In this document: positions 1 through 64,000 of the stretch, piece by piece | Layout: each line of letters starts with the position of its first letter | Numbering within the stretch: position 1 is the first letter of the stretch | From: Arthrobacter roseus | Lineage (GTDB): Bacteria > Actinomycetota > Actinomycetes > Actinomycetales > Micrococcaceae | Direction: 5' to 3' | Assembly: GCF_016907875.1 (NCBI RefSeq) | Contig: NZ_JAFBCU010000001.1 | Coordinates: 124,001-188,000, forward strand | DNA length: 64,000 bases | Notes under the pieces: model-generated | Databases searched by the model: none | Told to the model about the DNA's origin: nothing | What the model saw: the letters and a program-made list of their open reading frames with translations, nothing else | Translations under genes and position numbers: made by a program

Positions 1-2
1 CG

Positions 3-851
3 GTCTGGGCAGGAATTCTACTGCGGTTCGCGTTCGAGATGGAGCCAGGCGACATCGTCATTGCTCCGAATAAGCGAGACAGCACCCTGAACTTCGGCCG
101 CGTCGTGGGTCCGTACGAGTTCGAGGTCAACGAACCGATTCATCCGCACCGTCGTCGTGTTGAATGGTTACATACCGGAGTCTCTCGCGGGCTGTTTCCG
201 CAGAAAGCACTATACGAAATTGGCTCGGCTTTGACATTGTTCCGCGTCAAGAACAACGACAAAGTGTTTAACGCGTTCCTCGCAGGTAATCAGCAAGGTG
301 CCGTTGATCCACAGCCAGCGGTAGCGCCGCAAGAAGCAGCCGAGGAATGGGCTGAAGACGAGCCAAGTGCCACTCGCCTAGAGCAATTTGCACACGACAC
401 CATTCTCAAAGCACTCCTCGAAGAGCTGAGCCATGAAGAGTTCGAGCACTTCACGGCTGACCTTCTGCGTGCCATGGGCTACCAAGCGCGAGTGACGCCT
501 TTCTCGTCCGATGGAGGCATCGACGTCATCGCCCACCGCGATCCTCTCGGCCTTGAGCCACCTCAGATAAAAGTGCAGTGCAAACACACAGCGGCCCAGC
601 AGTCGCGACCAGACGTTCAGCGACTCAGTGGCACTTTGGCCCAAGGTGAAATGGCCTTATTTGTTTGCCTTGGTAATTACACCAAGGAGGCCTGGGGCTA
701 CGAACGAGAGCGGCAGAACTTGAGACTCCTTACTGGAGCAGATGTCGTTGACCTCACTTTGAAGCACTACGATTTACTTCCAGCTAAATGGCGGGTCCGC
801 ATGCCCCTCAGGCAGGTTTACGTTGTGGATAGAGTCGCTGAAGGTCGCTGA
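3..851 (+). CDS. Mrr-type restriction endonuclease, 5' end outside window
   Basis: The frame is already open at the left edge with no stop before the first ATG (39), so the gene probably begins upstream and this is its 3' part. Counting from that ATG, residues 130-200 hold the Mrr_cat PD-(D/E)xK core: GYQA, then SSDGGIDVIAH (Asp162) and VQCKHT (Gln180/Lys182 as the QxK pair). Residues 1-85 look like the small N-terminal domain often found before this core (GRVVGPYEF, RRRVEWLHT). Mrr-like enzymes cleave methylated or otherwise foreign DNA; specificity cannot be read here. No methyltransferase partner is visible, which fits a stand-alone methyl-directed nuclease. The adjoining toxin-antitoxin pair suggests a small defence or accessory patch. 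Confidence 0.8.
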   Translation, partial: VWAGILLRFAFEMEPGDIVIAPNKRDSTLNFGRVVGPYEFEVNEPIHPHRRRVEWLHTGVSRGLFPQKALYEIGSALTLFRVKNNDKVFNAFLAGNQQGAVDPQPAVAPQEAAEEWAEDEPSATRLEQFAHDTILKALLEELSHEEFEHFTADLLRAMGYQARVTPFSSDGGIDVIAHRDPLGLEPPQIKVQCKHTAAQQSRPDVQRLSGTLAQGEMALFVCLGNYTKEAWGYERERQNLRLLTGADVVDLTLKHYDLLPAKWRVRMPLRQVYVVDRVAEGR

Positions 852-870
852 CTTGGCGAGGCGTAACTTC

Positions 871-899
871 TGTACATTCTTCAATTAGAAACGTACACT
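871..899 (+). promoter_or_regulatory. Autoregulatory operator overlapping a leaderless -10 box
   Basis: TGTACATT (871-878) and AACGTACA (890-897) form an 8-bp inverted repeat with one mismatch. The right arm overlaps TACACT (894-899), which lies 6 nt before the antitoxin ATG at 906. A Phd-type antitoxin bound here would cover the promoter, the usual autoregulation for this family. Binding itself is inferred. Confidence 0.6.
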
Positions 900-905
900 T
901 AAATC

Positions 906-1154
906 ATGTCAACAATGAGCGTTACGGACGCGCGCAGTCGTTTTCCTGAAGTTCTGGAGCGAAGTAAAACCGAAGCCGTGTTCCTCGAACGCCACGGGCG
1001 ACCCACCGCAGTCGTCCTCAGTCCTGAACAGTACGAAAAGATGTTGGAAGCCCTCGAAGACGCTGAGGATGCAGCGGCTTTTGATGATGCTATTGCCGAG
1101 GAAGGCGACAACATTCCCTGGGCGCAGGTCAAGTCCGATCTCGGTTGGGAATGA
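906..1154 (+). CDS. Phd/YefM-family antitoxin
   Basis: 82 residues. The N-terminal half has the Phd/YefM DNA-binding fold signature (SVTDARSRFPEVLERSK, then a beta strand EAVFLERHGRPTAVVLS and a helix YEKMLEAL). The acidic C-terminal tail (EDAEDAAAFDDAIAEEGD) would wrap and neutralise the toxin. The stop codon overlaps the toxin ATG (ATGA, 1151-1154), so the two are translationally coupled. There is no Shine-Dalgarno; a TACACT box ends 6 nt before the ATG, which suggests a leaderless mRNA. Confidence 0.9.
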   Translation: MSTMSVTDARSRFPEVLERSKTEAVFLERHGRPTAVVLSPEQYEKMLEALEDAEDAAAFDDAIAEEGDNIPWAQVKSDLGWE

Positions 1155-1414
1155 GCACCTACCGAATCGAGCTGCGACCGGCCGCAGTGAAGGCACTGCG
1201 GAAAGTTGACCACCAGGACCGCGCTCGCGTTCAGGGCGCCATCGCACTTCTGGGCACAAACCCACACCCGCCAAGCGCCAAGGCGCTGCAAGGCAGGCCG
1301 GGCTTCCGCGTACGAGTGGGCAATTACCGCATTATCTATACGGTCGTCGACGACATCCTACTGATCGTCATCGTGACCCTGGGTCACCGGTCAAGCGTCT
1401 ATGGGCATCCCTGA
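1151..1414 (+). CDS. RelE/ParE-family toxin
   Basis: About 87 residues from the ATG at 1151, inside the antitoxin stop. The sequence is typical of the RelE/ParE superfamily: YRIELRPAAVKALRKVD at the N terminus and the core GFRVRVGNYRIIYTVVDD with the conserved Arg-x-Gly-x-Tyr-Arg strand near residues 55-65. RelE-type toxins are usually ribosome-dependent mRNA endonucleases, while ParE types act on gyrase; the RVGNYRIIY core favours the RelE side. A TTG two codons upstream (1145) is possible, but the ATGA overlap decides the start. A decayed homologue lies at 4069-4160. Confidence 0.88.
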   Translation: MSTYRIELRPAAVKALRKVDHQDRARVQGAIALLGTNPHPPSAKALQGRPGFRVRVGNYRIIYTVVDDILLIVIVTLGHRSSVYGHP

Positions 1415-1448
1415 GACGGCAACTTCGCGATTCCCTATCGACACCGCG

Positions 1449-1479
1449 TTGACGACGATCGCACCACCCCGGGTAGAGT
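1449..1479 (+). promoter_or_regulatory. Leaderless promoter of the argE-like gene
   Basis: TTGACG (1449-1454) and TAGAGT (1474-1479) form -35 and -10 boxes with a 19-nt spacer. The -10 ends 6 nt before ATG 1486, which puts transcription initiation at or next to the start codon. There is no Shine-Dalgarno. Confidence 0.55.
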
Positions 1480-1485
1480 CGGCAA

Positions 1486-2652
1486 ATGAATTCTTCGCTG
1501 GACTGGATCACCCGCCTCGTCTCCTTTGACACCACCTCGCGTGACTCCAACCTTGACCTGATCGACTGCATCGCCGACGAGTTGCGCAAGTACGGCGTCG
1601 AGCCGTTGATCCTTGCCAACGAGGACGACGCCGAGGTCCGCAAGGCCAACCTCTTCGCGACGTTCCCGGCACACGATGGGACTACAGAAGGCGGCGTCAT
1701 CCTGTCCGGGCACACCGACGTTGTACCGGTCGATGGGCAGAACTGGGACAGTGATCCGTTCACCGTTCAGGAACGTGATGGCCGGCTCTATGGCCGCGGG
1801 ACAGCGGATATGAAGGGCTACCTCGGCGTCATCCTCGGCAAGCTGGAGCACATCAGTCAGGCCAAACTCTCCAAGCCACTGCATCTAGCCTTCTCCTACG
1901 ACGAAGAAGTTGGGCTGCTTGGCGCTCAACGGATGGTCGGGCAGTTCGCAGAGCACGGCATCAAGGCGGACTCCTGCATCGTGGGCGAGCCCTCGGGCAT
2001 GCGGGTGGTACGCGGACATAAATCGATCAACCTGTTCGTCGCGCGATTCCATGGGGTGGCCGCCCACTCCTCGCTGACTCCCAATGGCCTGAACGCCATC
2101 CACTACGCAGGTCGCTTCATCGAGTTCTACCGCCAGCTGACCCAGGGCTGGAAGGACAACGGACCGTTCGACGACGCCTACCCGGTGTCGTTCACCACGG
2201 GCGGAGTGAACGTGATCTCAGGAGGCATTGCCGGAAACACCGTGCCTGACCTGTGCGAGGTCGAGTTCGAGTTCCGCGCGCTGGGAACCGTTAAGGCAGA
2301 CCCCATCGTCGCGCAAATACGCGAGTTCCTCGTCGACGTGCTCGAACCCGAGATGAAGGCAGAAAACCCTGCAGCCAGCATCGAACTGGTCACCAAAGCA
2401 CGCGGCCCGGGGCTGGACACGGATGACGACGCCGCCGTCGTCCAGTTCGCTGTGGACTGTGGCGGGCTGGCCACTGACGAGAAGGTCACCTACGGAACCG
2501 AGGCCGGACTGTTCCACGGCGTGGGTATCGAAACGGTTGTTTGTGGACCCGGCGAGATCGCCGTCGCCCATGCGGCCAATGAATACGTTGAGCTGGAACA
2601 GATCGAGGCTTGCGAGGCGTTCATGGACTCGCTCATCGAGCATCTCGAGTAG
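1486..2652 (+). CDS. argE: Acetylornithine deacetylase (M20 peptidase family)
   Basis: 388 residues, the normal ArgE length. ArgE hydrolyses N2-acetyl-L-ornithine to ornithine and acetate in the cytoplasm, with two metal ions. Metal and catalytic motifs are visible: SGHTDVVPVDG (His76, Asp78), GRGTADMKG (bridging Asp108), SYDEEVG (Glu140/141) and VVGEPS near residue 165. Many actinobacteria make ornithine by transacetylation (ArgJ), so this copy may act in salvage or on another N-acyl amino acid; M20 substrate range is hard to read from sequence. The small gene and the ornithine-synthase-like enzyme downstream run in the same direction. Confidence 0.82.
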   Translation: MNSSLDWITRLVSFDTTSRDSNLDLIDCIADELRKYGVEPLILANEDDAEVRKANLFATFPAHDGTTEGGVILSGHTDVVPVDGQNWDSDPFTVQERDGRLYGRGTADMKGYLGVILGKLEHISQAKLSKPLHLAFSYDEEVGLLGAQRMVGQFAEHGIKADSCIVGEPSGMRVVRGHKSINLFVARFHGVAAHSSLTPNGLNAIHYAGRFIEFYRQLTQGWKDNGPFDDAYPVSFTTGGVNVISGGIAGNTVPDLCEVEFEFRALGTVKADPIVAQIREFLVDVLEPEMKAENPAASIELVTKARGPGLDTDDDAAVVQFAVDCGGLATDEKVTYGTEAGLFHGVGIETVVCGPGEIAVAHAANEYVELEQIEACEAFMDSLIEHLE

Positions 2653-2737
2653 GAGCAATGCCGTATGGTCAGGGGTACGGAGCAAATCACTGCTCCTGTT
2701 AAAGCGCAGCATTATTTGATGCGCTGAGGAGACACTC

Positions 2738-2875
2738 ATGGCCGACAAATCGCCCCGACAGTCCGCATCCAAAAAATCGGGTAAGTCCCTCAAGGAAAAG
2801 CGCACCGAGAAAAAGGCAAAGGCCTCCGGTGCCACTACGCCTGACATCCTGACCACTAACAACAAGAAGCGCTGA
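2738..2875 (+). CDS. Small basic protein, 45 residues, unknown function
   Basis: Starts at ATG 2738 behind a good Shine-Dalgarno (GAGGAGA, 2727-2733) and stops at TGA 2873. The product is Lys/Arg-rich (KKSGKSLKEKRTEKKAKAS) with a short uncharged tail (TTPDILTTNNKKR). It has no membrane segment and no fold I recognise, and is probably disordered. The strong ribosome site and its place 5 nt before the next gene argue that it is real. Nucleic-acid binding is possible but is inferred from charge only. Confidence 0.6.
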   Translation: MADKSPRQSASKKSGKSLKEKRTEKKAKASGATTPDILTTNNKKR

Positions 2876-2880
2876 AGCAT

Positions 2881-4023
2881 TTGACTCTTCTAAAACTCGG
2901 AGTTCTTGCCACAACGCGCAAGCCTGATGAGCGCAGGCTTGCCATTCACCCCTCGCACATTGAACGCATTGACGCGGACCTTCGCGAGCAGATCATTCTT
3001 GAGCAGGGCTACGGCGAACGCTTCGGGATTTCGGACGAGAAACTCGCAGGGTACGTGGGGCGGATCGCTCCGCGGGAGGAGCTCCTCGCGGCAGCGGACG
3101 TGGTGGTGTTGCCAAAACCTCAGCCGGCGGACCTCGAAGAGTTCCGCGACGGCCAGATCCTCTGGGGCTGGCCACACTGTGTGCAGGACCGCGACATCAC
3201 CCAGTTGGCCATCGATAAGCGGCTGACGTTGATCGCCTTCGAAAGCATGAACCACTGGGCGTCCGACGGCGGTTTTGGTCTCCACGTTTTCCATAAGAAC
3301 AACGAGATGGCCGGCTACTGCTCGGTGTTGCACGCACTGGAGCAGACCGGATCAACGGGCGACTACGGCCGTCGCCTCAGCGCCGTCGTCATCGGTTTCG
3401 GAGCTACAGCTCGCGGCGCGGTAACGGCCCTTAACGCGCACGGCATTCACGACGTCCAAGTGCTGACAAACCGTGCAGTGGCCGCCGTTGGATCACCGAT
3501 TCACTCGGTCCGGATCACCCAGTTCGATCATGACGAAAACGCCCCGTACCTCAGCAACGTCATCACCGACCGGGGACGGATGCCATTGGCGCCTTTCCTT
3601 GCCGAGCGCGATATTGTGGTGAACTGCACCCTGCAGGACCCTAACAATCCGTTGATGTACCTGGACGAATCGGATCTGGACGCGTTCAGCCCGGGCAGCC
3701 TCATTGTCGATGTGTCCTGCGATGAAGGCATGGCGTTCAGCTGGGCCAAGATGACCACCTTTGCCAATCCCACGTTTGAGGTCGGCGACCACGTGGTCTA
3801 CTACGCAGTGGACCACACGCCGTCGTACCTGTGGAACTCGGCGACGTGGGAGATCAGCTCGGCCCTGATCCCGTCACTGCGCACGGTCATGAGCGGTCCC
3901 GAGAGCTGGGACGCTGATTCCACCATCGCGCGTGCTATCGAGATTCGCGACGGCGTCATCGTCAACCCTGCGATCCTCGATTTCCAGGAACGCGCGGCGG
4001 ACTACCCGCATGCGCTTGCCTGA
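2881..4023 (+). CDS. Alanine dehydrogenase/N5-(carboxyethyl)ornithine synthase-like oxidoreductase
   Basis: 380 residues. The N-terminal domain carries the AlaDH/PNT hallmark (TTRKPDERRLAIHPSHI) and VVLPKPQPADLEEF. A Rossmann dinucleotide site follows near residues 165-190 (SAVVIGFGATARGAVTAL), then IVVNCTLQDPNNP and VDVSCDEGMAFSW. Members of this branch are usually annotated as N5-(carboxyethyl)ornithine synthase, which reductively condenses pyruvate with ornithine. The nearby ornithine-forming ArgE-like gene suits that idea but does not prove it. The start is TTG 2881, 5 nt after the small basic gene. An amino-acid dehydrogenase role is the main alternative. Confidence 0.7.
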   Translation: MTLLKLGVLATTRKPDERRLAIHPSHIERIDADLREQIILEQGYGERFGISDEKLAGYVGRIAPREELLAAADVVVLPKPQPADLEEFRDGQILWGWPHCVQDRDITQLAIDKRLTLIAFESMNHWASDGGFGLHVFHKNNEMAGYCSVLHALEQTGSTGDYGRRLSAVVIGFGATARGAVTALNAHGIHDVQVLTNRAVAAVGSPIHSVRITQFDHDENAPYLSNVITDRGRMPLAPFLAERDIVVNCTLQDPNNPLMYLDESDLDAFSPGSLIVDVSCDEGMAFSWAKMTTFANPTFEVGDHVVYYAVDHTPSYLWNSATWEISSALIPSLRTVMSGPESWDADSTIARAIEIRDGVIVNPAILDFQERAADYPHALA

Positions 4024-4068
4024 AATCAACTGATCACCGCATAAGGCGGGCGGACCCCCTCGGGACAA

Positions 4069-4160
4069 CCCGGATTTTGCGTTCGAGTGGGGGACTACCA
4101 GATCTTCTACACGATCGACGATGACGTTTGCTGGTCGTCTTTGTGACGCTCAGCTTCTGA
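4069..4160 (+). pseudogene. Relic of a RelE-family toxin gene
   Basis: Read from 4069 the frame gives PGFCVRVGDYQIFYTIDDD, a close match to the core of the intact toxin at 1151-1414 (PGFRVRVGNYRIIYTVVDD). Near 4129 one base is missing: in the shifted frame the match continues (LLVVFVTLS) to a TGA at 4158-4160. There is no start codon, N-terminal half or antitoxin. This is the 3' third of a decayed second toxin, left between the oxidoreductase and heliorhodopsin genes. Confidence 0.8.
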
Positions 4161-4168
4161 AGTGGACG

Positions 4169-4945
4169 TTAGACGGCGAGTGAGCCAGCGAAGATCTGCC
4201 AGGCCAGCGCGGACTTTGCTACCAGGCTGAGCACTAAGTAAACCTTTTCTCCATAGCCGTAGTTCGCCCATTTGCCGACACCGCGGTACTGCAGCCACTG
4301 ATTGACGGCGAAGCTCATGAAGAACACGAACAACGACACGACGATGCCGTAGACAAACCCGGGGACCTGATTGGCGTCACCGCCACTGGCCCCAATCAGG
4401 TTAACGAGAATCGCCACCCACGGGGCAGCGCCTGCGATGCAACCGAACCAGAACGGCAACATAGTGGTGTGAGCCCTGCCGGGCGGGTTCATGACCTCCT
4501 GCAACCAGCCAAAGAGGATCATCGCCACGTTGGCACCCACAACCAACACCACTGCAGTGATACCTGTAATACCGTTGTAGAAGCCGATGAGGACCACCAT
4601 GATCGTGGCACTGACGGAATATTCAATCCATCTGAAGCGGTTCATCCCAGCACGCAGGTCCTTCTCGTAGCGAGAGCGGAACACGGTGGCGGTCAAGAGG
4701 TGATCGAGTGCAGCCAGCGCCAGGAAAACTGCAATGACAGGCCCTATTGCAACATCGAACAAGGGCTCAGGCGCTGGTGAAGCTGCGCCCGGTGGGCCTG
4801 ACGGGAACTGTGACGTTACGGTGATCGCAAAACCATTGGCGAGCACAAGTACTGCTATTACCTGAGCTGCGTGCAAAAGCGTGAGGCTGAGGTTCCAGCG
4901 ACGAAGCCGGATCATTTCGGAATCGGAAACTGTTTTGGCTTCCAT
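4169..4945 (-). CDS. Heliorhodopsin
   Basis: 258 residues with seven hydrophobic segments. Signature heliorhodopsin sequence is visible: FRWIEYSVSATIM in TM3, with Glu108 in the place of the Schiff-base counterion; FVYGIVVSLFVFFMSF in TM6; and SLVAKSALAWQIF in TM7, with Lys244 as the expected retinal-binding lysine. Heliorhodopsins are light-absorbing membrane proteins inverted relative to type-1 rhodopsins (N terminus inside) and are generally not ion pumps. Their roles remain debated, with proposals including light signalling and control of a partner enzyme. A perfect AGGAGG Shine-Dalgarno precedes the ATG. No carotenoid or retinal synthesis gene is in the window, so retinal must come from elsewhere. 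The nearest neighbours do not show an obvious partner. Confidence 0.92.
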   Translation of the reverse strand: MEAKTVSDSEMIRLRRWNLSLTLLHAAQVIAVLVLANGFAITVTSQFPSGPPGAASPAPEPLFDVAIGPVIAVFLALAALDHLLTATVFRSRYEKDLRAGMNRFRWIEYSVSATIMVVLIGFYNGITGITAVVLVVGANVAMILFGWLQEVMNPPGRAHTTMLPFWFGCIAGAAPWVAILVNLIGASGGDANQVPGFVYGIVVSLFVFFMSFAVNQWLQYRGVGKWANYGYGEKVYLVLSLVAKSALAWQIFAGSLAV

Positions 4946-5258
4946 CGCTGTCCCTCCTGGAGGGGGCCGGGTGACATACGCGGATTACCCTATTGCCAAC
5001 GTAATGCAGGTACAACGCCCTGAGCAACGCTTTCAGTAATCGAGCAGTGAAATCGACACCTTTGTCCGTGTTACCTTCAATTCATGCATCCATTCTCCAA
5101 GGGTTTCTTGAGCCTCGGAGTAACCTCATTTTTACTTTTTGGCACCGGCTGTGCGGATGTTGAGACCTCGAACGTCCAGGTGTCATTGCCGCCAACAACA
5201 GGATCCTTCGATTACCAGCTCAACGGGGGTTACGTCCCAGCAGATGGCGTTAGCGTCC

Positions 5259-6191
5259 TCACCCGAGACAGCACGGACATGCCTGCCAAAGGGGCTCTTC
5301 GCGTTTCGTGGTGAATATCAGCCCGCTGATATTCACCACGAAACGCGAAGAGCCGTGTTGCTCCCGGGCGACGCGCTGGCGGACCCCGGTGAGCATGTCA
5401 TTGGCCAGCAAGACGAGGTGGAAGTGATCCACGCTGACGGCGGCATCGGGCAGGTGCTCGCGCAAGGCTTTGCGGAACGCCGCCGACGGGTCGATCCCGA
5501 CCGTCTCGATGCCGGCCAGCCAGGCGGCGGGTCGGGACTTGAGCCAAGCCCCGACGCCGTGGCTGTCGCGGCCGTTCACGATGCCCAGTACCTGGCCGGA
5601 ATCGACATCGACGATGGTGGACATCCATGGCTCGAACCGGGACCATTTCCCGCTCTGCTGGTCCTTGAACCAGCGCACGGATCGGTAGCGGTGCTCATCG
5701 ATCCCCAGCCGTGCCGGGGTCAGCAGGTCCACCGATGGCAGCGCCAGGGCGGCAGCGACAACAACAGTGTTGACCAGCCACCAGGAGACCCCGAACGCGG
5801 CCGCGACCTCGCTGGCCGCTCTGCCGGAGGAGACGACGGCGTCTTTGAGCGTGTCCTTGAGTCTGGCCGTAGACCGGGCGAAGCGGGGCACTTGCGGGGT
5901 CGACTCGGCAAAGGTCTTCCGGGTGCAGGCAGGTTCGTCACAGAAGAACCGGCGCTTGGCCCACCACACGCTCACCAGCCCGGCGACAAGGATGTCGCGA
6001 ACTCGCTGTCTCCGTCTCGAATGCACCCGGGTGGAAATCATGCCGCAGCCAGGGCAGCCCGGCGGGAAGTCCGAGGCGATGGTGACAACACGGATACCGT
6101 CACCGTTCATAACGGCGGTGACGATTCGGTAGTCGGGCAGATTGAACAGTGTCGTCGCCGCATCCGGGCACGACTGGGTAGGCTGGTTCAA
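5259..6191 (-). pseudogene. Truncated ISL3 transposase
   Basis: The frame begins near TTG 6191 (LNQPTQSCPDAATTLFNLP) and shows the N-terminal Zn-finger cysteines (CPGCGMIS), helix-turn-helix region and DDE domain. The first Asp is in LGIDEHRYRSVRWF and the second in VSVDHFHLVLLAND. After VRQRVAREQHG the frame enters the inverted terminal repeat and leaves the element, stopping at 5259 in host DNA. Family members normally continue about 150 more residues, including the catalytic Glu, so this product should be inactive. Confidence 0.85.
5293..5354. repeat. Perfect 30-bp palindrome at the left IS end
   Basis: The terminal sequence 5293-5322 is followed after 2 nt (CC) by its exact reverse complement at 5325-5354. 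Both outer edges therefore read as ISL3 termini (GGCTCTTC inward). It marks a rearrangement junction inside the element and would form a very stable hairpin. Confidence 0.9.
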
Positions 6192-6304
6192 GGCTCGTGG
6201 TTCCTGACTTGAGAAGAATGCTAGACACATCCATCTCAACAGGGCCACGGGCCCTTACTTTGCTACGACACGAACCCCGGATTCACCACCAACCGTGAAG
6301 AGCC
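5293..6304 (-). mobile_element. ISL3-family insertion sequence, deletion derivative
   Basis: The 1012-bp element is bounded by an 8-bp target duplication GCCAAAGG (5285-5292 and 6305-6312), the size typical of ISL3. Terminal repeats begin GGCTCTTC, and the two ends match at 21 of 24 positions (GGCTCTTCGCGTTTCGTGG against GGCTCTTCACGGTTGGTGG at the start). ISL3 elements are usually 1.3-1.6 kb; this one lacks the region coding for the C-terminal third of the transposase and has an extra inverted copy of its left end. It interrupts the GH114 gene. Intact duplications mean that it either moved in this form, with a transposase supplied in trans, or shrank after insertion. Confidence 0.9.
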
Positions 6305-7052
6305 GCCAAAGGGGTCTACTCCATCTGTTACGTGAACGGATTCCAAACCCAGCCGGGCGAAGTGTGGCCGGAGTCATTACTCCTCAACACGGCTCCAGGA
6401 GAACCTTTGGTAGACCCCGGTTGGCCTGATGAACACCTATTGGACATTTCTACGGCCGCGAAACGCTCCGCTATAGCTGACCGTCACCAGCAAACAATCG
6501 CCCACTGTTCAGCAAAGGGCTTTAGGGCCATCGAGTTCGACAATCTCGATTCTTGGACTAGATCCAAAGCCGCGTTGAGCATGGATCATGCAGTCGCATT
6601 CGCGAAGCTCCTAGTGAAAGCGACCCACGAGGCCGGCCTAGCAGCCTCTCAGAAGAACACCCCCGAACTTGCCACGGTAGGGAAGCAGGACATTGGGTTC
6701 GACTTCGTCACCACCGAAGAATGCGACCGCTATTCCGAGTGCACGGCGTACGCCGAGGTTTATGGGAAACACGTCCTCGACATTGAGTACACCGATGATC
6801 TTCGAGGTGATTTCTTCGAAATCTGCTCTCGGGACACTACACCTCAGCAGACCGTCCTGCGGGACCGCGACCTTGCTCCTCGGGGTACCACTGGTCACAT
6901 CAGCGAGCGTTGTTGAACCAAACCCTGGTTCTCGGGCAGCCCCTTCAGACCGGCAGGAAAGTTGGTCGATACAATTACGGCAGCGTACCAATCACGTGAT
7001 ACATTGAATGTACTTGCTGATTGATACACTCCTACCCTGTTGTGAGGGCACA

Positions 7053-7967
7053 ATGCTTCTACTCGTCTGGTTCGTATTCGGCACTATGATCTTGGGCATT
7101 CTGGTCGGGGGCACATGGTGGCTGATCCACGGTCGTAAAACCAAACCGACGTCTGGAGCGGTTGCACTCTTTACAGCATTGGGGTCAGGAGTAGCTTTCC
7201 TCGGAGCAGTTTTTCTGCGCACGGTTTCTGCTCCGCTGTTGTTTCCGTCACCACTGTCCAGTGAAATCGCTCGGTGGCTGTCAGACGCGCAATTCACAAA
7301 ACCGCTCGCGCTGGGAATTTGTGCGGTCATTATCCTCGCGTTCCCCCTGACTACGCCTTCCCCTCAAGGAAGTGCCGACCTGACTCCCAGAAATCCATTC
7401 AGTTTCGGTCGGAAGAGGTGGTTCATCGGCATGGCCTCTATCGTCGGGGTCATTGTCATCGTCACAGTTCTGGCCGGGATGGCATCCGAGCCCGATGATG
7501 AGGGCCTCTGGCGCAGCATAACTGTTGATTTCGGGACCACGACCATAGGGACTGGTATCTACGGGTGGTACTACTCTGTTCCCGCTCTCGCACTGCTGGC
7601 CGTCCTTCTTGCAGCGACAGTCCTCGCATTGTGGCTGATCGCTCGCCCCGCGCTTGGTGTCGACCACGCCAACGATGTCCTTACCCGCAGATGGAGGACT
7701 CGCAATATAGTGGCAGTGGCATCCGGCGCACTCCTCTTACACCTGTCCGCGGTCTTCAACTCCGTGGCAGGATCGGCGTCCTTCCATGCCACCGTACCGG
7801 TCGAAGCAGACGTACTTGCCACGTTCGGTCCCTCGTTTGCTGCCCTCGAGCCCATCCTCACCGTCGGAAGTTTTGCGGCCGCGAGCGTTGGATACGCGCT
7901 CTGGGTCGGGGTTCTGCTGTCGACTACAGGCGCGCGCCGTGCGGCAGTCACGCGAGTTCGCTCATGA
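7053..7967 (+). CDS. Multi-pass membrane protein, unknown function
   Basis: About 304 residues with roughly seven hydrophobic segments (for example LLLVWFVFGTMILGILVGG, GICAVIILAFPL, MASIVGVIVIVTVLAGM, VPALALLAVLLAATVLALWL). I recognise no domain. ATG 7053 is chosen because GAGGG lies about 5 nt upstream; an ATG at 7008 would add 15 residues without a ribosome site. A TACACT at 7025-7030 may be its -10 box. The stop overlaps the start of the GntR gene by 4 nt. Membrane proteins paired with YtrA-type repressors are commonly envelope-stress or antibiotic-responsive exporters or permeases; here that is inference. Confidence 0.65.
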   Translation: MLLLVWFVFGTMILGILVGGTWWLIHGRKTKPTSGAVALFTALGSGVAFLGAVFLRTVSAPLLFPSPLSSEIARWLSDAQFTKPLALGICAVIILAFPLTTPSPQGSADLTPRNPFSFGRKRWFIGMASIVGVIVIVTVLAGMASEPDDEGLWRSITVDFGTTTIGTGIYGWYYSVPALALLAVLLAATVLALWLIARPALGVDHANDVLTRRWRTRNIVAVASGALLLHLSAVFNSVAGSASFHATVPVEADVLATFGPSFAALEPILTVGSFAAASVGYALWVGVLLSTTGARRAAVTRVRS

Positions 7968-8326
7968 TCATCACCTTGACGGGATCGGCGCCGCCCGCCG
8001 AACAGATCCGTGATCAAATCCGTGGACTCATCGCCGCAGGCAGACTCGGCGCCGCCGAGCGCCTACCCTCAGTTCGCCAACTCGCAAAAGACCTCGGCGT
8101 CGCCCCTGGCACAGTAGCCAAGGCCTATAAGTCTCTCGAAGCCGAAGGATTCATCAGCACCCGAACCGGAGGCGGAACCCGCGTCAGTGCAACAGCTCTG
8201 GCCACGCCACGCGCTGTGGTGGACGCCGCTCGGGCCCTCGCCGACATCAGCATCCATTCCCAGATCGACGTTGAGGAAGCGACGCGCCTACTGCACGCCA
8301 TCTGGCCACCGCCATCGAACGGGTGA
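7964..8326 (+). CDS. GntR-family regulator, YtrA subfamily
   Basis: 120 residues. The winged helix fills residues 10-80 (PPAEQIRDQIRGLIAAG, LPSVRQLAKDLGVAPGTVAKAYKSLEAEGFI). Only a short C-terminal helical tail follows, the architecture of the YtrA subfamily, which lacks a large ligand domain. The start is ATG 7964, overlapping the previous stop (ATGA), so it is translationally coupled to the membrane protein and probably controls that operon. A longer frame upstream is only the overlap shadow of the membrane-protein gene. Confidence 0.85.
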   Translation: MIITLTGSAPPAEQIRDQIRGLIAAGRLGAAERLPSVRQLAKDLGVAPGTVAKAYKSLEAEGFISTRTGGGTRVSATALATPRAVVDAARALADISIHSQIDVEEATRLLHAIWPPPSNG

Positions 8327-8348
8327 GTGCCAGCCACGGAACCCCAAA

Positions 8349-9071
8349 CTACTCAGAGGTTCGGTCCATTCGCGCGAAGTAGTGGAATCGGTCGCCGCGG
8401 AAGACCGACTTTGTCCATTCAACGGGTCTGCTATCTGCGTCCAGCCCCAAGCGGTGGATCATCAGCAGCGGCGCCCCCACCTCAATCTCGAGCAGCCGCG
8501 CTTCATCCGGTCCTGCAACCCGGGTTGCCACTGTGTCTTCAGCGACCGCGATCTCAATGCTGTAGCAACGGCTCAGCGTCGAGTAGAGCGAGCCGTATTC
8601 ATCCAGACGCTCGCGAATATGGGGCAGGTCACCGGGAATGTGGGCTATCTCGTGCGCTAACGGTTCACCGTTAATCAGTCGCACTCTTTCAACCCGGGTC
8701 AGTAAAGATCCCGGGGACACATCCAGTTGCGTGGCCTGCAGAGCATCAGCCGGAACAGAGTCCACGGAAACGATCCTCGACGAACTCTCCAGATTCTGAA
8801 CCACTGCGTCCTCAGAAAAGGACGTCAACTGGCGGACATACGTGGGGTGCGGCGCCGCAATGAAAGTGCCCTTCCCCTGCGTCCGGTTCAGTACTCCTTC
8901 AGCGACCAGCTCGGCGATAGCCTGCCGCACCGTGGTACGCGACGTGGCGTAACGAACCGCCAGAGCTCGCTCCGGTGGAAGCGGCGCGCCCGGCTCCGAC
9001 TCCCCCACGAGGAGGCGCAGTTCTTCCTTGAGTACGTAGTACTTGGGAGCAGCAGAGACAGGTAGAGCCAT
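8349..9071 (-). CDS. GntR/HutC-family repressor, NagR/DasR-like
   Basis: 240 residues. The N-terminal winged helix (residues 10-75: LPPERALAVRYATSRTTVRQ, LNRTQGKGTFIA) is followed by a UTRA effector domain (residues 90-235: LLTRVERVRLINGEPLAHE, LLMIHRLGLD). NagR/DasR relatives sense glucosamine-6-phosphate or GlcNAc-6-phosphate and repress amino-sugar genes. Divergent orientation to the sugar ABC/nagB/nagA operon and two palindromes in the shared gap support that role. TACCAT (9078-9083) lies 6 nt upstream of the ATG, so its mRNA is probably leaderless. One operator sits just behind this -10, suggesting autoregulation. Confidence 0.85.
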   Translation of the reverse strand: MALPVSAAPKYYVLKEELRLLVGESEPGAPLPPERALAVRYATSRTTVRQAIAELVAEGVLNRTQGKGTFIAAPHPTYVRQLTSFSEDAVVQNLESSSRIVSVDSVPADALQATQLDVSPGSLLTRVERVRLINGEPLAHEIAHIPGDLPHIRERLDEYGSLYSTLSRCYSIEIAVAEDTVATRVAGPDEARLLEIEVGAPLLMIHRLGLDADSRPVEWTKSVFRGDRFHYFARMDRTSE

Positions 9072-9077
9072 GTAGTG

Positions 9078-9139
9078 ATGGTACCGCGCAAATAAATGGA
9101 CTAGTCCAATCTATTGACTTGGAAATTGGTCTAGGCCAA
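9078..9139. promoter_or_regulatory. Two GntR-type operators between repressor and amino-sugar operon
   Basis: TGGACTAGTCCA (9097-9108) is a perfect palindrome and TTGGTCTAGGCCAA (9126-9139) a near-perfect one. Both resemble the known DasR/NagR-type site (core TGGTCTAGACCA). The first overlaps the repressor's own -35 region. A TTGACT (9114-9119) lies between them as a likely -35 for the transporter operon, so the second would block that promoter. Binding is inferred from form and position. Confidence 0.75.
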
Positions 9140-9192
9140 GCTAGTCAGATACTCACACCTCAAGAGTTTTACTCGGGATCGAAAGGGACACC

Positions 9193-10527
9193 ATGCTTCA
9201 TTTAAGAAGGTCGCGTCATGTCGCCGCGACAATCGGCGTCGGGCTTTCCATAGCGCTGGCCATGACAGCCTGTTCCGGCGGGGGCTCGGACAGCGAAGGC
9301 TCACAAGACGGGAGCATCGAAGTATGGGCGCACACCGGCCAGAGCGCCGAGTCCGAGGCCCTGCAGGCACTGGTCAAGAAGTTCAACTCGTCGCAGGAAG
9401 ATGTCACCGCGAATCTGACCCTCATTCCCGAGGCGGACTACACCAGCACCATCCAGGCCACCTCCGCAGATGAGCTGCCCGACGTCATGGAAATGGACGC
9501 GCCCACCATGGCGTCCTTTGCCTACGACCGCAAGCTCGTACCGCTGGACGACGTCCTCTCCGCTGACACCCTCGATAATCGCATCGAGGGAGTCAGCGAA
9601 AGTGGAACCTACAACGACCAGACCTACGCAGTGGGAATGTTCGACGTCGGCCTGGGCCTGTGGGGGAACAAGGCACTCCTCGAAAAGGCCGGGATCAAGG
9701 ACATTCCGACGACGGCCGAGGAAGCGTGGACAGTCGACGAGTTCGAAGAGAACCTCGCCAAGCTGGCCAAGACAAGCGCCTCAGGCAAGGCCATAGACCT
9801 CGGCGAGGCCAATGGATTCGCTGCCGAGTGGGGCACTTTCACCACGACGCCGGACGTCTGGTCCGCAGGCGGCACCCTCATCAAGGACGGCAAGGCTGAG
9901 GGAGTCATCAACAGCCAGGAAAACGTTGACGCGCTCAAGCAGTGGGCATCCTGGAAAGAATACGCAGACCCGAACACCAGCGGAACCGCCTTCCCTGAGG
10001 GACAAACAGCACTGACCTGGACCGGTAACTGGATGTACCCCACGTTCAGCGAAGCACTCGGTGAGGACCTGGTCTTGATGCCGCTGCCGGACTTCGGCAA
10101 CGGGACCAAGGCTGGTCACGGATCATGGCAGTGGGGCGTCACCCCCGCAGCTGAGGGCAACACCGAAGCAGCTGGTTCGTTCCTGGACTTCCTGATGACG
10201 GACGAAAGCATCGCCGCCATGGTGGAAGCCAATGCGGCCGTTCCGGGTAGCACCACCGCGCTGGAGCAGAGTGAACTCTACGGACCGGACAAGCCGCTGG
10301 AAATGTTCGCCAACAACCTCGCATCCGCTTGCAGCTCAGAGGACGTAACCGAAGAATGCATCGCCGTGGCACGCCCGGTCACACCGGGTTACCCAACGGT
10401 GACCAGCTCGTTCGGCAGTGCGCTCCTCGCCATCTGGGGAGGAGCGGACGTCAAGGAAGAACTCGACGCCGCAGCACGCGCCATTGATTCCGACTTCTCG
10501 GACAACAACGGCTACGAAGACGAATAA
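9193..10527 (+). CDS. Sugar ABC transporter substrate-binding lipoprotein
   Basis: 444 residues of the family-1 extracellular solute-binding type. A lipoprotein signal ends in LAMTAC with Cys27 as the lipidation site, followed by a Gly/Ser/Glu linker. The mature part starts IEVWAHTGQSAESEALQAL and shows the usual LPDVMEMDAPTMASFAYD, QTYAVGMFDVG and ALTWTGNWMYP stretches of carbohydrate-binding members. First gene of the operon, behind the two GntR-type operators. With nagA, nagB and a ROK kinase downstream the ligand is probably an amino-sugar-containing saccharide. No ATPase gene is present; a shared MsiK-type ATPase is the likely energiser. Confidence 0.88.
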   Translation: MLHLRRSRHVAATIGVGLSIALAMTACSGGGSDSEGSQDGSIEVWAHTGQSAESEALQALVKKFNSSQEDVTANLTLIPEADYTSTIQATSADELPDVMEMDAPTMASFAYDRKLVPLDDVLSADTLDNRIEGVSESGTYNDQTYAVGMFDVGLGLWGNKALLEKAGIKDIPTTAEEAWTVDEFEENLAKLAKTSASGKAIDLGEANGFAAEWGTFTTTPDVWSAGGTLIKDGKAEGVINSQENVDALKQWASWKEYADPNTSGTAFPEGQTALTWTGNWMYPTFSEALGEDLVLMPLPDFGNGTKAGHGSWQWGVTPAAEGNTEAAGSFLDFLMTDESIAAMVEANAAVPGSTTALEQSELYGPDKPLEMFANNLASACSSEDVTEECIAVARPVTPGYPTVTSSFGSALLAIWGGADVKEELDAAARAIDSDFSDNNGYEDE

Positions 10528-10534
10528 CCGAAAC

Positions 10535-10563
10535 AGGAGCGGGGCCGCACAGGCCCCGCTCCT
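10535..10563 (+). terminator. Strong stem-loop after the binding-protein gene
   Basis: AGGAGCGGGGCC (10535-10546) pairs perfectly with GGCCCCGCTCCT (10552-10563) around a 5-nt loop. There is no T-run. It lies 8 nt after the binding-protein stop and before the permease genes, so it probably stabilises the upstream mRNA and lowers permease expression rather than ending transcription fully. Confidence 0.75.
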
Positions 10564-10582
10564 TCGCACGTAGGAGCTCCCC

Positions 10583-11545
10583 ATCGCTACCTCAACTGGC
10601 GTAACCCTTCCGAATGCCGACACCATTCGGCGCCCCAGGAAAAAGAACCGGGCCGGCGGTCTTGCCGGGCCGCTCATGGCAACACCTGCGGTGCTGCTGC
10701 TCATCCTGTTCGTCGCAGTGCCATTTGTGGCAGCGATCGGGTTCTCCCTCTACAACGTCCGCTTGGGCGATCCGCGCTCCCCCAACTTCATGGGTCTTGA
10801 ACAATACGCCCGGATCCTCACCGACCCGGATATTTCCGCACAGTTCCTCAGCGCACTGCTACACAACCTCATCTTCGCCGCCGTGGTGGTGCCCGTTCAG
10901 ACGGCCCTCGCCCTCGGCCTGGCCCTCCTGGTCAAGAAGAGCATCCCCGGCGTCGGGATCTTCCGCTCCCTCTACTTCCTGCCCGTGGTCTTCCCCATTG
11001 CGTTGGTTGCCATCATCTGGCGGCTGATCCTTGCCCGCGGAGATCAGGGACTGCTCAACTCCGCCCTGGCCTTCTTCTCCGGCGGCGCCTTTGGTGCTCA
11101 GGACTGGCTCGGCTCCGAAACGACGGCGCTGGCATCCGTTATAGTCCTCTCCATCTGGCAGGGCTGCGGATTCCAGATGGTCATTCTCCTGGCCGCACTC
11201 CAGCAGGTCCCCGGCGAGCTCTACGAAGCGGCCGAACTAGACCGCGCCGGCCCCTGGCAGCGCTTCCTTCACGTCACGCTTCCCGGCATCAAGACGACGC
11301 TTGTCTTCGTGGCGCTCTACACCATGATCCTGTCGCTACGAGTGTTCGACCAGATCTACGTACTGGCTAAATCCGGCGGGGGCCTCAATGAAGGAGCAAC
11401 ACGAACCGTGATGTACGAAGCGGTGACAGCCGCCTTCGACCAGAACAACATTGGCCGAGCGAGCGCGATCTCCGTGGTGTTCTTTGTCATCGTTGTCATC
11501 CTGTCCCTCATCCAGCGCCGTGCAACCCGGACCCAGGAGGGCTGA
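10583..11545 (+). CDS. Sugar ABC transporter permease (MalF type)
   Basis: Six membrane segments. The EAA loop that contacts the ATPase is visible as YEAAELDRAGPWQRFLHVTLP. The start is unusual. The frame opens after a TAG at 10571, has no ATG/GTG/TTG until ATG 10676, and that ATG is already at the first membrane segment with no ribosome site. An AGGAG (10572-10576) sits 6 nt before an ATC at 10583, which would give a 320-residue protein with a normal basic N-terminal tail (RRPRKKNRAGG). I therefore favour ATC as a non-canonical start, though ATG 10676 remains possible. Partner of the next gene; 3 nt separate them. Confidence 0.78.
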   Translation: MATSTGVTLPNADTIRRPRKKNRAGGLAGPLMATPAVLLLILFVAVPFVAAIGFSLYNVRLGDPRSPNFMGLEQYARILTDPDISAQFLSALLHNLIFAAVVVPVQTALALGLALLVKKSIPGVGIFRSLYFLPVVFPIALVAIIWRLILARGDQGLLNSALAFFSGGAFGAQDWLGSETTALASVIVLSIWQGCGFQMVILLAALQQVPGELYEAAELDRAGPWQRFLHVTLPGIKTTLVFVALYTMILSLRVFDQIYVLAKSGGGLNEGATRTVMYEAVTAAFDQNNIGRASAISVVFFVIVVILSLIQRRATRTQEG

Positions 11546-11548
11546 GCG

Positions 11549-12418
11549 ATGCAGACAACAACAGCACCAACCCAGAACATCAGCCGCCGCAGACGAGCGT
11601 CATACGTACCCCACTACATCGCTCTACTGGTGACCGGGACCCTATTCCTTGCCCCCGTGGCCTACATGGTCGCGGCCTCACTGGCACCGGCCAGCAAAAC
11701 CCTTGCCGGCTTTGAAGTGTTCGATGTTTCACAATGGGGCCTGCATAATTACTCCGGTGTGTCCTCCAGTCTCTCCTCGGACAGCACCGGGCACCTGTGG
11801 CAGTTCTTCGCCGTCTCCTTCACCGTGACCGTCGCCGTCGTCGGGCTTGGCTTGATCGTCAACTCCATGGCGGCGTACGCCCTTTCGAGGCTTCAATGGC
11901 GCGGACAGAAAATCATCCTGCTCAGTATCCTCATGCTGCTGATCGTCCCCTTCGAGGCAGTCGCGGTCCCCATGTTCTACCTCTACAACGACGCACGGAA
12001 CACCCTGTGGATCCAGATTGTCCCCTTCGTTGGAAACGCGCTGGCCATCTTCCTGTTCTACTCGTTCTTCAGCGGCATACCCCGAAGCATTGACGAGGCA
12101 GCCCTCATGGACGGCGCCGGACCGTGGAAGATCTTCTGGCGCATCATTGCGCCCATGAGCAAGCCTGCTTATGCGTCCGTGGCCATTCTGACGTTCCTCA
12201 CCCAATGGGGTTCATTCCTCTGGCCGGTGCTGATGATTTCGGACCCGAACCTGAGACCCCTACCACTGCAGATCAGTGTCTTTGCCGGGCAACTCCCCCC
12301 AGCATGGGGGCAGGTCATGGCGTTCGGGGTCCTGCTGGTCATCCCCGTCATCGTGGTTTTCCTGATTTTCCAACGGTGGTTCATCGAAGGCGTTGCCAGC
12401 TCAGCCGTCAAAGGCTGA
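11549..12418 (+). CDS. Sugar ABC transporter permease (MalG type)
   Basis: 289 residues with six predicted membrane segments. The binding-protein-dependent transport motif is clear: IDEAALMDGAGPWKIFWRII. A positively charged N terminus (SRRRRAS) precedes the first segment. It forms the heterodimeric membrane channel with the preceding permease; ATG 11549 starts 3 nt after that gene's stop behind an AGGAGGG sequence. No nucleotide-binding subunit is encoded in the operon. Confidence 0.9.
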   Translation: MQTTTAPTQNISRRRRASYVPHYIALLVTGTLFLAPVAYMVAASLAPASKTLAGFEVFDVSQWGLHNYSGVSSSLSSDSTGHLWQFFAVSFTVTVAVVGLGLIVNSMAAYALSRLQWRGQKIILLSILMLLIVPFEAVAVPMFYLYNDARNTLWIQIVPFVGNALAIFLFYSFFSGIPRSIDEAALMDGAGPWKIFWRIIAPMSKPAYASVAILTFLTQWGSFLWPVLMISDPNLRPLPLQISVFAGQLPPAWGQVMAFGVLLVIPVIVVFLIFQRWFIEGVASSAVKG

Positions 12419-12453
12419 CCCACTCATAAACCCCCGTCCAGAAAGGATCACCG

Positions 12454-13242
12454 TTGGAAGTTCTCATCCTGCCCCGCCCGGCCGACGTCGGCGCTTACGT
12501 TGCCGATCTGTTCGCCGAGCGAATCCAACGGAACCCCGGCATAGTTCTCGGCGTCGCAACGGGATCCTCTCCCCTGGCCACTTACCGGGCGCTCGCCAAC
12601 CGGAAAGAGCGTGAATCACTACAGGTCGAGGACGTACAGTGCTTTGCCCTGGACGAATACGTTGGTCTTCCCGCCCACCACCCCGGCAGCTACGCAACAT
12701 TCGTGGAGTCGGAAATCACGGTGCCGCTCGGGCTGAACCCGGCGAACATTCACGTGCCCGACGGCGCCGCCACCAACTTGGACCAGGCCTGCCTGGACTA
12801 CGAGCAGGCAATCTCCGATCACGGCGGAATCGACCTTCAGATTCTGGGAATCGGCGCGAACGGGCACATCGGGTTCAACGAGCCGACGTCGTCGTTATCA
12901 TCCCGCACAAGGATCAAGGCGCTCTCCTCCCAGACGCGGGAGGACAACGCACGCTTCTTCGAAGCCCCCGACGCCGTTCCCACCCACTGCATCACCCAGG
13001 GACTGGGCACCATCATGGACGTGCACGAAATAGTTCTCGTGGCGCAGGGAACGCATAAGGCGGCGGCAGTCGCGGCGGCGGTGGAGGGCCCGGTAGCCGG
13101 GCTATGTCCGGCGTCGATCCTCCAGTTTCACCCTCGGATAACCTTCGTCCTCGACGAAGAGGCTGCCAGCAACCTCTCGCTGCGGGACTACTACCGTTCG
13201 GTGCAGACCGCCAAATCATCTCTGGGAAAGGGATCAGCATGA
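12454..13242 (+). CDS. nagB: Glucosamine-6-phosphate deaminase
   Basis: 262 residues, the normal NagB length. It converts glucosamine-6-phosphate to fructose-6-phosphate and ammonia in the cytoplasm. Family motifs are present: LGVATGSSPLATYRAL (phosphate loop), FALDEYVGLP (catalytic Asp), GIGANGHIGFNEP (active-site His) and the lid sequence SSRTRIKALSSQTRE. The start is TTG 12454, with an AGAAAGGA ribosome site upstream. The stop overlaps the following ATG (ATGA). With nagA it closes the route from GlcNAc-6-phosphate to glycolysis. Confidence 0.93.
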   Translation: MEVLILPRPADVGAYVADLFAERIQRNPGIVLGVATGSSPLATYRALANRKERESLQVEDVQCFALDEYVGLPAHHPGSYATFVESEITVPLGLNPANIHVPDGAATNLDQACLDYEQAISDHGGIDLQILGIGANGHIGFNEPTSSLSSRTRIKALSSQTREDNARFFEAPDAVPTHCITQGLGTIMDVHEIVLVAQGTHKAAAVAAAVEGPVAGLCPASILQFHPRITFVLDEEAASNLSLRDYYRSVQTAKSSLGKGSA

Positions 13243-14201
13243 CGTTTCGTCTCGAAGAACATTGGGCGTGGGATAGCTGGCTCACCGACGACGGCGAGAA
13301 TTACCACCTGTTCTACCTCCAAGCGGACCGGTCCTTGAAAGACCCGCAGAAACGACATCACCGCGCGTCGATAGGGCACTCCACGTCCCCGAATCTAGAG
13401 GACTGGACGCATCTGCCCAACGCGCTGTCGGCTTCCGAGGGACCAGCCTGGGATGACCTGGCCACCTGGACCGGCTCCACGGTACAAGGACCAGACGGAC
13501 GCTGGCACCTCTTCTACACCGGGGTGAGCCGCGCCGAAGACGGCCTGCAGCAGCGGATCGGCTCCGCGGTCTCAAATGATCTGGTTTCGTGGACCCGCTC
13601 CGAGCAGCCGCCCCTTGAAGCGGATGCCCGCTGGTACGAGAAACTCGGAAACGGGACCTGGCCGGACGAGGCGTGGCGGGATCCGTTCGTCTTCTTCGAC
13701 GAGGACACCAACCAATGGCACATGCTGATAACGGCCCGAGCCGCCACCGGCGATCCCGCCCAACGCGCCGTCGTCGGGCACGCCGTCAGCCCTGACCTGG
13801 AAAACTGGGACATCCAGCCGCCCCTCTCCGCGCCAGCAGGATTCGGCGAAATGGAAGTGCTCCAGACCCACCAGGTCGACGGCGAGTTTGTACTCCTCTT
13901 CTCGTGCCTGCCGGAGTACGCTCCCGGAATGCCCGCCTCCGAGCACAACACGGGAACGTGGATCGCCCGCGGAGAGAGCATTCTGGGACCCTGGGACATT
14001 GAAGGCGGCTCCCCCTTCTTCATCCCGGGCATCTATGCAACGCAATTGTTCCGCACCCGCGATGGCCAGTGGGTCCTCTTTGGCTTCGGGAACAGTGTGG
14101 ACGGAGAGTTCACCGGCGAAATCATTGCTCCCATCCCACTCACCGAGGTTCTGGATGGCCAACCCATTTTTCCACCAGTGCTTAACGCACGGCATCACTA
14201 A
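13239..14201 (+). CDS. Five-bladed beta-propeller glycosidase, GH32/GH68-like, cytoplasmic
   Basis: 320 residues, no signal peptide. Putative catalytic triad in clan GH-J/F order: Asp12 in WAWDSWL (like the GH68 WDSW nucleophile motif), Asp148 in WRDPFVF (RDP stabiliser) and Glu206 in GEMEVLQ (acid/base). Repeated blade motifs are seen (HRASIGHSTSPNLEDWTHL, IGSAVSNDLVSWTR, VGHAVSPDLENWD). Known relatives cleave fructosides or, in nearby families, arabinosides and similar units. Its place between nagB and the ROK kinase, coupled to nagB by ATGA, suggests that it opens the imported oligosaccharide inside the cell. The substrate is not evident, and no hexosaminidase is present in the operon. Confidence 0.75.
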   Translation: MTFRLEEHWAWDSWLTDDGENYHLFYLQADRSLKDPQKRHHRASIGHSTSPNLEDWTHLPNALSASEGPAWDDLATWTGSTVQGPDGRWHLFYTGVSRAEDGLQQRIGSAVSNDLVSWTRSEQPPLEADARWYEKLGNGTWPDEAWRDPFVFFDEDTNQWHMLITARAATGDPAQRAVVGHAVSPDLENWDIQPPLSAPAGFGEMEVLQTHQVDGEFVLLFSCLPEYAPGMPASEHNTGTWIARGESILGPWDIEGGSPFFIPGIYATQLFRTRDGQWVLFGFGNSVDGEFTGEIIAPIPLTEVLDGQPIFPPVLNARHH

Positions 14202-14226
14202 AGGAACCCGAAAGGAAGTCATCAAC

Positions 14227-15129
14227 ATGTTCAAAAAACTGATCGCAACCAGTTCCGCGTTCGCGCTTGCCGCCACCGGCGCAATCCTCTGTGCACCGGC
14301 GGCCCAAGCCGATGCACAGGGCAAGGACAAGCCACAAGAAGTGACCGTCATGTCCTTCAACATCCACTACGGCGCGGACAGCGACAACGTCCTTGATCTT
14401 GAACGCACAGCCAGCGTCATCGAGGATTCAGGCGCGGACATCATCGGGCTCCAGGAGGTGGACAACCACTGGTCCTCACGCAGCGAATTCCTCGACGAGG
14501 CCGCCTGGCTCGCCGACCGTCTGGACATGCACTTCACCTACGGGGCCAACCTGGATCTGGAACCACAACGCGGTCAGACCGAGCACAGCCAGTACGGGAC
14601 TGCAATTCTCAGCGAGTACCCCATCATCTCGTCTGAAAATCACCTCCTCGAAAACATCGACTATGAGGAACGGCCAACGGAACAGCGCGGACTACTTGAA
14701 GCAGTCATCAACGTGAAGGGCGCCCACATGTCCTTCTACAGCACCCACCTCGATTTTCAGCGGGCCGAACAGCGCGAACTCCAGGTACAGGAAATTCTTG
14801 ATATCACGGGCAAAACAAAGCGGCCCACCGTAGTAGTCGGTGACCTGAATGCTGAACCGGATGCGCCAGAACTCCAGCCGCTCTTCTCAACCCTGACCGA
14901 TACGTTCAAGACGCTCGGACAAAACGAGGACTACACCTTTGCACCGGACATTGACGGTGTGCCCGGCAGCGGATCCGTGGAGAACCCGACCATCCGCATC
15001 GACTACATCCTCGCCTCACAGGACATCAAACTGCTCTCCGCTGAAGTCATCACAACATCGGCGTCAGATCACCTGCCCGTCGTGGCAGACTTGCTGGTGC
15101 CCAAACGCCCCAACGGCCTGGTCAAGTAG
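14227..15129 (+). CDS. Secreted endonuclease/exonuclease/phosphatase-fold protein
   Basis: 300 residues with a Sec signal peptide (KKLIATSSAFALAATGA, cleavage near AQA-DAQ at residue 29). The mature domain has all DNase-I/EEP landmarks: MSFNIHYG (Asn), IIGLQEVDNH (metal Glu), FYSTHLDF (His), VVVGDLNAEPD (Asp/Asn) and ASDHLPVVADL (Asp-His). The superfamily includes phosphodiesterases of nucleic acids, inositol phosphates and sphingomyelin. Inside an amino-sugar operon it may release the transported sugar from a phosphodiester-linked polymer or lipid. That is inference; no known amino-sugar EEP enzyme is matched here. Confidence 0.8.
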   Translation: MFKKLIATSSAFALAATGAILCAPAAQADAQGKDKPQEVTVMSFNIHYGADSDNVLDLERTASVIEDSGADIIGLQEVDNHWSSRSEFLDEAAWLADRLDMHFTYGANLDLEPQRGQTEHSQYGTAILSEYPIISSENHLLENIDYEERPTEQRGLLEAVINVKGAHMSFYSTHLDFQRAEQRELQVQEILDITGKTKRPTVVVGDLNAEPDAPELQPLFSTLTDTFKTLGQNEDYTFAPDIDGVPGSGSVENPTIRIDYILASQDIKLLSAEVITTSASDHLPVVADLLVPKRPNGLVK

Positions 15130-15147
15130 CAAGGACTGCAACACACG

Positions 15148-16107
15148 ATGACGACCATGAACCAAGCCGCGGTGCTGGCAGTCGATATTGGTGGAACAAC
15201 CATCAAGGCGGCCATCTTCGTAGGAAATGAGCTGGTTTCGGAGCCCATCAGCGTTCCAACCTTTTCGGCCACGTCCAACGCTTACAACAGCGTCGTGACC
15301 GCTGTGGAAACGCTGGTGAGGCAGGCAGAACTCCTGCGGCTGGAGCCACGAGTTATAGGCGTGGGCAGTCCCGGTCCCGTGGACTCACAGCGCGGGGTCA
15401 TCAGTTTCGCTCCCAACCTACGATGGAAAGATCTGCCCCTTGGCAGTGACCTCCAGAAACAGTTTGGTCTTCCAGTAGTCATCGATCACGATGCCAGGAC
15501 GGCCGCCCGTGCCGAGATGTCGGTACGGGCGGACCTCCAGGATTGTGTATTTATCCCCATCGGTACTGGCATTTCCGCAGCTATCGTCAGCCGCGGAGAG
15601 ATAATTCAGGGCGCCTTGGGTCAGGCCGGAGAACTGGGGCATATCCAGGTGTTTCCCGGCGGAGAAACCTGCTCGTGCGGGAGCGCCGGTTGCCTAGAGG
15701 TTTACGCCTCTGCCAGCGCCATCCTGAACCGCTACCGTGCAGCCGGCGGCACCAGGGCCAGTTCCACAGCTGACATTCCGAGCCTGATCAACGACGACCC
15801 TGTCGCGGCCCGAATCTGGTCCGAAGCCATTCATGCACTCGCCACGGCGGTGACCACGCTGACCTCCCTGTTGGATCCAGAAGAAATCATCATCGGGGGT
15901 GGCCTGGCAGTAGCGGGACCCACACTCCTGTCGCCCCTTCAGGCTGCAGTGGAGAGCATGCTTCCGTGGCGTAAACCGCCAGTGCTCAGCCTTTCCCGCG
16001 TTGGCCCATCGGCCGGGCTGCTTGGCGCGGCACTACTGGCCAGCTCAACCCTCACCAAGGCAACCCTCATCAAGACAACGCTCACCAAAGCATCAGGGGA
16101 GCAGTGA
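15148..16107 (+). CDS. ROK-family sugar kinase
   Basis: 319 residues. The phosphate loop is VLAVDIGGTTIKAAIF; the ROK zinc motif is GELGHIQVFPGGETCSCG continuing to SAGCLE; the catalytic Asp lies in VIDHDARTAARAE. There is no N-terminal helix-turn-helix, so it is a kinase rather than a ROK repressor. Context points to phosphorylation of GlcNAc, glucosamine or a sugar released by the glycosidase; glucose cannot be excluded. The C terminus ends in an odd repeat (TLTKATLIKTTLTKASG) that looks like local duplication. GTG of nagA overlaps its stop. Confidence 0.85.
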   Translation: MTTMNQAAVLAVDIGGTTIKAAIFVGNELVSEPISVPTFSATSNAYNSVVTAVETLVRQAELLRLEPRVIGVGSPGPVDSQRGVISFAPNLRWKDLPLGSDLQKQFGLPVVIDHDARTAARAEMSVRADLQDCVFIPIGTGISAAIVSRGEIIQGALGQAGELGHIQVFPGGETCSCGSAGCLEVYASASAILNRYRAAGGTRASSTADIPSLINDDPVAARIWSEAIHALATAVTTLTSLLDPEEIIIGGGLAVAGPTLLSPLQAAVESMLPWRKPPVLSLSRVGPSAGLLGAALLASSTLTKATLIKTTLTKASGEQ

Positions 16108-17333
16108 ATCACCAACAGAAGTCCGTTATCGCCGGCCAGTTGAACACCGGCGTCGACCACTACGCGTCGGGAATTCTAGCCGTGGCCGACGGCGTCATTG
16201 CCTATGCCGGCGAGTCCAGCGGGTTCCCCTTAGAGGGCTGGCCGGATCCAGTAGTCGTGGATCCACGGCAGATCCTTGTCCCCGGATTTGTGGACGTTCA
16301 CTGTCATGGCGGCTTCGGCACAGATTTCTCGTCGTCGTCGGAATCAAGCATCCGGCACGGCCTCCATCAGCTGCACCTGCACGGGGCAACAACGCTGGCG
16401 GCCAGTCTAGTCACCGCCGCCAGGGAAGACCTGCTCCAGGGCCTCACACTCTTTGCTTCACTGACCGAGGAGAATCTTGTCGCCGGCAGCCACCTTGAGG
16501 GGCCTTTCCTCTCGCACTGCCGTCGCGGTGCGCAGAACCCAGAGTGGCTACGGGAGCCTGACCCGGAGCTGACGCTGGAACTGCTCAACGCCGCCCAGGG
16601 CACGCTCCGGGTCATGACCTACGCCCCCGAACTTCCAGGTTCCACGCAGCTGCTGGAGCTCCTGACAGAACACGGCGTACTGCCCTCACTGGGACACACC
16701 GACGCCGACGCCGTCACGGCCGCAAAGTCCCTGGCTCACGTACGAGGGTTGCTGGCGTCCCACCCCCAGGAGAACCGACGGGCCGTGCCAACGATCACGC
16801 ACCTCTTCAACGGCATGCCACCCATCCACCACCGTGCTCCGGGAGCCGCGCTGGCTTGTCTGCGCGATGCCGCCAAGGGCCAAGCGATCGTTGAGCTGAT
16901 AGCAGACGGAAACCACGTGGATGCGTTCATGATCACCACAACCTTCGAACTTGCAGGGGCCGAGAACATTGCGCTGATCACGGACTCAATGGCCGCTGCC
17001 GGGCTCGACGACGGCATCCACCGGCTGGGCTCGAGTGAAGTACGCGTCAGTGACGGCCAGGCAACGCTGACCTCCACCGGCGCCATCGCCGGAGGCACAG
17101 CAACCATGGCCGACGTTCTGCGGACCACCCTTGCGGCAGGCGTGCCGTTCGCAGACGCGGTCCGTTCAGCGACCGTTGTCCCCGCGGGAATCCTTGGCCT
17201 ATCCCACCGTGTCGGAAGCTTGTGCGCCGGAATGGACGCCGACGTCGTAGTCCTCAACGATCAGCACACGGTCTCTGCCGTCATGCGCAAGGGCAGCTGG
17301 ATCAAGGACCTCGAGGCCGAGGTCGCTGAGTGA
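16104..17333 (+). CDS. nagA: N-acetylglucosamine-6-phosphate deacetylase
   Basis: 409 residues, amidohydrolase fold. NagA removes acetate from GlcNAc-6-phosphate, producing the NagB substrate. Motifs: VDVHCHGGFGTDF (metal region), GSHLEGPFLS (metal Glu), SLGHTDADA (His), THLFNGMPPIHHR (substrate His) and ITDSMAAAG (catalytic Asp). The start is GTG 16104, overlapping the ROK stop as GTGA, so translation is coupled. Last gene of the operon; an unusual three-copy repeat follows. Confidence 0.92.
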   Translation: MNHQQKSVIAGQLNTGVDHYASGILAVADGVIAYAGESSGFPLEGWPDPVVVDPRQILVPGFVDVHCHGGFGTDFSSSSESSIRHGLHQLHLHGATTLAASLVTAAREDLLQGLTLFASLTEENLVAGSHLEGPFLSHCRRGAQNPEWLREPDPELTLELLNAAQGTLRVMTYAPELPGSTQLLELLTEHGVLPSLGHTDADAVTAAKSLAHVRGLLASHPQENRRAVPTITHLFNGMPPIHHRAPGAALACLRDAAKGQAIVELIADGNHVDAFMITTTFELAGAENIALITDSMAAAGLDDGIHRLGSSEVRVSDGQATLTSTGAIAGGTATMADVLRTTLAAGVPFADAVRSATVVPAGILGLSHRVGSLCAGMDADVVVLNDQHTVSAVMRKGSWIKDLEAEVAE

Positions 17334-17348
17334 ACGTGTTCCACCGCC

Positions 17349-17435
17349 TGTTGTGCAGATCGCGGGCTCTGGCGTGACTCTGTCATGCAGGTCAGGGGCT
17401 CGCGCGGCAATCCGGTGCCCCTGACGTGCACAACA
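17349..17435. repeat. Three-copy direct/inverted repeat after nagA
   Basis: A motif of form TGCANRTCNSGGGC occurs at 17354-17367 (within TGTTGTGCAGATCGCGGGC), at 17386-17399 (TGCAGGTCAGGGGC), and inverted at 17417-17435 (GCCCCTGACGTGCACAACA). Copies 2 and 3 can form a hairpin with a 17-nt loop; copies 1 and 3 share the TGTTGTGCA outer end. No T-run follows. It may terminate or stabilise the amino-sugar transcript. Confidence 0.6.
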
Positions 17436-17465
17436 GACCCGCGCCAAGGATGATGTACTGAACTC

Positions 17466-18053
17466 ATGACCGACACCATGCGCTCGTCCGAGGACTGGTA
17501 CGCCCGGGATCTTTCCGGCGAGGAGTTCACCGACGTCACGTTCTCTGATCTGGACCTGACGGAGGCGACGGCGACGGGCGCCTCTTTCGACCACTGCACG
17601 TTCAAGCGGGCGTCCTTCAACGTCGCCGCATTCACGGACAGCTCTTTCGCGAACTGCACGTTTGCGCACTGCAACTTTTTCGACGCCGCGTTCACCGGGT
17701 GCCGGATGGTGGGCAGCATATTCCAGAAGTGCAGCTTCAACATCACCAGGATCGACGGCGGCAACTGGTCCATGGTGGCGTTGCCGGGCGCCGAGCTGTC
17801 CAAGGCAGTGTTCAACTCCGTGCGGATGAGCGAGGCCGATCTGCGCGGGGTGAAGTGTTCTGGCGGTACGTTCCGCGACGTCGATCTCGGGGGTGCGTGG
17901 CTCGACGGCGCCGACTTCAGCGGGGCGGATCTGCGCGGCAGCAACCTCGTGTCCCTTGACCCGCAGGAAACAAATGTAAAAAAGGCTGTGGTAGACATGC
18001 AGCAGGCCATTGTTCTAGCAGGGAACCTCGGCCTTGATATCCGTCCAGACTGA
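17466..18053 (+). CDS. Pentapeptide-repeat protein
   Basis: 195 residues. From about residue 20 to 160 it follows the A(D/N)LXX five-residue rhythm (FSDLDLTEATATGASFDHC, FANCTFAHCNFFDAAF, LDGADFSGADLRGSNL), predicting a right-handed quadrilateral beta helix. No signal or membrane segment is visible. Relatives of this form include Qnr/MfpA-type gyrase protectors, but many have no known role, so function is not assigned. It has no convincing ribosome site. The Hsp15-like gene follows after 12 nt. Confidence 0.85.
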   Translation: MTDTMRSSEDWYARDLSGEEFTDVTFSDLDLTEATATGASFDHCTFKRASFNVAAFTDSSFANCTFAHCNFFDAAFTGCRMVGSIFQKCSFNITRIDGGNWSMVALPGAELSKAVFNSVRMSEADLRGVKCSGGTFRDVDLGGAWLDGADFSGADLRGSNLVSLDPQETNVKKAVVDMQQAIVLAGNLGLDIRPD

Positions 18054-18065
18054 TCAGGTTCCATC

Positions 18066-18452
18066 ATGAGCGCATTTTCTTCCGGCGCCGTCCGGATCGA
18101 CGCATGGCTGTGGGCCATCCGCGCCTACAAAACCCGTTCCGCCGCGACCACCGCGTGCAGGGCCGGCCACGTCCGGCTCAATGACAAGCCCGCCAAGGCA
18201 GCACACATTGTGGTCCCCGGTGACACCATTCGCGTCCGCCAGCCGGGCTTCGAACGCATCCTTGAAGTACGCCAGCTGATCGCCAAGCGCGTTGGTGCAG
18301 AGGCGGCGTCGCACTGTTTCACTGACCACACGCCGGCGCGGCCCAAATTGCCAGCCCTTGGCCTACCGCAGCGCGACCGCGGTGCCGGCCGACCCACAAA
18401 GAAGGACCGCCGGGATCTCGACCGCCTGCGGGAAATGCGCGACGACGGTTAG
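18066..18452 (+). CDS. S4-domain RNA-binding protein, Hsp15-like
   Basis: 128 residues. The S4 fold covers residues 8-65 (VRIDAWLWAIRAYKTRSAA, CRAGHVRLNDKPAKAAHIV, GDTIRV). A basic tail follows (LPQRDRGAGRPTKKDRRDLDRLREM). Hsp15 (HslR) binds 50S subunits carrying stalled nascent chains; this is the standard family annotation and likely, but unproven, role. It may share a transcript with the pentapeptide gene. Confidence 0.85.
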   Translation: MSAFSSGAVRIDAWLWAIRAYKTRSAATTACRAGHVRLNDKPAKAAHIVVPGDTIRVRQPGFERILEVRQLIAKRVGAEAASHCFTDHTPARPKLPALGLPQRDRGAGRPTKKDRRDLDRLREMRDDG

Positions 18453-18642
18453 GCGGTCTCCACTTCACGCTGCCAGCGATATTCGACCCATCCCACCGCG
18501 GGGAGTCCGCCCCACCGCGGAATCTGTTCCACTTTGGTCATCGGCAACCGCATCGTGCCTTGTCAGCTGGGCAACACGCCGTCGGGCCCTTCCAAAGATG
18601 GACAGACTCCGCGGCGAAGAAGAGGCACCGCGCAGAAAAGAC

Positions 18643-19296
18643 TTAGAGCACTGGCCGCCCGGGCAGCATAGCCCACACCGGCTCGATGGGCCGTCCGCTG
18701 CGGAACTGCTTGTCATCCGGGTCCAGGCCCACCAGTTCTTCGAGCAGGTGGCGCGTGGGCGGCATGAGTTGCAGTGCGCCGTCGTCGGCTTCCGTGAGAA
18801 TGGACCGAACGGAAGACCAGTGCGAGGAACTCGCTTCCGTGGTCTGATGGCGGGGGTCCAGCGAAGGTGCTGGCTGGGTGAGATAGAAGTAGGTGTCGAA
18901 CCGTTTGGGCATGCCCGACGGCGTCACCCAGTTGGCCCATGGCGTCAGCTCGCCGGCCGTCAGGGAAGCCCCTGTTTCCTCCTCGACTTCGCGCAGCGCA
19001 GCGGCCAAAAGGATCGCCGACATCTCACGGGTTGAGCGCGCGCCGCCGTCGCTTATGGCGCTCTTCTGCCACGCGGAGGCGTGCCGTTCGGCTACCCGGG
19101 AAAGCTCAGGCTTTCGGGCGGTGACGTAGTCCTTGCCGTCTACACGGCCGCCGGGGAACACCACCATTCCGGCAGCGAAGTCCATGGTGTGCGCCCGGTT
19201 CTGGATGAACACCACGGGATCGTCGGCGTCGCGGCGCAGCATGATGACGCTGACCGCAAGACGGGGTAAAACGGGTGCTTCGGGCGCCGCTGGCAT
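18643..19296 (-). CDS. NUDIX hydrolase with an insertion in the Nudix box
   Basis: 217 residues. VVFPGGRVDG and the second half of the Nudix box REVEEETGASL are separated by about 45 extra residues (ARKPELSRVAERH to SAILLAAAL). This arrangement is typical of the NUDT19/RP2-like branch, whose characterised members hydrolyse CoA esters. The metal-binding REVEEE glutamates are intact. A GAAGAAGG ribosome site precedes the ATG. It is divergent from the MBL-fold gene; nothing links the two functionally beyond a shared gap. Substrate is uncertain. Confidence 0.83.
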   Translation of the reverse strand: MPAAPEAPVLPRLAVSVIMLRRDADDPVVFIQNRAHTMDFAAGMVVFPGGRVDGKDYVTARKPELSRVAERHASAWQKSAISDGGARSTREMSAILLAAALREVEEETGASLTAGELTPWANWVTPSGMPKRFDTYFYLTQPAPSLDPRHQTTEASSSHWSSVRSILTEADDGALQLMPPTRHLLEELVGLDPDDKQFRSGRPIEPVWAMLPGRPVL

Positions 19297-19353
19297 GGGA
19301 CCTTCTTCCGGATACTTTCTCCACAGCAGACTACCCGTGTCTACGATTGGACC

Positions 19354-20133
19354 ATGACAACGCCCGACGCCGGTTCCCCCGATCCCTTAAAGCGCAGCAG
19401 TCCCCTGACCCGGTTCAGGCTGGCCCCGAACCCTGGCCCCATGAGTCTGGAGGGGACCAACTCGTATGTCATTGGGGCTGGCACGGTGGTGGATCCCGGG
19501 CCCGACGACGAGGCGCACCTGCAGCTGCTGGCGTCCGTGGGGGATGTCCGGCTGATCCTCATCACGCATCGCCATCCGGACCACACGGCTGGCAGCGAAC
19601 GCCTGCGCGAGCTGACAGGTGCACCCGTGCGTGCCCTGGCTGCGGAGCATTGCCACGGCGGGCGCCCACTGGTGGATGGCGAGGTGATCGACGCCGACGG
19701 CGTGGAGGTGCGTGTGCTCGCTACTCCCGGTCATACCTCTGATTCAGTCAGTTTTCACCTGCCCGACGACGGCATTAACGGCTCGGTGTTGACGGGTGAC
19801 ACGATCCTGGGCCGGGGCACCACGATCATCGACTACCCGGATGGTCGATTGGGCGCCTATCTAGAATCACTGGAGCTGCTCAGGGCGTTGGGGCCAGCCA
19901 CGGTTCTGCCAGCGCACGGTCCGATCCTGCCGGATCTGAGCGCGGTGGCGGAAGCGTATTTGGAGCATCGGAGTCAGCGCCTCACCCAGGTCCGCGCAGC
20001 GCTTCAAGAGCTGGGACCGGAAGCAACGGTTGAGCAGGTAGCTGACCATGTTTATGGGGACGTGGATCCTTTGGTCCGCGGTGCGGCCGAGGCCTCAGTG
20101 GGCGCACAACTGGACTATTTACGAAGCGAATAG
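19354..20133 (+). CDS. Metallo-beta-lactamase-fold hydrolase
   Basis: 259 residues. Metal motif THRHPDHTAGSERL (HxHxDH), then LATPGHTSDSVSF (His), LTGDTILG (bridging Asp) and VLPAHGPI (His), as in glyoxalase-II/LACTB2-like enzymes. The C-terminal helical segment (EHRSQRLTQVRAALQEL) resembles the LACTB2 tail that shapes the active site. The start is ATG 19354; TACGAT (19342-19347) lies 6 nt upstream, indicating a leaderless mRNA. It runs into the HAD gene with a 9-nt gap. Thioester or RNA hydrolysis are both possible. Confidence 0.85.
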   Translation: MTTPDAGSPDPLKRSSPLTRFRLAPNPGPMSLEGTNSYVIGAGTVVDPGPDDEAHLQLLASVGDVRLILITHRHPDHTAGSERLRELTGAPVRALAAEHCHGGRPLVDGEVIDADGVEVRVLATPGHTSDSVSFHLPDDGINGSVLTGDTILGRGTTIIDYPDGRLGAYLESLELLRALGPATVLPAHGPILPDLSAVAEAYLEHRSQRLTQVRAALQELGPEATVEQVADHVYGDVDPLVRGAAEASVGAQLDYLRSE

Positions 20134-20142
20134 AGAGAAACG

Positions 20143-20829
20143 ATGACGCAGCGAAAAGGTGTTCTGTTCGATGTCGACGGCACGCTCGTGGACAGCAACT
20201 ACCTGCACGTTCTGTCTTGGTGGCAAGCGTTCCGGAAAGCCGGGCACGATGTTCCCATGGCGCAGATCCACCGGTGTGTGGGCATGGGCGGCGACAAACT
20301 GGTTGCGGAGCTTCTGGGCGATGATCGGGATATGGACCACGACGAGGCGTTGAAGGCCTCGCACGGCGCTGTCTACTCCACACATTGGCCGTCGTTGCGC
20401 ACCCTTCCCGGCGCCAGAGATGTCCTGCTGCGCGCCCATGAGTCGGGACTCGCCGTCGTCCTCGCCTCTTCTGCAGAGCAGGCGGAATTGGATGTTCTGC
20501 GTCAGGTGATTGATGCCGACGACGCCATCGATGCGGCAACAAGCTCCACCGACGCAGAGGCCAGCAAGCCGGCGCCGAACATCCTTGAAGCGCCGCTGGA
20601 GGCCGTTGACGTGCGCTCGGAGAACGCAGTCTTTGTGGGCGACGCCGTGTGGGACGTTATCGCCGCGAAAGAACTCGGGATGCCGTGCATCGGTGTGGAG
20701 TCGGGCGGAACGACGGCGGCTCACCTCACCGAAGCCGGTGCCGTCGAGGTCTACAAGGACACCGCTGAGCTGCTTGCATCGTGGGAGAAGAGCGCGATCG
20801 GCAAACTGCTCGCAAAGCGCACAGACTAG
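20143..20829 (+). CDS. HAD-superfamily hydrolase, phosphoglycolate phosphatase-like
   Basis: 228 residues. Motif I is LFDVDGTLVDSNYLH with the nucleophile Asp; motif II is VVLASSAE; motif III/IV is KPAPNILEAPLEA followed by VFVGDAVWDV. A helical cap of the beta-phosphoglucomutase/phosphoglycolate type fills residues 20-85. Substrate cannot be inferred. It has a GAGAAACG leader as a weak ribosome site. The next gene starts within its stop codon, so the two are coupled. Confidence 0.85.
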   Translation: MTQRKGVLFDVDGTLVDSNYLHVLSWWQAFRKAGHDVPMAQIHRCVGMGGDKLVAELLGDDRDMDHDEALKASHGAVYSTHWPSLRTLPGARDVLLRAHESGLAVVLASSAEQAELDVLRQVIDADDAIDAATSSTDAEASKPAPNILEAPLEAVDVRSENAVFVGDAVWDVIAAKELGMPCIGVESGGTTAAHLTEAGAVEVYKDTAELLASWEKSAIGKLLAKRTD

Positions 20830-21218
20830 TGACTGCGTTTCAGCCGAGGGGTGAAGGACGGCAGCGGGTCACGGGGGTAGCTGCGGCTGTCTGGGCGGCT
20901 GCATTCACTGAGGCGTTCGGGCTCATCAGCCCAAGCACTCTAGGGCGGGTCCGTCTGAAGAAGACCGCTGCCCTCGACGATGCGCTCGTGGCCATTGTTT
21001 ACGACGATTGGCGAGGCGACATCGCTGGTTTCGTCTTCACCGTTTGTGACCTCAATGAAATCGATGCATCCCATCGGGACCCGGTGAATACGGCTAGGGG
21101 AATGGTGCTTGGGGAGCTCATCGAGCCCAGCCCGCACGGCCAGGTTCGGGACGTGGAACTCCTCCGACCACTCAACAACGAGTTTTCCGGCATTCGGTGG
21201 TGGGGCGACGTCCCGTAG
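20829..21218 (+). CDS. Conserved-looking hypothetical protein, 129 residues
   Basis: Starts at GTG 20829, sharing one base with the HAD stop. It contains an alpha/beta pattern (LDDALVAIVYDDWRGDIAGFVFTVCD) and a Pro/Asn segment (VELLRPLNNEFSGIRWWGD). No signal peptide or membrane helix is visible. I do not recognise the family. Coupling and codon use similar to its neighbour suggest that it is expressed. Confidence 0.5.
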   Translation: MTAFQPRGEGRQRVTGVAAAVWAAAFTEAFGLISPSTLGRVRLKKTAALDDALVAIVYDDWRGDIAGFVFTVCDLNEIDASHRDPVNTARGMVLGELIEPSPHGQVRDVELLRPLNNEFSGIRWWGDVP

Positions 21219-21237
21219 TTGCCGACTTGCAGCGCGG

Positions 21238-21417
21238 CTAGCCCTTGTGCGGGAGCGACTTGGTCCGGGACACTCTCACGGACTTTCCTTTGCCCGCGAC
21301 CTTCACGATCAGTCGGTAAATCGCGAACAGTCCGACCGACAGTAAAAGAACCATTGGTCCGAAGGAGCCAAGGGCTTCACCGAAGGTTGGAACGATCGGA
21401 TTCTCGAGTGCGCGCAT
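21238..21417 (-). CDS. Small single-pass membrane protein, 59 residues
   Basis: The chosen start is ATG at 21417 because TAGTGT (21425-21430 on the opposite strand) lies 7 nt upstream, the local leaderless pattern; a longer frame to 21492 lacks a signal. The product has one hydrophobic helix (GPMVLLLSVGLFAIYRLIV) and a basic cytoplasmic tail (KGKSVRVSRTKSLPHKG). Function unknown. Confidence 0.5.
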   Translation of the reverse strand: MRALENPIVPTFGEALGSFGPMVLLLSVGLFAIYRLIVKVAGKGKSVRVSRTKSLPHKG

Positions 21418-21550
21418 GGTGACGACACTACCGGTGCCGCGAAGAAAGTTTGTGCTGTAAGTCACTGGATATGCGCGTGGACCCTTCCGCAATGCAGTGC
21501 CTCATGTAAGGATCGAGAAGTCCCAATCATTCTCATCTGGAGGTCCAACC

Positions 21551-23059
21551 GTGACCAGAACTGTCCTTGCTCGGCGTACATCGGCGGCCTTCGCCGTCGT
21601 CGCCCTTGCTGCTTCCGCCATGGTCGGCAGCAGCGCCGCAGCAGCCCCCACCGTGGAGCCCGTCTCCACTCCTGTCCCGTTCGAGGCCGCCGACGGGCAG
21701 CTCATGAGCTACGTGGTCAACGCGAAGCGTGCCAACCGCGGCCAGACCAAACAGGTCGTCAAGGCCATCGAGGCAGCCGACGGCGTCGTCATCCAGCAGT
21801 GGCCACAAATCGGCGTGGTGGTGGTGCAGTCCAAGAGCGCAGACTTCCGTACTGACGTCATGAAGACCGGCAAGAACTTCGTCGAGTCCGTTGGTGCAAC
21901 CCGCACGGCAACGGTCTCCGAGGGAACGCCCGAGGGCATCCTCACCCCGTGGGCTGATCAGCGCCAGCGTCGTATGACAACGGACGCACAGGCCAAGGCG
22001 GACCTCAAATACGGCAACGCAACCTATGAGGGTGCCGCTGTCGATCCGCGCGAAAGCGAACAATGGGATATGGCCCAGATCAATGCTGATCAGGCGCACG
22101 AGGTCACTGACGGGTCCCGTGACGTGCTCGTCGGCGTTCTGGACAGCGGCATCGACGCCGATCATCCGGATCTGCAGCCCAACATCGATGTTGCGGCTTC
22201 AGTGAACTGCTCCAACGCCGGCAAGCCGGACACCTCCGCAACCGGTTGGCAGCCCACCACCTCTTCGCACGGCACACACGTTGCAGGCACGGTGGCCGCC
22301 GCCCGCAACGGCGTCGGCATTGTTGGTGTTGCGCCCGGTGTGCGCATGGCTTCGGTGAAGGTAGTGAGCGACGACGGTTACATCTATCCCGAATACGCTG
22401 TCTGCGGTTTCATGTGGGCGGGAATGCAGGGCATGGACGTGACCAACAACAGCTACTTCGTTGATCCGCTGACTTTCTGGTGTGGCGACCAGCCTGATCA
22501 GGCTGCGGTACGCACCGCCGTCGAGCGCGCTGTCACGTGGTCTACCGACCAGGGAGTTGTCCACGCAGCGGCTGCAGGTAATGCCGCCTACGACCTGTCC
22601 AACAAGACCACGGACACCGGCAGCCCCAATGATGGGACCGCCGTCGACCGCCAAATCAACAACGACTGCAAGGACATTCCCACGGAGCTACCGGGCGTTG
22701 TGACCGTTTCCTCGACCGATCAGGCGACGGCGCTGTCCTCGTTCTCCAACCGTGGACTGGATACGATCGACGTAGCTGCTCCGGGTTCGCGGATCCTGTC
22801 CACGCTGCCCGACAACTCTTACGGCTCGTTGAGCGGCACGTCCATGGCGTCACCGCACGTGGCCGGTGTTCTGGCTCTGATGAAATCCGCTCACCCGAGC
22901 TGGACTCCCGCACAGATGATCAAGCAGTTGCGCAAGCAGGCGATGGACCACGAGTGCGCACCCGCATCCTCACCGCGGGGCGCTGAGTGCATCGGCACCC
23001 TGGAAAACAACAGCTACTACGGAGAAGGCATCACGGACGCACTCGCCGCCGTACGCTAA
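21551..23059 (+). CDS. Secreted subtilisin-like serine protease (S8)
   Basis: 502 residues from GTG 21551, which has TGGAGG upstream; the earlier in-frame ATG (21497) has no support. A Sec signal (RRTSAAFAVVALAASAMVG, cleavage after AAAA) precedes a prodomain. Catalytic residues are clear: Asp in VGVLDSGIDADHPD, His in SSHGTHVAGT, Asn in VHAAAAGNAAY and Ser in LSGTSMASPHVAG. Paired cysteines (CSNAG, CGF, WCGD, CKDI) suggest disulfides. It probably degrades extracellular protein. A strong terminator follows. A second, larger S8 protease lies at 39860-41779. Confidence 0.92.
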   Translation: MTRTVLARRTSAAFAVVALAASAMVGSSAAAAPTVEPVSTPVPFEAADGQLMSYVVNAKRANRGQTKQVVKAIEAADGVVIQQWPQIGVVVVQSKSADFRTDVMKTGKNFVESVGATRTATVSEGTPEGILTPWADQRQRRMTTDAQAKADLKYGNATYEGAAVDPRESEQWDMAQINADQAHEVTDGSRDVLVGVLDSGIDADHPDLQPNIDVAASVNCSNAGKPDTSATGWQPTTSSHGTHVAGTVAAARNGVGIVGVAPGVRMASVKVVSDDGYIYPEYAVCGFMWAGMQGMDVTNNSYFVDPLTFWCGDQPDQAAVRTAVERAVTWSTDQGVVHAAAAGNAAYDLSNKTTDTGSPNDGTAVDRQINNDCKDIPTELPGVVTVSSTDQATALSSFSNRGLDTIDVAAPGSRILSTLPDNSYGSLSGTSMASPHVAGVLALMKSAHPSWTPAQMIKQLRKQAMDHECAPASSPRGAECIGTLENNSYYGEGITDALAAVR

Positions 23060-23072
23060 ATCCCCAACAAGT

Positions 23073-23102
23073 ATCTGGCCGGGGCTGTGACCCCGGCCAG
23101 AT
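23073..23102 (+). terminator. Terminator-like hairpin after the subtilase
   Basis: ATCTGGCCGGGG (23073-23084) pairs perfectly with CCCCGGCCAGAT (23091-23102) across a 6-nt loop. No T-run follows, which is common for GC-rich actinobacterial terminators. Confidence 0.8.
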
Positions 23103-23133
23103 GCATGTCCGACCCGAGGTGTAGCCTGAGCAG

Positions 23134-23742
23134 GTGAGAAACGAGACCCTGTGGGAAGCGAAAAAGCGGGATAATCCCGGCCATTCAGCCTGGTACATCG
23201 AGCGGTTTGAGCAGATGCGCGCCGATGGTGCAGATCTGCACGGTGAGGCACGGCTGATCGACGCCATGGCATCCCGTAACGCTCGAATTCTGGACGCGGG
23301 CTGCGGGCCCGGGCGGATCGGCGGCGAGCTTGCGCTTCGCGGTCACCAAGTGGTGGGCGTCGACGTCGATCCTGAACTCATTCAGGCCGCTCAGGAGACC
23401 CACCCCGACGTCGAATGGCACGTTGGTGATCTGAGCGAACTGGACCTGCACGACGGCGGCGGCCGCTCAGCCTTTGATCTCATCGTCTGTGCGGGCAATG
23501 TCATGACCTTCCTGGCCCCGGGCACTTCTGACGATGTTTTGCGGAACTTCGCGGCGCATCTCTCGGCCGAAGGCAGGGCCGTTGTGGCCTTCGGGGCTGG
23601 CCGTGGCTACAGTTTCGACACATTCCTTTCCGACGTCGACGCGGCTGGACTCACGTGCGACACACGGTTCTCCACGTGGGAGCTGCGGCCGTGGACGACG
23701 ACGTCGGACTTTCTCGTAGCTGTGCTGTCTCTGGCGGAGTAA
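23134..23742 (+). CDS. SAM-dependent methyltransferase, class I
   Basis: 202 residues. Motif I ILDAGCGPGRIGGELALRG with an acidic end of strand 2 (VVGVDVDPELI), then WHVGDLSEL and LIVCAGNVMTFLA, as in Methyltransf_25-type enzymes. Target unknown. The start is GTG 23134, with TAGCCT at 23122-23127, 6 nt upstream; this is consistent with a leaderless transcript and no ribosome site. It stands alone between the subtilase terminator and the nuclease gene. Confidence 0.85.
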   Translation: MRNETLWEAKKRDNPGHSAWYIERFEQMRADGADLHGEARLIDAMASRNARILDAGCGPGRIGGELALRGHQVVGVDVDPELIQAAQETHPDVEWHVGDLSELDLHDGGGRSAFDLIVCAGNVMTFLAPGTSDDVLRNFAAHLSAEGRAVVAFGAGRGYSFDTFLSDVDAAGLTCDTRFSTWELRPWTTTSDFLVAVLSLAE

Positions 23743-23793
23743 AGACTGACATACACTTCTGGCTAATAACTGAAAACAAAAGTTGGGGAACTT

Positions 23794-24945
23794 ATGAACA
23801 CGGCATCCACAGCCATGCGCAATTCGCGGTGGCGACAAAAAGCTGCGCAGCTCACAACGACGGTACTTGCCGGTCTAGTCTTCATCGCTTCGTCAGGCTG
23901 CTCACCGTCGAGCGACGCGAAAACCGCCGAAGTGGTCCGCGTGGTCGACGGTGACACGCTGGTTGTCCTCATCGGGTCCGAAGAGGAAACCGTCCGGCTG
24001 CTCAACGTGGACACACCGGAGACAAAAGACCCCAACAAACCGGTCGAGTGTATGGGCCTGGAAGCCACCTCGTTCCTGAAGCAGCTGACGCCACCGGGCA
24101 CCAAGGTTGGCCTGGATTACGACGTCGAGCGTGAGGATCGCTACGGACGCACGTTGGCCGCTGTATTTCTGGCCGATGAGACGTTCGTCAACGCGGAAAT
24201 CGTAAAAAACGGCTTCGGTGTACCCGCTGTATTCGAACCAAACCGCAAGTATTATGACCAAGTCCTCGCCGCTCAAGGTGACGCAGAGCAGTCGCAGGCG
24301 GGCCTTTACGACGACGCCGCCGAGTGCAGCCTTCCCTCCGAGTTGGACAACGCTGTTGAAGCTCTCGAGGCCGCCGCCGAATTGCCCGTAGGCACAACAG
24401 CCGCCACCGCTGTCACAGCCTTTACTGCTTTGGCTGCAGCTCTGGCAGGAGCCAAAGCGTTGAATGAGCTCATTGAAGCCGCCCAGGACACAGCCTGGGT
24501 GACAGCAATTGCCGGCACCAAGTCGGTAGCTCTGCTATCCCGCCTCGACCGACAAATCGTAGCCACAGAGAAGCGACATTCTATTGTCGGCGCTGAGGTG
24601 AAGCGGCTCGAGAAGGCTGAAGCTGCAGCGGCAACAAAGGCCAAAGCCGTGAAGGAAAAGAAAGTGGCGGCGGCCAAGGCGGAGAAAGCGCATACTGAGG
24701 CCGTTGCCAAACAAGCCCGAGAGGCCGCCGCCATAGAGGCTGAACAAGAACGTGAGGCGGCCATTGAACGCGAGCGCATTCGGAATCTCCCACCAGCCCC
24801 GGCGCCTTACGCGCCCCCGGCGCCCGCCCCGTATGTGCCAGCCCCGGCGCCGTACATCCCGCCTGTCCAGCAGGACCCCTACCCCGGTTATACGGGGCCA
24901 CGATGCTATGCTCCGGGCGGGAAATCCTGGAAGCCTTGTCCCTGA
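23794..24945 (+). CDS. Thermonuclease (SNase) lipoprotein with coiled-coil and Pro-rich tail
   Basis: 383 residues. A lipoprotein signal ends FIASSGC. The staphylococcal-nuclease domain (residues 45-175) has VVDGDTLVV, VRLLNVDTPET and the catalytic-arginine region REDRYGRTLAAVFL. Then come a hydrophobic/alanine-rich region (190-245), a long charged helix (about 260-330, with KAEAAAATKAKAVKEKK and EAEQEREAAIERERIR) predicting a coiled coil, a Pro-Ala-Tyr repeat (APAPYAPPAPAPYVPAPAP) and a C-terminal CYAPGGKSWKPC-type motif with two cysteines. The nuclease probably sits on a stalk at the cell surface and degrades external DNA or RNA. The tail may bind cell wall or another protein; that is inference. 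Confidence 0.88.
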   Translation: MNTASTAMRNSRWRQKAAQLTTTVLAGLVFIASSGCSPSSDAKTAEVVRVVDGDTLVVLIGSEEETVRLLNVDTPETKDPNKPVECMGLEATSFLKQLTPPGTKVGLDYDVEREDRYGRTLAAVFLADETFVNAEIVKNGFGVPAVFEPNRKYYDQVLAAQGDAEQSQAGLYDDAAECSLPSELDNAVEALEAAAELPVGTTAATAVTAFTALAAALAGAKALNELIEAAQDTAWVTAIAGTKSVALLSRLDRQIVATEKRHSIVGAEVKRLEKAEAAAATKAKAVKEKKVAAAKAEKAHTEAVAKQAREAAAIEAEQEREAAIERERIRNLPPAPAPYAPPAPAPYVPAPAPYIPPVQQDPYPGYTGPRCYAPGGKSWKPCP

Positions 24946-24983
24946 CACCAGGTGAGGGCCGAAAGTCGCCCTAAGCTATTTAT

Positions 24984-25703
24984 ATGGACATTGACCCTCA
25001 GCGTCCCGTCGCCGTGAAGCATCTCCCGTGGAAGAAGATTCTCTTTATTCTGCTGGCTATCCACGCGTTGGTGGTTGGTTTTAGTTTAGTTTCGCCTCTG
25101 CTGACCGGCATGCCTCGGGGACAGACCCAGTTCAGCGTGTACTTCGACGTGAACTATGAGGGCAATTTCCCTACCTGGTGGAGTGTTGTCCAATTATCCG
25201 GCGCAACTGTGTTCCTTGCGATAACCGCGTGTTTCGCGTGGTATTCCCGGAGCCGGGGCTGGATCGCGTGGAGTGCTCTTGCGGCATTGATGCTGGTACT
25301 GAACCTCGACGAGGGCACCTGGCTGCATGAGCGGTTCGACCAGATAGCGCTGCATATTGTTGATGTTCAGGATTTCACCTTTGTATGGCTCATCTTCGGT
25401 ATACCCCTGGCCTTGATAATCCTGGTAGTTTCGTGCATCAGCGCCCGCCACCTGCCGTTACTGGCCCGGAAACTGGTGCTGGCAGGATTCGTCACATTGA
25501 TGTTCGCGGCCGTCGGCATGGAGCTCATCGCTGGCTCGTTTATCCAGGCTGGTACGAGCACCGTATGGATTGCATTGAGCTATCACCTCGAAGAATTTTT
25601 GGAACTCGCTGCTGTCGCGCTGATTCTCGTCGCTCCCCTGACGGCCTACCGGCTACGACCGACGATGGACGGCGTCAGCCTGCAACTCGAGCCCAAGACG
25701 TGA
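24984..25703 (+). CDS. Multi-pass membrane protein with acidic/His motifs, unknown function
   Basis: 239 residues, about six or seven membrane segments. Charged residues sit near or in the segments: FDVNYEGNFPTWWS, LNLDEGTWLHERF and YHLEEFLELAAVAL. Similar Asp-Glu/His-Glu/Glu-Glu spacing occurs in uncharacterised membrane families that I suspect bind a metal or cofactor, but I cannot name one. ATG 24984 has TAAGCT 6 nt upstream (24972-24977), indicating a leaderless mRNA. Confidence 0.6.
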   Translation: MDIDPQRPVAVKHLPWKKILFILLAIHALVVGFSLVSPLLTGMPRGQTQFSVYFDVNYEGNFPTWWSVVQLSGATVFLAITACFAWYSRSRGWIAWSALAALMLVLNLDEGTWLHERFDQIALHIVDVQDFTFVWLIFGIPLALIILVVSCISARHLPLLARKLVLAGFVTLMFAAVGMELIAGSFIQAGTSTVWIALSYHLEEFLELAAVALILVAPLTAYRLRPTMDGVSLQLEPKT

Positions 25704-25758
25704 GCATCACCTCCGGTGTGCACTGTCATTTTGCGGTGTGGATTCCTACCATGGGGTC

Positions 25759-25968
25759 ATGGACAAAAACAACGACGCCGAATCTCCAAAGGACACCTTC
25801 ATCCCCCTGGACGACGAACCCATAACAAAGCGTGATGCCACGCCGGGCGATGAATCGGCTGTGTCACCTGCCACGCGAGCGAAGTATCGGCACCTGATGA
25901 TTGCTGGGATCGTCGTGATTGTGCTCGCTGTGACAGCAGTAGTCTTCATTGCCTTGATGATCAACTGA
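25759..25968 (+). CDS. Small tail-anchored-type membrane protein, 69 residues
   Basis: ATG 25759 is chosen because TACCAT (25747-25752) lies 6 nt upstream. The N-terminal 45 residues are acidic and probably disordered (DKNNDAESPKDTFIPLDDE); one C-terminal helix (HLMIAGIVVIVLAVTAVVF) ends three residues before the stop region. Function unknown. It is convergent with the ChaB-domain gene, with 3 nt between stops. Confidence 0.55.
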   Translation: MDKNNDAESPKDTFIPLDDEPITKRDATPGDESAVSPATRAKYRHLMIAGIVVIVLAVTAVVFIALMIN

Positions 25969-25971
25969 AAA

Positions 25972-26394
25972 TTACTCTCTCGCTTCAGCGGTCTTCTTGT
26001 CGTTGGCCTTCTGTAGAGCCTTGATCAGTTCGCTTTTCGTCATATCCGAACGCCTGGAGATATCGAGTTTCTTCGCGAGTTCGTAAAGATGCTCTTTGGA
26101 CGCGTTCTGGTCTACGCCGCCGGCGGTATCACGAGAGGTGTTCTTTCCGCCCTTCGCCTGCGGATCCGAAGGCCCATTTTCATCCTTCGGTTCCCAATGG
26201 TCGCCAACCTTCTCGTGCGTGTGCTTGAGCGCGCTGTAGGCAACCCGGTTCGTTCTCTCATCGTCGCCGTCGTACTCTTCCGCCGCGGAATCATGCGCCT
26301 TGGCGTACGTTTCCTGAGCCAACGTGTCCGAGCGTTTCAACGTGCTCGGCAGCTCTGATTCCTTGACTTTGCCGCTCTTCGTTGTCTTCGGCAT
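25972..26394 (-). CDS. ChaB-domain and Rho-N-domain protein
   Basis: 140 residues. The N-terminal part (residues 10-75) resembles ChaB (LPSTLKRSDTLAQETYAKAH, EEYDGDDERTNRVAYSALKH). The C-terminal part is a SAP/Rho_N-like helical motif (SKEHLYELAKKLDISRRSDMTKSELIKAL). Such fusions are common in actinobacteria and are often stress-related, though ChaB's own role is unclear. The start MPKTT is preferred over an earlier ATG because GAGGTG precedes it at about 7 nt. Confidence 0.8.
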   Translation of the reverse strand: MPKTTKSGKVKESELPSTLKRSDTLAQETYAKAHDSAAEEYDGDDERTNRVAYSALKHTHEKVGDHWEPKDENGPSDPQAKGGKNTSRDTAGGVDQNASKEHLYELAKKLDISRRSDMTKSELIKALQKANDKKTAEARE

Positions 26395-26622
26395 TCTGCA
26401 CCTCATTCTCCGCGGTGACCGCGAATCGGCTGTGTCTCCACTCTGTACCAGCTAAAGGCCCCTCGCAACACTTTAGCGTCTGACTTTCCCGCTCGGTGCG
26501 CGCCCAACCAGAGAACCAGCTAGCCATTGGCCGGCAAGCTGTATAACGTTTTGTTCCAGACGAGGACCGTCGGTACATCACTACCGACCCCCTATTGGGC
26601 TACCGAAAGGCATGCGGTCACC

Positions 26623-27996
26623 ATGGCAGAACCGAAGAAGGGCGATTCGGCGGAAGAGTTCGCCGCTCCGGACCTGGAGAGTGAAGCGGGACGCAAAACC
26701 ATCCGACGGGCTATCGCCGGATCAGCCATCGGTAATGCAACGGAGTGGTTTGACTACGGTGTGTACGCCGTCGTCGTCACCTACATCACCGCCAACTTTT
26801 TCCCCGGCGGCACCGAATGGGCTCTGGCAACATTCGCAATCTCATTCCTGGTCCGCCCCCTCGGCGGATTTTTCTGGGGCCCGCTAGGGGACAAGATCGG
26901 CCGCAAGGCCATCCTCGCGCTCACCATTGTTCTGATGGCCGGCGCCACCTTCGCTATAGGACTCATCCCCAGCTACGAAACGATTGGTTGGTGGGCTCCC
27001 GCCCTGCTGATCCTGATGCGGCTCATTCAGGGCTTCTCCGCGGGCGGCGAATATGGTGGCGCAGCCACGTTCATGGCCGAGTACTCGCCCGACAAAAAAC
27101 GCGGCTTCTTTGGCAGCTTCCTGGAATTCGGGACCCTGGCCGGCTTTGCTCTGGGTAGCGCGATCGTGCTCTTCCTTCAGCTGATGCTCGGCGACGCCGC
27201 GATGGAAGAGTGGGGTTGGCGTATTCCGTTCCTGGTCGCGGGCCCACTTGGTCTGATCGGCTTCTATCTGAGGAACAAGCTGGAGGACACCCCCGTCTTC
27301 CGTGAACTGGATAAGGAAAAGGCTGAGGAGCCAAGCGCCAAGACCGAACTGCGCGATCTCATCCGGAAGTACTGGCGCCCAATTGTCGCTATGTCCGGGC
27401 TGGTTATTGCCCTCAACGTCGCCAACTACACGCTCCTTGGCTACATGCCCACCTATCTTGAAACACAGATCGGCATGTCCAACAACAGTTCACTCGCGCT
27501 GATCCTGATAGGTCAGGTTGTCATGATGATTCTCATCCCGTTCGCGGGACGCTTCTCAGACAGCATCGGACGACGACCCATGTGGCTGTTCTCCATGGGA
27601 GGTCTCTTTGTGATGGCAATCCCCATGTATTTGCTGATCGGAACCGGCTTCACAGGTGCACTGATCGGCTTCTCCGTACTCGGCATTCTCTACGTGCTGC
27701 AGCTCGCCACCATCTCAGCGACCTTCCCGGCCATGTTCCCCACCCACGTCCGCTATGCAGGTTTTGCAATCACCTACAACATGGCCACTGCCATCTTTGG
27801 TGGCACTGCTCCTTTGGTCAACGAAGCCGTCATTGAGGCCACCGGCAACCTGCTGTTCCCGGCCTTTTATATGATGGGCGCCAGCGCCGTCGGGCTGATC
27901 GCGTTGCTCTACGTTCGTGAGACCAATGGCAGGTCGATCCGCGGAACTGAGCTTCCAGGGGATCCGACGGCGGCGGAGAAGTCAGCCATGGCCTAA
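26623..27996 (+). CDS. MFS transporter, metabolite:H+ symporter (ProP-like) family
   Basis: 457 residues with twelve predicted membrane segments. MHS-family signature sequence: GNATEWFDYGVYA in TM1, PLGDKIGRKAILA in loop 2-3, RLIQGFSAGGEYGGAATFMAEY in TM4 (shown in pieces: RLIQGFSAGGEYGG, AATFMAEY), and GRFSDSIGRRPM in the 8-9 loop. Relatives carry proline, betaine, citrate or alpha-ketoglutarate with protons. The start is ATG 26623 behind GAAAGG; the longer frame to 26527 is unsupported. An aldehyde dehydrogenase lies downstream but probably has its own promoter. Confidence 0.85.
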   Translation: MAEPKKGDSAEEFAAPDLESEAGRKTIRRAIAGSAIGNATEWFDYGVYAVVVTYITANFFPGGTEWALATFAISFLVRPLGGFFWGPLGDKIGRKAILALTIVLMAGATFAIGLIPSYETIGWWAPALLILMRLIQGFSAGGEYGGAATFMAEYSPDKKRGFFGSFLEFGTLAGFALGSAIVLFLQLMLGDAAMEEWGWRIPFLVAGPLGLIGFYLRNKLEDTPVFRELDKEKAEEPSAKTELRDLIRKYWRPIVAMSGLVIALNVANYTLLGYMPTYLETQIGMSNNSSLALILIGQVVMMILIPFAGRFSDSIGRRPMWLFSMGGLFVMAIPMYLLIGTGFTGALIGFSVLGILYVLQLATISATFPAMFPTHVRYAGFAITYNMATAIFGGTAPLVNEAVIEATGNLLFPAFYMMGASAVGLIALLYVRETNGRSIRGTELPGDPTAAEKSAMA

Positions 27997-28054
27997 TGTT
28001 CGCAGCTGGCTTACCTACTGTTCAGACCGCCACTTGTGTGACTACGGTTGAAGC

Positions 28055-29452
28055 ATGAGTGCATACAAGACAGTAAACCCGGCCACCGGCGAAACGCTGA
28101 AGGAATTTGAGCAGACCACAGACGCTGACATCCAAGACGTCATGGCTCACTCACACAAGGCATACGGCTCCTGGCGCAGCACCGCCGTCGAAGATCGTGC
28201 GGCAATCTTGTCCCGCGTTGCGGAACTGTACAAGGAGCGCAAGGACGAACTCGCCGCCACCATCACCATGGAGATGGGGAAGGTCACAGGGCAGGCGCAG
28301 GGCGAGGTGGACCTCTCCGCCAGCATCTACCAGTACTACGCGGACAAGGGACCGCAGTACATGCAGGATGACACGATCGACGCCGTCGGCGGTGGTGAAG
28401 CAGTCGTGCGCACCGAGGCCATCGGTTCCCTCATCGGCATCATGCCGTGGAACTTCCCCTACTATCAGGTGGCACGGTTCGCAGCGCCGAACCTACTACT
28501 GGGCAACACCATCATGCTCAAGCACGCAGAGAACTGCCCCCAGTCGGCGCTGGCCATAGAGCAGATTTTCAAGGACGCTGGCCTTCCCGAAGGTGCGTAC
28601 ATCAACGTCTTCGCGACCAAGGACCAGATCGCTGACATGATCGCCGACCCACGCGTTCAGGGCGTGTCCCTGACAGGCAGCGAACGCGCCGGATCCGCCG
28701 TCGCCGAAGTAGCAGGTCGCAACCTGAAGAAGTACGTGCTGGAGCTCGGCGGATCAGACCCCTTCATCGTCCTCGACAGCGACGACCTCGACAAAACCGT
28801 CAAGGCCGCCGTCGCCGGGCGTATGGGCAACGCCGGACAGTCCTGTGTCGCAGCCAAGCGGTTCATTGTCCAGGAAAAGTACTATGACGATTTCGTGGAG
28901 AAGTTCACTGCGAAAATGTCGAAGATGAAGCCAAACGATCCCACTCAGGCGGATACGCGCTTCGGCCCTATGTCCTCACAGTCCGCTGCGGATGGGTTGA
29001 TCGAGCAGATCAAGGACGCTGTGGATAAGGGCGCTACCCTGCGTACGGGTGGACACCACGTTGAGGGGCCGGGCGCGTTCGTTGAAGCAACAGTACTCAC
29101 TGATGTGACACCCGAAATGCGTGCCTACAGTGAGGAACTGTTTGGCCCCGCTGCCGTTGTGTACAAGGTCGCAGACGAGGAAGAGGCCATCGAATTGGCC
29201 AACAGCTCTGCCTACGGCCTCGGCGGTTCCGTCTTCAGCACGGACACCGACAGAGCGAAGTCAGTAGCGCAGCGCCTTGAGACGGGCATGGTGTGGATCA
29301 ACTCTGTCACCAGCACCCAGGCTGACCTCCCCTTCGGCGGAGTGAAGCGTTCCGGCGTTGGCCGCGAACTGGCCAAGTACGGCATGGACGAGTTCGTGAA
29401 CCGCAAACTGGTTCGCACCCCAGCGTCGAAGCCAGCACAGCCAGCTGGCTGA
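28055..29452 (+). CDS. NAD(P)-dependent aldehyde dehydrogenase, succinate-semialdehyde type
   Basis: 465 residues. Catalytic Cys in [13 protein letters not shown] and Glu in [11 protein letters not shown]; cofactor region [15 protein letters not shown] and [13 protein letters not shown]. The length and these motifs fit the short succinate-semialdehyde dehydrogenase-like group, which oxidises semialdehydes to acids. The actual aldehyde is not known; no gabT is nearby. TACGGT (28043-28048) precedes ATG 28055 by 6 nt, so translation may be leaderless. The oxidoreductase follows after 48 nt and a strong ribosome site. Confidence 0.85.
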
Positions 29453-29500
29453 GCGACGTTGTCCGGATAGCTCATCACGCCAGAAGAAGGAGACCTAACA

Positions 29501-30505
29501 ATGGCCACCAGCACACAGATTCAGCTCACATCACGTCCCAAGGGCGCTCCGACGCCCGAGAACTTCCGGAGCGTGCAGGAAGATTTGCCGGACCTGCAGC
29601 CCGGTGAGGTTCGGGTGCAGAACAAGTTCGTTTCCGTTGACCCGTACATGCGCGGCCGGATGAACGACGCCAAATCCTACGTACCGCCTTTCCAGCTCGA
29701 CGAAGCCATGACCGGCGCAGCCGTTGGCCTCGTGACGGAGTCCTCCAGCGATGACTTCGCTGAGGGCGACGCCGTACTGCACAGCTTCGGTTGGCGGGAT
29801 ATTGCGCAGGGTCCGGCGGACCAGTTCACGAAAGTCCAGGAAATCCCCGGGCTGGAACTCTCGGTGTACCTCGGCATTCTCGGCATGACGGGGCTGACGG
29901 CGTACGCAGGGCTCACGCGCATTGGCGGCTTCCGACAGGACGACGTCGTTTTCGTCTCCGGTGCCGCTGGAGCCGTGGGAAGCGCCGTCGGGCAAATGGC
30001 GCGCGTTCTTGGGGCCAAGCAGGTCATCGGCTCGGCCGGGTCCGCAGAAAAAGTGGAGCTACTCAAGAGCAAATACGGCTTCAACGACGCATTCAACTAC
30101 AAGGATGGGCCCGTTCGCAAACAGCTGCGGGACGCTGCCACGGAAGGCATTGACGTGTACTTCGACAACGTCGGTGGCGATCATCTCGAAGCCGCGATCG
30201 ACGTCCTGAACCGTAATGGCCGTGCAGCGCTGTGCGGGGCAATCTCGCAGTACAACAACACCAGCCGCGAGCCTGGCCCGGACAACTTAGGCAATCTGGT
30301 CACAAAGTCCCTCAAACTTCAGGGGTTCATTGTTGGTCAGCATCAGGATCTGCAAGGTGAGTTCGTGGAGAAGATGTCCGGATGGCTCACCAATGGAGAC
30401 ATCGTTTTCGACGAAACCGTGGTGGACGGCATCGACAACTCAGTTCAGGCGTTCCTGGACATGATGGGTGGATCGAACACCGGCAAAATGGTGGTCCGCG
30501 TCTAA
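29501..30505 (+). CDS. NADP-dependent alkenal/one oxidoreductase (MDR superfamily, CurA-like)
   Basis: 334 residues, zinc-less medium-chain reductase. N-terminal signature VSVDPYMRGRMND, then GMTGLTAYAGL, the dinucleotide loop VFVSGAAGAVGSAVGQMARV and VYFDNVGGDHLEAAID. These are typical of the leukotriene-B4 dehydrogenase/curcumin reductase (YncB/CurA) group that reduces activated double bonds, often for detoxification. AAGAAGGAG precedes the ATG. A classical terminator follows. Confidence 0.87.
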   Translation: MATSTQIQLTSRPKGAPTPENFRSVQEDLPDLQPGEVRVQNKFVSVDPYMRGRMNDAKSYVPPFQLDEAMTGAAVGLVTESSSDDFAEGDAVLHSFGWRDIAQGPADQFTKVQEIPGLELSVYLGILGMTGLTAYAGLTRIGGFRQDDVVFVSGAAGAVGSAVGQMARVLGAKQVIGSAGSAEKVELLKSKYGFNDAFNYKDGPVRKQLRDAATEGIDVYFDNVGGDHLEAAIDVLNRNGRAALCGAISQYNNTSREPGPDNLGNLVTKSLKLQGFIVGQHQDLQGEFVEKMSGWLTNGDIVFDETVVDGIDNSVQAFLDMMGGSNTGKMVVRV

Positions 30506-30512
30506 ATCGGCG

Positions 30513-30552
30513 CCCGGCGGCCTCACAGGGTGAGGCTGCCGGGTCCTTTTTT
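30513..30552 (+). terminator. Rho-independent terminator
   Basis: CCCGGCGGCCTCA (30513-30525) pairs with TGAGGCTGCCGGG (30531-30543) with one mismatch, followed by TCCTTTTTT. It ends the oxidoreductase transcript just before the convergent ABC permease gene. Confidence 0.9.
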
Positions 30553-30554
30553 AA

Positions 30555-31676
30555 CTAAGCGATTCGTGTTCCCCGGGGCAGACGACCCGCGGGCGTTGCC
30601 AAACGCTTCCAGCCAATGAGAATCAGCGCCCCGGCCAAGAGAGCCTGAAGTGCGAGTCCCAGCGGCCAGATCGGCATCAGCCCAGTAGGTGGCGGTGACT
30701 GCGCGTAAGGACCTGAGAGCTCCTCACAGGTCTGCTCAAAATCAGGGCCTGCCTGCGCCGTCCTCAAACCGAGGCTCACCGATTCCATGACCCCGGGCAC
30801 CCGGTAGTCCTCAGCAGTCCCGGAGTCTTCCTCGGAAACGCGGTTGTACGGCACAGAATCTGCCACGATCACAAACGGGTTCGCGGCCAATAGCCAGGCA
30901 GTCCGCTCCGTATGGAGGACCGGCTGTCGGTAGGTCTCAGTGGTGCACGTGAAGTCTTCATCCTTCGGCTCGGCCATCGAATCAAAATCGTCGGGCAGCG
31001 AATAGTTTGCAGTCGTGACCTCGGCCTCCTCTTGAACCAGGACCATACTCAGGCCGAAGCCAATCAGCGTTCCGATACTCAGCAGGGCCACGAGCATGTA
31101 GGTGATGACGATCGAGAACAGTGGGCGAGCGGCGATTGCCGAGACACCGACACCGATGGCAGCCACCAGGCCCAGTTCGACAGCGAGCATCACCAACGAC
31201 ACAAGTGTCTCGGAAAAAGAGACACCGCCGACAATGAGCGCCCAGACGATAAAGGGAAGGCTGATCACGAGAAAGGCCAGGGCAGCGGCCCAAGCCGTCA
31301 GCCACTTACCCCACAGAACCTGACCGGGTGTCAGCAGCGTGATCTGGATAATCGCGAGTGTTCCGGCCGCACGGTCACCGTTGATGGCTGTGGCAGAAAG
31401 CCCCGGCGCCACGAGGAGCCCGAAGAGCAGCACGGTTCCGATCACCAGTTCAAAGAGGATCGGGCCGCCCTCCCCCTCAGCGTTCATCGAGGCAGTAGTC
31501 ACTGCCGCCAGGACGAATATGAGCCCTAGAAGGGCAAACCAGATACCGAGCACGATGTACCAGGAGCGAGCTCGCAAGCGCTGCTTCATCTCGAGCTTGA
31601 AGACAGCTTTTACACCTGCGATCCACGACAGCGAATGCTGCGGATGAATGTCATTTTCCTTGAGCTGCGCAGTCAT
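30555..31676 (-). CDS. ABC-2-type exporter permease
   Basis: 373 residues, six or more membrane segments (IVLGIWFALLGLIFVLAAV, LFELVIGTVLLFGLLVAP, LVALLSIGTLIGFGLSMVL). The N-terminal VFKLEMKQRLRARSWYIVLG is usual for permeases of this class. A large extracytoplasmic loop (about residues 215-330) contains paired cysteines (TCTTETY, TCEELSGPY). It overlaps the ATPase gene by 4 nt, so the two form one exporter. Substrate unknown. Confidence 0.85.
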   Translation of the reverse strand: MTAQLKENDIHPQHSLSWIAGVKAVFKLEMKQRLRARSWYIVLGIWFALLGLIFVLAAVTTASMNAEGEGGPILFELVIGTVLLFGLLVAPGLSATAINGDRAAGTLAIIQITLLTPGQVLWGKWLTAWAAALAFLVISLPFIVWALIVGGVSFSETLVSLVMLAVELGLVAAIGVGVSAIAARPLFSIVITYMLVALLSIGTLIGFGLSMVLVQEEAEVTTANYSLPDDFDSMAEPKDEDFTCTTETYRQPVLHTERTAWLLAANPFVIVADSVPYNRVSEEDSGTAEDYRVPGVMESVSLGLRTAQAGPDFEQTCEELSGPYAQSPPPTGLMPIWPLGLALQALLAGALILIGWKRLATPAGRLPRGTRIA

Positions 31677-32605
31677 AGCTGATCGGCCTCCAGGCTCATG
31701 TATGTCTCCTCCAGGGCGCCCCCGGCTGCGGCGAATGCGGTGACCACGACGTCGTCCATAACCAGCGTGCGCAACAGCGCTGCCGCTTCGGTAGTACTGC
31801 CAAGCAGAACCTCATACTCCGCACGGCGAATGTCGCCACTGACTTTGAATGCCACGCCGCGACGTTCCAGGGCAGCTGCTAGCGGCTCCAATGGCTCGGC
31901 CCGAATCGTGTAGCGGCGAGCCTGCGCGCCCGCCTCATTGAGGGTCTGGGTCTTCACAGATTCGCCACGACTGACAAACACCGCGCGATCCGCGATTTCA
32001 TCGAGCTCTGCCAACACGTGGCTGGAGACGACTACCGCTTTGCCCTGCCCCGCCAGTGTCCGCAGTAATCTGCGCAATTCCACCCGTGAGCCCGGGTCCA
32101 GACCGGAAGCGGGCTCATCCAACAACAGCACCTGCGGATCGTGGATGAGGGCTCGGGCCAGACTAAGCCGTTGCTGCTGGCCGCGGGACAACACCCGGGC
32201 AGGCTGATCGGCGAGATCGCTGAGCTTTACAGTTTCCAGTAGCAGGACAGCGCGGGCGTGGCTGGCCGTTCGGTCCAAGCCGTAGAGCGTGCCCATGGTC
32301 GTCAGGACTTCAGTAGCGGTCAGTGACTCCCAGACGCCCAGGGTATCCGGCATCCAACCAATCAAACGTCGTACCGCCGTCACGTCTTCTTGTGGATCAA
32401 CGCCACTGATATGCACGGTCCCGGCGTCCGGGGCCAGCAGCGATGCCAGCATCAGCAACAGCGTTGTCTTGCCGGAACCGTTTGGTCCGATCAGCGCGGT
32501 GACCTCACCTGCCGGTGCCTCAAAGTCGATGTTGCGCACGGCCTCAACGGACCCGAAACTTCGCCTGACGCCGCGAGCGACTATTCCCCCATACGTCTCT
32601 ATCAT
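31673..32605 (-). CDS. ABC exporter ATP-binding protein
   Basis: 310 residues. Walker A LIGPNGSGKTTLL, signature LSRGQQQRLSLARAL, Walker B VLLLDEPASGLDP and switch VVSSHVLAELDE. The C-terminal 90 residues are the regulatory extension found in CcmA/DrrA-like ATPases (YTIRAEPLEPLAAALERRG). TACAGT lies 7 nt upstream of the ATG, again suggesting a leaderless mRNA. First gene of the exporter pair. Confidence 0.9.
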   Translation of the reverse strand: MIETYGGIVARGVRRSFGSVEAVRNIDFEAPAGEVTALIGPNGSGKTTLLLMLASLLAPDAGTVHISGVDPQEDVTAVRRLIGWMPDTLGVWESLTATEVLTTMGTLYGLDRTASHARAVLLLETVKLSDLADQPARVLSRGQQQRLSLARALIHDPQVLLLDEPASGLDPGSRVELRRLLRTLAGQGKAVVVSSHVLAELDEIADRAVFVSRGESVKTQTLNEAGAQARRYTIRAEPLEPLAAALERRGVAFKVSGDIRRAEYEVLLGSTTEAAALLRTLVMDDVVVTAFAAAGGALEETYMSLEADQL

Positions 32606-32689
32606 GAGGAGAACTGTAGGTCAGCTATTGGTACATGCCGATGAAAGACACCACATTGTTAGCAACGCCGTCGAGCACAGGAGAGCACC

Positions 32690-34069
32690 ATGCCCACCAC
32701 CCATCCAGAGTCAGGACAGAAGCCCTCCCGCATCTCGGCAGTGATGCGACCGGTGAACTCCGTGGTCGAGCGGTTCATTCCGAGCGCCCTGGTGTTCGCC
32801 GTCGTTCTCAGTCTCGTCGTCGCGATCCTGGCGTTGGTCCTCACCGACGCAGGTCCCGTCGATGTGCTGGTCGGCTGGGGTGACGGACTCGCGGGGCTCC
32901 TCGCCTTCATGACTCAGATGGCGCTCATCCTGCTGCTCGGCCACGCACTCGCCAACACCGGACCCGTACGGCGGCTACTCACCGCCATGGCGGGACTGCC
33001 GAAGAGCCCCGGTCAGGCGTACGTATTCGTATTTCTTGCCGCAGCCGTCGCTTCCCTCATCACGTGGGGATTGGGCCTTGTGGTTGGCGGGCTGCTGGCC
33101 AAGGAAGTGGCCGCGCAAGGCCGCGAGAAAGGGTTGCAACTGCACTTCCCCATGCTGGTAGCTGCCGGCTTCTCCGGATTTGTGGTCTGGCATATGGGCT
33201 ACTCCGGATCAGGACCACTGGCCGCCGCCACCGAGGGCTCCTTCATCGCGGAGCAGCTGGGCCGCACCATCCCCATCACGGACACCACCTTCACCTGGTG
33301 GAATATCACGGCGGTGGTTGCGACCATTGTGCTAGTCGCCGTCGCGTTGGCTCTGGTGGCACCGAAGGCAGGGGACAAAATTGTTGAGTTGCAGGTCGAT
33401 GCTCGCAGCTCGGATGACGTCGCCATCGACGACGAGGTAGTCACCCCAGCGGACCGCGTGGATGCCAGCCGAATCCTGACCACCCTGGTGGGTCTAGCCC
33501 TTGTGGCGTACCTGATAACCCACTATGTGCAGGGAGGTACGGCCACGCTCGATATTGTGAACTGGACCTTTCTGGCGCTGATCTTCCTGCTGGTTCGCAA
33601 CCCGTTTGAGCTGATCGGCTTGATCAAGAACGCAGCTTCCAATGTTGGCGAAATCCTCCTCCAGTTCCCGTTGTATGCGGGAATCATGGGCATTATGACG
33701 ACGACGGGGCTGATCGCAGTCTTCTCTGATTTCCTCGTCAACATCGCCACACCGGGGACGTTTGGCGTGCTGGCTCTCCTGTCGGCCGGGATCGTGAACT
33801 TCTTTGTTCCCTCGGGCGGCGGGCAGTTCGCCGTGCAGGCGCCCATCATGCTCGACGCCGCCAACCGCCTCGGGGTCGATCCGGCTGTGGCGATCATGGC
33901 CGTGTCCTACGGCGATCAGTGGACCAACATGATCCAACCGTTCTGGGCGCTTCCCCTGCTCGCGATCGCCGGGCTGAAGATGCGCGACATCCTCGGCTAC
34001 ACCATGGTCACCCTGATCGCGTCCGGCATCGTGTTTGTGGGGATCCTGTTGATCGTGGGCGCCGGCTGA
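32690..34069 (+). CDS. Short-chain fatty acid transporter, AtoE family
   Basis: 459 residues, about twelve membrane segments. The family pattern is evident: FIPSALVFAVVLSLVVAIL, WGLGLVVGGLLAKEVA, GFSGFVVWHMGYSGSGPL, GIVNFFVPSGGGQFAVQAP and GDQWTNMIQPFWALPLLAI. AtoE proteins import butyrate and related acids with protons. An AGGAGA ribosome site precedes ATG 32690. No fatty-acid activating gene is adjacent. Confidence 0.9.
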   Translation: MPTTHPESGQKPSRISAVMRPVNSVVERFIPSALVFAVVLSLVVAILALVLTDAGPVDVLVGWGDGLAGLLAFMTQMALILLLGHALANTGPVRRLLTAMAGLPKSPGQAYVFVFLAAAVASLITWGLGLVVGGLLAKEVAAQGREKGLQLHFPMLVAAGFSGFVVWHMGYSGSGPLAAATEGSFIAEQLGRTIPITDTTFTWWNITAVVATIVLVAVALALVAPKAGDKIVELQVDARSSDDVAIDDEVVTPADRVDASRILTTLVGLALVAYLITHYVQGGTATLDIVNWTFLALIFLLVRNPFELIGLIKNAASNVGEILLQFPLYAGIMGIMTTTGLIAVFSDFLVNIATPGTFGVLALLSAGIVNFFVPSGGGQFAVQAPIMLDAANRLGVDPAVAIMAVSYGDQWTNMIQPFWALPLLAIAGLKMRDILGYTMVTLIASGIVFVGILLIVGAG

Positions 34070-34104
34070 GTTCCGGAGCGCAAAGAGCCACGCTTCGTTA
34101 GGCG

Positions 34105-34743
34105 CTAAGGCCAGAGAAGTTCGCGGGTCCACCCCTCGGCCTGACGGACGTAGCGGACGCGCGTGTGCAGGCGCTGATGGTCGGCCTGCCAGAATTCCAC
34201 GCTGTGTGCGGCCACGTTGTAAACGGTCCACGAGGGATCGCTGTCCGGGGCCTCGACCCGAGCAACCGCTTCATGGACCTCCGCCAGGCTTCCAACGACG
34301 CTGCTCTGATTACCTGCCGTCACCAGTGCTCTGGCATCAGGATGCCGGCGATTGAAATCTGATTGGTTCTCTTCGGCGCTGCCGGGCAGCACTTTTCCAC
34401 GGATGCGGATCTGGCGGCCGGCTTCGGGCCAGAAGAACGTCAGGGCGGCCGACGGCGTTAGCTCCAGCTGCTTTCCTTTGGGGCTGTTACTGCTGGACGC
34501 GAAGGCCCAGTAGTCCTCAGTGATGTCCTTGAGGATGACCACCCTGGCATCCGGACAACCGTCCGAGTCCACTGTGGCGACGTTGACCGCGTGCGGTGCC
34601 CTGACGCCGTCGTCAATGGCCTGTTGGAGCCACTGGAGAAAGAGTTCGGCAGGAGTTGACGGTGCAGCTTCCGGGCTGAAGTGGGGCATGTCGACGGGGA
34701 AGACAGGTAGTCCTCTGAGCAGATGGATCGCAGAGACAGTCAT
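34105..34743 (-). CDS. Pyridoxamine 5'-phosphate oxidase-like flavoprotein
   Basis: 212 residues from the ATG at 34743; a frame extending to 34797 is unlikely because TACACT (34750-34755, minus strand) lies 6 nt upstream of this ATG. PNPOx landmarks are seen: ATVDSDGCPDARVVILKD (FMN site), FASSSNSPKGKQLELTPSAAL, FFWPEAGRQIRIRG and the C-terminal dimerisation RVRYVRQ-WTRELLWP. True PdxH ends with a similar LxP. The family also includes phenazine-biosynthesis PhzG-like oxidases, so vitamin B6 salvage is likely but not certain. Confidence 0.8.
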   Translation of the reverse strand: MTVSAIHLLRGLPVFPVDMPHFSPEAAPSTPAELFLQWLQQAIDDGVRAPHAVNVATVDSDGCPDARVVILKDITEDYWAFASSSNSPKGKQLELTPSAALTFFWPEAGRQIRIRGKVLPGSAEENQSDFNRRHPDARALVTAGNQSSVVGSLAEVHEAVARVEAPDSDPSWTVYNVAAHSVEFWQADHQRLHTRVRYVRQAEGWTRELLWP

Positions 34744-35039
34744 GGGGAAAGTGTAGTCGGCGCGAGTATTCAGCCCCTGATTCGTGGCGCGACGCAAAGA
34801 CTCTTGTCACCACAACGTGTAGTGATGCAATTCACACCAATATGATGTAAGTTACTCACCAGTAGCCTAAAAATGTAATGGGCATCACAAATGTTCGTCA
34901 TGCGTGAAGCATCGCGGCTCTCGACGGGGAGCCACAACGTCGCCGACCGCATAGTGCCCATGACGAGGGCCTACAGGCCACACCTCGTCAGTCCCATATC
35001 GGTCCTCGACCGCTGTTGCTAACACAGAGGAATTCACCC
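34744..35039. other. Long divergent intergenic region
   Basis: 296 bp between the divergent PNPOx-like and heptad-repeat genes, with no credible gene. It holds the PNPOx -10 box, a 16-bp operator-like palindrome at 34851-34866 and an AGAGG before ATG 35040. An ATG at 34873 is followed at once by TAA. The rest shows nothing I can assign and may be a long 5' leader. Confidence 0.6.
34851..34866. promoter_or_regulatory. TetR-like operator candidate upstream of the heptad-repeat gene
   Basis: GTTACTCACCAGTAGC is an imperfect palindrome and matches 13 of 16 positions of the cleaner site GTTACTCACGGGTAAC at 39782-39797 (read on the minus strand). A TAGCCT overlaps its right end (34863-34868) and could be a -10. 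The form is typical of TetR-family operators; the regulator is not in the window. Confidence 0.5.
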
Positions 35040-35657
35040 ATGCCAAGTTCACCCCTGCGTGCCAACACGGGCAGCCGTTTTCACGGCGTCCTGACAGTGC
35101 TCCTAGCGCTGTTACTCATTGCCATGTTGGCCTTTTTTGTCCTGTTCTCGAGCAAGGTTTCTGCTGGTGCCAACGAGCTCAACGACGGAGCCGTCCGCGC
35201 CTCCGACGGCGCTTCCGCCCTGAACACAGGGGCGGCCAAAGCGGTCGACGGAGCCGAGAAAGTCGAGGATGGGACAGCCAAGATCGACGGCGGCGCCCAG
35301 AAACTCGCCACCGGCCTGAAAGAGGCCAACACCGGGGCTGGAAAGCTCAAAAAGGGTGCAGCCGCGCTCGATAAAGGTGCCGGGAAGCTCTCTACCGGAG
35401 CTAACACGGCGGCCGAAGGTGCCATCACTCTGGAGGCAGGAGCAGCGAAGCTCGCCGTCGGAAGCGACAAGGTTGCCGCAGGTGCTGGCCGTGCCGACGT
35501 CGCTGCCCAGAAACTGTTCGGCGGCGCCTCCAAGTTGACTGCCGGAGCGACGGCGGCCAACAAGGGCTCCATCGATCTTTCCAACGGCGCTGGCCGGCTG
35601 GAAGCCGGAGCAGGGGAACTCGCCGCTGGCGCGAATCGGCTGACCACAGGCGCTAAG

Positions 35658-37326
35658 CCTTGATCCACCGATAGGTTTCTGAGGTTGCTCGGCGGTTTAA
35701 ACACGAAATGCCCGTCTTTTCAGGGAAAATTGGACTTACCACAGCTCAAGTTTCTCGAAAATGAAGGACATCTCGTAGATGCTAGTTTCCCATACCCCTG
35801 CCGCGGTGTCAGCTTCCTTTAACGAGGAGAACCTTGTGTCCGGGACCGGGCTGGTTCCGGTGATGCGTCTAGCCCAGAATGCGGGCTTGCACGAACTGGT
35901 CGATGAGTGGTTAAGCGTGCCCACGGACAAGGGCGCCAACGCCGGATTGAAGGTCGCAGCTTTGGTGGCGGGCATGGTCGCCGGGGCTGATTCCATTGAT
36001 GACATGGCCGTGTTGCGCCATGGCGGAATGAAGAAGATTTTCACGGGCTGTTACGCTCCTTCAACGCTGGGTTCATTCCTGCGCGCGTTCACGTTTGGGC
36101 ATGTGCGTCAGCTCGACGCGGTCGCTTCCCGTCTCCTGGTGAACCTGGCCAAGGCGGCACCCCTGTTGGGCACACCGTCCGGGGAGGACTTCATTTTTAT
36201 CGATGTTGACGACACCATCGTGGAGGTTCATGGGTATCAGAAGCAGGGCTCCAGCTACGGGTACTCCGGAGTTCGTGGGCTCAACGCCGTCCTGGCCACC
36301 GCTTCCACGAAGGACACGGCCCCGGTGATCATCGGCCAACGCTTGCGTAAGGGGGCCGCGAATTCGGCCCGCGGCGCTAAACGCTTCGTCACGGACGCAC
36401 TGGCCACCCTCAAACGCACCAACGTGGCAGGGAAGATGTTGTGTCGTTTTGATTCCGCCTACTATGGCCACGCCACAGTCAGTGCCGCCGTGGCTGGTGG
36501 GGCCGACGTTTCCGTGACGGTGCGCATGGACCCGGCCATCAAACGCGCCATCACCGCCATCGAGGAGACTGCGTGGGCGCCGATCCAGTACACGAACGCG
36601 GTCTTTGATGAGGCCACCAGTGCCTGGGTGTCCGCGGCGGAAGTCGCCGAAGTGGAGTTCACCGCGTTCTCCTCGCGGAAGAAGGCCGAGAGGATCACCG
36701 GGCGCCTGGTGGTACGCCGGATTCCTGAACTGAATCCCAAAGCCACCGATGGCCAGCCCACCTTGTTCGACACGCACCGATACCACGCGTTCTTCACCAC
36801 CGTCCCGGCCGGAACGCTCGGCACGGTCGAGGCCGACAAAACTCACCGTAAACACGCACAAATCGAGCAAGTCAACGCCGATATGAAGGACAGCGCCCTG
36901 GCTCACCTGCCCTCGGGGAAGTTCGCAGCGAATTCGGCCTGGCTGGTCGCTGCGGTGATGGCTTACAACCTCACCCGGGCTGCCGGGGTCTTGGCCAAAG
37001 GGACCTTCGCCAAAGCCCGGACCGGAACGATCCGGCGAAAGCTCATCAATGTCCCGGCCCGCATCGCCTCCAGCGCACGAAGAATATGCCTCCACCTACC
37101 CGAGGCATGGCCCTGGCAAACAGCCTGGGAGCAGCTCTCTGCCGCGACCCACGCGCCACCGCAAACGGCATAAAACCCATCCACCCAGCCGAAACCCGGC
37201 CCAACGAAGAACCCAAAACGTGGAACACCAACGGCAGCAAGGCCACCCGATCGTCCCTGCCCAAAAGCACAAAATCAAGCAAATCCTCGAATCAGCACGC
37301 ACCCGAACCGGATCGGTGGATCAAGG
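35658..37326 (+). mobile_element. IS1380-family insertion sequence
   Basis: The 1669-bp element is flanked by a 5-bp duplication CTAAG (35653-35657, 37327-37331). Terminal inverted repeats start CCTTGATCCACCGAT at both ends (left 35658, right end 37326 inverted). One transposase gene fills most of it. Terminal repeats, duplication and transposase are all intact, so the copy looks recent and potentially active. Confidence 0.92.
35779..37173 (+). CDS. IS1380-family transposase
   Basis: 464 residues, full length for the family. The DDE-type core has FIFIDVDDTIVEVHGY (first Asp), MLCRFDSAYYGHATV (second Asp) and the Glu-containing C-terminal part AQIEQVNADMKDSALAHLPSG, followed by the conserved FAANSAWLVAAVMAYNLTR. 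It catalyses movement of the surrounding element. The frame is uninterrupted. A start slightly downstream of 35779 is possible. Confidence 0.92.
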   Translation: MLVSHTPAAVSASFNEENLVSGTGLVPVMRLAQNAGLHELVDEWLSVPTDKGANAGLKVAALVAGMVAGADSIDDMAVLRHGGMKKIFTGCYAPSTLGSFLRAFTFGHVRQLDAVASRLLVNLAKAAPLLGTPSGEDFIFIDVDDTIVEVHGYQKQGSSYGYSGVRGLNAVLATASTKDTAPVIIGQRLRKGAANSARGAKRFVTDALATLKRTNVAGKMLCRFDSAYYGHATVSAAVAGGADVSVTVRMDPAIKRAITAIEETAWAPIQYTNAVFDEATSAWVSAAEVAEVEFTAFSSRKKAERITGRLVVRRIPELNPKATDGQPTLFDTHRYHAFFTTVPAGTLGTVEADKTHRKHAQIEQVNADMKDSALAHLPSGKFAANSAWLVAAVMAYNLTRAAGVLAKGTFAKARTGTIRRKLINVPARIASSARRICLHLPEAWPWQTAWEQLSAATHAPPQTA

Positions 37327-39047
37327 CTAAGTCGCTGTTCCAGGGCGCGGCCGCGGTTGACGAGGGCGTAACAAGCCTCGGAGCTGGCGTGGATCAAGTA
37401 CACAATGGCGCTGGCGCACTTTCGGCCGGAGCTGGCAAGGTTCAGGCCGGAGCACAACAGCTCGCAGCCGGAACGGACAAGGCCAAGGCCGGGTCAAAGC
37501 AGCTCGCAGACGGCACCGCAGCCGTTGATGCCGGACTCCGCGGCGATCCGAATAATGATGGGGCTGGCGGTATTGATGGAGGCGTCCATGCCCTTCAGGC
37601 AGGATCCGGAGACCTGAAGGCCGGTACGGAGGAGATCATCGCCGAGATCGACGTCAACCTGCCGCTGGCACAAGAATTGGTTGACGGGGCACAGCAGGTC
37701 AGTGATGGTGCAGCCACGGTGAACGGTGGCGTCCAGCAGATTGACGGCGGCCTCGGACAATTGCAGGCAGGGTTCAAGGGTGACGGATCTAACGAGAACC
37801 CTGGCGCCGTGGACGGCTCAAAGCAGCTCGCTGACGGCCTAGTGCAACTGCGAGCCGCGCTGAAGGCCGGTATTCCGCCAGCACTACTCATGGGCAAGAT
37901 CGATGAAGCTGTGGCCGGCGCGGAAAAACTGAATGTAGGAATCGTTCAAGCAGACGCCGGTGTTGATACCCTCAAGGCTGGCTCCTCGGAGCTCGCTCCG
38001 GGAACGGCCGCTCTCGCAGCCGGCGCAGCTAAGGTTCATGGCGGCACTCTGGAGTCTCAAGCCAAGACGCAACGTCTCCGCGACGAGGGCATGGTCCCCC
38101 TCGATGCTGGCGTCGTCAAAGTTCAGGATGGTTTGAACCAGCTGGATGCTGGTCTGCACGGCGGCGGCGACGGCGGCCAGCCCGGACTCCTGGAAGGCAC
38201 CGCTGCGCTCAAGGGCGGAGCCGCCAACCTCAACGGTGGCCTGGCACTTCTTCAGGCTGGCTACCAGGGTGACGGCACACCGCAGAACCCGGGGCTCCTC
38301 AAAGGTGTTGGCGCAATCGACGAGGGCGCATCGGCTCTCGCTGTCGGAACTACCAAGCTCAGTGCTGGTGCTGACAAGCTCTCAGCCGGAACAGGCCAGT
38401 TGGCCGCCGGGTCAAAGGAACTATTCGGTGGCACCACACAGGTTGCAACCGGAGCCAACACGCTCGCAGGTGGTGCTGGTGAGTTGAGCGCAGGTTCGTT
38501 GCAGCTTGCCGATGGCAACGGAAAGATCGCCGCCGGAGCTGTGAAGCTCGAAGATGGAACGGGCGAACTCGCCTTCAAGACTCCGGGCCTCGTTGAGGGC
38601 GCCTACACGGCCGCCGATGGGGCTCGGAAGATCGGTGACGGTGCGTCGAAGCTCGCGGACGGCAACTACAAGTTGGCCGAGGGCGCAACGAAGCTGGAAG
38701 ACGGTTCCGGAAAGCTCGTGGACGGCACCAAGTCGCTGGCCAAGGGCACCGAGAAGCTCAACACAGGTGCCGGTGATCTGAGTAAGGGCACCGCCAAGCT
38801 CAACGCCGGTGCTTCCGAGCTCGCGGACGGCAACGCTGCACTGGCCGAGGGTGCAAGTCAGCTCGCGGACGGCAATGGCAAGATCCATGACGGCACGGAG
38901 AGGATGAGTTCGGCAACGTCAGCAATGACACCAGCCCAGATTTTCACTTCCCCGGCAGTCCTGGCGGTTCTCATCCCGCTCCTGCTGGTCGGTGGCCTAC
39001 TGGTCATGATGCTCGTGACGCGTTCACGCCGCGCCCACTAGCAACTA

Positions 39048-39103
39048 GGCACAGCAAAGAGGGCGGTTACTGCTTCGGCAGTGACCGCCCTCTTCGCTGT
39101 GCC
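39048..39103. terminator. Bidirectional-type terminator hairpin with TTCG loop
   Basis: Arms 39048-39073 and 39078-39103 (26 bp, two mismatches) close on a TTCG tetraloop. It directly follows the heptad-repeat gene and faces the convergent thioesterase gene. Confidence 0.85.
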
Positions 39104-39224
39104 CGGACCAAACTTACCCGTAGCCAGAAGGGTACCGTGCTGGTGACTATTCGTCATTAGTGGTTGGTAATTCTCTGCTATTCCAACCAGAACTGACCAA
39201 TGGTCACCCTGAAACGTGAAGAAT

Positions 39225-39773
39225 CTAAGGCCAGACGCTCGGCGCGGGACGCCGCGTGCTGGGCAGTGCGTTGGCTTCGCGCCATTCGTGAATCCAGTCG
39301 GGCAGTTTGAAGTCCTCGGGGGAGGTAACGCCGGCCGCCTCGAGAATATCCTCGTTGCTGACTGGACCGTTCTTGCTGACCAGTCGGCCGGCGAGGATGG
39401 CGCGGGCGTAGATTTCGCCATCGCACACCATTCGTTGTTCAAAGTAAATGGCTCGCTCGTCGAAACCGAGGATCTTCGATTCCATCGTGTATTTCTGCCA
39501 CAGGTTCAGCGATTTACGGAAAGCGATGGTCTCGGCGCTGACCACTGGACTCCACCCGCGGCCGCGCATGGTCTTCCAGAACCCGTTACGCACCAGGAGA
39601 TCAAAACGGCCGAGATCCATCAGTGAGAAGTACATGCCGTTATTGACGTGCATGGCTACGTCGATGTCAGTGGGCAGCACGCGCATGGGGACCGAAGAGG
39701 TGTCCCAGAAGTCCAGTCGGGAGCGGCGGGTGGAGAGCAGTAGATGCAGAAGGGTACGAAGAAGGAGATGCAT
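39225..39773 (-). CDS. Hotdog-fold acyl-CoA thioesterase-like protein
   Basis: 182 residues. The 4HBT-type fold shows LPTDIDVAMHVNNGMYFSLMDLGR (given in parts: LPTDIDVAMHVNNGMYF, SLMDLGRFDLL) with the catalytic Asp, then AETIAFRKSLNLWQKY and FEQRMVCDGEIYARAIL. It belongs to the eukaryote-like THEM6/Al1-type branch in appearance. It probably hydrolyses a fatty acyl thioester; substrate unknown. TAACAT (39780-39785, minus strand) lies 6 nt upstream of the ATG, and a palindromic operator overlaps that -10 box. Confidence 0.82.
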   Translation of the reverse strand: MHLLLRTLLHLLLSTRRSRLDFWDTSSVPMRVLPTDIDVAMHVNNGMYFSLMDLGRFDLLVRNGFWKTMRGRGWSPVVSAETIAFRKSLNLWQKYTMESKILGFDERAIYFEQRMVCDGEIYARAILAGRLVSKNGPVSNEDILEAAGVTSPEDFKLPDWIHEWREANALPSTRRPAPSVWP

Positions 39774-39779
39774 CCCACT

Positions 39780-39797
39780 ATGTTACCCGTGAGTAAC
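39780..39797 (-). promoter_or_regulatory. -10 box with overlapping TetR-like operator
   Basis: GTTACCCGTGAGTAAC (39782-39797) is a near-perfect palindrome. It overlaps TAACAT (39785 to 39780, minus strand), the likely leaderless -10 of the thioesterase gene. Bound protein would block RNA polymerase. A related sequence lies at 34851-34866. Confidence 0.65.
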
Positions 39798-39810
39798 AAG
39801 CACGTTAAAA

Positions 39811-39847
39811 TCAGCAGGCACGGCCCATGAGGAACCGTGCCTGCTGA
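39811..39847 (-). terminator. Rho-independent terminator of the large subtilase
   Basis: TCAGCAGGCACGG (39811-39823) pairs with CCGTGCCTGCTGA (39835-39847). On the minus strand the stem is followed by a T-run (AAAA at 39807-39810 on the plus strand). It lies 12 bp after the protease stop. Confidence 0.88.
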
Positions 39848-39859
39848 AAGTGCTGGTTA

Positions 39860-41779
39860 TTACTTGACTGCTACTGCCACATCGTCCACGTAGAACGACG
39901 TTGACTGTGATCCGTCTTCCTGACCGAGGAAGCGCAGAGTCACGCTCTTGCCGGCGTACCCATTCAGGTCAAGGGTGCGCTTGACGTAACCCTGGCCCTT
40001 GTCGAGGTTGGAATATGTGGCTAGAGTCTTCGTTCCCGAAGAAGTGATGGCCTGAACCTTCATCGTGTCGTACTTGCTGTAGCGACTTGTTTCATTGGAG
40101 AGCACTGCCAGGTAGAAGTCCACCTTCGCCGCAGCACCGTTAGCCGGTACCGTTACAGCCTGATCCAACTGGTAGGTGGTGCTTGATCCCCAGCCATTCA
40201 GGTAACCGAACTTTGACCCTGAGTGTGCGGAGGTCCCGCTGCTGATGACATCAGACCGGTTGGAGCTCCACCCGGAGATACCCGATTCGAAACTCGGGTT
40301 GACCAGCAGGTTGCCGCCAACGGGATCCGGATCCGGCGTTTCGCCGCCGGCCACGGCATTCACAGCAGCCGTGGCGTCAACAAGGCCCGCTCCACAACCG
40401 CCGGAGCAGGTGCCTGCGAGAGGGCGAGTGGTGTCCTTCAGGAGAGTTTCCACCTGGGCTGGTGTCAGCGTGCTGTCGGCTTCATTGAGCAGTGCAACAA
40501 GACCTGCAACATGCGGGGTGGCCATGGACGTGCCCTGGTACTCCGCGTAGCCCTCGGCTCCGGGGGTGGTGCGGCCGGTGTTGATGGTGGAAAGGACGCC
40601 GCGGTCGTTGGAGGAATCTCCACCCGGGGCGGTCACGTCAATGTCGGCTCCATAGTTGGAGTACGGGGCGCGGTTGCCGAAACGGTCACTCGCGGCCACG
40701 TTGATCACGTTGTCGCAGTTGCCCGGGTTTGAGTTGGATGCGTTCTGGTTAGCGTTACCGGCGGCCACGACGACTGATGTTCCGCGCGAAACGGCTCCGT
40801 TGATGGCGTTCTGGTAGGTGGCGCTGCAGGTGCCGCTTCCACCAAGGCTCATGTTGATGACATCGGCTTTGTTGGGGTTAGCTGGAACGCCGCTCACTGA
40901 TCCGCCGGAGGACCAGACGATGGCCTCGGAGATGTCGGACAGATAGCCACCGCACTTGCCAAGAACCCGCACGGGAACAATGTTGGCGTTATAGGCAACG
41001 CCCGCAACACCCTTGCTGTTGTTGGTAACGGCCGCAATGGTGCCTGCTACGTGCGTGCCGTGCCAGGAGGAACTACCCGAGCCGCCGCCGCCACATTCAC
41101 CGGATGCGTACCAGTCACCCTCATCAGCAGCGTTGCTGTCGCGGCCGTTGCCGTCGCGCGCCATGCCCGAGTCGGCAATGAAATCGTAGCCCGGGAGCAC
41201 GTTGGCATTGAGGTCGCTGTGACTGGTGATGCCGGTGTCGATGACAGCTACGTTGACGCCCTCACCCGTGACCTTGTCCCAGGCGGTTGGCAGGTTCATG
41301 CCTGCGGTCTGACCGAAGTAGTGCCACTGATCGTCGTAGCGGGGGTCGTTGGGTGTGGAGGTGGGCTTCATGAGAAGGTCCGGCTCGATATACTCCACGT
41401 CGGTGGAGGAAACGAGCTTCTTCATGAAGGACTTGGCCTTATCTGATGACAGCTCCTTGCTCAGGTCGATGACCTGGGCGCCGTCGGACATGGTGCGGAG
41501 TTCCTTGACTTTGACGCCGTATTCCTTGGCGATCTTGCCGTAAGCGTTCGCACGTCCTTGTGCGTTGCTTGCCTGCGCCTTCTCCTTGAACTTCACGATG
41601 TAACGGTCGTAGGTCTTGCTGTTCTCGATGTTCTGTACCTGGGCGATGCCGTCCCCGGCGCCGTCTGCTCTATCGCTGTTGTCGCCCATTGCTGGAGCGA
41701 CGCTCAGCCCCATTGAGCCGACGACGACGGCGGCCGAGAGGGCCAGCGCCTTCACAGCTCCGCGGTGTGTTGCACGCAT
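39860..41779 (-). CDS. Secreted subtilisin-like protease with C-terminal beta domain
   Basis: 639 residues. Sec signal (VKALALSAAVVVGSMGLSV), inhibitor-I9 prodomain at about 55-135 (YDRYIVKFKEKAQAS, VEYIEPDLLMKP), and S8 catalytic domain at 150-480: Asp in VNVAVIDTGITSH, His in SSWHGTHVAGTIA, Asn in VVVAAGNANQN, Ser in QGTSMATPHVAGLVA. After a short GGETPDPDP linker a 145-residue domain (NLLVNPSFESGISGWSSN) has carbohydrate-binding-module-like beta sandwich sequence. The family is close to fungal and bacterial proteinase-K/aqualysin types. GGAGAAA precedes the ATG. A TAATCTAGATCACA upstream (41854-41867) is half of a CRP-like site. Confidence 0.92.
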   Translation of the reverse strand: MRATHRGAVKALALSAAVVVGSMGLSVAPAMGDNSDRADGAGDGIAQVQNIENSKTYDRYIVKFKEKAQASNAQGRANAYGKIAKEYGVKVKELRTMSDGAQVIDLSKELSSDKAKSFMKKLVSSTDVEYIEPDLLMKPTSTPNDPRYDDQWHYFGQTAGMNLPTAWDKVTGEGVNVAVIDTGITSHSDLNANVLPGYDFIADSGMARDGNGRDSNAADEGDWYASGECGGGGSGSSSWHGTHVAGTIAAVTNNSKGVAGVAYNANIVPVRVLGKCGGYLSDISEAIVWSSGGSVSGVPANPNKADVINMSLGGSGTCSATYQNAINGAVSRGTSVVVAAGNANQNASNSNPGNCDNVINVAASDRFGNRAPYSNYGADIDVTAPGGDSSNDRGVLSTINTGRTTPGAEGYAEYQGTSMATPHVAGLVALLNEADSTLTPAQVETLLKDTTRPLAGTCSGGCGAGLVDATAAVNAVAGGETPDPDPVGGNLLVNPSFESGISGWSSNRSDVISSGTSAHSGSKFGYLNGWGSSTTYQLDQAVTVPANGAAAKVDFYLAVLSNETSRYSKYDTMKVQAITSSGTKTLATYSNLDKGQGYVKRTLDLNGYAGKSVTLRFLGQEDGSQSTSFYVDDVAVAVK

Positions 41780-41972
41780 GAAATTTCTCCGAACGGTAGT
41801 TGTGTGATGACGGTCCGGCCTACATCGGCGCGATGCAAACTGGTCCTGCTAGGTAATCTAGATCACAACCGTGCAAGAAACATCACGCGCGTATTATTTC
41901 CTTCAAGTTCGCATCGAATCGAACGATAAACATTGACAGCCGAACGATTTGGATTAAGGTAGACGCCGTCGA

Positions 41973-44435
41973 CTAGAGGTGGCCCCGTTTGGTCAGGAAC
42001 CGGATGGCGGTCCACCCGAACGGAACTCTCAACCAAAAACTGATGAGCCGGAATAGCAGAACGGCAGACAGGGCCACCGCGGCATCCACCCCTGTGGCTG
42101 TCAATCCGAGCACCAGGGAGGACTCAACCGCACCCAGCCCTCCCGGCGTCGGCACGATGGAGCCGAGCAAGTTGCCGATCAGGTAAACGATCACCAGATG
42201 GATGGCGTCGATGGAGGCGCCGAACGCGGCCAGACACGCTGCAAAAGTGAGGACGTATGCGGCGTTCGACAGGACGATTCCGCCCAGTGTCAGCACAAGC
42301 CGGCGAGGCTGGGTCAGCACGTCCAGCATGCGCGGCAGAGTGCCGGTAACAAGGGCGCTCCACTGCCGTTGCGTGAACTTTCTGACTGACGGGATCAGCA
42401 GCGAGGTGGTGGCGAGCGCCAGAAGGCCAAGCACGACGGCGATTGCCACGGGCACCGGGACCAGTTCGAACGTGTCGGTGCCGGTTGCTCCTGCGGAAAA
42501 TCCGCTGGCGACGGCAAGGGCGAGGACGACGAGTCCCATAACGGCGAGCATCGAGATCTGGAGCAGTCCCATGCTGGTCACGGCTATGGGTGTGCGCACA
42601 CCGGCCTGTTGCAGGTATCGGGCGTTGAGCGCAGGTGCGCCCACTCCGGCGGGGGTGATGAGCGCCGTGAATGAGGCACCGATCTGGACAAGAACGCTGC
42701 GCCAATAACGCAGTTTTACCGGTGCGACTCCGTGAAGGGACATTGCTGTCCCTAGATAAGTCGTCAGTGAAAGCGCCAGCGCGACCACAGCCCACCAGGG
42801 GTTTGCGGTTTCCAGCAGATCCGCGAAGTTGATGTCGGCTACCTGGATGGCGAGTAGGTAGGCGGCGAGCGCACCAGCTGCGATGGCGACAATTTTGCGG
42901 GTGCTGAACCTGCTGACCTGCTCGGGCTCTGTCTGGGCTTCCGGGACTAATGCTGTGATGGCAGCGCGCAGTTCGGGCAGGATGGTGGTGTCGCGGCGCA
43001 GGATGCGCCGAGTGGATCCGGGGATGACCAGTGGTTGGAGCACGGGTAGCGCTCTGATCACTGTCCGCCTGCCTATGCAGCGCACCCCGGACTCGACCGC
43101 TCGCTGAGATCCAACAACTGTTGCGAGCGCCGTCAGCAATTGGGCCAGGTCCAGCTGTTTGGCCAGCGGGGAGGCTGCGACTTCCCCTTCTTGCAGTCCT
43201 CGGAGCCAGACGTTGCCGTCGTCGTCAAAGCAGACAGTCTCTCGGCTCAGGGACCGGTGAGCAACATTGCCGGCGTGGAGCTTATGCAGTTGGTGCCAGA
43301 TGTCGTCCAATTGGGCGTCGGTGACTGTGTCGTCGTCGCGCTGCCCCAGCGCATACATGGTGGGCGTGGATTCGGTGGCCAGAAGAACAGAGGAGAGGCC
43401 GACGTCGGCGATGGTGATCAGTTGTGGCACTCTGGCGCCAGTCGCCGCCGCCATGGTGAGGATGAGCGCGTCTTTCTCGGCAGTCTGGCGCAGGGAGATG
43501 CGGGCCTGACGTCGCATCGCTTCTCGGATTCTGACGGCTCTCCAGAGTTCCACGAACGATCCGCGAATCCTGCTGTCCTCATCGAGTACGGCCAGGTCGA
43601 GACGACGTCCGTTGGTTTCTTCTACTCGGTAGAGCCGCAAACCGTAGCTGCGCGGCGATTGCCAGGCGTAGGGCTGCCCGGCGTCCATCCCGAGAGGAAC
43701 TCTGTGGATTCGTGACGGCGCGAGGCCTGCGGCGCGCATCGCCTGGACTAGCCCGGCTCCCCGGTGATCCTTGAACCCTCGAAGCATTCGGACGGTGAGG
43801 CCCACGAGCCTACCCACGAAGAACGTGAGAAGTGCGGCGCCCAACGCCAGCCTGTTGCCGAAGACGCTGAATCCCAGTGAGAGCAGCAGCGCAACCCACG
43901 CCACGTTGAGGGTGCTGAGGTTGCGGCGTGGCCCGAGCGCGGTCAGCAGCGCCACGAAGGCTACGGAGTGGGAGAGGATGGGTGAATTCTGACCGGCTGG
44001 TGCAACGACGGTCAGTGCGTTGAGTAGCCTGTCCGGTGCGGTCTGCTCCAGGAGCAGTCGCACACCAAAACTGACGACGACGCCGGCTGCCGCGGCTAGA
44101 ATGCCGGCTCCGACGTGGTGAAGTGCTCGGCGGATCAGCAGTTCCACGAGCGTGATGAGCGGAATCAGCACGGCGATGGAGCCAAGGGCGTTAAGCGGGA
44201 GGCTCAGCAGTGGCCCGGAGACGTCTAGTAGTTGGCGAAGATCGTCGTCGAGCCCATTAACTGTCCGGGGCAGATACAGCTCAAGACCGAGTGTGAGGAG
44301 GACTCCAGCAGCTGAGAGCAGTAGCTGGATGAGGTCCGATGGGCGGCGCAATCGGTCGCCTTTTTCCTCATCAGCAAAGTCGCTGGCCGCGCGAAACGGA
44401 GAGGCTCCCTGTCCGTTCTCCACTGCACTCACCAC
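41973..44435 (-). CDS. Membrane protein: TM region, kinase-like domain and UPF0104/MprF-type flippase region
   Basis: 820 residues. About six membrane segments (35-230) are followed by a soluble kinase-like domain (about 255-480; RLDLAVLDEDSRIRG, LHKLHAGNVAHRSLSRETV, VWLRGL). Then a UPF0104/lysylphosphatidylglycerol-synthetase transmembrane region (about 500-815) carries the family's ITPAGVGAPALNARYL and VPTPGGLGAVESSLVLG motifs. In the kinase part HRSL replaces HRDL, so catalysis is doubtful. Such proteins are thought to move polyprenyl- or phospholipid-linked sugars or lipids across the membrane. GTG 44435 and GTG 44432 both fit; TTTAAT lies 6 nt before the second. Confidence 0.8.
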   Translation of the reverse strand: MVSAVENGQGASPFRAASDFADEEKGDRLRRPSDLIQLLLSAAGVLLTLGLELYLPRTVNGLDDDLRQLLDVSGPLLSLPLNALGSIAVLIPLITLVELLIRRALHHVGAGILAAAAGVVVSFGVRLLLEQTAPDRLLNALTVVAPAGQNSPILSHSVAFVALLTALGPRRNLSTLNVAWVALLLSLGFSVFGNRLALGAALLTFFVGRLVGLTVRMLRGFKDHRGAGLVQAMRAAGLAPSRIHRVPLGMDAGQPYAWQSPRSYGLRLYRVEETNGRRLDLAVLDEDSRIRGSFVELWRAVRIREAMRRQARISLRQTAEKDALILTMAAATGARVPQLITIADVGLSSVLLATESTPTMYALGQRDDDTVTDAQLDDIWHQLHKLHAGNVAHRSLSRETVCFDDDGNVWLRGLQEGEVAASPLAKQLDLAQLLTALATVVGSQRAVESGVRCIGRRTVIRALPVLQPLVIPGSTRRILRRDTTILPELRAAITALVPEAQTEPEQVSRFSTRKIVAIAAGALAAYLLAIQVADINFADLLETANPWWAVVALALSLTTYLGTAMSLHGVAPVKLRYWRSVLVQIGASFTALITPAGVGAPALNARYLQQAGVRTPIAVTSMGLLQISMLAVMGLVVLALAVASGFSAGATGTDTFELVPVPVAIAVVLGLLALATTSLLIPSVRKFTQRQWSALVTGTLPRMLDVLTQPRRLVLTLGGIVLSNAAYVLTFAACLAAFGASIDAIHLVIVYLIGNLLGSIVPTPGGLGAVESSLVLGLTATGVDAAVALSAVLLFRLISFWLRVPFGWTAIRFLTKRGHL

Positions 44436-44504
44436 CCAATTAAACCCGATCAGACCCGCAGCTCAAATCACGGTCGTTGTCAATCTGTTATCGGCGTTTT
44501 CTAC

Positions 44505-44520
44505 AGTGATCTAAATCACA
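44505..44520. promoter_or_regulatory. CRP/GlxR-type operator upstream of putP
   Basis: AGTGATCTAAATCACA matches the CRP/GlxR consensus TGTGANNTANNTCACA at all but the first base of the outer arm. It is centred about 108 bp upstream of the putP start and 77 bp from the divergent flippase gene. Carbon-dependent control of proline uptake would be expected; which gene it serves is inferred. Confidence 0.7.
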
Positions 44521-44578
44521 TTATTAGGGTTTCTGAGTACAACCTTGGAAGAGTGGGCCACTGCCCTAAACACGTACA

Positions 44579-44605
44579 CCTGAATTTCCTGAATTTCCTG
44601 AATTT
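44579..44605 (+). repeat. Three tandem 9-bp repeats before the putP ribosome site
   Basis: CCTGAATTT occurs three times without a gap (44579-44605), followed at once by CCCGGAGGA, the putP Shine-Dalgarno. It is AT-rich compared with its surroundings. Slippage could change copy number and so the leader length. Confidence 0.9.
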
Positions 44606-44620
44606 CCCGGAGGACGCGAG

Positions 44621-46144
44621 ATGACCGACCAGACATTCAAGTACCTAGCTATGGCGCTTTATATGCTTGCCATGCTAGGTATCGGCTGGTATGCATGGAA
44701 AAAAACCACCGACTTCGACGACTATATGCTGGCAGGTCGTGGCCTCAAACCGGGGGTTGCTGCCCTGAGTGCCGGAGCATCAGACATGTCCGGCTGGCTC
44801 CTCATGGGCTTGCCCGGCGCCATCTACCTTTCGGGGCTCTCCGAAGTCTGGATGGCAGTAGGACTAACCGTTGGTGCATGGCTGAACTGGAAGTTCGTGG
44901 CGCCGCGCTTGCGCAGCTACACGGAGGTATCCAACAACTCCATCACCGTACCGAGCTTCCTCGAAAACCGGTTGAAAGATAAGAGCCGCATCCTGCGCGT
45001 CGTCGCCGGCGTCATCATCCTCGCGTTCTTCACGTTCTATGTATCCTCCGGTTTGGTTGCAGGCGGCGTCTTCTTCGAGAGCTCCTTCGACTCCAAATAC
45101 TGGATCGGCATGGTTGTCGTCGGCGGGATCACCATTCTCTACACCCTGTTCGGCGGCTTCATGGGAGCCACCTTCACCGATGTGGCCCAGGGCATTATGA
45201 TGTTCCTGGCACTCATCATCGTTCCCATCGTGGGCCTCGTCGCCGTCGGTGGTTTCGGCGGAATGATGGATTCCATCAACGACGTTGATCCATCACTGGC
45301 CAGCCTCGGCGGCGGTACACTCCTTGGCGGTATTTCCGCTGCAGCCTGGGGGCTTGGCTACTTCGGTCAACCACACATCGTCATCCGGTTCATGGCCTTG
45401 CGCAACCCACAGGACGCCAAGGCGGGCCGTCGTATCGGCATCAGCTGGATGTTGGTCTCGATCATTGGTGCCGTGATGACCGCGCTGGTGGGTATCGCGT
45501 ACTTCCAGCAGAACCCAGAGTTCACCCTGACAGACCCCGAAGCAGTGTTCTTGGATCTCGCGCAGATCTTCTTCCATCCGCTGATCGGTGGACTGGTCTT
45601 GGCAGCAGTGCTTGCGGCCATCATGAGCACCATCTCTTCACAGCTCATTGTGTGCTCCTCCGCCCTGGTTGAGGACCTCTACAACATGGTGGCCAAGAAG
45701 ACGCTGTCGGCAAAACAGGGCATCCTGCTGGGCCGTGCAGGTGTTCTCCTGGTTGCTCTCGTGGCCATCTCACTCGCGGCGGGCCGCAGCGAGTCCATTC
45801 TGTCGCTGGTTGCGTTCGCGTGGGCTGGTTTCGGCGCGGCCTTCGGTCCCATCATGCTGCTGGCCCTCTACTGGAGGAAGCTCACCATGCCAGGGGCACT
45901 CTCCGGCATGGTTGTGGGTGCGGCCACGGTGTTCATCTGGGGCAACATCGAGGCACTGACCTCAACGCTCTACGAGATCATTCCAGGCTTCATCCTCTGT
46001 TCCGTTGTGGCGATCGTGGTCAGCAAGATGACCTACAAGTTCAACGCTGAGATTGACGCAGAGTTCGACGAAGCGATCCGTCGTCTCGACGGAGAAGCTT
46101 GGGCCAGTGCTCAGAAGGAGCCAGTCGCCGCAGGCCAGCGCTAA
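44621..46144 (+). CDS. putP: Sodium/proline symporter
   Basis: 507 residues, thirteen predicted membrane segments, the normal PutP length. SSS-family motifs: DYMLAGRGLKPGVAALSAGA and SDMSGWLLMGLPGA in TM1-2 (Na+ and proline sites), WLNWKFVAPRLRSYTE, GGFMGATFTDVAQGIMM, LGYFGQPHIVIRFMA and LAAIMSTISSQLIVCSSAL in TM8. It imports proline with Na+. ATG 44621 has CGGAGGA upstream. A CRP/GlxR-type site lies about 100 bp upstream. No putA gene is seen nearby. Confidence 0.92.
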   Translation: MTDQTFKYLAMALYMLAMLGIGWYAWKKTTDFDDYMLAGRGLKPGVAALSAGASDMSGWLLMGLPGAIYLSGLSEVWMAVGLTVGAWLNWKFVAPRLRSYTEVSNNSITVPSFLENRLKDKSRILRVVAGVIILAFFTFYVSSGLVAGGVFFESSFDSKYWIGMVVVGGITILYTLFGGFMGATFTDVAQGIMMFLALIIVPIVGLVAVGGFGGMMDSINDVDPSLASLGGGTLLGGISAAAWGLGYFGQPHIVIRFMALRNPQDAKAGRRIGISWMLVSIIGAVMTALVGIAYFQQNPEFTLTDPEAVFLDLAQIFFHPLIGGLVLAAVLAAIMSTISSQLIVCSSALVEDLYNMVAKKTLSAKQGILLGRAGVLLVALVAISLAAGRSESILSLVAFAWAGFGAAFGPIMLLALYWRKLTMPGALSGMVVGAATVFIWGNIEALTSTLYEIIPGFILCSVVAIVVSKMTYKFNAEIDAEFDEAIRRLDGEAWASAQKEPVAAGQR

Positions 46145-46156
46145 GAGCTAGCTCCA

Positions 46157-46218
46157 CCGGACCCGGGTCTTGGTCGCGCTTCAACAGATTTTTCTTGTGA
46201 AGCGTGGCTGAGGTCCGG
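46157..46218 (+). terminator. Nested stem-loop after putP
   Basis: Outer arms CCGGACC/GGTCCGG (46157-46163, 46212-46218) enclose an inner pair CGCTTCA/TGAAGCG (46177-46183, 46198-46204) with a loop rich in T (ATTTTTCTT). It lies 12 bp after putP and probably ends its transcript, although the T-run is in the loop rather than after the stem. Confidence 0.5.
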
Positions 46219-46316
46219 GTGTTGTGGTTTAAGTGGCGGGTCAACTCACATTTACCGTCGCCCGGACGTATACAGGGTGAAAGTAGAGTGGAGGCGTGAT
46301 GGGAAAGGATAGGACC

Positions 46317-46808
46317 ATGAAAACCCATGCGGTGATGGACTCCCCCATTGGTGAGCTGACCCTGGTCAATATGGGCGGAACGCTCAGCGCCCTATACATG
46401 GAAGTTCACGCGCGCCGCCCCGAGGCCTCTGCCCTTGGTGAGCGTTCAGCCACCGGCTTCGAGCAGGCCACCGAGGAACTCAACGAGTATTTTCGCGGGG
46501 AGCGACGATACTTCGCGGTTGCCACCGAAGCGTCCGGCACCGCGTTTCAGGAACGGGTCTGGAAACTGTTGAGGGAGATTCCCTACGGCGAGACTCGAAC
46601 GTATGCCCAGTTGGCGGATGCACTGGGCGATAGGAAGGCAATCCGCGCGGTGGGAACCGCCAATGGACGCAATCCGCTCTCCATCATTGTGCCGTGCCAT
46701 CGCGTGGTGGGCTCTGACGGCTCCCTGACGGGTTTTGCGGGCGGACTTGAACGCAAGGAGTACCTGCTGGGGCTGGAAAACCTGGCCCGCCAGAAAGCGC
46801 TGTTTTGA
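46317..46808 (+). CDS. ogt: Methylated-DNA-protein-cysteine methyltransferase (Ogt)
   Basis: 163 residues. It transfers alkyl groups from O6-alkylguanine to its own Cys in IVPCHRVVGSDGSLTGFAGG. The DNA-binding helix region is FQERVWKLLREIPYGETRTY and the Arg finger AIRAVGTANGRNP. Two starts are possible: ATG 46317 with AAAGGATAGG, or GTG 46296, which has TAGAGT exactly 6 nt upstream (46284-46289). I list 46317 as the typical family N terminus (MKTHAVMDSPIGELTL). Its stop overlaps the sigma-factor TTG (TTGA). Confidence 0.88.
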   Translation: MKTHAVMDSPIGELTLVNMGGTLSALYMEVHARRPEASALGERSATGFEQATEELNEYFRGERRYFAVATEASGTAFQERVWKLLREIPYGETRTYAQLADALGDRKAIRAVGTANGRNPLSIIVPCHRVVGSDGSLTGFAGGLERKEYLLGLENLARQKALF

Positions 46809-47322
46809 GCAAGCCGCCCTTTGAGCAGGTTGTCCGCGACCACGGCCCCACGGTGCTGAGGGTCTGCCGCGCCGTCCTCGGATATCACGAGGCGAGGACG
46901 CATGGTCCGAGACCTTTCTCGCCGCTATGGGCGCCTATCCCGCACTGGAAGCGGGCATCACGGTGGAAGCCTGGCTCGTCACCATTGCCAAGCGCAAGGC
47001 CATCGATCAGCACCGCATGACCGGGCGGACACCCGTGCCGGTGGATCTTCTGCCGGAAAGCGTTCTGCCGGAAGGTGTCCTGCAGGAGCAAACACTCAGC
47101 GAAGACCACGACGGCGAGTTGGCCGCAGCTTTGCAACTGCTTCCGCTGCGACAACGCGAAGCGATCGCGTATCACTATCTTGCGGGATTGCCCTACCGAG
47201 AGGTGGCGGAAATTCTGGGCAACTCCGAGGCCGCCGCGCGCAGATCTGCGGCAGACGGAATGCAGAAACTTCGGCTCCATTACCGACAAAGCTTGCCACA
47301 GGTGGTGCACCACAATGTCTAA
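46805..47322 (+). pseudogene. Sigma-70-type (ECF-like) sigma factor gene with a frameshift
   Basis: Read from TTG 46805 the frame gives PFEQVVRDHGPTVLRVCRAV, region 2 of a sigma factor, then loses sense after GYHEA. One base lost near 46894 restores EDAWSETFLAAMGAYPAL and the rest: region 2.4 VEAWLVTIAKRKAIDQHR and region 4 LLPLRQREAIAYHYLAGLP with a helix-turn-helix EVAEILGNSEAAARRSA. The restored protein has about 172 residues. It sits between two Ogt-type genes with overlaps on both sides, so it may control them as part of an alkylation response. The break may be a real mutation or an assembly error. Confidence 0.8.
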
Positions 47323-47971
47323 CACTTCCTCCATGGCTGAGCGCCTTCTGACCCAACTCAATTCTCTGGAAGCTGGCGAGACTCCATCCGACGGCGGACC
47401 CGGAGACCGGGTGCTACTGGACCTGCTTCACGAACGACTAGCCCTCAAAGCAGACGATCAAGGACTGCTGGACATTGCGTATCGCACGGTGGACTCCCCC
47501 GTTGGCCCGCTGCTGCTCGCCGCAACTAACCGGGGGCTGCTGAGAGTCGCCTTCGAGCGGGAGGACCACGATTCCGTGCTGGAAACACTCGCAACGAAAG
47601 TCAGTGCGCGCATCCTCCGGTCGCCCTCACGGCTGGATGTGGCTGCCCGAGAGCTGGACGAATACTTCTCCGGCAAACGCAGATATTTCGACCTCCTCCT
47701 GGACTTGCAGCTGTCCACCGGATTCCGCCGTTCCGTCCTGGACCACCTACCGGAGATCCGCTTTGGGCACACCGTCAGCTACGCAGTCGTTGCCGACCTG
47801 GCGGGCAGCCCAAAGGCAGTGCGGGCCGTTGGCACCGCGTGTGCCACGAACCCACTACCCTTAGTGCTGCCATGCCACCGGGTTGTTCGCTCGGATGGCA
47901 CGCCCGGGGCCTACGTGGGCGGAGCGGATACAAAACTCGATCTCCTGAAGCGCGAGGGCGTGGTTCTGTGA
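47315..47971 (+). CDS. Methylated-DNA methyltransferase-like protein with N-terminal extension
   Basis: 218 residues from ATG 47315, inside the end of the sigma gene. The C-terminal 155 residues are Ogt-like: FRRSVLDHLPEIRFGHTVSY, SPKAVRAVGTACATNPLPLV and catalytic Cys in VLPCHRVVRSDGTPGAYVGG. The first 45 residues (MAERLLTQLNSLEAGETPSD) are extra and helical and could act on the sigma factor, as in one-component anti-sigma fusions; that is a guess. Two Ogt copies around one sigma gene form an unusual compact alkylation-repair unit. Confidence 0.85.
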   Translation: MSNTSSMAERLLTQLNSLEAGETPSDGGPGDRVLLDLLHERLALKADDQGLLDIAYRTVDSPVGPLLLAATNRGLLRVAFEREDHDSVLETLATKVSARILRSPSRLDVAARELDEYFSGKRRYFDLLLDLQLSTGFRRSVLDHLPEIRFGHTVSYAVVADLAGSPKAVRAVGTACATNPLPLVLPCHRVVRSDGTPGAYVGGADTKLDLLKREGVVL

Positions 47972-48102
47972 AACCAGAAAACAGCCCGTCCGTGACGAAC
48001 GGCGGCCTTGGTCCCGCCCACTGATAACACCATGTGATAGCGTGACGCCCATCACTCACATCTCGTCGCCCGCGGCAGCTCACCAGGAAGGTGGATAACT
48101 TC

Positions 48103-49830
48103 ATGGGTTCCCTCATACTTATGATCATTGGCTTGGCTGTCATGGCAGCCGGTTACCTGGTCTATTCGAAGTTCCTCGCGCAAAGGGTCTTCAAACTCAA
48201 CGCCGCTTTCGTGACTCCAGCGCACGAGTTAAAAGACGGCGTGGACTACATGCCCACGAACAAGTTCATTCTGTGGGGCCACCATTTCACCTCCGTCGCT
48301 GGCGCTGCCCCCATCGTGGGCCCTGCGATTGCAGTGATCTGGGGCTGGCTTCCAGCCCTACTCTGGGTCACCTTCGGCACCGTATTCTTCGCCGGAATGC
48401 ACGATTTGGGGACGCTGTGGGCCTCGACGCGCAACAAAGGGCGCTCCATCGGCGCCCTGTCCGCGCGCTACATCGGCAAGCGCGGCGCCAACCTGTTCTT
48501 GGTCGTCATTTTCCTTGTCCTGCTCATGGTGATCGCGGCATTCGCCGTCGTCATTAAGAACCTCCTCATCAGCACACCGGGAGCGGTCATTCCCGTGTGG
48601 GGCGCCATTGTCGTCGCCCTTCTGGTGGGCGTGGCTGTGTATCGGATGCGCTGGCCCCTGGTGCCGATCACCGTCGTCGGCGTCGTCGTGCTCTATTCGC
48701 TCATTGTGGTTGGTGACCGGATGCCGGTGGTGCTCCCGGAATCAACCCTCGGCATGTCCCCGGCCACCTTCTGGATTGTCGCGCTGTTTGTCTACGGAGC
48801 GATTGCTTCCCTGCTGCCAGTATGGGTTCTGCTTCAGCCGCGGGACTACATCAATGGGGTGCAGCTGTTTGTCGGATTGATCCTGCTGTTCGGATCCGTC
48901 CTGCTGGCTACGCTGTTCTCCGCAACACCACCGGAGATCGTCGCGCCAGCCATCAACATGAACGTTCCCGCGGGCACGCCAAGCATGATTCCTCTGCTGT
49001 TCGTGACCATCGCGTGTGGCGCTATCTCGGGATTCCACGGCATGGTGGCCTCAGGCACCACGTCGAAGCAACTCGATAAGGAAACGGATGCTCGTTTTGT
49101 CGGGTACTTCGGCGCCGTCGGCGAGGGACTTCTCGCGCTTGGAACAATTCTCGCCGTCATCGGTGGATTCAAATCAGTTGCCGAGTGGAACGAGATCTAC
49201 AGCGAGTTCGGGACAGCGGGGGTCAACGCCTTTGTCCAGGGCGGTGCAACGCTGATGCAGAACGGCATCGGCCTGCCAGCATCGCTCAGCGCCACAGTAC
49301 TGGCTACCATGGCCGTATTGTTCGCAGCAACCACCATGGACACCGGCATGCGGCTGCTGCGCTTTGTGGTCCAGGAAGCCGGTGAGGCCTTCAAGCTCAA
49401 GATCGGCAAGGTCCCCGCAACACTCATTGTTGTGGTCCTTGGCCTCGGCCTGACGTTCTCGCAGGGTCTCGGCGGCGAAGGTGGTCTGCGCATCTGGCCG
49501 CTGTTCGGAACCACCAACCAGCTGATGGCATCGCTGAGCCTTTCAATCATCGCCGTCATACTGATTCGCAAGGGGCGCAACCCCATCACCGCGATGATTC
49601 CGCTCGTGATCATATTCGTCATGGCATTCTGGGCGGCACTCGAACAGCTTGGCAGTTTCATGGACCCGAGCAACCCGGATTGGATGCTCTTCGCGCTCGA
49701 CGTCATCATTATTGTGGCCAGCGTGTGGGTGGCCGTCGAATCGATCATCGCCATGCGCAACGCCAGGAACCTGCCGCCGGAACACGAGGACGCCGACGCG
49801 GAACTGACGGCAGTCAGAGAAGACGTCTAA
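48103..49830 (+). CDS. cstA: Carbon starvation protein A, short form (peptide/pyruvate transporter)
   Basis: 575 residues from ATG 48103, preferred over GTG 48091 because AAGGTGG lies about 8 nt before it. About sixteen membrane segments. CstA signature sequences: LKDGVDYMPTNKFILWGHHF (as DGVDYMPTNKFILWGHHF), VAGAAPIVGPAIAVIWGWLP, GTVFFAGMHDLGTLWAS, RNKGRSIGALSARYIG, IACGAISGFHGMVASGTTSK and RIWPLFGTTNQLMAS. CstA takes up peptides or pyruvate during starvation. This short type lacks part of the C terminus of the 700-residue enterobacterial form. The CC-ending small protein and ArsA-like ATPase follow at once. Confidence 0.9.
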   Translation: MGSLILMIIGLAVMAAGYLVYSKFLAQRVFKLNAAFVTPAHELKDGVDYMPTNKFILWGHHFTSVAGAAPIVGPAIAVIWGWLPALLWVTFGTVFFAGMHDLGTLWASTRNKGRSIGALSARYIGKRGANLFLVVIFLVLLMVIAAFAVVIKNLLISTPGAVIPVWGAIVVALLVGVAVYRMRWPLVPITVVGVVVLYSLIVVGDRMPVVLPESTLGMSPATFWIVALFVYGAIASLLPVWVLLQPRDYINGVQLFVGLILLFGSVLLATLFSATPPEIVAPAINMNVPAGTPSMIPLLFVTIACGAISGFHGMVASGTTSKQLDKETDARFVGYFGAVGEGLLALGTILAVIGGFKSVAEWNEIYSEFGTAGVNAFVQGGATLMQNGIGLPASLSATVLATMAVLFAATTMDTGMRLLRFVVQEAGEAFKLKIGKVPATLIVVVLGLGLTFSQGLGGEGGLRIWPLFGTTNQLMASLSLSIIAVILIRKGRNPITAMIPLVIIFVMAFWAALEQLGSFMDPSNPDWMLFALDVIIIVASVWVAVESIIAMRNARNLPPEHEDADAELTAVREDV

Positions 49831-49834
49831 CCGA

Positions 49835-50128
49835 ATGGAATCATTACCGCCTGGCTGGCGCCGAGAGAAGCTCCTCCGGCGCTGGTCAGCGTTCAGTGCG
49901 GGCCTGCACGAGTTCTACGTGGGACCGTACCGCCAGATGTTCAAACGGGAGAAGCAGGACGAAGACGACCTGTTCATGATCGCGGTCCTGGGCGAAGCTC
50001 TCGGCGTGCCCGACCCAGCCGCGTATTACACCGCCGAACTCATGCCCGCCGTCTGGGAAAACTTCCATACCTGGCATCGCCGCATCGGAATTCCCCGCTC
50101 GCCATTGGACCATATCGGATGCTGCTGA
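49835..50128 (+). CDS. Small CstA-associated protein with C-terminal Cys-Cys
   Basis: 97 residues, 4 nt after cstA. It is rich in Trp/Tyr/Arg with a conserved-looking end, GIPRSPLDHIGCC, closing in two cysteines. It resembles the family I know as cory-CC-star, found between cstA-like and arsA-like genes. Its core (LHEFYVGPYRQMFKREKQDEDD) is distinct from the enterobacterial CstA partner YbdD in my reading. The terminal Cys pair could bind a metal or be the handle recognised by the ATPase. It overlaps the ATPase gene by 10 nt. Confidence 0.75.
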   Translation: MESLPPGWRREKLLRRWSAFSAGLHEFYVGPYRQMFKREKQDEDDLFMIAVLGEALGVPDPAAYYTAELMPAVWENFHTWHRRIGIPRSPLDHIGCC

Positions 50129-51087
50129 CTCTCGCTAGCGAACGGAGAGTGCTCTTCGTCGGTGGCAAAGGCGGAGTTGGCAAGACCTCCGTGGCATCGG
50201 CTCTGGCTCTTGCCCGCGCTCGGAACGGCGGACGGGTGCTGCTCGTGTCAACTGACCCTGCGCACAATCTCGGTCACATCTGGGACATGAAGTTATCAGA
50301 TGCTGCGGCCCGAGTTTTCACGGCATCCAATGGATATGTGGATGCCGTCGAGATAGACCCGCAGGCCACCATCGAACGTCACTTCAAGGCTGTCGGCGCC
50401 ACGATGATGAAACTCCTTCCCGAGCAACTGCACCGCTCGGCCAAGCAACACCTCGAGCTCGCCAAGACAGCACCGGGCAGCCACGAATCAGCCGTCCTTG
50501 AACGGATAGCCGAACTCATGGACCAAAGCGTCGACACCTATGATCTGGTCCTCTTCGACACCGCACCATCAGGGCACACCCTTCATCTACTCACCCTGCC
50601 AGAGAAGTTGACTGGGTGGACGGAGTCGTTGCTCGCCAGCCGCTCACGATCGGAGCGATTCGCTGCGGCCGCCCGCGGGATTGTCGGCGGTGAAGATCCG
50701 CAGGCAGTGGCTGAATCAGAGTTGAGACGCACATTGATCGCCCGCCGTGACCGCTTTGCCCGCATGCGGACGACCATCACCGACGACACCGCCACTGGCT
50801 TCGTCATTGTCACCCTCGCCGAAAAGATGCCCGTGGCCGAATCTCTGGACATCGTCAGTCAACTGCGCGAGCTGGGAATCGACGTCGCCTCCCTTGTTAT
50901 CAACCGCCGATCCCCTGCTGACGCTGGTGCCTTCCTCGCCGAACGACGAAAAGGTGAAGACGCCTGCCTGCACGTGCTCCGCGAACGCCTCGATAGTGTG
51001 CCGATGACTGAGCTGCCGCTGCTGGTTCGAGACATGACAGGCGCAGATGCATTGGAGGAACTCGCGGCGCTACTCAAAGCTGGGTAG
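50119..51087 (+). CDS. ArsA/Get3-like ATPase
   Basis: 322 residues, single P-loop domain. Deviant Walker A VLFVGGKGGVGKTSVASAL, switch I STDPAHNLGHIWD, switch II LVLFDTAPSGHTLHLL-type, and a methionine-rich/helical region (MMKLLPEQL, KMPVAESLD). ArsA drives arsenite export and Get3 inserts tail-anchored proteins; no ArsB or arsenic regulator is nearby. Coupling to cstA and the CC-ending protein suggests a role in delivering or assembling those membrane components. The start overlaps the previous gene. Confidence 0.87.
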   Translation: MLLTLASERRVLFVGGKGGVGKTSVASALALARARNGGRVLLVSTDPAHNLGHIWDMKLSDAAARVFTASNGYVDAVEIDPQATIERHFKAVGATMMKLLPEQLHRSAKQHLELAKTAPGSHESAVLERIAELMDQSVDTYDLVLFDTAPSGHTLHLLTLPEKLTGWTESLLASRSRSERFAAAARGIVGGEDPQAVAESELRRTLIARRDRFARMRTTITDDTATGFVIVTLAEKMPVAESLDIVSQLRELGIDVASLVINRRSPADAGAFLAERRKGEDACLHVLRERLDSVPMTELPLLVRDMTGADALEELAALLKAG

Positions 51088-51163
51088 CGGCGCAACACAC
51101 TGCAGTGGTTGGATTCTCGCTGAGCGGGCTTAGTATCGCTGTGGAGGACGTGGAAAGGCGCTC

Positions 51164-52204
51164 ATGCAATCATCGCGGGAAAGTGCTGCTGTCAGCACAC
51201 AACACCGACAGCACAGCCCGTGGCTCGCCGTGGTCTCTTTGGCTGTGCTCATCGCGGCTGCGGTGCCGGTGACGGTTCTGTTGGTGTCCGATGACGGCTC
51301 CACCGGGAATCTTATCGAGTGGACGCTGCCGTTGGTGCGGGTTCTGGTACACCTGACAACCCTCGCAACGATCGCGTTGTTGAGCGTCGCGGCATTGCTC
51401 CCAGCGCGGGATGACAATCTGGAGGCCCTTACCCTGGCTGCCCGGAGGCTCGTCGTTCATGGCAGTGCAGCGGCCTGGATTGCCGTGCTCGCGTGCATCC
51501 TCCTGCTGTTGTGGACCTACTTCAACGTCCTCGGGACAGGGCCCTTTGAAGGTGCTGACCTCAGCCATTTCGGTGAATTCCTGAGTGTCCTCGCCTCCGG
51601 CCGGGCATTGATAGCGCAGATAGGGCTACTCTTGGCGAGTGCACTGCTCGCCGCCGTCGCGCAGAGCACCATTCCATTGCGGATGGCGCTCTTCCTGGCG
51701 GTAGCTGCGACCACCACACTGGCGCTCGGCGGTCACTCCGGGTTCCAGGGCGGTCATGACATCGCTATGTTCAGCCTGGCTGCGCACCTCGCGGCGGCGT
51801 CACTCTGGGTTGGCGGCCTGACAGGCTTGGGATGGCTGGCGAAAAGAACACCTGATCTGTTGCGGCCAGCCGTTGCCCGATTCAGCCGGTGGGCGTTGAT
51901 CTACGCTGTAGTCGTGGGGACAAGTGGCGTCATCAACGCGCTGGTACGGGTGGAAAGTTTACCCCTCCTCTTCAGTTCCCTCTACGGGCTGGTGTTGCTG
52001 CTCAAAGTCGTTGCCTTCACCGGACTGGTGGTTTTTGGGGCGTTGCACAGGCGACGGCTGCTCCGGCTGGCTACGTTCACAACTAAATCCTTCCTGCAAC
52101 TGGCGGCTGGCGAACTTCTGGTTATGGGGGCAGCTTATGGGTTCGCTATTGCGCTGGTGAGCCTGGACCCGCCAACGGCCGCTGCGCTCTCGATCATCGG
52201 TTAG
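51164..52204 (+). CDS. CopD-domain membrane protein
   Basis: 346 residues with about nine membrane segments. The CopD part (from residue 200) has HDIAMFSLAAHLAAASLWVGG (His pair), VVGTSGVINALVRVESL and LLKVVAFTGLVVFGALHRRRLL. CopD proteins import copper or assist cuproenzyme loading; the YtkA/CopC partner often found beside it is absent here. GAAAGG precedes the ATG. A TAGTAT at 51131-51136 may be its -10. Confidence 0.85.
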   Translation: MQSSRESAAVSTQHRQHSPWLAVVSLAVLIAAAVPVTVLLVSDDGSTGNLIEWTLPLVRVLVHLTTLATIALLSVAALLPARDDNLEALTLAARRLVVHGSAAAWIAVLACILLLLWTYFNVLGTGPFEGADLSHFGEFLSVLASGRALIAQIGLLLASALLAAVAQSTIPLRMALFLAVAATTTLALGGHSGFQGGHDIAMFSLAAHLAAASLWVGGLTGLGWLAKRTPDLLRPAVARFSRWALIYAVVVGTSGVINALVRVESLPLLFSSLYGLVLLLKVVAFTGLVVFGALHRRRLLRLATFTTKSFLQLAAGELLVMGAAYGFAIALVSLDPPTAAALSIIG

Positions 52205-52241
52205 GCTCAGCCATCCTGTGAATACGCCACGAAAGGACGCC

Positions 52242-52823
52242 GTGACTTCACCACCGGAACTCATTCGCACCCCGTGGGCGCTGTCCCATCCGTTGCTGCT
52301 GGAATACTACGACACAGAGTGGGGCACGCCCGTATACACGGAGCAGGGACTGTTTGAGCGACTCAGTCTGGAAGCATTTCAAGCCGGACTCTCCTGGCTG
52401 ACCATTTTGAAGAAGCGGCCCGCCTTCCGTGACTCATTTCACCAGTTCAACCCGGATGCAGTCGCCGTTATGTCAGATGCGGAGCTGGACCAACTCATGC
52501 TGAACCCGGACATCATCCGGAACCGTCAGAAAATCGTGGCCACCCGCAACAACGCGCGGGCCACCATCACGTTGCGGGAAGACGGAGGTCTCAGCGACTT
52601 CCTGTGGTCCTTCAAACCGGGCTCCACGCCATGCCCTGAGACGGCGTCGGAGGTTCCCACCACGTCCCCCGAATCTCTGGCTTTGTCCAAAGCGCTGCGG
52701 AAGCGAGGATTCTCCTTCGTGGGACCGACCACTATGTACGCGTTAATGGAAGCCGTCGGGATGGTGGACACTCACATCATGGCCAGTCACCGCCGGGGCG
52801 TCTCCGGGATCTGGCCCCACTAG
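52242..52823 (+). CDS. tag: DNA-3-methyladenine glycosylase I
   Basis: 193 residues from GTG 52242, with GAAAGGA about 5 nt upstream; GTG 52218 is an alternative. It excises 3-methyladenine from DNA. The family core is clear: YDTEWGTPVYTEQGLFERLS, LEAFQAGLSWLTILKKRPAF, PDIIRNRQKIVATRNNARA, FLWSF and KALRKRGFSFVGPTTMYALM. The E. coli zinc ligands Cys4, His17 and Cys179 correspond to Thr (RTPWA), Tyr (YYDTEWG) and Ser here, so the zinc snap is probably missing. Catalytic pocket residues appear retained. Confidence 0.88.
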   Translation: MTSPPELIRTPWALSHPLLLEYYDTEWGTPVYTEQGLFERLSLEAFQAGLSWLTILKKRPAFRDSFHQFNPDAVAVMSDAELDQLMLNPDIIRNRQKIVATRNNARATITLREDGGLSDFLWSFKPGSTPCPETASEVPTTSPESLALSKALRKRGFSFVGPTTMYALMEAVGMVDTHIMASHRRGVSGIWPH

Positions 52824-52907
52824 ATTGTGTGACTCAAGCAAGGGTTGTGCTCGCTTTCGACGAGGCGAGCGCTACGATGTGTGTGGGGACTCCAGCTGGG
52901 GGAGTTC

Positions 52908-53342
52908 ATGAGTTGGGGAGTTCCATTGGACGTCGATCTGCATCACATCTTGTCCTCTTCGAACGTGCCTGCACGTGCCGCCAACAGACCGCAACGAACC
53001 CCGAATCGGTTGATGCGCTTCCGGAGAGCACGGACACTTCTCGCGGCCGTTATACTCTTCTGGTTCTGGGTCTGGCTGGGCAGCGCATCCATGATCTCAA
53101 GTCTCTTCCACCTGCCACTCTGGGCGATGCTGGCCACCTACGCGTTGGCCGTGAGCGTCCTCGTATCATTCCCCCTAGCACTCGGCGCTACGGTCCAGAT
53201 GCACCTGATGCGCAGCAGCCCGGTACGGGCAATGAGGCGACGTTCCTTCATTCGCGCATCAGAGCCAGCACAAGCCGACGTCGTCAGGCTCCCCCGCCGC
53301 CCGTCGCTACCGCCTAGCCGCCAGCTGTCCAAAGGCGCCTGA
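52908..53342 (+). CDS. Small two-helix membrane protein, unknown function
   Basis: 144 residues from ATG 52908 with GGGGGAG upstream; an earlier in-frame start at 52845 lacks support. Two hydrophobic helices (TLLAAVILFWFWVWLGSAS, MLATYALAVSVLVSFPLAL) are followed by an arginine/proline-rich cytoplasmic tail. I do not recognise the family. Confidence 0.5.
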   Translation: MSWGVPLDVDLHHILSSSNVPARAANRPQRTPNRLMRFRRARTLLAAVILFWFWVWLGSASMISSLFHLPLWAMLATYALAVSVLVSFPLALGATVQMHLMRSSPVRAMRRRSFIRASEPAQADVVRLPRRPSLPPSRQLSKGA

Positions 53343-53393
53343 GCGGCTCGTCGACCAGGCTGGTCGCCTCGCAACGAGCCAGGTCAGCGAAGA

Positions 53394-55118
53394 CTACTTC
53401 CCCAGTTCGCCCTCGGGACGTCCAACCTGCCCTGCAGGCTGGTGGAGGTCACCCGGGATCCGCTTTTCGTCATAGTCGGGGCTTCCTTTAACGGAGTCCG
53501 CTTTCTGCTGCGTGTTCGGCTCCACTTCACGACGTAGTTCGCCAAAGTAATCCGCATTGGCCCACTCCCAGTCCTCAGCCCAGGTGCGCGGTGGGTCGCT
53601 GAGCAGTTCACCGGGTTCCATCCAGTTGTAGATGTTCGCGTAAGACCTCGTTGCCAGGTGGTCCACACGACGCCGGAGCATCCGCGGTGAGAGTTCGTCC
53701 GGCGACGTGCAGCCCATGGACGCCATGATCTGCACGCATTCGTCGACGGTGAGTTTCTGGTAGTTGAAGACCCGATTGCCCTTGTCCTCAACGTTCAGGG
53801 CGCGCGTGAGGCGCGGATCCTGTGTCGCGACGCCAACCGGGCACTCGTTCGTGTGGCACTTCTGTGCCTGGATGCAGCCTGTGGCCATCATCATGGCGCG
53901 TGCACTGAGCGTGAAGTCGGCGCCCTCGATGAGGCGTTTGACGATGTCCGAGCCGGAGGCCACTTTGCCAGCGGCACCGATCCGGATCTGGTCCCGCAAC
54001 CCCACGCCTACGAGCGCGTTGTGCACCAGCATGAGACCCTCCGTCAGCGGTGTGCCCACGTTGTCCTGGTATTCAAGCGGCGCAGCACCGGTTCCACCTT
54101 CGGAGCCATCGATAACAATGAAGTCAGGGGCGATGTTCTCTTCGAGCATGGCCTTACACATAGCCAGAACGTCCACCCGGGATCCAACGCAGAACTTGAA
54201 CCCAATGGGCTTACCGTTGGTCAGTTCACGCAGTTTCTTCACAAACAACATCAATTCGCGAGGTGTACTGAACTCGCTGTGGCTGGCCGGTGAAATGCAA
54301 TCGACTCCCACTGGAACTCCGCGGGCCTCCGCGATGAGAGGCGTCACCTTCACTCCGGGAAGTACACCGCCCAGCCCAGGCTTGGCTCCCTGGGACAGCT
54401 TGATGCTGATGCCCTTGACCTCTTCATACGCAGCCTTTTCGGCGAAAAGTTTCGGATCGAAATGGCCATCTGCATCACGCGCCCCGAAGTAGCCGGACCC
54501 GATTTCCCAGATGAGATCCGCTCCGTACTGCAGGTGGTACTTTGTCAGCCCGCCCTCCCCGGTCTCATGCACAAAGCCGCCAATCGCAGCACCCCGGTTC
54601 ATGGCCAGCACCGCATTGGCGGACAGAGAACCGAAGCTCATGGACGAGATGTTCATCAGCGAAATGTCATAAGGCTGCGTGCACTGCGGCCCACCTAGCC
54701 GAACCCTTGGATGCGCCTTCGGGGTTGCCACCGGCGCCGTCGAATGGATCAGATACTCATATCCCATTTGGTTGACGTCGCGCTCAGTACCAAAGGCCTT
54801 ATGGCTGTTCTCGCCCTTGGCCCGGGCATAGACCAGGGACCGCACGTCCCGGCTGAACGGCTTTCCCTCAGTGTTCTCCTCAATGAAGTACTGCTGTATT
54901 TCCGGCCGGATCGACTCCAGCAAGTACCGCATGTGCCCGATCACCGGAAAGTTCCGCAGGATGGAATGCCGGGTCTGCACAACGTCCCAGATCCCCACCA
55001 CCAGAACAATGAGTACGACGACGGCCAGCACCCACCAGCCAGCAGAACCAAGAGAGGCTGCCACCACAGTGACAAAACCGAGGATAACCAGAAGAGCGAT
55101 AATGAGAAACCGAACCAT
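53394..55118 (-). CDS. FMN-binding glutamate synthase-family protein
   Basis: 574 residues. Two N-terminal membrane helices (FLIIALLVILGFVTVVAAS, GWWVLAVVVLIVLVVGIWD) precede a domain like the large-subunit FMN/iron-sulfur core of glutamate synthase: SMSFGSLSANAVLAMNRGA, GGLTKYHLQYGADLIWEIG, KLSQGAKPGLGGVLPG, DFIVIDGSEGGTGAAPLEY and Cys-rich GCIQAQKCHTNECPVGVAT. There is no glutaminase domain, so it is not a complete GOGAT. TAGACT (minus strand, 55125-55130) is 6 nt from the ATG, indicating leaderless translation. Electron acceptor and substrate unknown. Confidence 0.88.
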   Translation of the reverse strand: MVRFLIIALLVILGFVTVVAASLGSAGWWVLAVVVLIVLVVGIWDVVQTRHSILRNFPVIGHMRYLLESIRPEIQQYFIEENTEGKPFSRDVRSLVYARAKGENSHKAFGTERDVNQMGYEYLIHSTAPVATPKAHPRVRLGGPQCTQPYDISLMNISSMSFGSLSANAVLAMNRGAAIGGFVHETGEGGLTKYHLQYGADLIWEIGSGYFGARDADGHFDPKLFAEKAAYEEVKGISIKLSQGAKPGLGGVLPGVKVTPLIAEARGVPVGVDCISPASHSEFSTPRELMLFVKKLRELTNGKPIGFKFCVGSRVDVLAMCKAMLEENIAPDFIVIDGSEGGTGAAPLEYQDNVGTPLTEGLMLVHNALVGVGLRDQIRIGAAGKVASGSDIVKRLIEGADFTLSARAMMMATGCIQAQKCHTNECPVGVATQDPRLTRALNVEDKGNRVFNYQKLTVDECVQIMASMGCTSPDELSPRMLRRRVDHLATRSYANIYNWMEPGELLSDPPRTWAEDWEWANADYFGELRREVEPNTQQKADSVKGSPDYDEKRIPGDLHQPAGQVGRPEGELGK

Positions 55119-55187
55119 ACCTCGAGTCTACGTCCGTCTGCAGGCTGCGTGGGCCGGTCCGCGCGGTCATCGGCCTAGACTTAGCTG

Positions 55188-55976
55188 GTGCAAACTTTCC
55201 TCCCCTACCCTGACTTCCGCGAAAGTGCGGCCTCCCTCGACACCGGCCGTCTCGGCAAACAGCGAGTGGAGGCACTTCAGATCCTGCGCGCGCTCGTCAT
55301 TCCGGACTACGGATGGCGTTCCCACCCGGCAGTACGGATGTGGATGGGCCATGTGCCCGCGCTGACCGCGTACGGGCTCGCCATGGTGGATCAGTGGATC
55401 GAGCAAGGCCACGACGACTCCACTCGCAGCAAAATTCAGGAGTTCACTCCCGCTACGCCGTCTCGTGAAGACCCTGTCATGCCGCCCTGGCTTGGAGATC
55501 CCGCCTTCCACCTCGCGCACCGATCCAACCTGATTCGCAAGGACCCGGACTTCTATCTGCCCGTGTTCGACGGCGTCCCGCAGGACCTCCCCTATATATG
55601 GCCCGAACCAGCCGACGTGCAACTGCCGCAGGCGCCGTCGTCGGGCGCTCTCTGGGTTTTCCGCGCCAGCCCTGACCAGCGCGACGACGACCAACTGGTG
55701 ATGCGCCGGAGCGGACCGAAGCGCAAATCGCCCAAATGGCAACGGCAGGCTCAGGCGTTCACCACGCTGATGGAACCGGGCACGCACGTTGCCGTCACGT
55801 ACGACAGCGGCGAAACCTTTCGTACGGGCACGGTCACCGGCGAGGTCGAAACACTGCTCGACGGTGCCCTGGCCCGGACCGTGGCGTTCGACGGCGAGCG
55901 CGACCGCGCGTCCTTCCCGCAGCCAGCGCTGTTGCAGGATCCGAAGACGTTGTTCGCCGTCGCCGTCGCTGGCTAG
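55188..55976 (+). CDS. MSMEG_6728-type protein (pyrimidine-dimer glycosylase-like N terminus)
   Basis: 262 residues from GTG 55188, with TAGACT (55176-55181) 6 nt upstream and no ribosome site. The first 160 residues (TFLPYPDFRESAASLDTGRL, GKQRVEALQILRAL, YGWRSHPAVRMWMGH) fit the actinobacterial family named MSMEG_6728, related to the T4 endonuclease V-like/DUF1722-type fold in annotation pipelines. A linker and a small beta domain follow (KWQRQAQAFTTLMEPGTHVA). A DNA-repair role is suggested but not proven. Divergent from the glutamate-synthase-like gene with promoters about 45 bp apart. Confidence 0.7.
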   Translation: MQTFLPYPDFRESAASLDTGRLGKQRVEALQILRALVIPDYGWRSHPAVRMWMGHVPALTAYGLAMVDQWIEQGHDDSTRSKIQEFTPATPSREDPVMPPWLGDPAFHLAHRSNLIRKDPDFYLPVFDGVPQDLPYIWPEPADVQLPQAPSSGALWVFRASPDQRDDDQLVMRRSGPKRKSPKWQRQAQAFTTLMEPGTHVAVTYDSGETFRTGTVTGEVETLLDGALARTVAFDGERDRASFPQPALLQDPKTLFAVAVAG

Positions 55977-56000
55977 CCTCTGCCCGCAGCCAGCGTCTGC

Positions 56001-56062
56001 CCGCCCCCATCGGCGCGACGTCGGGGTTTGTCCGCCCCCATCGGCGCGACGTCGGGGTTTGT
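56001..56062. repeat. 31-bp perfect tandem duplication
   Basis: The unit at 56001-56031 (starting CCGCCCCCATCGGCGCGACG) is repeated exactly at 56032-56062, followed by a further CCGC. It lies between the MSMEG_6728-type gene and the tRNA. An identical pair implies a recent duplication. Confidence 0.95.
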
Positions 56063-56063
56063 C

Positions 56064-56116
56064 CGCGAAATCACCCCGCACAACCGGTGATCTCGGTGCT
56101 GCGGGGTGACTTCGCG
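56064..56116. repeat. Intergenic inverted repeat, 17-bp arms
   Basis: CGCGAAATCACCCCGCA (56064-56080) and TGCGGGGTGACTTCGCG (56100-56116) pair with one mismatch over a 19-nt loop. It sits between convergent transcription units (MSMEG_6728-type gene and tRNA) and may serve as a shared terminator. Confidence 0.85.
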
Positions 56117-56132
56117 CCAAGGCGGTGCGTGG

Positions 56133-56205
56133 TGGAGCTAAGGGGATTCGAACCCCTGACCTTCTCATTGCGAACGAGACGCGCTACCAACTGCGCCATA
56201 GCCCC
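56133..56205 (-). tRNA. tRNA-Ala (anticodon CGC)
   Basis: The minus strand folds as a 73-nt tRNA without encoded CCA. Acceptor GGGGCTA pairs with TAGCTCC plus discriminator A. The anticodon stem TCTCG/TGAGA closes loop TTCGCAA with anticodon CGC. The T-arm is CAGGGG-TTCGAAT-CCCCTT. All invariant T-loop and D-arm positions look normal. Confidence 0.95.
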
Positions 56206-56291
56206 TCACTGGCCAAACGACGTCGGCCTGCTCTAGAAACTGTAGTCCCCACCGGCCTCGAGCTCAACTGGAGGGCACACAACCTGCAACG

Positions 56292-56363
56292 CACAGAAAC
56301 GTGGCGGAGGTGCAAACGCGTGGTGCCGAAACCACGCAGCTGCACCTCCGCCACGTTTCTGTG
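56292..56363. repeat. Long intergenic inverted repeat, 33-bp arms
   Basis: Arms 56292-56324 and 56331-56363 pair at 30 of 33 positions around a 6-nt loop (outer ends CACAGAAACGTGGCGG). It follows the DinB gene stop on the minus strand and could end that transcript, although it lacks a T-run. Confidence 0.9.
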
Positions 56364-56387
56364 GGAAGTCCGCGGAAAGAGGAAGCG

Positions 56388-56906
56388 TCAGCCGCGGTGG
56401 ACCAGACCCCGCACGTACACAGCCTGCCCGGCGTGCTGGATGCAGTCGTCGATCACGCTGACAATCCGTGCCCCCAGCGTCACTGCCGGTACGTAGCTCT
56501 TATCGACCACGCGGTCCAAATCCTCAACCGAGAGTCCGCGGACGAACTCGAGTGTCCGCCCGTGAACGGCGTCGTAATATCCCTCCAACAGAACAGGAGA
56601 CTCGACGCGCACAGCGGAAACCTCAGCGGAATCGTGGCCATACCCAATGTCCAATGAGTCAAACGGCAGCGCGAACCGATCCGCCCAGCCGTCCGCGGTA
56701 TAGGCCTGTACCGTCCCAGCAGCCTTGGCCATGTGGTCATCCTGCACCCGCGACAGATGCCAGATCAGCCACGCAATGGAGTTGCCATCGCCGGAGACAC
56801 CGGACGGCCGAGCCATCAACTCCGACGCCGTCAGGTCCTTCACCGCGCCGCGCACGTTGGTCCGGACTCGGTCAAACGCATCTGTTAAAAGCTCGTTATG
56901 GTTCAT
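56388..56906 (-). CDS. DinB/DUF664-family protein
   Basis: 172 residues forming a four-helix bundle. Metal-binding histidines fit the DinB pattern: SIAWLIWHLSRVQDDHM (His50-type), EGYYDAVHGRTLEFV and SVIDDCIQHAGQAVYVRG (His-containing last helix). Family members are probably thiol-dependent transferases, some using mycothiol or bacillithiol; this host class makes mycothiol. Specific substrate unknown. Confidence 0.82.
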   Translation of the reverse strand: MNHNELLTDAFDRVRTNVRGAVKDLTASELMARPSGVSGDGNSIAWLIWHLSRVQDDHMAKAAGTVQAYTADGWADRFALPFDSLDIGYGHDSAEVSAVRVESPVLLEGYYDAVHGRTLEFVRGLSVEDLDRVVDKSYVPAVTLGARIVSVIDDCIQHAGQAVYVRGLVHRG

Positions 56907-56990
56907 GTGCCCATGGTGACATAACGAATCTCACACCGCGATAGTTGCCATAAAGAACCGAATGTCGGTCTGCACAAGTAGCCTTTCTGG

Positions 56991-58517
56991 GTGACATCAA
57001 AAACTGACGCGACTCCGGCCGCGGACATCAGGGCATGGCCCGCGCTGTGGTCTCTGGTGATCGGCTTCTTCATGATTCTGGTTGACTCCACCATCGTGTC
57101 CGTCGCGACCCCCGCTATCATGACCGGATTCGACACCGATATTGACAGCGCGCTCTGGGTCACCAGCGCATACTTGCTGGCGTACGCGGTGCCGCTGCTC
57201 ATCACTGGGCGTCTAGGCGACCGCTTCGGTCCGCGCCGGGTCTATCTGGCCGGGCTGGTTGTTTTCACGCTCTCCAGTGCGTGGTGCGGTTTCGCCTCGG
57301 ACATCGAATCGCTGATTGTGGCGCGCGTGGTTCAGGGACTCGGAGCCGCGCTCATGACCCCACAGACCATGTCCGTCATCACCCGCATTTTCCCACCCGA
57401 AAAGCGCGGGGCCGCCATGGGCCTGTGGGGCTCAGTGGCTGGCGTCGCGACACTGATTGGCCCCGTTATGGGCGGCCTTCTCGTGGATTCGTTGGGCTGG
57501 GAGTGGATTTTCTTCATCAACGTGCCGGTCGGCGTCGTCGGCTTCATCCTCGCCTACCGCTTGGTTCCGCACCTGCAGACCACGAGCCACCGGTTCGACA
57601 TCCTTGGCGTTTTCCTCAGCGGAATCGGCATGTTCGCACTGGTCTTCGGGATCCAGGAAGGCGAATCGTATAACTGGGGTCCCATTGCTGGCCCTATCTC
57701 GGTCTGGTCTTTGATCATCAGTGGCGCACTTCTGCTGACCGCGTTCATTCTGTGGCAGCACTTCAACCGTGGTGAACCTCTGGTGCCGCTGCGATTGTTC
57801 AAAGACCGCAACTTTTCCCTGGCCAATACGGCCATCTCATCGATGGGTTTCGCCATCACGGCCATGGTTCTGCCGCTCATGCTGTATGCGCAGAACGTCC
57901 GCGGCCTCACCCCAACGCAGGCAGCGCTGCTGCTGACGCCTATGGCTGTGATCTCCGGGGCGCTGGCGCCGTTTGTGGGCAAGCTCGTACAGCGTCGCGA
58001 TCCGCGCTTTATAACGATGGCTGGGTTTGCCGCACTGGTTGTCAGCTTGTTCTGGCTGGGTGCCATTCTGACCCCGGACGTCCCGATCTGGCACCTGCTG
58101 CTCCCGATTTCCCTGCTCGGCCTCGCCAGTGCAGGCATCTGGTCGCCCGTGTCATTGACCGCAACCCGCAACCTTGCGCCGTCCCTTGCCGGGGCCGGCT
58201 CCGGTGTCTACAACACCACACGCCAGGTTGGCGCTGTTTTGGGCAGTGCGGCCATCGCTGCCATGATGCAGTCACGTTTGGTGGCGAACCTCGGCGAGAG
58301 TGAGGGAAGCGGCCCCCGGGCTGCGGGCGAAGGCGCCATGCCGGACGCCGTCGCCTCCGGTTACGCGCTGGCCATGGGCCAGTCGCTGTACCTCCCGGCC
58401 GCAGTAGTGATTGTCGGCCTTCTGTCGGCAATCTTCTTCGCCAAACCGGAGGGCAGCCGCGTGTGGAATTCGGACGCCGCTGCAATCAAAACTGGTGGCG
58501 GCCGTTCGCACGATTGA
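56991..58517 (+). CDS. MFS drug-efflux transporter, DHA2 family
   Basis: 508 residues, fourteen membrane segments. EmrB/QacA features: FMILVDSTIVSVATPAI in TM1, YAVPLLITGRLGDRFGPRR in loop 2-3, RVVQGLGAALMTPQTMSVI in TM4 and the antiporter motif GSVAGVATLIGPVMGGLL in TM5. It should export drugs or toxic compounds with proton exchange; substrate unknown. GTG 56991 has TAGCCT 6 nt upstream (56979-56984), so it is another leaderless candidate. No regulator lies next to it. Confidence 0.9.
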   Translation: MTSKTDATPAADIRAWPALWSLVIGFFMILVDSTIVSVATPAIMTGFDTDIDSALWVTSAYLLAYAVPLLITGRLGDRFGPRRVYLAGLVVFTLSSAWCGFASDIESLIVARVVQGLGAALMTPQTMSVITRIFPPEKRGAAMGLWGSVAGVATLIGPVMGGLLVDSLGWEWIFFINVPVGVVGFILAYRLVPHLQTTSHRFDILGVFLSGIGMFALVFGIQEGESYNWGPIAGPISVWSLIISGALLLTAFILWQHFNRGEPLVPLRLFKDRNFSLANTAISSMGFAITAMVLPLMLYAQNVRGLTPTQAALLLTPMAVISGALAPFVGKLVQRRDPRFITMAGFAALVVSLFWLGAILTPDVPIWHLLLPISLLGLASAGIWSPVSLTATRNLAPSLAGAGSGVYNTTRQVGAVLGSAAIAAMMQSRLVANLGESEGSGPRAAGEGAMPDAVASGYALAMGQSLYLPAAVVIVGLLSAIFFAKPEGSRVWNSDAAAIKTGGGRSHD

Positions 58518-58562
58518 GCTTTGGTCCTTACATCCGTGGCAGAGCCCGCCTATGCTGGCTGG

Positions 58563-58760
58563 ATGACTCAGACACCGAAGAACTACAGAGACTACCTGGA
58601 CGATGCTGCCCCGGAAGTTGCCAAAGTCGTGGAACCGGTATTGAAGCAATCCGTGGCCGACGGCGAGCACGGCGTTCTGGTCACCCTTTTCCCGGAGGAG
58701 GCGCATGCGCAGGTTTCCCCCGAGGTTCCGTTTGGACAGATCCATGTTGAGCAACGGTAG
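58563..58760 (+). CDS. Small hypothetical protein, 65 residues
   Basis: ATG 58563 has TATGCT (58551-58556) 6 nt upstream, which supports a real leaderless gene. The product is acidic and soluble (NYRDYLDDAAPEVAKVVEPV, HGVLVTLFPEEAHAQVSPEV). No known domain recognised. Confidence 0.6.
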   Translation: MTQTPKNYRDYLDDAAPEVAKVVEPVLKQSVADGEHGVLVTLFPEEAHAQVSPEVPFGQIHVEQR

Positions 58761-58828
58761 CGGCAGGGCCTGATTCCACTATTCGGGCAGGGGTAGTTGC
58801 TCTCCGCAACCACCGCTAGGCTGTGGCC

Positions 58829-60286
58829 ATGGCAGATGACAAGGACACCGCAGGCACAGTACCCGTCGACGCACCAGAGGTGAAGGACGTCAGCGACGAC
58901 TTCACCACACGTCAGCACACCACGGCGTCGGGCTTGAAATACACAACGACGACGGGCCGACTGGTCCTGCGCCTCGAGGAGACCAAGGACGGGAAGACGG
59001 ACGGCTTCAAGCCGAAGGCGGAGATCTTCGTAGTTGCTTATACCGCTGATTCCGCGGACATGAAGCGCCCGGTCACGTTCGCCTTCAACGGCGGACCAGG
59101 TTCCGCATCCGTGTGGCTGCACCTTGGTTTGCTGGGTCCGCGCATGGTGGATTCAGGCGACGTCGGGAGCCTGACACCAGCGCCGTATGGTCTGGTGGAC
59201 AACCCTGAGAGTATCCTCGAGCACAGTGACCTCGTGATGATTGACCCCGTCAACACCGGCTTCTCTCGAGTGGTGGAAGGCGGCGAAACCGATCAGTTCC
59301 ACGCGTTCGTTGAAGACCGCGACCTTGTCGCTGAAGTGATTCGACTCTGGACCACGCGCAACAACCGGTGGCTCTCGCCCAAGTATCTGGTGGGTGAATC
59401 CTACGGAACCCTGCGCGCCGTCGCCGTCGCAGGCAGGCTCTTTGACGCCTACGGTATGGCCGTCAATGGGCTGGGACTGATTTCCACCGTCCTGAACATG
59501 TCCACCCTTCGGTTCTTCCCCGGTAGCGATGTCCCCTACGCCCTGCACCTGCCCACGTATGCTGCCATCGCCCACTATCACGGCCGCCACGGCGACCGCC
59601 CTCTGGCCGACGTCGTTCGGGAGGCGGAGGAGTTCGCGGCGAAGGACTTTGGCTATGCACTCACGCAGGGGTCGCGCCTGAGTGAAGCGGAATACGACGA
59701 CGTTGTGCGACAGATCGCGGAGCTCACCACCCTGGACGAAGGATTCATCCGTCGATCAAACCTGCGGTGGGCTTATCATGAGTTCGCAGCCGAACTCCTG
59801 CGTGGTGACGGGCTGGCCGTTGGCCGTATCGATGGGCGGTTCACGGCGCCGCCAGCGAAACTGCATGCGTCGGAAGCCTTTGATGATCCGAGTATCCGCG
59901 CGATCACCGGCCCCTACGCCGCGGCCATGAACCATTATGTGCGGGCGGAGCTCGGCTACGAGAATGATCTGCCGTACGAGATCCTCACCGCCCGCGTTCA
60001 CCCGTGGAGTTACAAGACGTTCGAGGGATCACCCGTGGATGTCTCCCCGGTGCTTGAACGCCTCATGGTCCACAACCCGAACCTCCGGGTTCATGTGGAC
60101 TACGGCTATCACGACGGCGCCACTCCCCATTTCGCCGCGGAATACGTGTGGGCACACATGAATCTGGACGAGGACGCCCGCTCCCGCTTCACGCATCACT
60201 ACCACGAGGCCGGGCACATGATGTATCTGAAGCCGGAGTGCCGCTTGGCGCAGCTGGAGGCGCTGAAGCACTTCGTGACGGCCTGA
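58829..60286 (+). CDS. Peptidase S10 (serine carboxypeptidase-like), without signal peptide
   Basis: 485 residues from ATG 58829, chosen because TAGGCT (58817-58822) lies 6 nt upstream. The alpha/beta-hydrolase triad is visible: Ser in YLVGESYGTLRAVA, Asp in VHVDYGYHDGATPHF, His in HEAGHMMYL; the oxyanion loop is FAFNGGPGSASVWLHLG. Most S10 enzymes are secreted, but no signal is seen here, so it probably cleaves C-terminal residues of peptides in the cytoplasm. An inverted repeat follows the gene. Confidence 0.88.
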   Translation: MADDKDTAGTVPVDAPEVKDVSDDFTTRQHTTASGLKYTTTTGRLVLRLEETKDGKTDGFKPKAEIFVVAYTADSADMKRPVTFAFNGGPGSASVWLHLGLLGPRMVDSGDVGSLTPAPYGLVDNPESILEHSDLVMIDPVNTGFSRVVEGGETDQFHAFVEDRDLVAEVIRLWTTRNNRWLSPKYLVGESYGTLRAVAVAGRLFDAYGMAVNGLGLISTVLNMSTLRFFPGSDVPYALHLPTYAAIAHYHGRHGDRPLADVVREAEEFAAKDFGYALTQGSRLSEAEYDDVVRQIAELTTLDEGFIRRSNLRWAYHEFAAELLRGDGLAVGRIDGRFTAPPAKLHASEAFDDPSIRAITGPYAAAMNHYVRAELGYENDLPYEILTARVHPWSYKTFEGSPVDVSPVLERLMVHNPNLRVHVDYGYHDGATPHFAAEYVWAHMNLDEDARSRFTHHYHEAGHMMYLKPECRLAQLEALKHFVTA

Positions 60287-60344
60287 CTAACGCCGCCGCA
60301 CCCACCCCTACCGACGCGTCTTCCACGGCCCAACTTCCGCCCAT

Positions 60345-60408
60345 GCGTCCGCAGTAATTGTTGGAATAGCCCGGAATCCTACTCTATTCCAACAACTACT
60401 GCGGACGC
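60345..60408. repeat. Intergenic inverted repeat, 25-bp arms
   Basis: Arms 60345-60369 and 60384-60408 pair with one mismatch around a 14-nt loop (outer ends GCGTCCGCAGTA). It lies between the S10 and mycoredoxin-like genes. It may terminate the S10 transcript; no T-run is present. Confidence 0.9.
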
Positions 60409-60429
60409 GTTCAGCAGAACGGTGAAATT

Positions 60430-60867
60430 ATGATCTCTCTCATGCGCTGGGCCAATGCGACGGCGTTGGCGGCAGCCGCCATCGTGCTCCTGATCATTTT
60501 CAGTCAGGACGGGCGGTGGGTGATTGGCGGGATAGCCGCCGTCGTGCTGCTGGTTGGCGCCTGGTTTCTCAGTCCGCTCAACGGACGGAGCTCCACGAAG
60601 TGGACAGGCAACCACGGTAAAGACGAGGTTGTTATTTTCTGGCGACCGGGCTGTGTCTTCTGCATACGCATGAAGGCCTCCCTTGGCCGAGCTGGGCGCA
60701 AGGCAACCTGGTACAACATCTGGAGCGATCCCGCTGCCGCCGAATTTGTTCGGGCGCACAACAACGGAAATGAGACAGTACCTACCGTGATCCTGCGAGG
60801 AGGGGTCGCGACGAATCCTGAGCCCGGAACGGTTCGTCAAGCACTTGAGCGGGTTGGTCAGCGCTAG
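60430..60867 (+). CDS. Membrane-anchored mycoredoxin/glutaredoxin-like protein
   Basis: 145 residues. Two N-terminal hydrophobic helices (ATALAAAAIVLLIIFS, VIGGIAAVVLLVGAWFL) are followed by a thioredoxin-fold domain (60-140) with the active site WRPGCVFCIRMK and cis-Pro in NETVPTVIL. Mycoredoxins reduce mycothiol-mixed disulfides; the CxxC here is CVFC. The membrane anchor suggests action at the inner face of the membrane. Convergent with the DUF456-like gene; the two overlap by 4 nt at their ends. Confidence 0.85.
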   Translation: MISLMRWANATALAAAAIVLLIIFSQDGRWVIGGIAAVVLLVGAWFLSPLNGRSSTKWTGNHGKDEVVIFWRPGCVFCIRMKASLGRAGRKATWYNIWSDPAAAEFVRAHNNGNETVPTVILRGGVATNPEPGTVRQALERVGQR

Positions 60868-61361
60868 GACAGGGCGTTGATCCAGAGTCCGGTGACCCAC
60901 ACAGTGCCAGCGGCAAAGCCGCAGCCCAGCTCAACGAGGATGCCGAGACCAGTGGCCTTCAGCGCAGCATAGCTGGAGGACCACGCGGGGCCAAACTCTT
61001 TGTGCCGGGTCAGCTCGCTCAGGAACAAGCCCAGCGCGAACCCCACAAACAGGCCGACGACGGGAATGACGAACATCCCGACGACACCGAGTACCAGCCC
61101 TGCAAGGATCGACCAGCTCGGAATTTTCCGCTGCTTCATGGTGCGTCCGGTCAAAATGGCGCTGGCTGTCATGCCGACAATGACCAGCGCCGCGCCCACC
61201 CCGAACACAACCCACCCAGCCGCGGTCTGAACGGTCAGCGCCCAGATGAGCAGACTGCCGGCAATGAGTAGACTTCCAGGCAGCACCGGAACGATGATTC
61301 CCACAATGCCGACGCCAATGAGTAGCGCACACAGCACGGCGACCACGATCTGCGTATCCAT
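60864..61361 (-). CDS. DUF456-type small membrane protein
   Basis: 165 residues from the ATG at 61361 (MDTQIVVAVL); earlier in-frame ATGs at 61385 and 61421 are less likely because they add a polar tail. Glycine-rich hydrophobic helices (VGIVGIIVPVLPGSLLIAG, AGWVVFGVGAALVIVGMTA, IPVVGLFVGFALGLFLSEL) fit DUF456. Function unknown in the family. The 3' end overlaps the convergent mycoredoxin-like gene. Confidence 0.82.
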   Translation of the reverse strand: MDTQIVVAVLCALLIGVGIVGIIVPVLPGSLLIAGSLLIWALTVQTAAGWVVFGVGAALVIVGMTASAILTGRTMKQRKIPSWSILAGLVLGVVGMFVIPVVGLFVGFALGLFLSELTRHKEFGPAWSSSYAALKATGLGILVELGCGFAAGTVWVTGLWINALS

Positions 61362-61475
61362 GGTCCCATCCTGCCACTGGTTCATGCCCTGAGGGCCATA
61401 TTCCACTTGTCGGCACCCCAACGTCTCACTAAGGTTACTTACAACGTGGTTTTTGACCGCAACTAGGAGGTAGCT

Positions 61476-62831
61476 ATGAGTACCAACCAGTCAGACGGCA
61501 ACAACGGTCGCCGAGATGTCCCCGAAGACATAGGACGCGAATCGAAGCAGACGGGCGACGACCGCCCTACTTTGGGCGAGCGGCTCACTGGGCGTGGGCG
61601 TCGTGGTGGCGAGGGCCGCGATGTGGACTCACGCGATCCGAACCCTCGCGATAGCGATCGCAGGGATGCTACAAGTCACGGCGACCATATCGCGGGCACC
61701 ACCAATGATGCGTCTGGGTCGAGGGCACAAGGTATCGGCGACGATGGATCGGCCCGGGACGGAGCGTCTCGGGAGGGGTTGCGTGCAGACACGAACCGCG
61801 AGCGGCTCGGTGAGGGAAGTACCCGCAGGCCTACGAACGACGGCGGCAATGACCGGACTAATAAAGACGGCGCCCGCTACGAACATCGCTCCGCGGGTTC
61901 CTCGCCCGTAGCAGGCGGGACCGGCGGCGCTGCAGGTACTGGGGCGGGAGCAGCCGGAGCTGGGCTCGAGGGCACCAGCGCGACGAGCCCCGGACCACGC
62001 GCCGACCGTGCCTCTGCTCGGACGGACGGTCCAACCGATGACCGACCGCGCGATGACGACCAGGTTGGGCGCGACACGGACGACAACCGTCGGAACGGCG
62101 AAGAAACGCGGGCGATGCCGGTAACGCACACCAAGGATCCGGATGAAGACCGTAGACGTCGGGACCGGGACGTCGACGGTGATCGTGGTCACGACCGCGA
62201 TTCCTCCGCCGCGGGAGTTGGAGTCGGGGCTGGTGCGGCGGCGATGCCAGCGAACCGTGAGGCGCTGCTGGACCGCGAGAAGGAACAATTTGGCGGCATG
62301 AAGTTCGGGTCGGCGTTCTTTGGCTGGTTGACGGCTACGGGCCTGGCTGTGCTGCTGACTGCGCTGGCGGCCGCCATCGCGTCCGCAGTGGGCGCATCAA
62401 CAAACACGAGCATCAACGAGATTGCCAACACGGCAGCTGAGGATCCGGCATCGGTGGGCATCCCGGCAGCGATCGTTATCGGCGTGATACTGCTGATCTC
62501 TTACTATGCGGGCGGCTACGTTGCCGGGCGTATGGCGCGCTTCAACGGGATGAAGCAGGGGGTCGCCGTGTGGCTCTGGGCAATTATCATCGCCGTTGTT
62601 CTGGGCATTCTCGGCATCATTTTCGGTGACGCTTTCAGTGAACAGCTGGCGAACATGAACACGTTCCCGCGGATTGAAGCGAGCCAGTTCACCACGGGCG
62701 GCGTCGTCGCCCTGCTGATTGCTCTGGCGATTGCACTGCTGGGAGCGGTCCTCGGAGGACTCACCGGTATGCGCTATCACCGCAAGATCGACCGAGCCAC
62801 GTACGACGACGACGTTCGTGGCACCCGGTAA
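61476..62831 (+). CDS. Membrane protein with long Asp/Arg-rich disordered N terminus
   Basis: 451 residues. Residues 1-255 are almost free of hydrophobic residues and dominated by Asp, Arg, Gly and Thr (REGLRADTNRERLGEGSTRR, DEDRRRRDRDVDGDRGHDRD), so they should be disordered and mixed-charge. Residues 260-450 form four or so membrane helices of a YrzE-like type (FFGWLTATGLAVLLTALAAA, IVIGVILLISYYAGGYVAGR, GGVVALLIALAIALLGAVLG). AGGAGG precedes ATG 61476. Cytoplasmic location of the tail is likely. Function unknown. Confidence 0.8.
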   Translation: MSTNQSDGNNGRRDVPEDIGRESKQTGDDRPTLGERLTGRGRRGGEGRDVDSRDPNPRDSDRRDATSHGDHIAGTTNDASGSRAQGIGDDGSARDGASREGLRADTNRERLGEGSTRRPTNDGGNDRTNKDGARYEHRSAGSSPVAGGTGGAAGTGAGAAGAGLEGTSATSPGPRADRASARTDGPTDDRPRDDDQVGRDTDDNRRNGEETRAMPVTHTKDPDEDRRRRDRDVDGDRGHDRDSSAAGVGVGAGAAAMPANREALLDREKEQFGGMKFGSAFFGWLTATGLAVLLTALAAAIASAVGASTNTSINEIANTAAEDPASVGIPAAIVIGVILLISYYAGGYVAGRMARFNGMKQGVAVWLWAIIIAVVLGILGIIFGDAFSEQLANMNTFPRIEASQFTTGGVVALLIALAIALLGAVLGGLTGMRYHRKIDRATYDDDVRGTR

Positions 62832-62852
62832 GTAACTCCACCAGAAAAACAC

Positions 62853-62907
62853 AGTGCAGCTCTTGTGACCTTTAGCAGTGAAGGCCGCAGGGGCTGCACT
62901 TTTGTTT
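62853..62907 (+). terminator. Possible terminator with long loop
   Basis: AGTGCAGC (62853-62860) pairs with GCTGCACT (62893-62900), followed by TTTGTTT. The loop is 32 nt and may fold further. It follows the disordered membrane-protein gene. Confidence 0.55.
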
Positions 62908-62990
62908 GGGCGCGCAGGAGTCAGGAAAGTTTTCCACAGCCGGTGACCGACCAAGAGCGCCGGCGTTGAGGACGTGGAAAACTCAAGACC

Positions 62991-63802
62991 ATGGATATCT
63001 CTGACGGCTCGCGGTTCAACCATGGACTTGAGGGCGACTCCTACCCGCGCCCCTTCAGCTCTTCCGGGACAATGCGCCGCGGCGTCGTCGCATTCGGCAT
63101 CTCTCTGGCGCTCTTGGTATTCGCATATTTCCTCGTTACTTGGTCAGAGTATTTCCCGGCCAGCATGGTGGCCGCAGCTGCCGCTTTCGTTACCTTGCTG
63201 GCACCTATCTGGGACTCGAGCACAATCCACGACAACGCGTATGAGCTGATCAGGGATACCGCAGGTGAGGAAATGATTCAGGTGCAGGACAAAACCCAGT
63301 TTCGGCTCTGGTGCGCCCGCCTGCTGCTGGCATCTCTGCTGTTGGCGGCATTTTTTGTGGGAAACGGTGAAGCGGTGTGGGGGGCCTGCTTCGGCGTCGT
63401 GGCCCTGATGCTCCTACTGTCTGTGATATTCGGCAAATTCCCAAGCCCTGCAACCCTGGTTCTGGACAACCCGAGGACTATCACCACCTACTCTGGAACA
63501 ACATCACCTCGATCACGCCGACCAGTCAGGGCATGCCGGGCTGGGGGTGGCTCAGGGAGCCCATGCGCTACATAGACATTCGCTACCTGGGCTATGAAGC
63601 CGGACCCGCAGAACCAGACACAGTCAAATTGCCGATGGAGCAGCGGATCCTGCTGATTCACTGCAGAATGCCCCCAGAAACTCTTTTGGATCTGTTGTAC
63701 CTGTTGTGGCTGACTCCGAAAGCTCGTGAGTACGTTGGGCAACCAGAGCTACTGCTGGAGCAGATTCGCCAAGCGCCGACCGCAACCGTCATAACTCGGT
63801 AA
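62991..63802 (+). pseudogene. Membrane protein gene with a frameshift, unknown function
   Basis: From ATG 62991 the frame reads two pairs of membrane helices (VVAFGISLALLVFAYFLVTW, MVAAAAAFVTLLAPIW, LLLASLLLAAFFVG, ACFGVVALMLLLSVIFG) and then VLDNP before losing sense. One extra base near 63472 would give VLDNPEDYHHLLWNNITSIT and continue through GMPGWGWLREPMRYIDIRYL to the stop at 63802, a 270-residue protein. No family recognised. The missing base lies in CCGAGGAC. It may be a real mutation or an assembly error. Confidence 0.7.
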
Positions 63803-63842
63803 TGCGCAGGCTACGTACATTTTCAACCTGTATTGTGAACAC

Positions 63843-64000
63843 ATGAGCACAACTACCTCCGGGCGCGCTGTTCGCGTGTCAAAACCGAACGACATCGTCG
63901 CCTCGTACTCTGTCCTGCTTAAGCAGGTCCGTAGCGAAGGACTGCTGACGAGACGTCGAGGGTTCTACATCTCCCTCTTTATCCTTCTCACATTGGCGCT
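63843..64000 (+). CDS. Probable fatty acid desaturase, 3' end outside window
   Basis: ATG 63843 has TATTGT (63831-63836) 6 nt upstream. The 52 visible residues (DIVASYSVLLKQVRSEGLLT, RRRGFYISLFILLTLA) resemble the N terminus of actinobacterial acyl-CoA/fatty acid desaturases, which begin with a short cytoplasmic helix before the first membrane segment. The histidine boxes would lie beyond the edge, so the call is tentative. Confidence 0.5.
   Translation, partial: MSTTTSGRAVRVSKPNDIVASYSVLLKQVRSEGLLTRRRGFYISLFILLTLA

Follow-up and report, generated by a model that had tools for sequence, protein, structure and literature searches.

Proteins of the YhgE/Pip family (TIGR03061 at the N-terminus, TIGR03062 at the C-terminus), to which the phage infection protein Pip belongs, carry Leu-x-x-Gly heptads (TIGR03057) in a rod that is preceded by an N-terminal helix and followed by a C-terminal membrane region. 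The YueB/EsaA proteins of type VIIb secretion likewise have a large ectodomain that is anchored at both ends. To our knowledge, the role of the huge heptad region in YhgE/Pip/YueB-type proteins, and its stance in the thick cell wall, are poorly worked out. YueB has been described as the irreversible receptor of phage SPP1, and its ectodomain as of sufficient length to reach across the wall (PMC9863714).

The rod gene analysed here differs from both groups. YhgE/Pip proteins have an N-terminal YhgE domain and four or five C-terminal hydrophobic segments, whereas this protein has no such domain, its rod starting directly after helix 1, and has one C-terminal helix; YueB/EsaA proteins have one plus five membrane helices, compared with two in the rod protein. 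A two-helix Leu-x-x-Gly protein was not found in the titles and abstract openings of the open-licence papers that were searched. We consider it fairly probable that the intact protein is a two-helix-anchored antiparallel hairpin stalk that crosses the wall, of the YhgE/Pip/YueB type without the permease, and that it was probably abolished here by an IS1380-family element.

A rod gene split by an IS1380-family element

The window, that is, the whole 64,000-nt stretch of DNA that was analysed (124001-188000 in a genome whose one contig has 3,076,990 bases), contains the rod gene in two parts separated by an insertion sequence (Table 1). The 5′ frame, whose start is preceded by an SD-like AGAGGA, extends from 35040 to 35663, with 206 rod-gene codons before a stop at codon 2 of the IS. 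Its product starts with a basic N-terminus and a membrane helix, followed by Leu-x-x-Gly heptads; about 170 residues would belong to the ascending arm. The 3′ frame carries the tip region, KAGIPPALL, from 37863. Joining the flanks with a single CTAAG gave a 775-residue frame with no internal stops and the break after residue 206. The coordinates, the IS, the target duplication and the open frame were thus as described in the initial annotation, which had also stated that the 3′ part stays open into the IS without a proper start; this frame does run back to an ATG within the IS, and its first ~80 codons are IS sequence. A promoter scan found no site, and a consensus terminator scan did not flag the 50-base repeat that follows the stop.

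Table 1 Features of the split rod gene and the inserted element, in window coordinates
Feature	Coordinates	Strand	Description
5′ part of split rod gene	35040..35657	+	Predicted cytoplasmic N-terminus, membrane helix 1, lower half of putative ascending arm; TIGR03057 E 2.3e-22
Left CTAAG target copy	35653..35657	+	Target duplication, left of IS
IS1380-family insertion sequence, 1669 bp	35658..37326	+	15/15 perfect terminal inverted repeats; one of 3 genomic copies
IS1380 transposase, 464 aa, apparently intact	35779..37173	+	Same orientation as rod gene; NF033539 match over 2-419 of 419, 360.7 bits vs cut-off 180
Open frame, 651 codons, start inside IS, through 3′ part	37086..39041	+	Without membrane helix 1; only weak SD-like GAAG upstream of ATG 37086
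Right CTAAG target copy	37327..37331	+	Target duplication, right of IS
3′ part of split rod gene	37329..39041	+	Remaining putative ascending arm, tip region, descending arm, membrane helix 2, basic tail, stop; TIGR03057 E 1e-43
Imperfect inverted repeat, 50 bases, terminator-like	39051..39100	+	Directly 3′ of stop; similar one after congener's gene

Hydrophobic-x-x-Gly motifs number 97 (26 in the 5′ part and 71 in the 3′ part) and strict L-x-x-G motifs 61 (14 and 47), with 85 of the 97 (23 and 62) in 7-residue phase, far above shuffled sequences (means 1.8 and 6.3, maxima 6 and 17, for the 5′ and 3′ parts), so that the earlier figure of about 100 heptads is a fair one. Both pieces exceed the TIGR03057 cut-off (145.6 and 78.1 bits vs 18.6), the YhgE N-terminal domain TIGR03061 matched neither, and hydropathy marks one hydrophobic segment at each end of the rod.

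The element shares its transposase, terminal repeats and 5-bp direct repeat with the IS1380 family, whose target is less fixed in general; here the direct repeat is CTAAG in 4 of the 4 copies looked at. This sequence flanks all three genomic copies on both sides, and also both sides of a relative with 74.8% identity that lies on a Pseudarthrobacter plasmid. The IS seems to prefer CTAAG as a target and, with CTAAG at all of these copies, the duplication found here says less for a random hit than it would otherwise. The rod gene itself has only two CTAAG/CTTAG sites, one used by the IS and the other at 38029. The insertion had been called fresh, and this is borne out by the absence of any other lesion in the frame and by the similarity of the genomic copies, which differ from that in the window at 1 and 21 of 1669 bases, with the caveat that CTAAG occurs at all three.

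Intact relatives of the split gene

A 70-column model of the helix-1 region was searched in 149 genomes of the family and matched 36, the source genome (G000) included, at E ≤ 5.6e-12. At E ≤ 0.001 it matched 88 of the 149, those beyond the 36 matching via the heptads alone among the matches listed, and at the order level it matched 9 of 198 genomes at E ≤ 1e-9. Thirty-six intact proteins were examined, comprising 34 from the other 35 family genomes and two from named Arthrobacter loci; G029 was excluded, since its gene runs into assembly Ns. All 36 have uninterrupted frames, and no conserved IS at the position of the insertion was found among them. Their ectodomains measure 391-896 residues.

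The two-helix topology claimed initially is that of the intact relatives: 33 of the 36 have one hydrophobic segment close to either end and no others, and in G138, G150 and G149 a single further, marginal stretch lies in between. Net charge outside both helices is positive in 13 of 14 proteins checked, which fits an N-in/C-in arrangement and places the rod outside the cell. NCBIfam models were scanned in 10 of the relatives, giving TIGR03057 in all ten and YhgE models in none, and no YhgE model was found in the window pieces either, consistent with the claim that the permease domain is lacking. Sub-cut-off matches to coiled-coil models in six of the ten, which could have pointed to SMC/Rad50-like kinship, were taken as composition.

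Comparison with strains lacking the IS had been proposed as a check, and the only congener available (G001) has an intact gene of 768 aa, with a rod of 704 residues and no IS. The window pieces are 85% and 76% identical to it and align on either side of the break, and the congener sequence at the matching place is CGAAG within an open frame. With a stop-free empty-site frame, both pieces aligned to the congener and ten of ten scanned relatives lacking the domain, a YhgE domain in a missing part can be rejected. Between the two species dN is 0.145 and dS 1.17, the latter near saturation; the rod gene is under purifying selection by this measure, indicating that the intact gene mattered.

These data bear on the possibility, to which we give an even chance, that the insertion is a neutral or mildly helpful recent hop to a preferred CTAAG in a strain where the rod gene is dispensable. 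Such a hop would fit the CTAAG location of all three genomic copies and of the plasmid relative, and a helix-1 region was recognised in just 36 of the 149 genomes of the family, which suggests that many relatives live without the rod gene. Against dispensability stand the dN of 0.145 between the two species (dS 1.17, near saturation), a sign of purifying selection, and the uninterrupted frames in 36 of 36 relatives examined, from which G029 was dropped for its Ns.

A probable tip at the middle of the rod

The tip was located with a model of 18 columns covering the non-heptad part, which was rebuilt over four rounds, with hits counted at iE < 1e-3. In 17 of the 36 relatives this placed a motif close to NPAVPxGLLxxKL between 0.473 and 0.498 of the rod. 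In these 17 proteins, with rods of 391-742 residues, the N arm measures 193-369 and the C arm 198-376 residues, and the two lengths co-vary with an r of 0.996 (0.994 over 12 distinct arm pairs), a value that rests on the 17 hits of this second model, six of which are its seeds. A 28-column model that included the post-tip heptads had given scattered placements (r -0.63 over 36), because ordinary heptads were matched in members without a clear tip, and was replaced.

The strict motif was missed in the other 19 relatives, among them the window's own type. Five of these gave weak hits at iE 0.003-0.14 (G023 at 0.495, G026 at 0.472, G150 at 0.494, G062 at 0.464 and G085 at 0.389), eight gave no hit better than iE 0.43, those obtained lying elsewhere, and six gave no hit at all. 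By eye, the tip was placed at 0.487 in G001, which is of the window's type, at 0.492 in both G034 and G009, and at 0.5 in G032; no tip string was seen by eye in G079 and G138.

Independently of any motif, every one of the 36 relatives has its largest heptad gap between 0.40 and 0.61 of the rod, G009 having two equal gaps at 0.61 and 0.49. It falls at 0.47-0.54 in four of five later-fetched proteins from two other families, the fifth being a near-tie among mirrored gaps at 0.34 (28 residues), 0.50 (27) and 0.70 (28). In all 8 canonical YhgE proteins looked at, the largest gap is central too, between 0.47 and 0.52 of the heptad block. This common central gap makes the two-helix protein look like a YhgE stalk minus the other domains, that is, a permease-less variant of the YhgE/Pip stalk to judge from the repeat pattern, and since both YhgE domain tests failed, it was not filed as a YhgE protein. 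The co-variation of arm lengths is the most useful result of this analysis, and the view of the rod as a hairpin is new here: on the evidence of the repeats, an antiparallel hairpin that turns at a midpoint tip is the probable form of the rod.

Mirrored defects, kinks and structure models

Heptad defects were compared between the arms in 28 representatives, which are not phylogenetically independent, with the centre masked and 200 null runs. On average the defects were mirrored, with a mean r of 0.36 compared to 0.11 for the null (sd 0.04, max 0.22 of 200) and 0.08 for a parallel control. Taken singly, 11 of the 28 representatives reach p ≤ 0.05, six (G023, G067, G062, G085, G150 and G118) are not above their own null mean, and in five (G167, G067, G150, G156 and G118) the parallel control exceeds the mirror value. 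The central gap and the mirrored defects together disfavour a single extended rod.

Two kink motifs occur together in 8 proteins. In seven of these, with rods of 485-742 residues, RADxAAxKL of the N arm is 114-115 residues away from the membrane and KTPDL of the C arm 123-128; in the eighth, G067, both distances are shortened, to 99 and 114. The C-arm kink alone is present in 8 relatives, 126 residues from the membrane in six and 135 in two, and 20 of the 36 have neither.

Structure prediction of the repeats, also proposed initially, gave helices with a break at the midpoint, at low confidence. The AF2 models were built from alignments of 9 and 7 sequences and were assessed without inspecting coordinates. 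That of an Arthrobacter rhombi relative (548 aa, rod 485) has long helices with breaks at 148-151, 268-275 (the tip) and 395-398, with a mean pLDDT of 69.3 and a pTM of 0.52, which are low, and that of the congener was poorer (mean pLDDT 62.5, pTM 0.49). The top VIA match to the model was a four-helix bundle (Z 12.8, rmsd 3.3, 197 aligned), so the hairpin may have been doubled over once more in the AF2 model.

The same match could instead be taken at face value, the ectodomain being a bundle of four helices (up-down-up-down) that is shorter than the hairpin and has the conserved "tip" close to the membrane. Such a bundle would suit the model of the 548-aa relative, which breaks near the quarter, half and three-quarter points, but the confidence of the AF2 model is low and in the seven proteins the kinks keep their distances of 114-115 and 123-128 residues to the membrane as the rods grow from 485 to 742. 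Since the kinks keep these heights, the four helices would become very unequal in long members, which favours a two-helix hairpin for long rods, and we regard the four-helix arrangement as unlikely.

A fold search returned only generic long-helix matches, with none among viral models at E ≤ 0.001 and one in the PDB, the Umb1 umbrella particle (8w20; Foldseek E 2.5e-4, VIA Z 10.9). Umb1 and enterococcal PrgA (6z9l; VIA Z 9.2), both of which presumably carry coiled-coil stalks, resemble the model in their long helices, for which such fold scores are common, and no sequence relation to either was shown. A sequence search for solved relatives gave only coiled-coil, designed-helix and other repetitive chains.

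A candidate wall-crossing stalk and its probable loss

With the two-helix hairpin as the preferred reading, both termini would be cytoplasmic, with one membrane helix at each end, and the Leu-x-x-Gly ectodomain would bend back at the mid-rod tip into an antiparallel helical hairpin. A helix rises 0.15 nm per residue, which would give hairpin heights of 29-67 nm and, for the congener, 52.8 nm. Such heights would suffice to cross the wall and display the tip at the surface. The initial annotation had suggested a rod that could span the wall; the Leu-x-x-Gly rod between two helices stands, but it probably doubles back at a midpoint tip into a hairpin, ~53 nm high for the congener, rather than forming an extended rod twice as long. 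Rod length varies two-fold within one genus (g32: 445-896), which counts against a strict wall ruler.

The IS1380-family element entered what seems to be a preferred CTAAG site, halfway up the putative ascending arm, and probably abolished the protein. Loss of function is likely because the 5′ piece is without its partner arm and the 3′ piece without its export helix. Continued function as a split protein, with the 3′ piece made from the transposase transcript, is very improbable: the transposase and rod do share a strand, and the 3′ frame can be read without a stop from an ATG inside the IS, but that piece would be made without membrane helix 1, behind a weak SD-like GAAG and after ~80 codons of IS sequence.

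Loss of a surface stalk raises the question of whether it was selected. The rod could be an irreversible phage surface receptor, as Pip and YueB are, with the IS insertion selected for phage resistance. In support of this, one study maps phage-resistant E. faecalis isolates to the Pip gene, an IS256 insertion among them (PMC4999554), and YueB, the SPP1 receptor with a wall-spanning ectodomain (PMC9863714), offers a second precedent by analogy. The rod also has the central-gap plan of canonical YhgE proteins, and its divergence from the congener is greatest at 0.6-0.9 of the height, where identity is 63-72%, compared with 79-86% lower down and 83% at the tip. However, this height-dependent divergence is absent in some protein pairs, and the IS recurs at CTAAG, for which the rod gene offers two CTAAG/CTTAG sites, one of them used. 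A chance hit would be sufficient given this recurrent target, and we think selection for phage resistance rather unlikely. A broader proposal is also doubtful, namely that these proteins form a permease-less class of stand-alone, wall-crossing hairpin stalks whose arms co-vary via paired insertions with the tip kept at the summit, that they serve as surface receptors or spacers, and that the loss here was a phage escape.

The permease-less version sets the stalk apart from the transporter, and the co-varying arm lengths provide a readout, from sequence alone, of which residues would face each other and at what height. The wall-crossing idea thereby becomes directly testable, with the broken strain as a natural null: a TIGR03057 search of the source genome found this locus alone and no other such rod.

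Genomic context

Full YhgE (TIGR03062 over cut-off) was found in 104 of the 149 family genomes and in 33 of the 36 that carry the two-helix protein, the exceptions being G000, the congener G001 and G004. Neither G000 nor the congener has a TIGR03062 match over cut-off, and a TIGR03061 search of the G000 genome gave no match.

Placement beside a WXG100 gene of a type VII locus, by which an EsaA/YueB protein would be recognised, does not describe the rod gene: WXG100 matches over the cut-off lie at 930554 and 1315268, the rod gene lies at ~159-163 kb, and a third match, under the cut-off, is the rod itself. No type VII components were found among its scanned neighbours, in which no functional link was seen. 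Neighbours are shared only within small groups of loci, with no conserved gene partners; loci L042 and L045 adjoin a HAD hydrolase and a glutamyl/glutaminyl-tRNA synthetase, and the other loci lie elsewhere.

Target site and open frames of the IS1380-family element

The pentanucleotide CTAAG was present on both sides of every IS1380-family copy inspected, that is, the three genomic copies and one plasmid relative (74.8% identity), and the element therefore seems to be target-specific for this motif. At the second genomic copy (L002, 2924-3550), the ATG-starting frame of the IS end that enters the rod gene in the window likewise continues outward into the flanking DNA, and at the third (L003, 3113-3496) a minus-strand frame enters the IS end from the flank. 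The open frame leading into the 3′ part of the rod gene thus stems in part from the IS end itself.

Features at the rod locus (window coordinates)
Feature	Position	Strand	Remark
CTAAG copies flanking the IS	35653-35657, 37327-37331		other elements: L002, L003, L119 (plasmid)
Subtilase-family protease	39860-41779	minus	downstream of rod
Protein with LPG-synthase-type membrane region	41973-44435	minus	downstream of rod

Variation of the rod and its surroundings

Comparison of window 37329-39041 with the congener locus L029 placed the greatest divergence at 0.6-0.9 of rod height, the tip being better conserved than this zone, which is possibly an exposed, variable surface. Gene order downstream of the rod is common to both genomes and the upstream order differs. 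Within genus g32, the rods of two-helix proteins (L036, L097, L098, L104, L105, L106) range two-fold in length, from 445 to 896 residues, and despite this spread their largest heptad gap is near-central (0.46-0.50). Long repeats may break assemblies at rod genes; the rods of Nesterenkonia massiliensis (L058, 5965-8283) and of relative G029 (L041, 5221-6955) run into assembly Ns.
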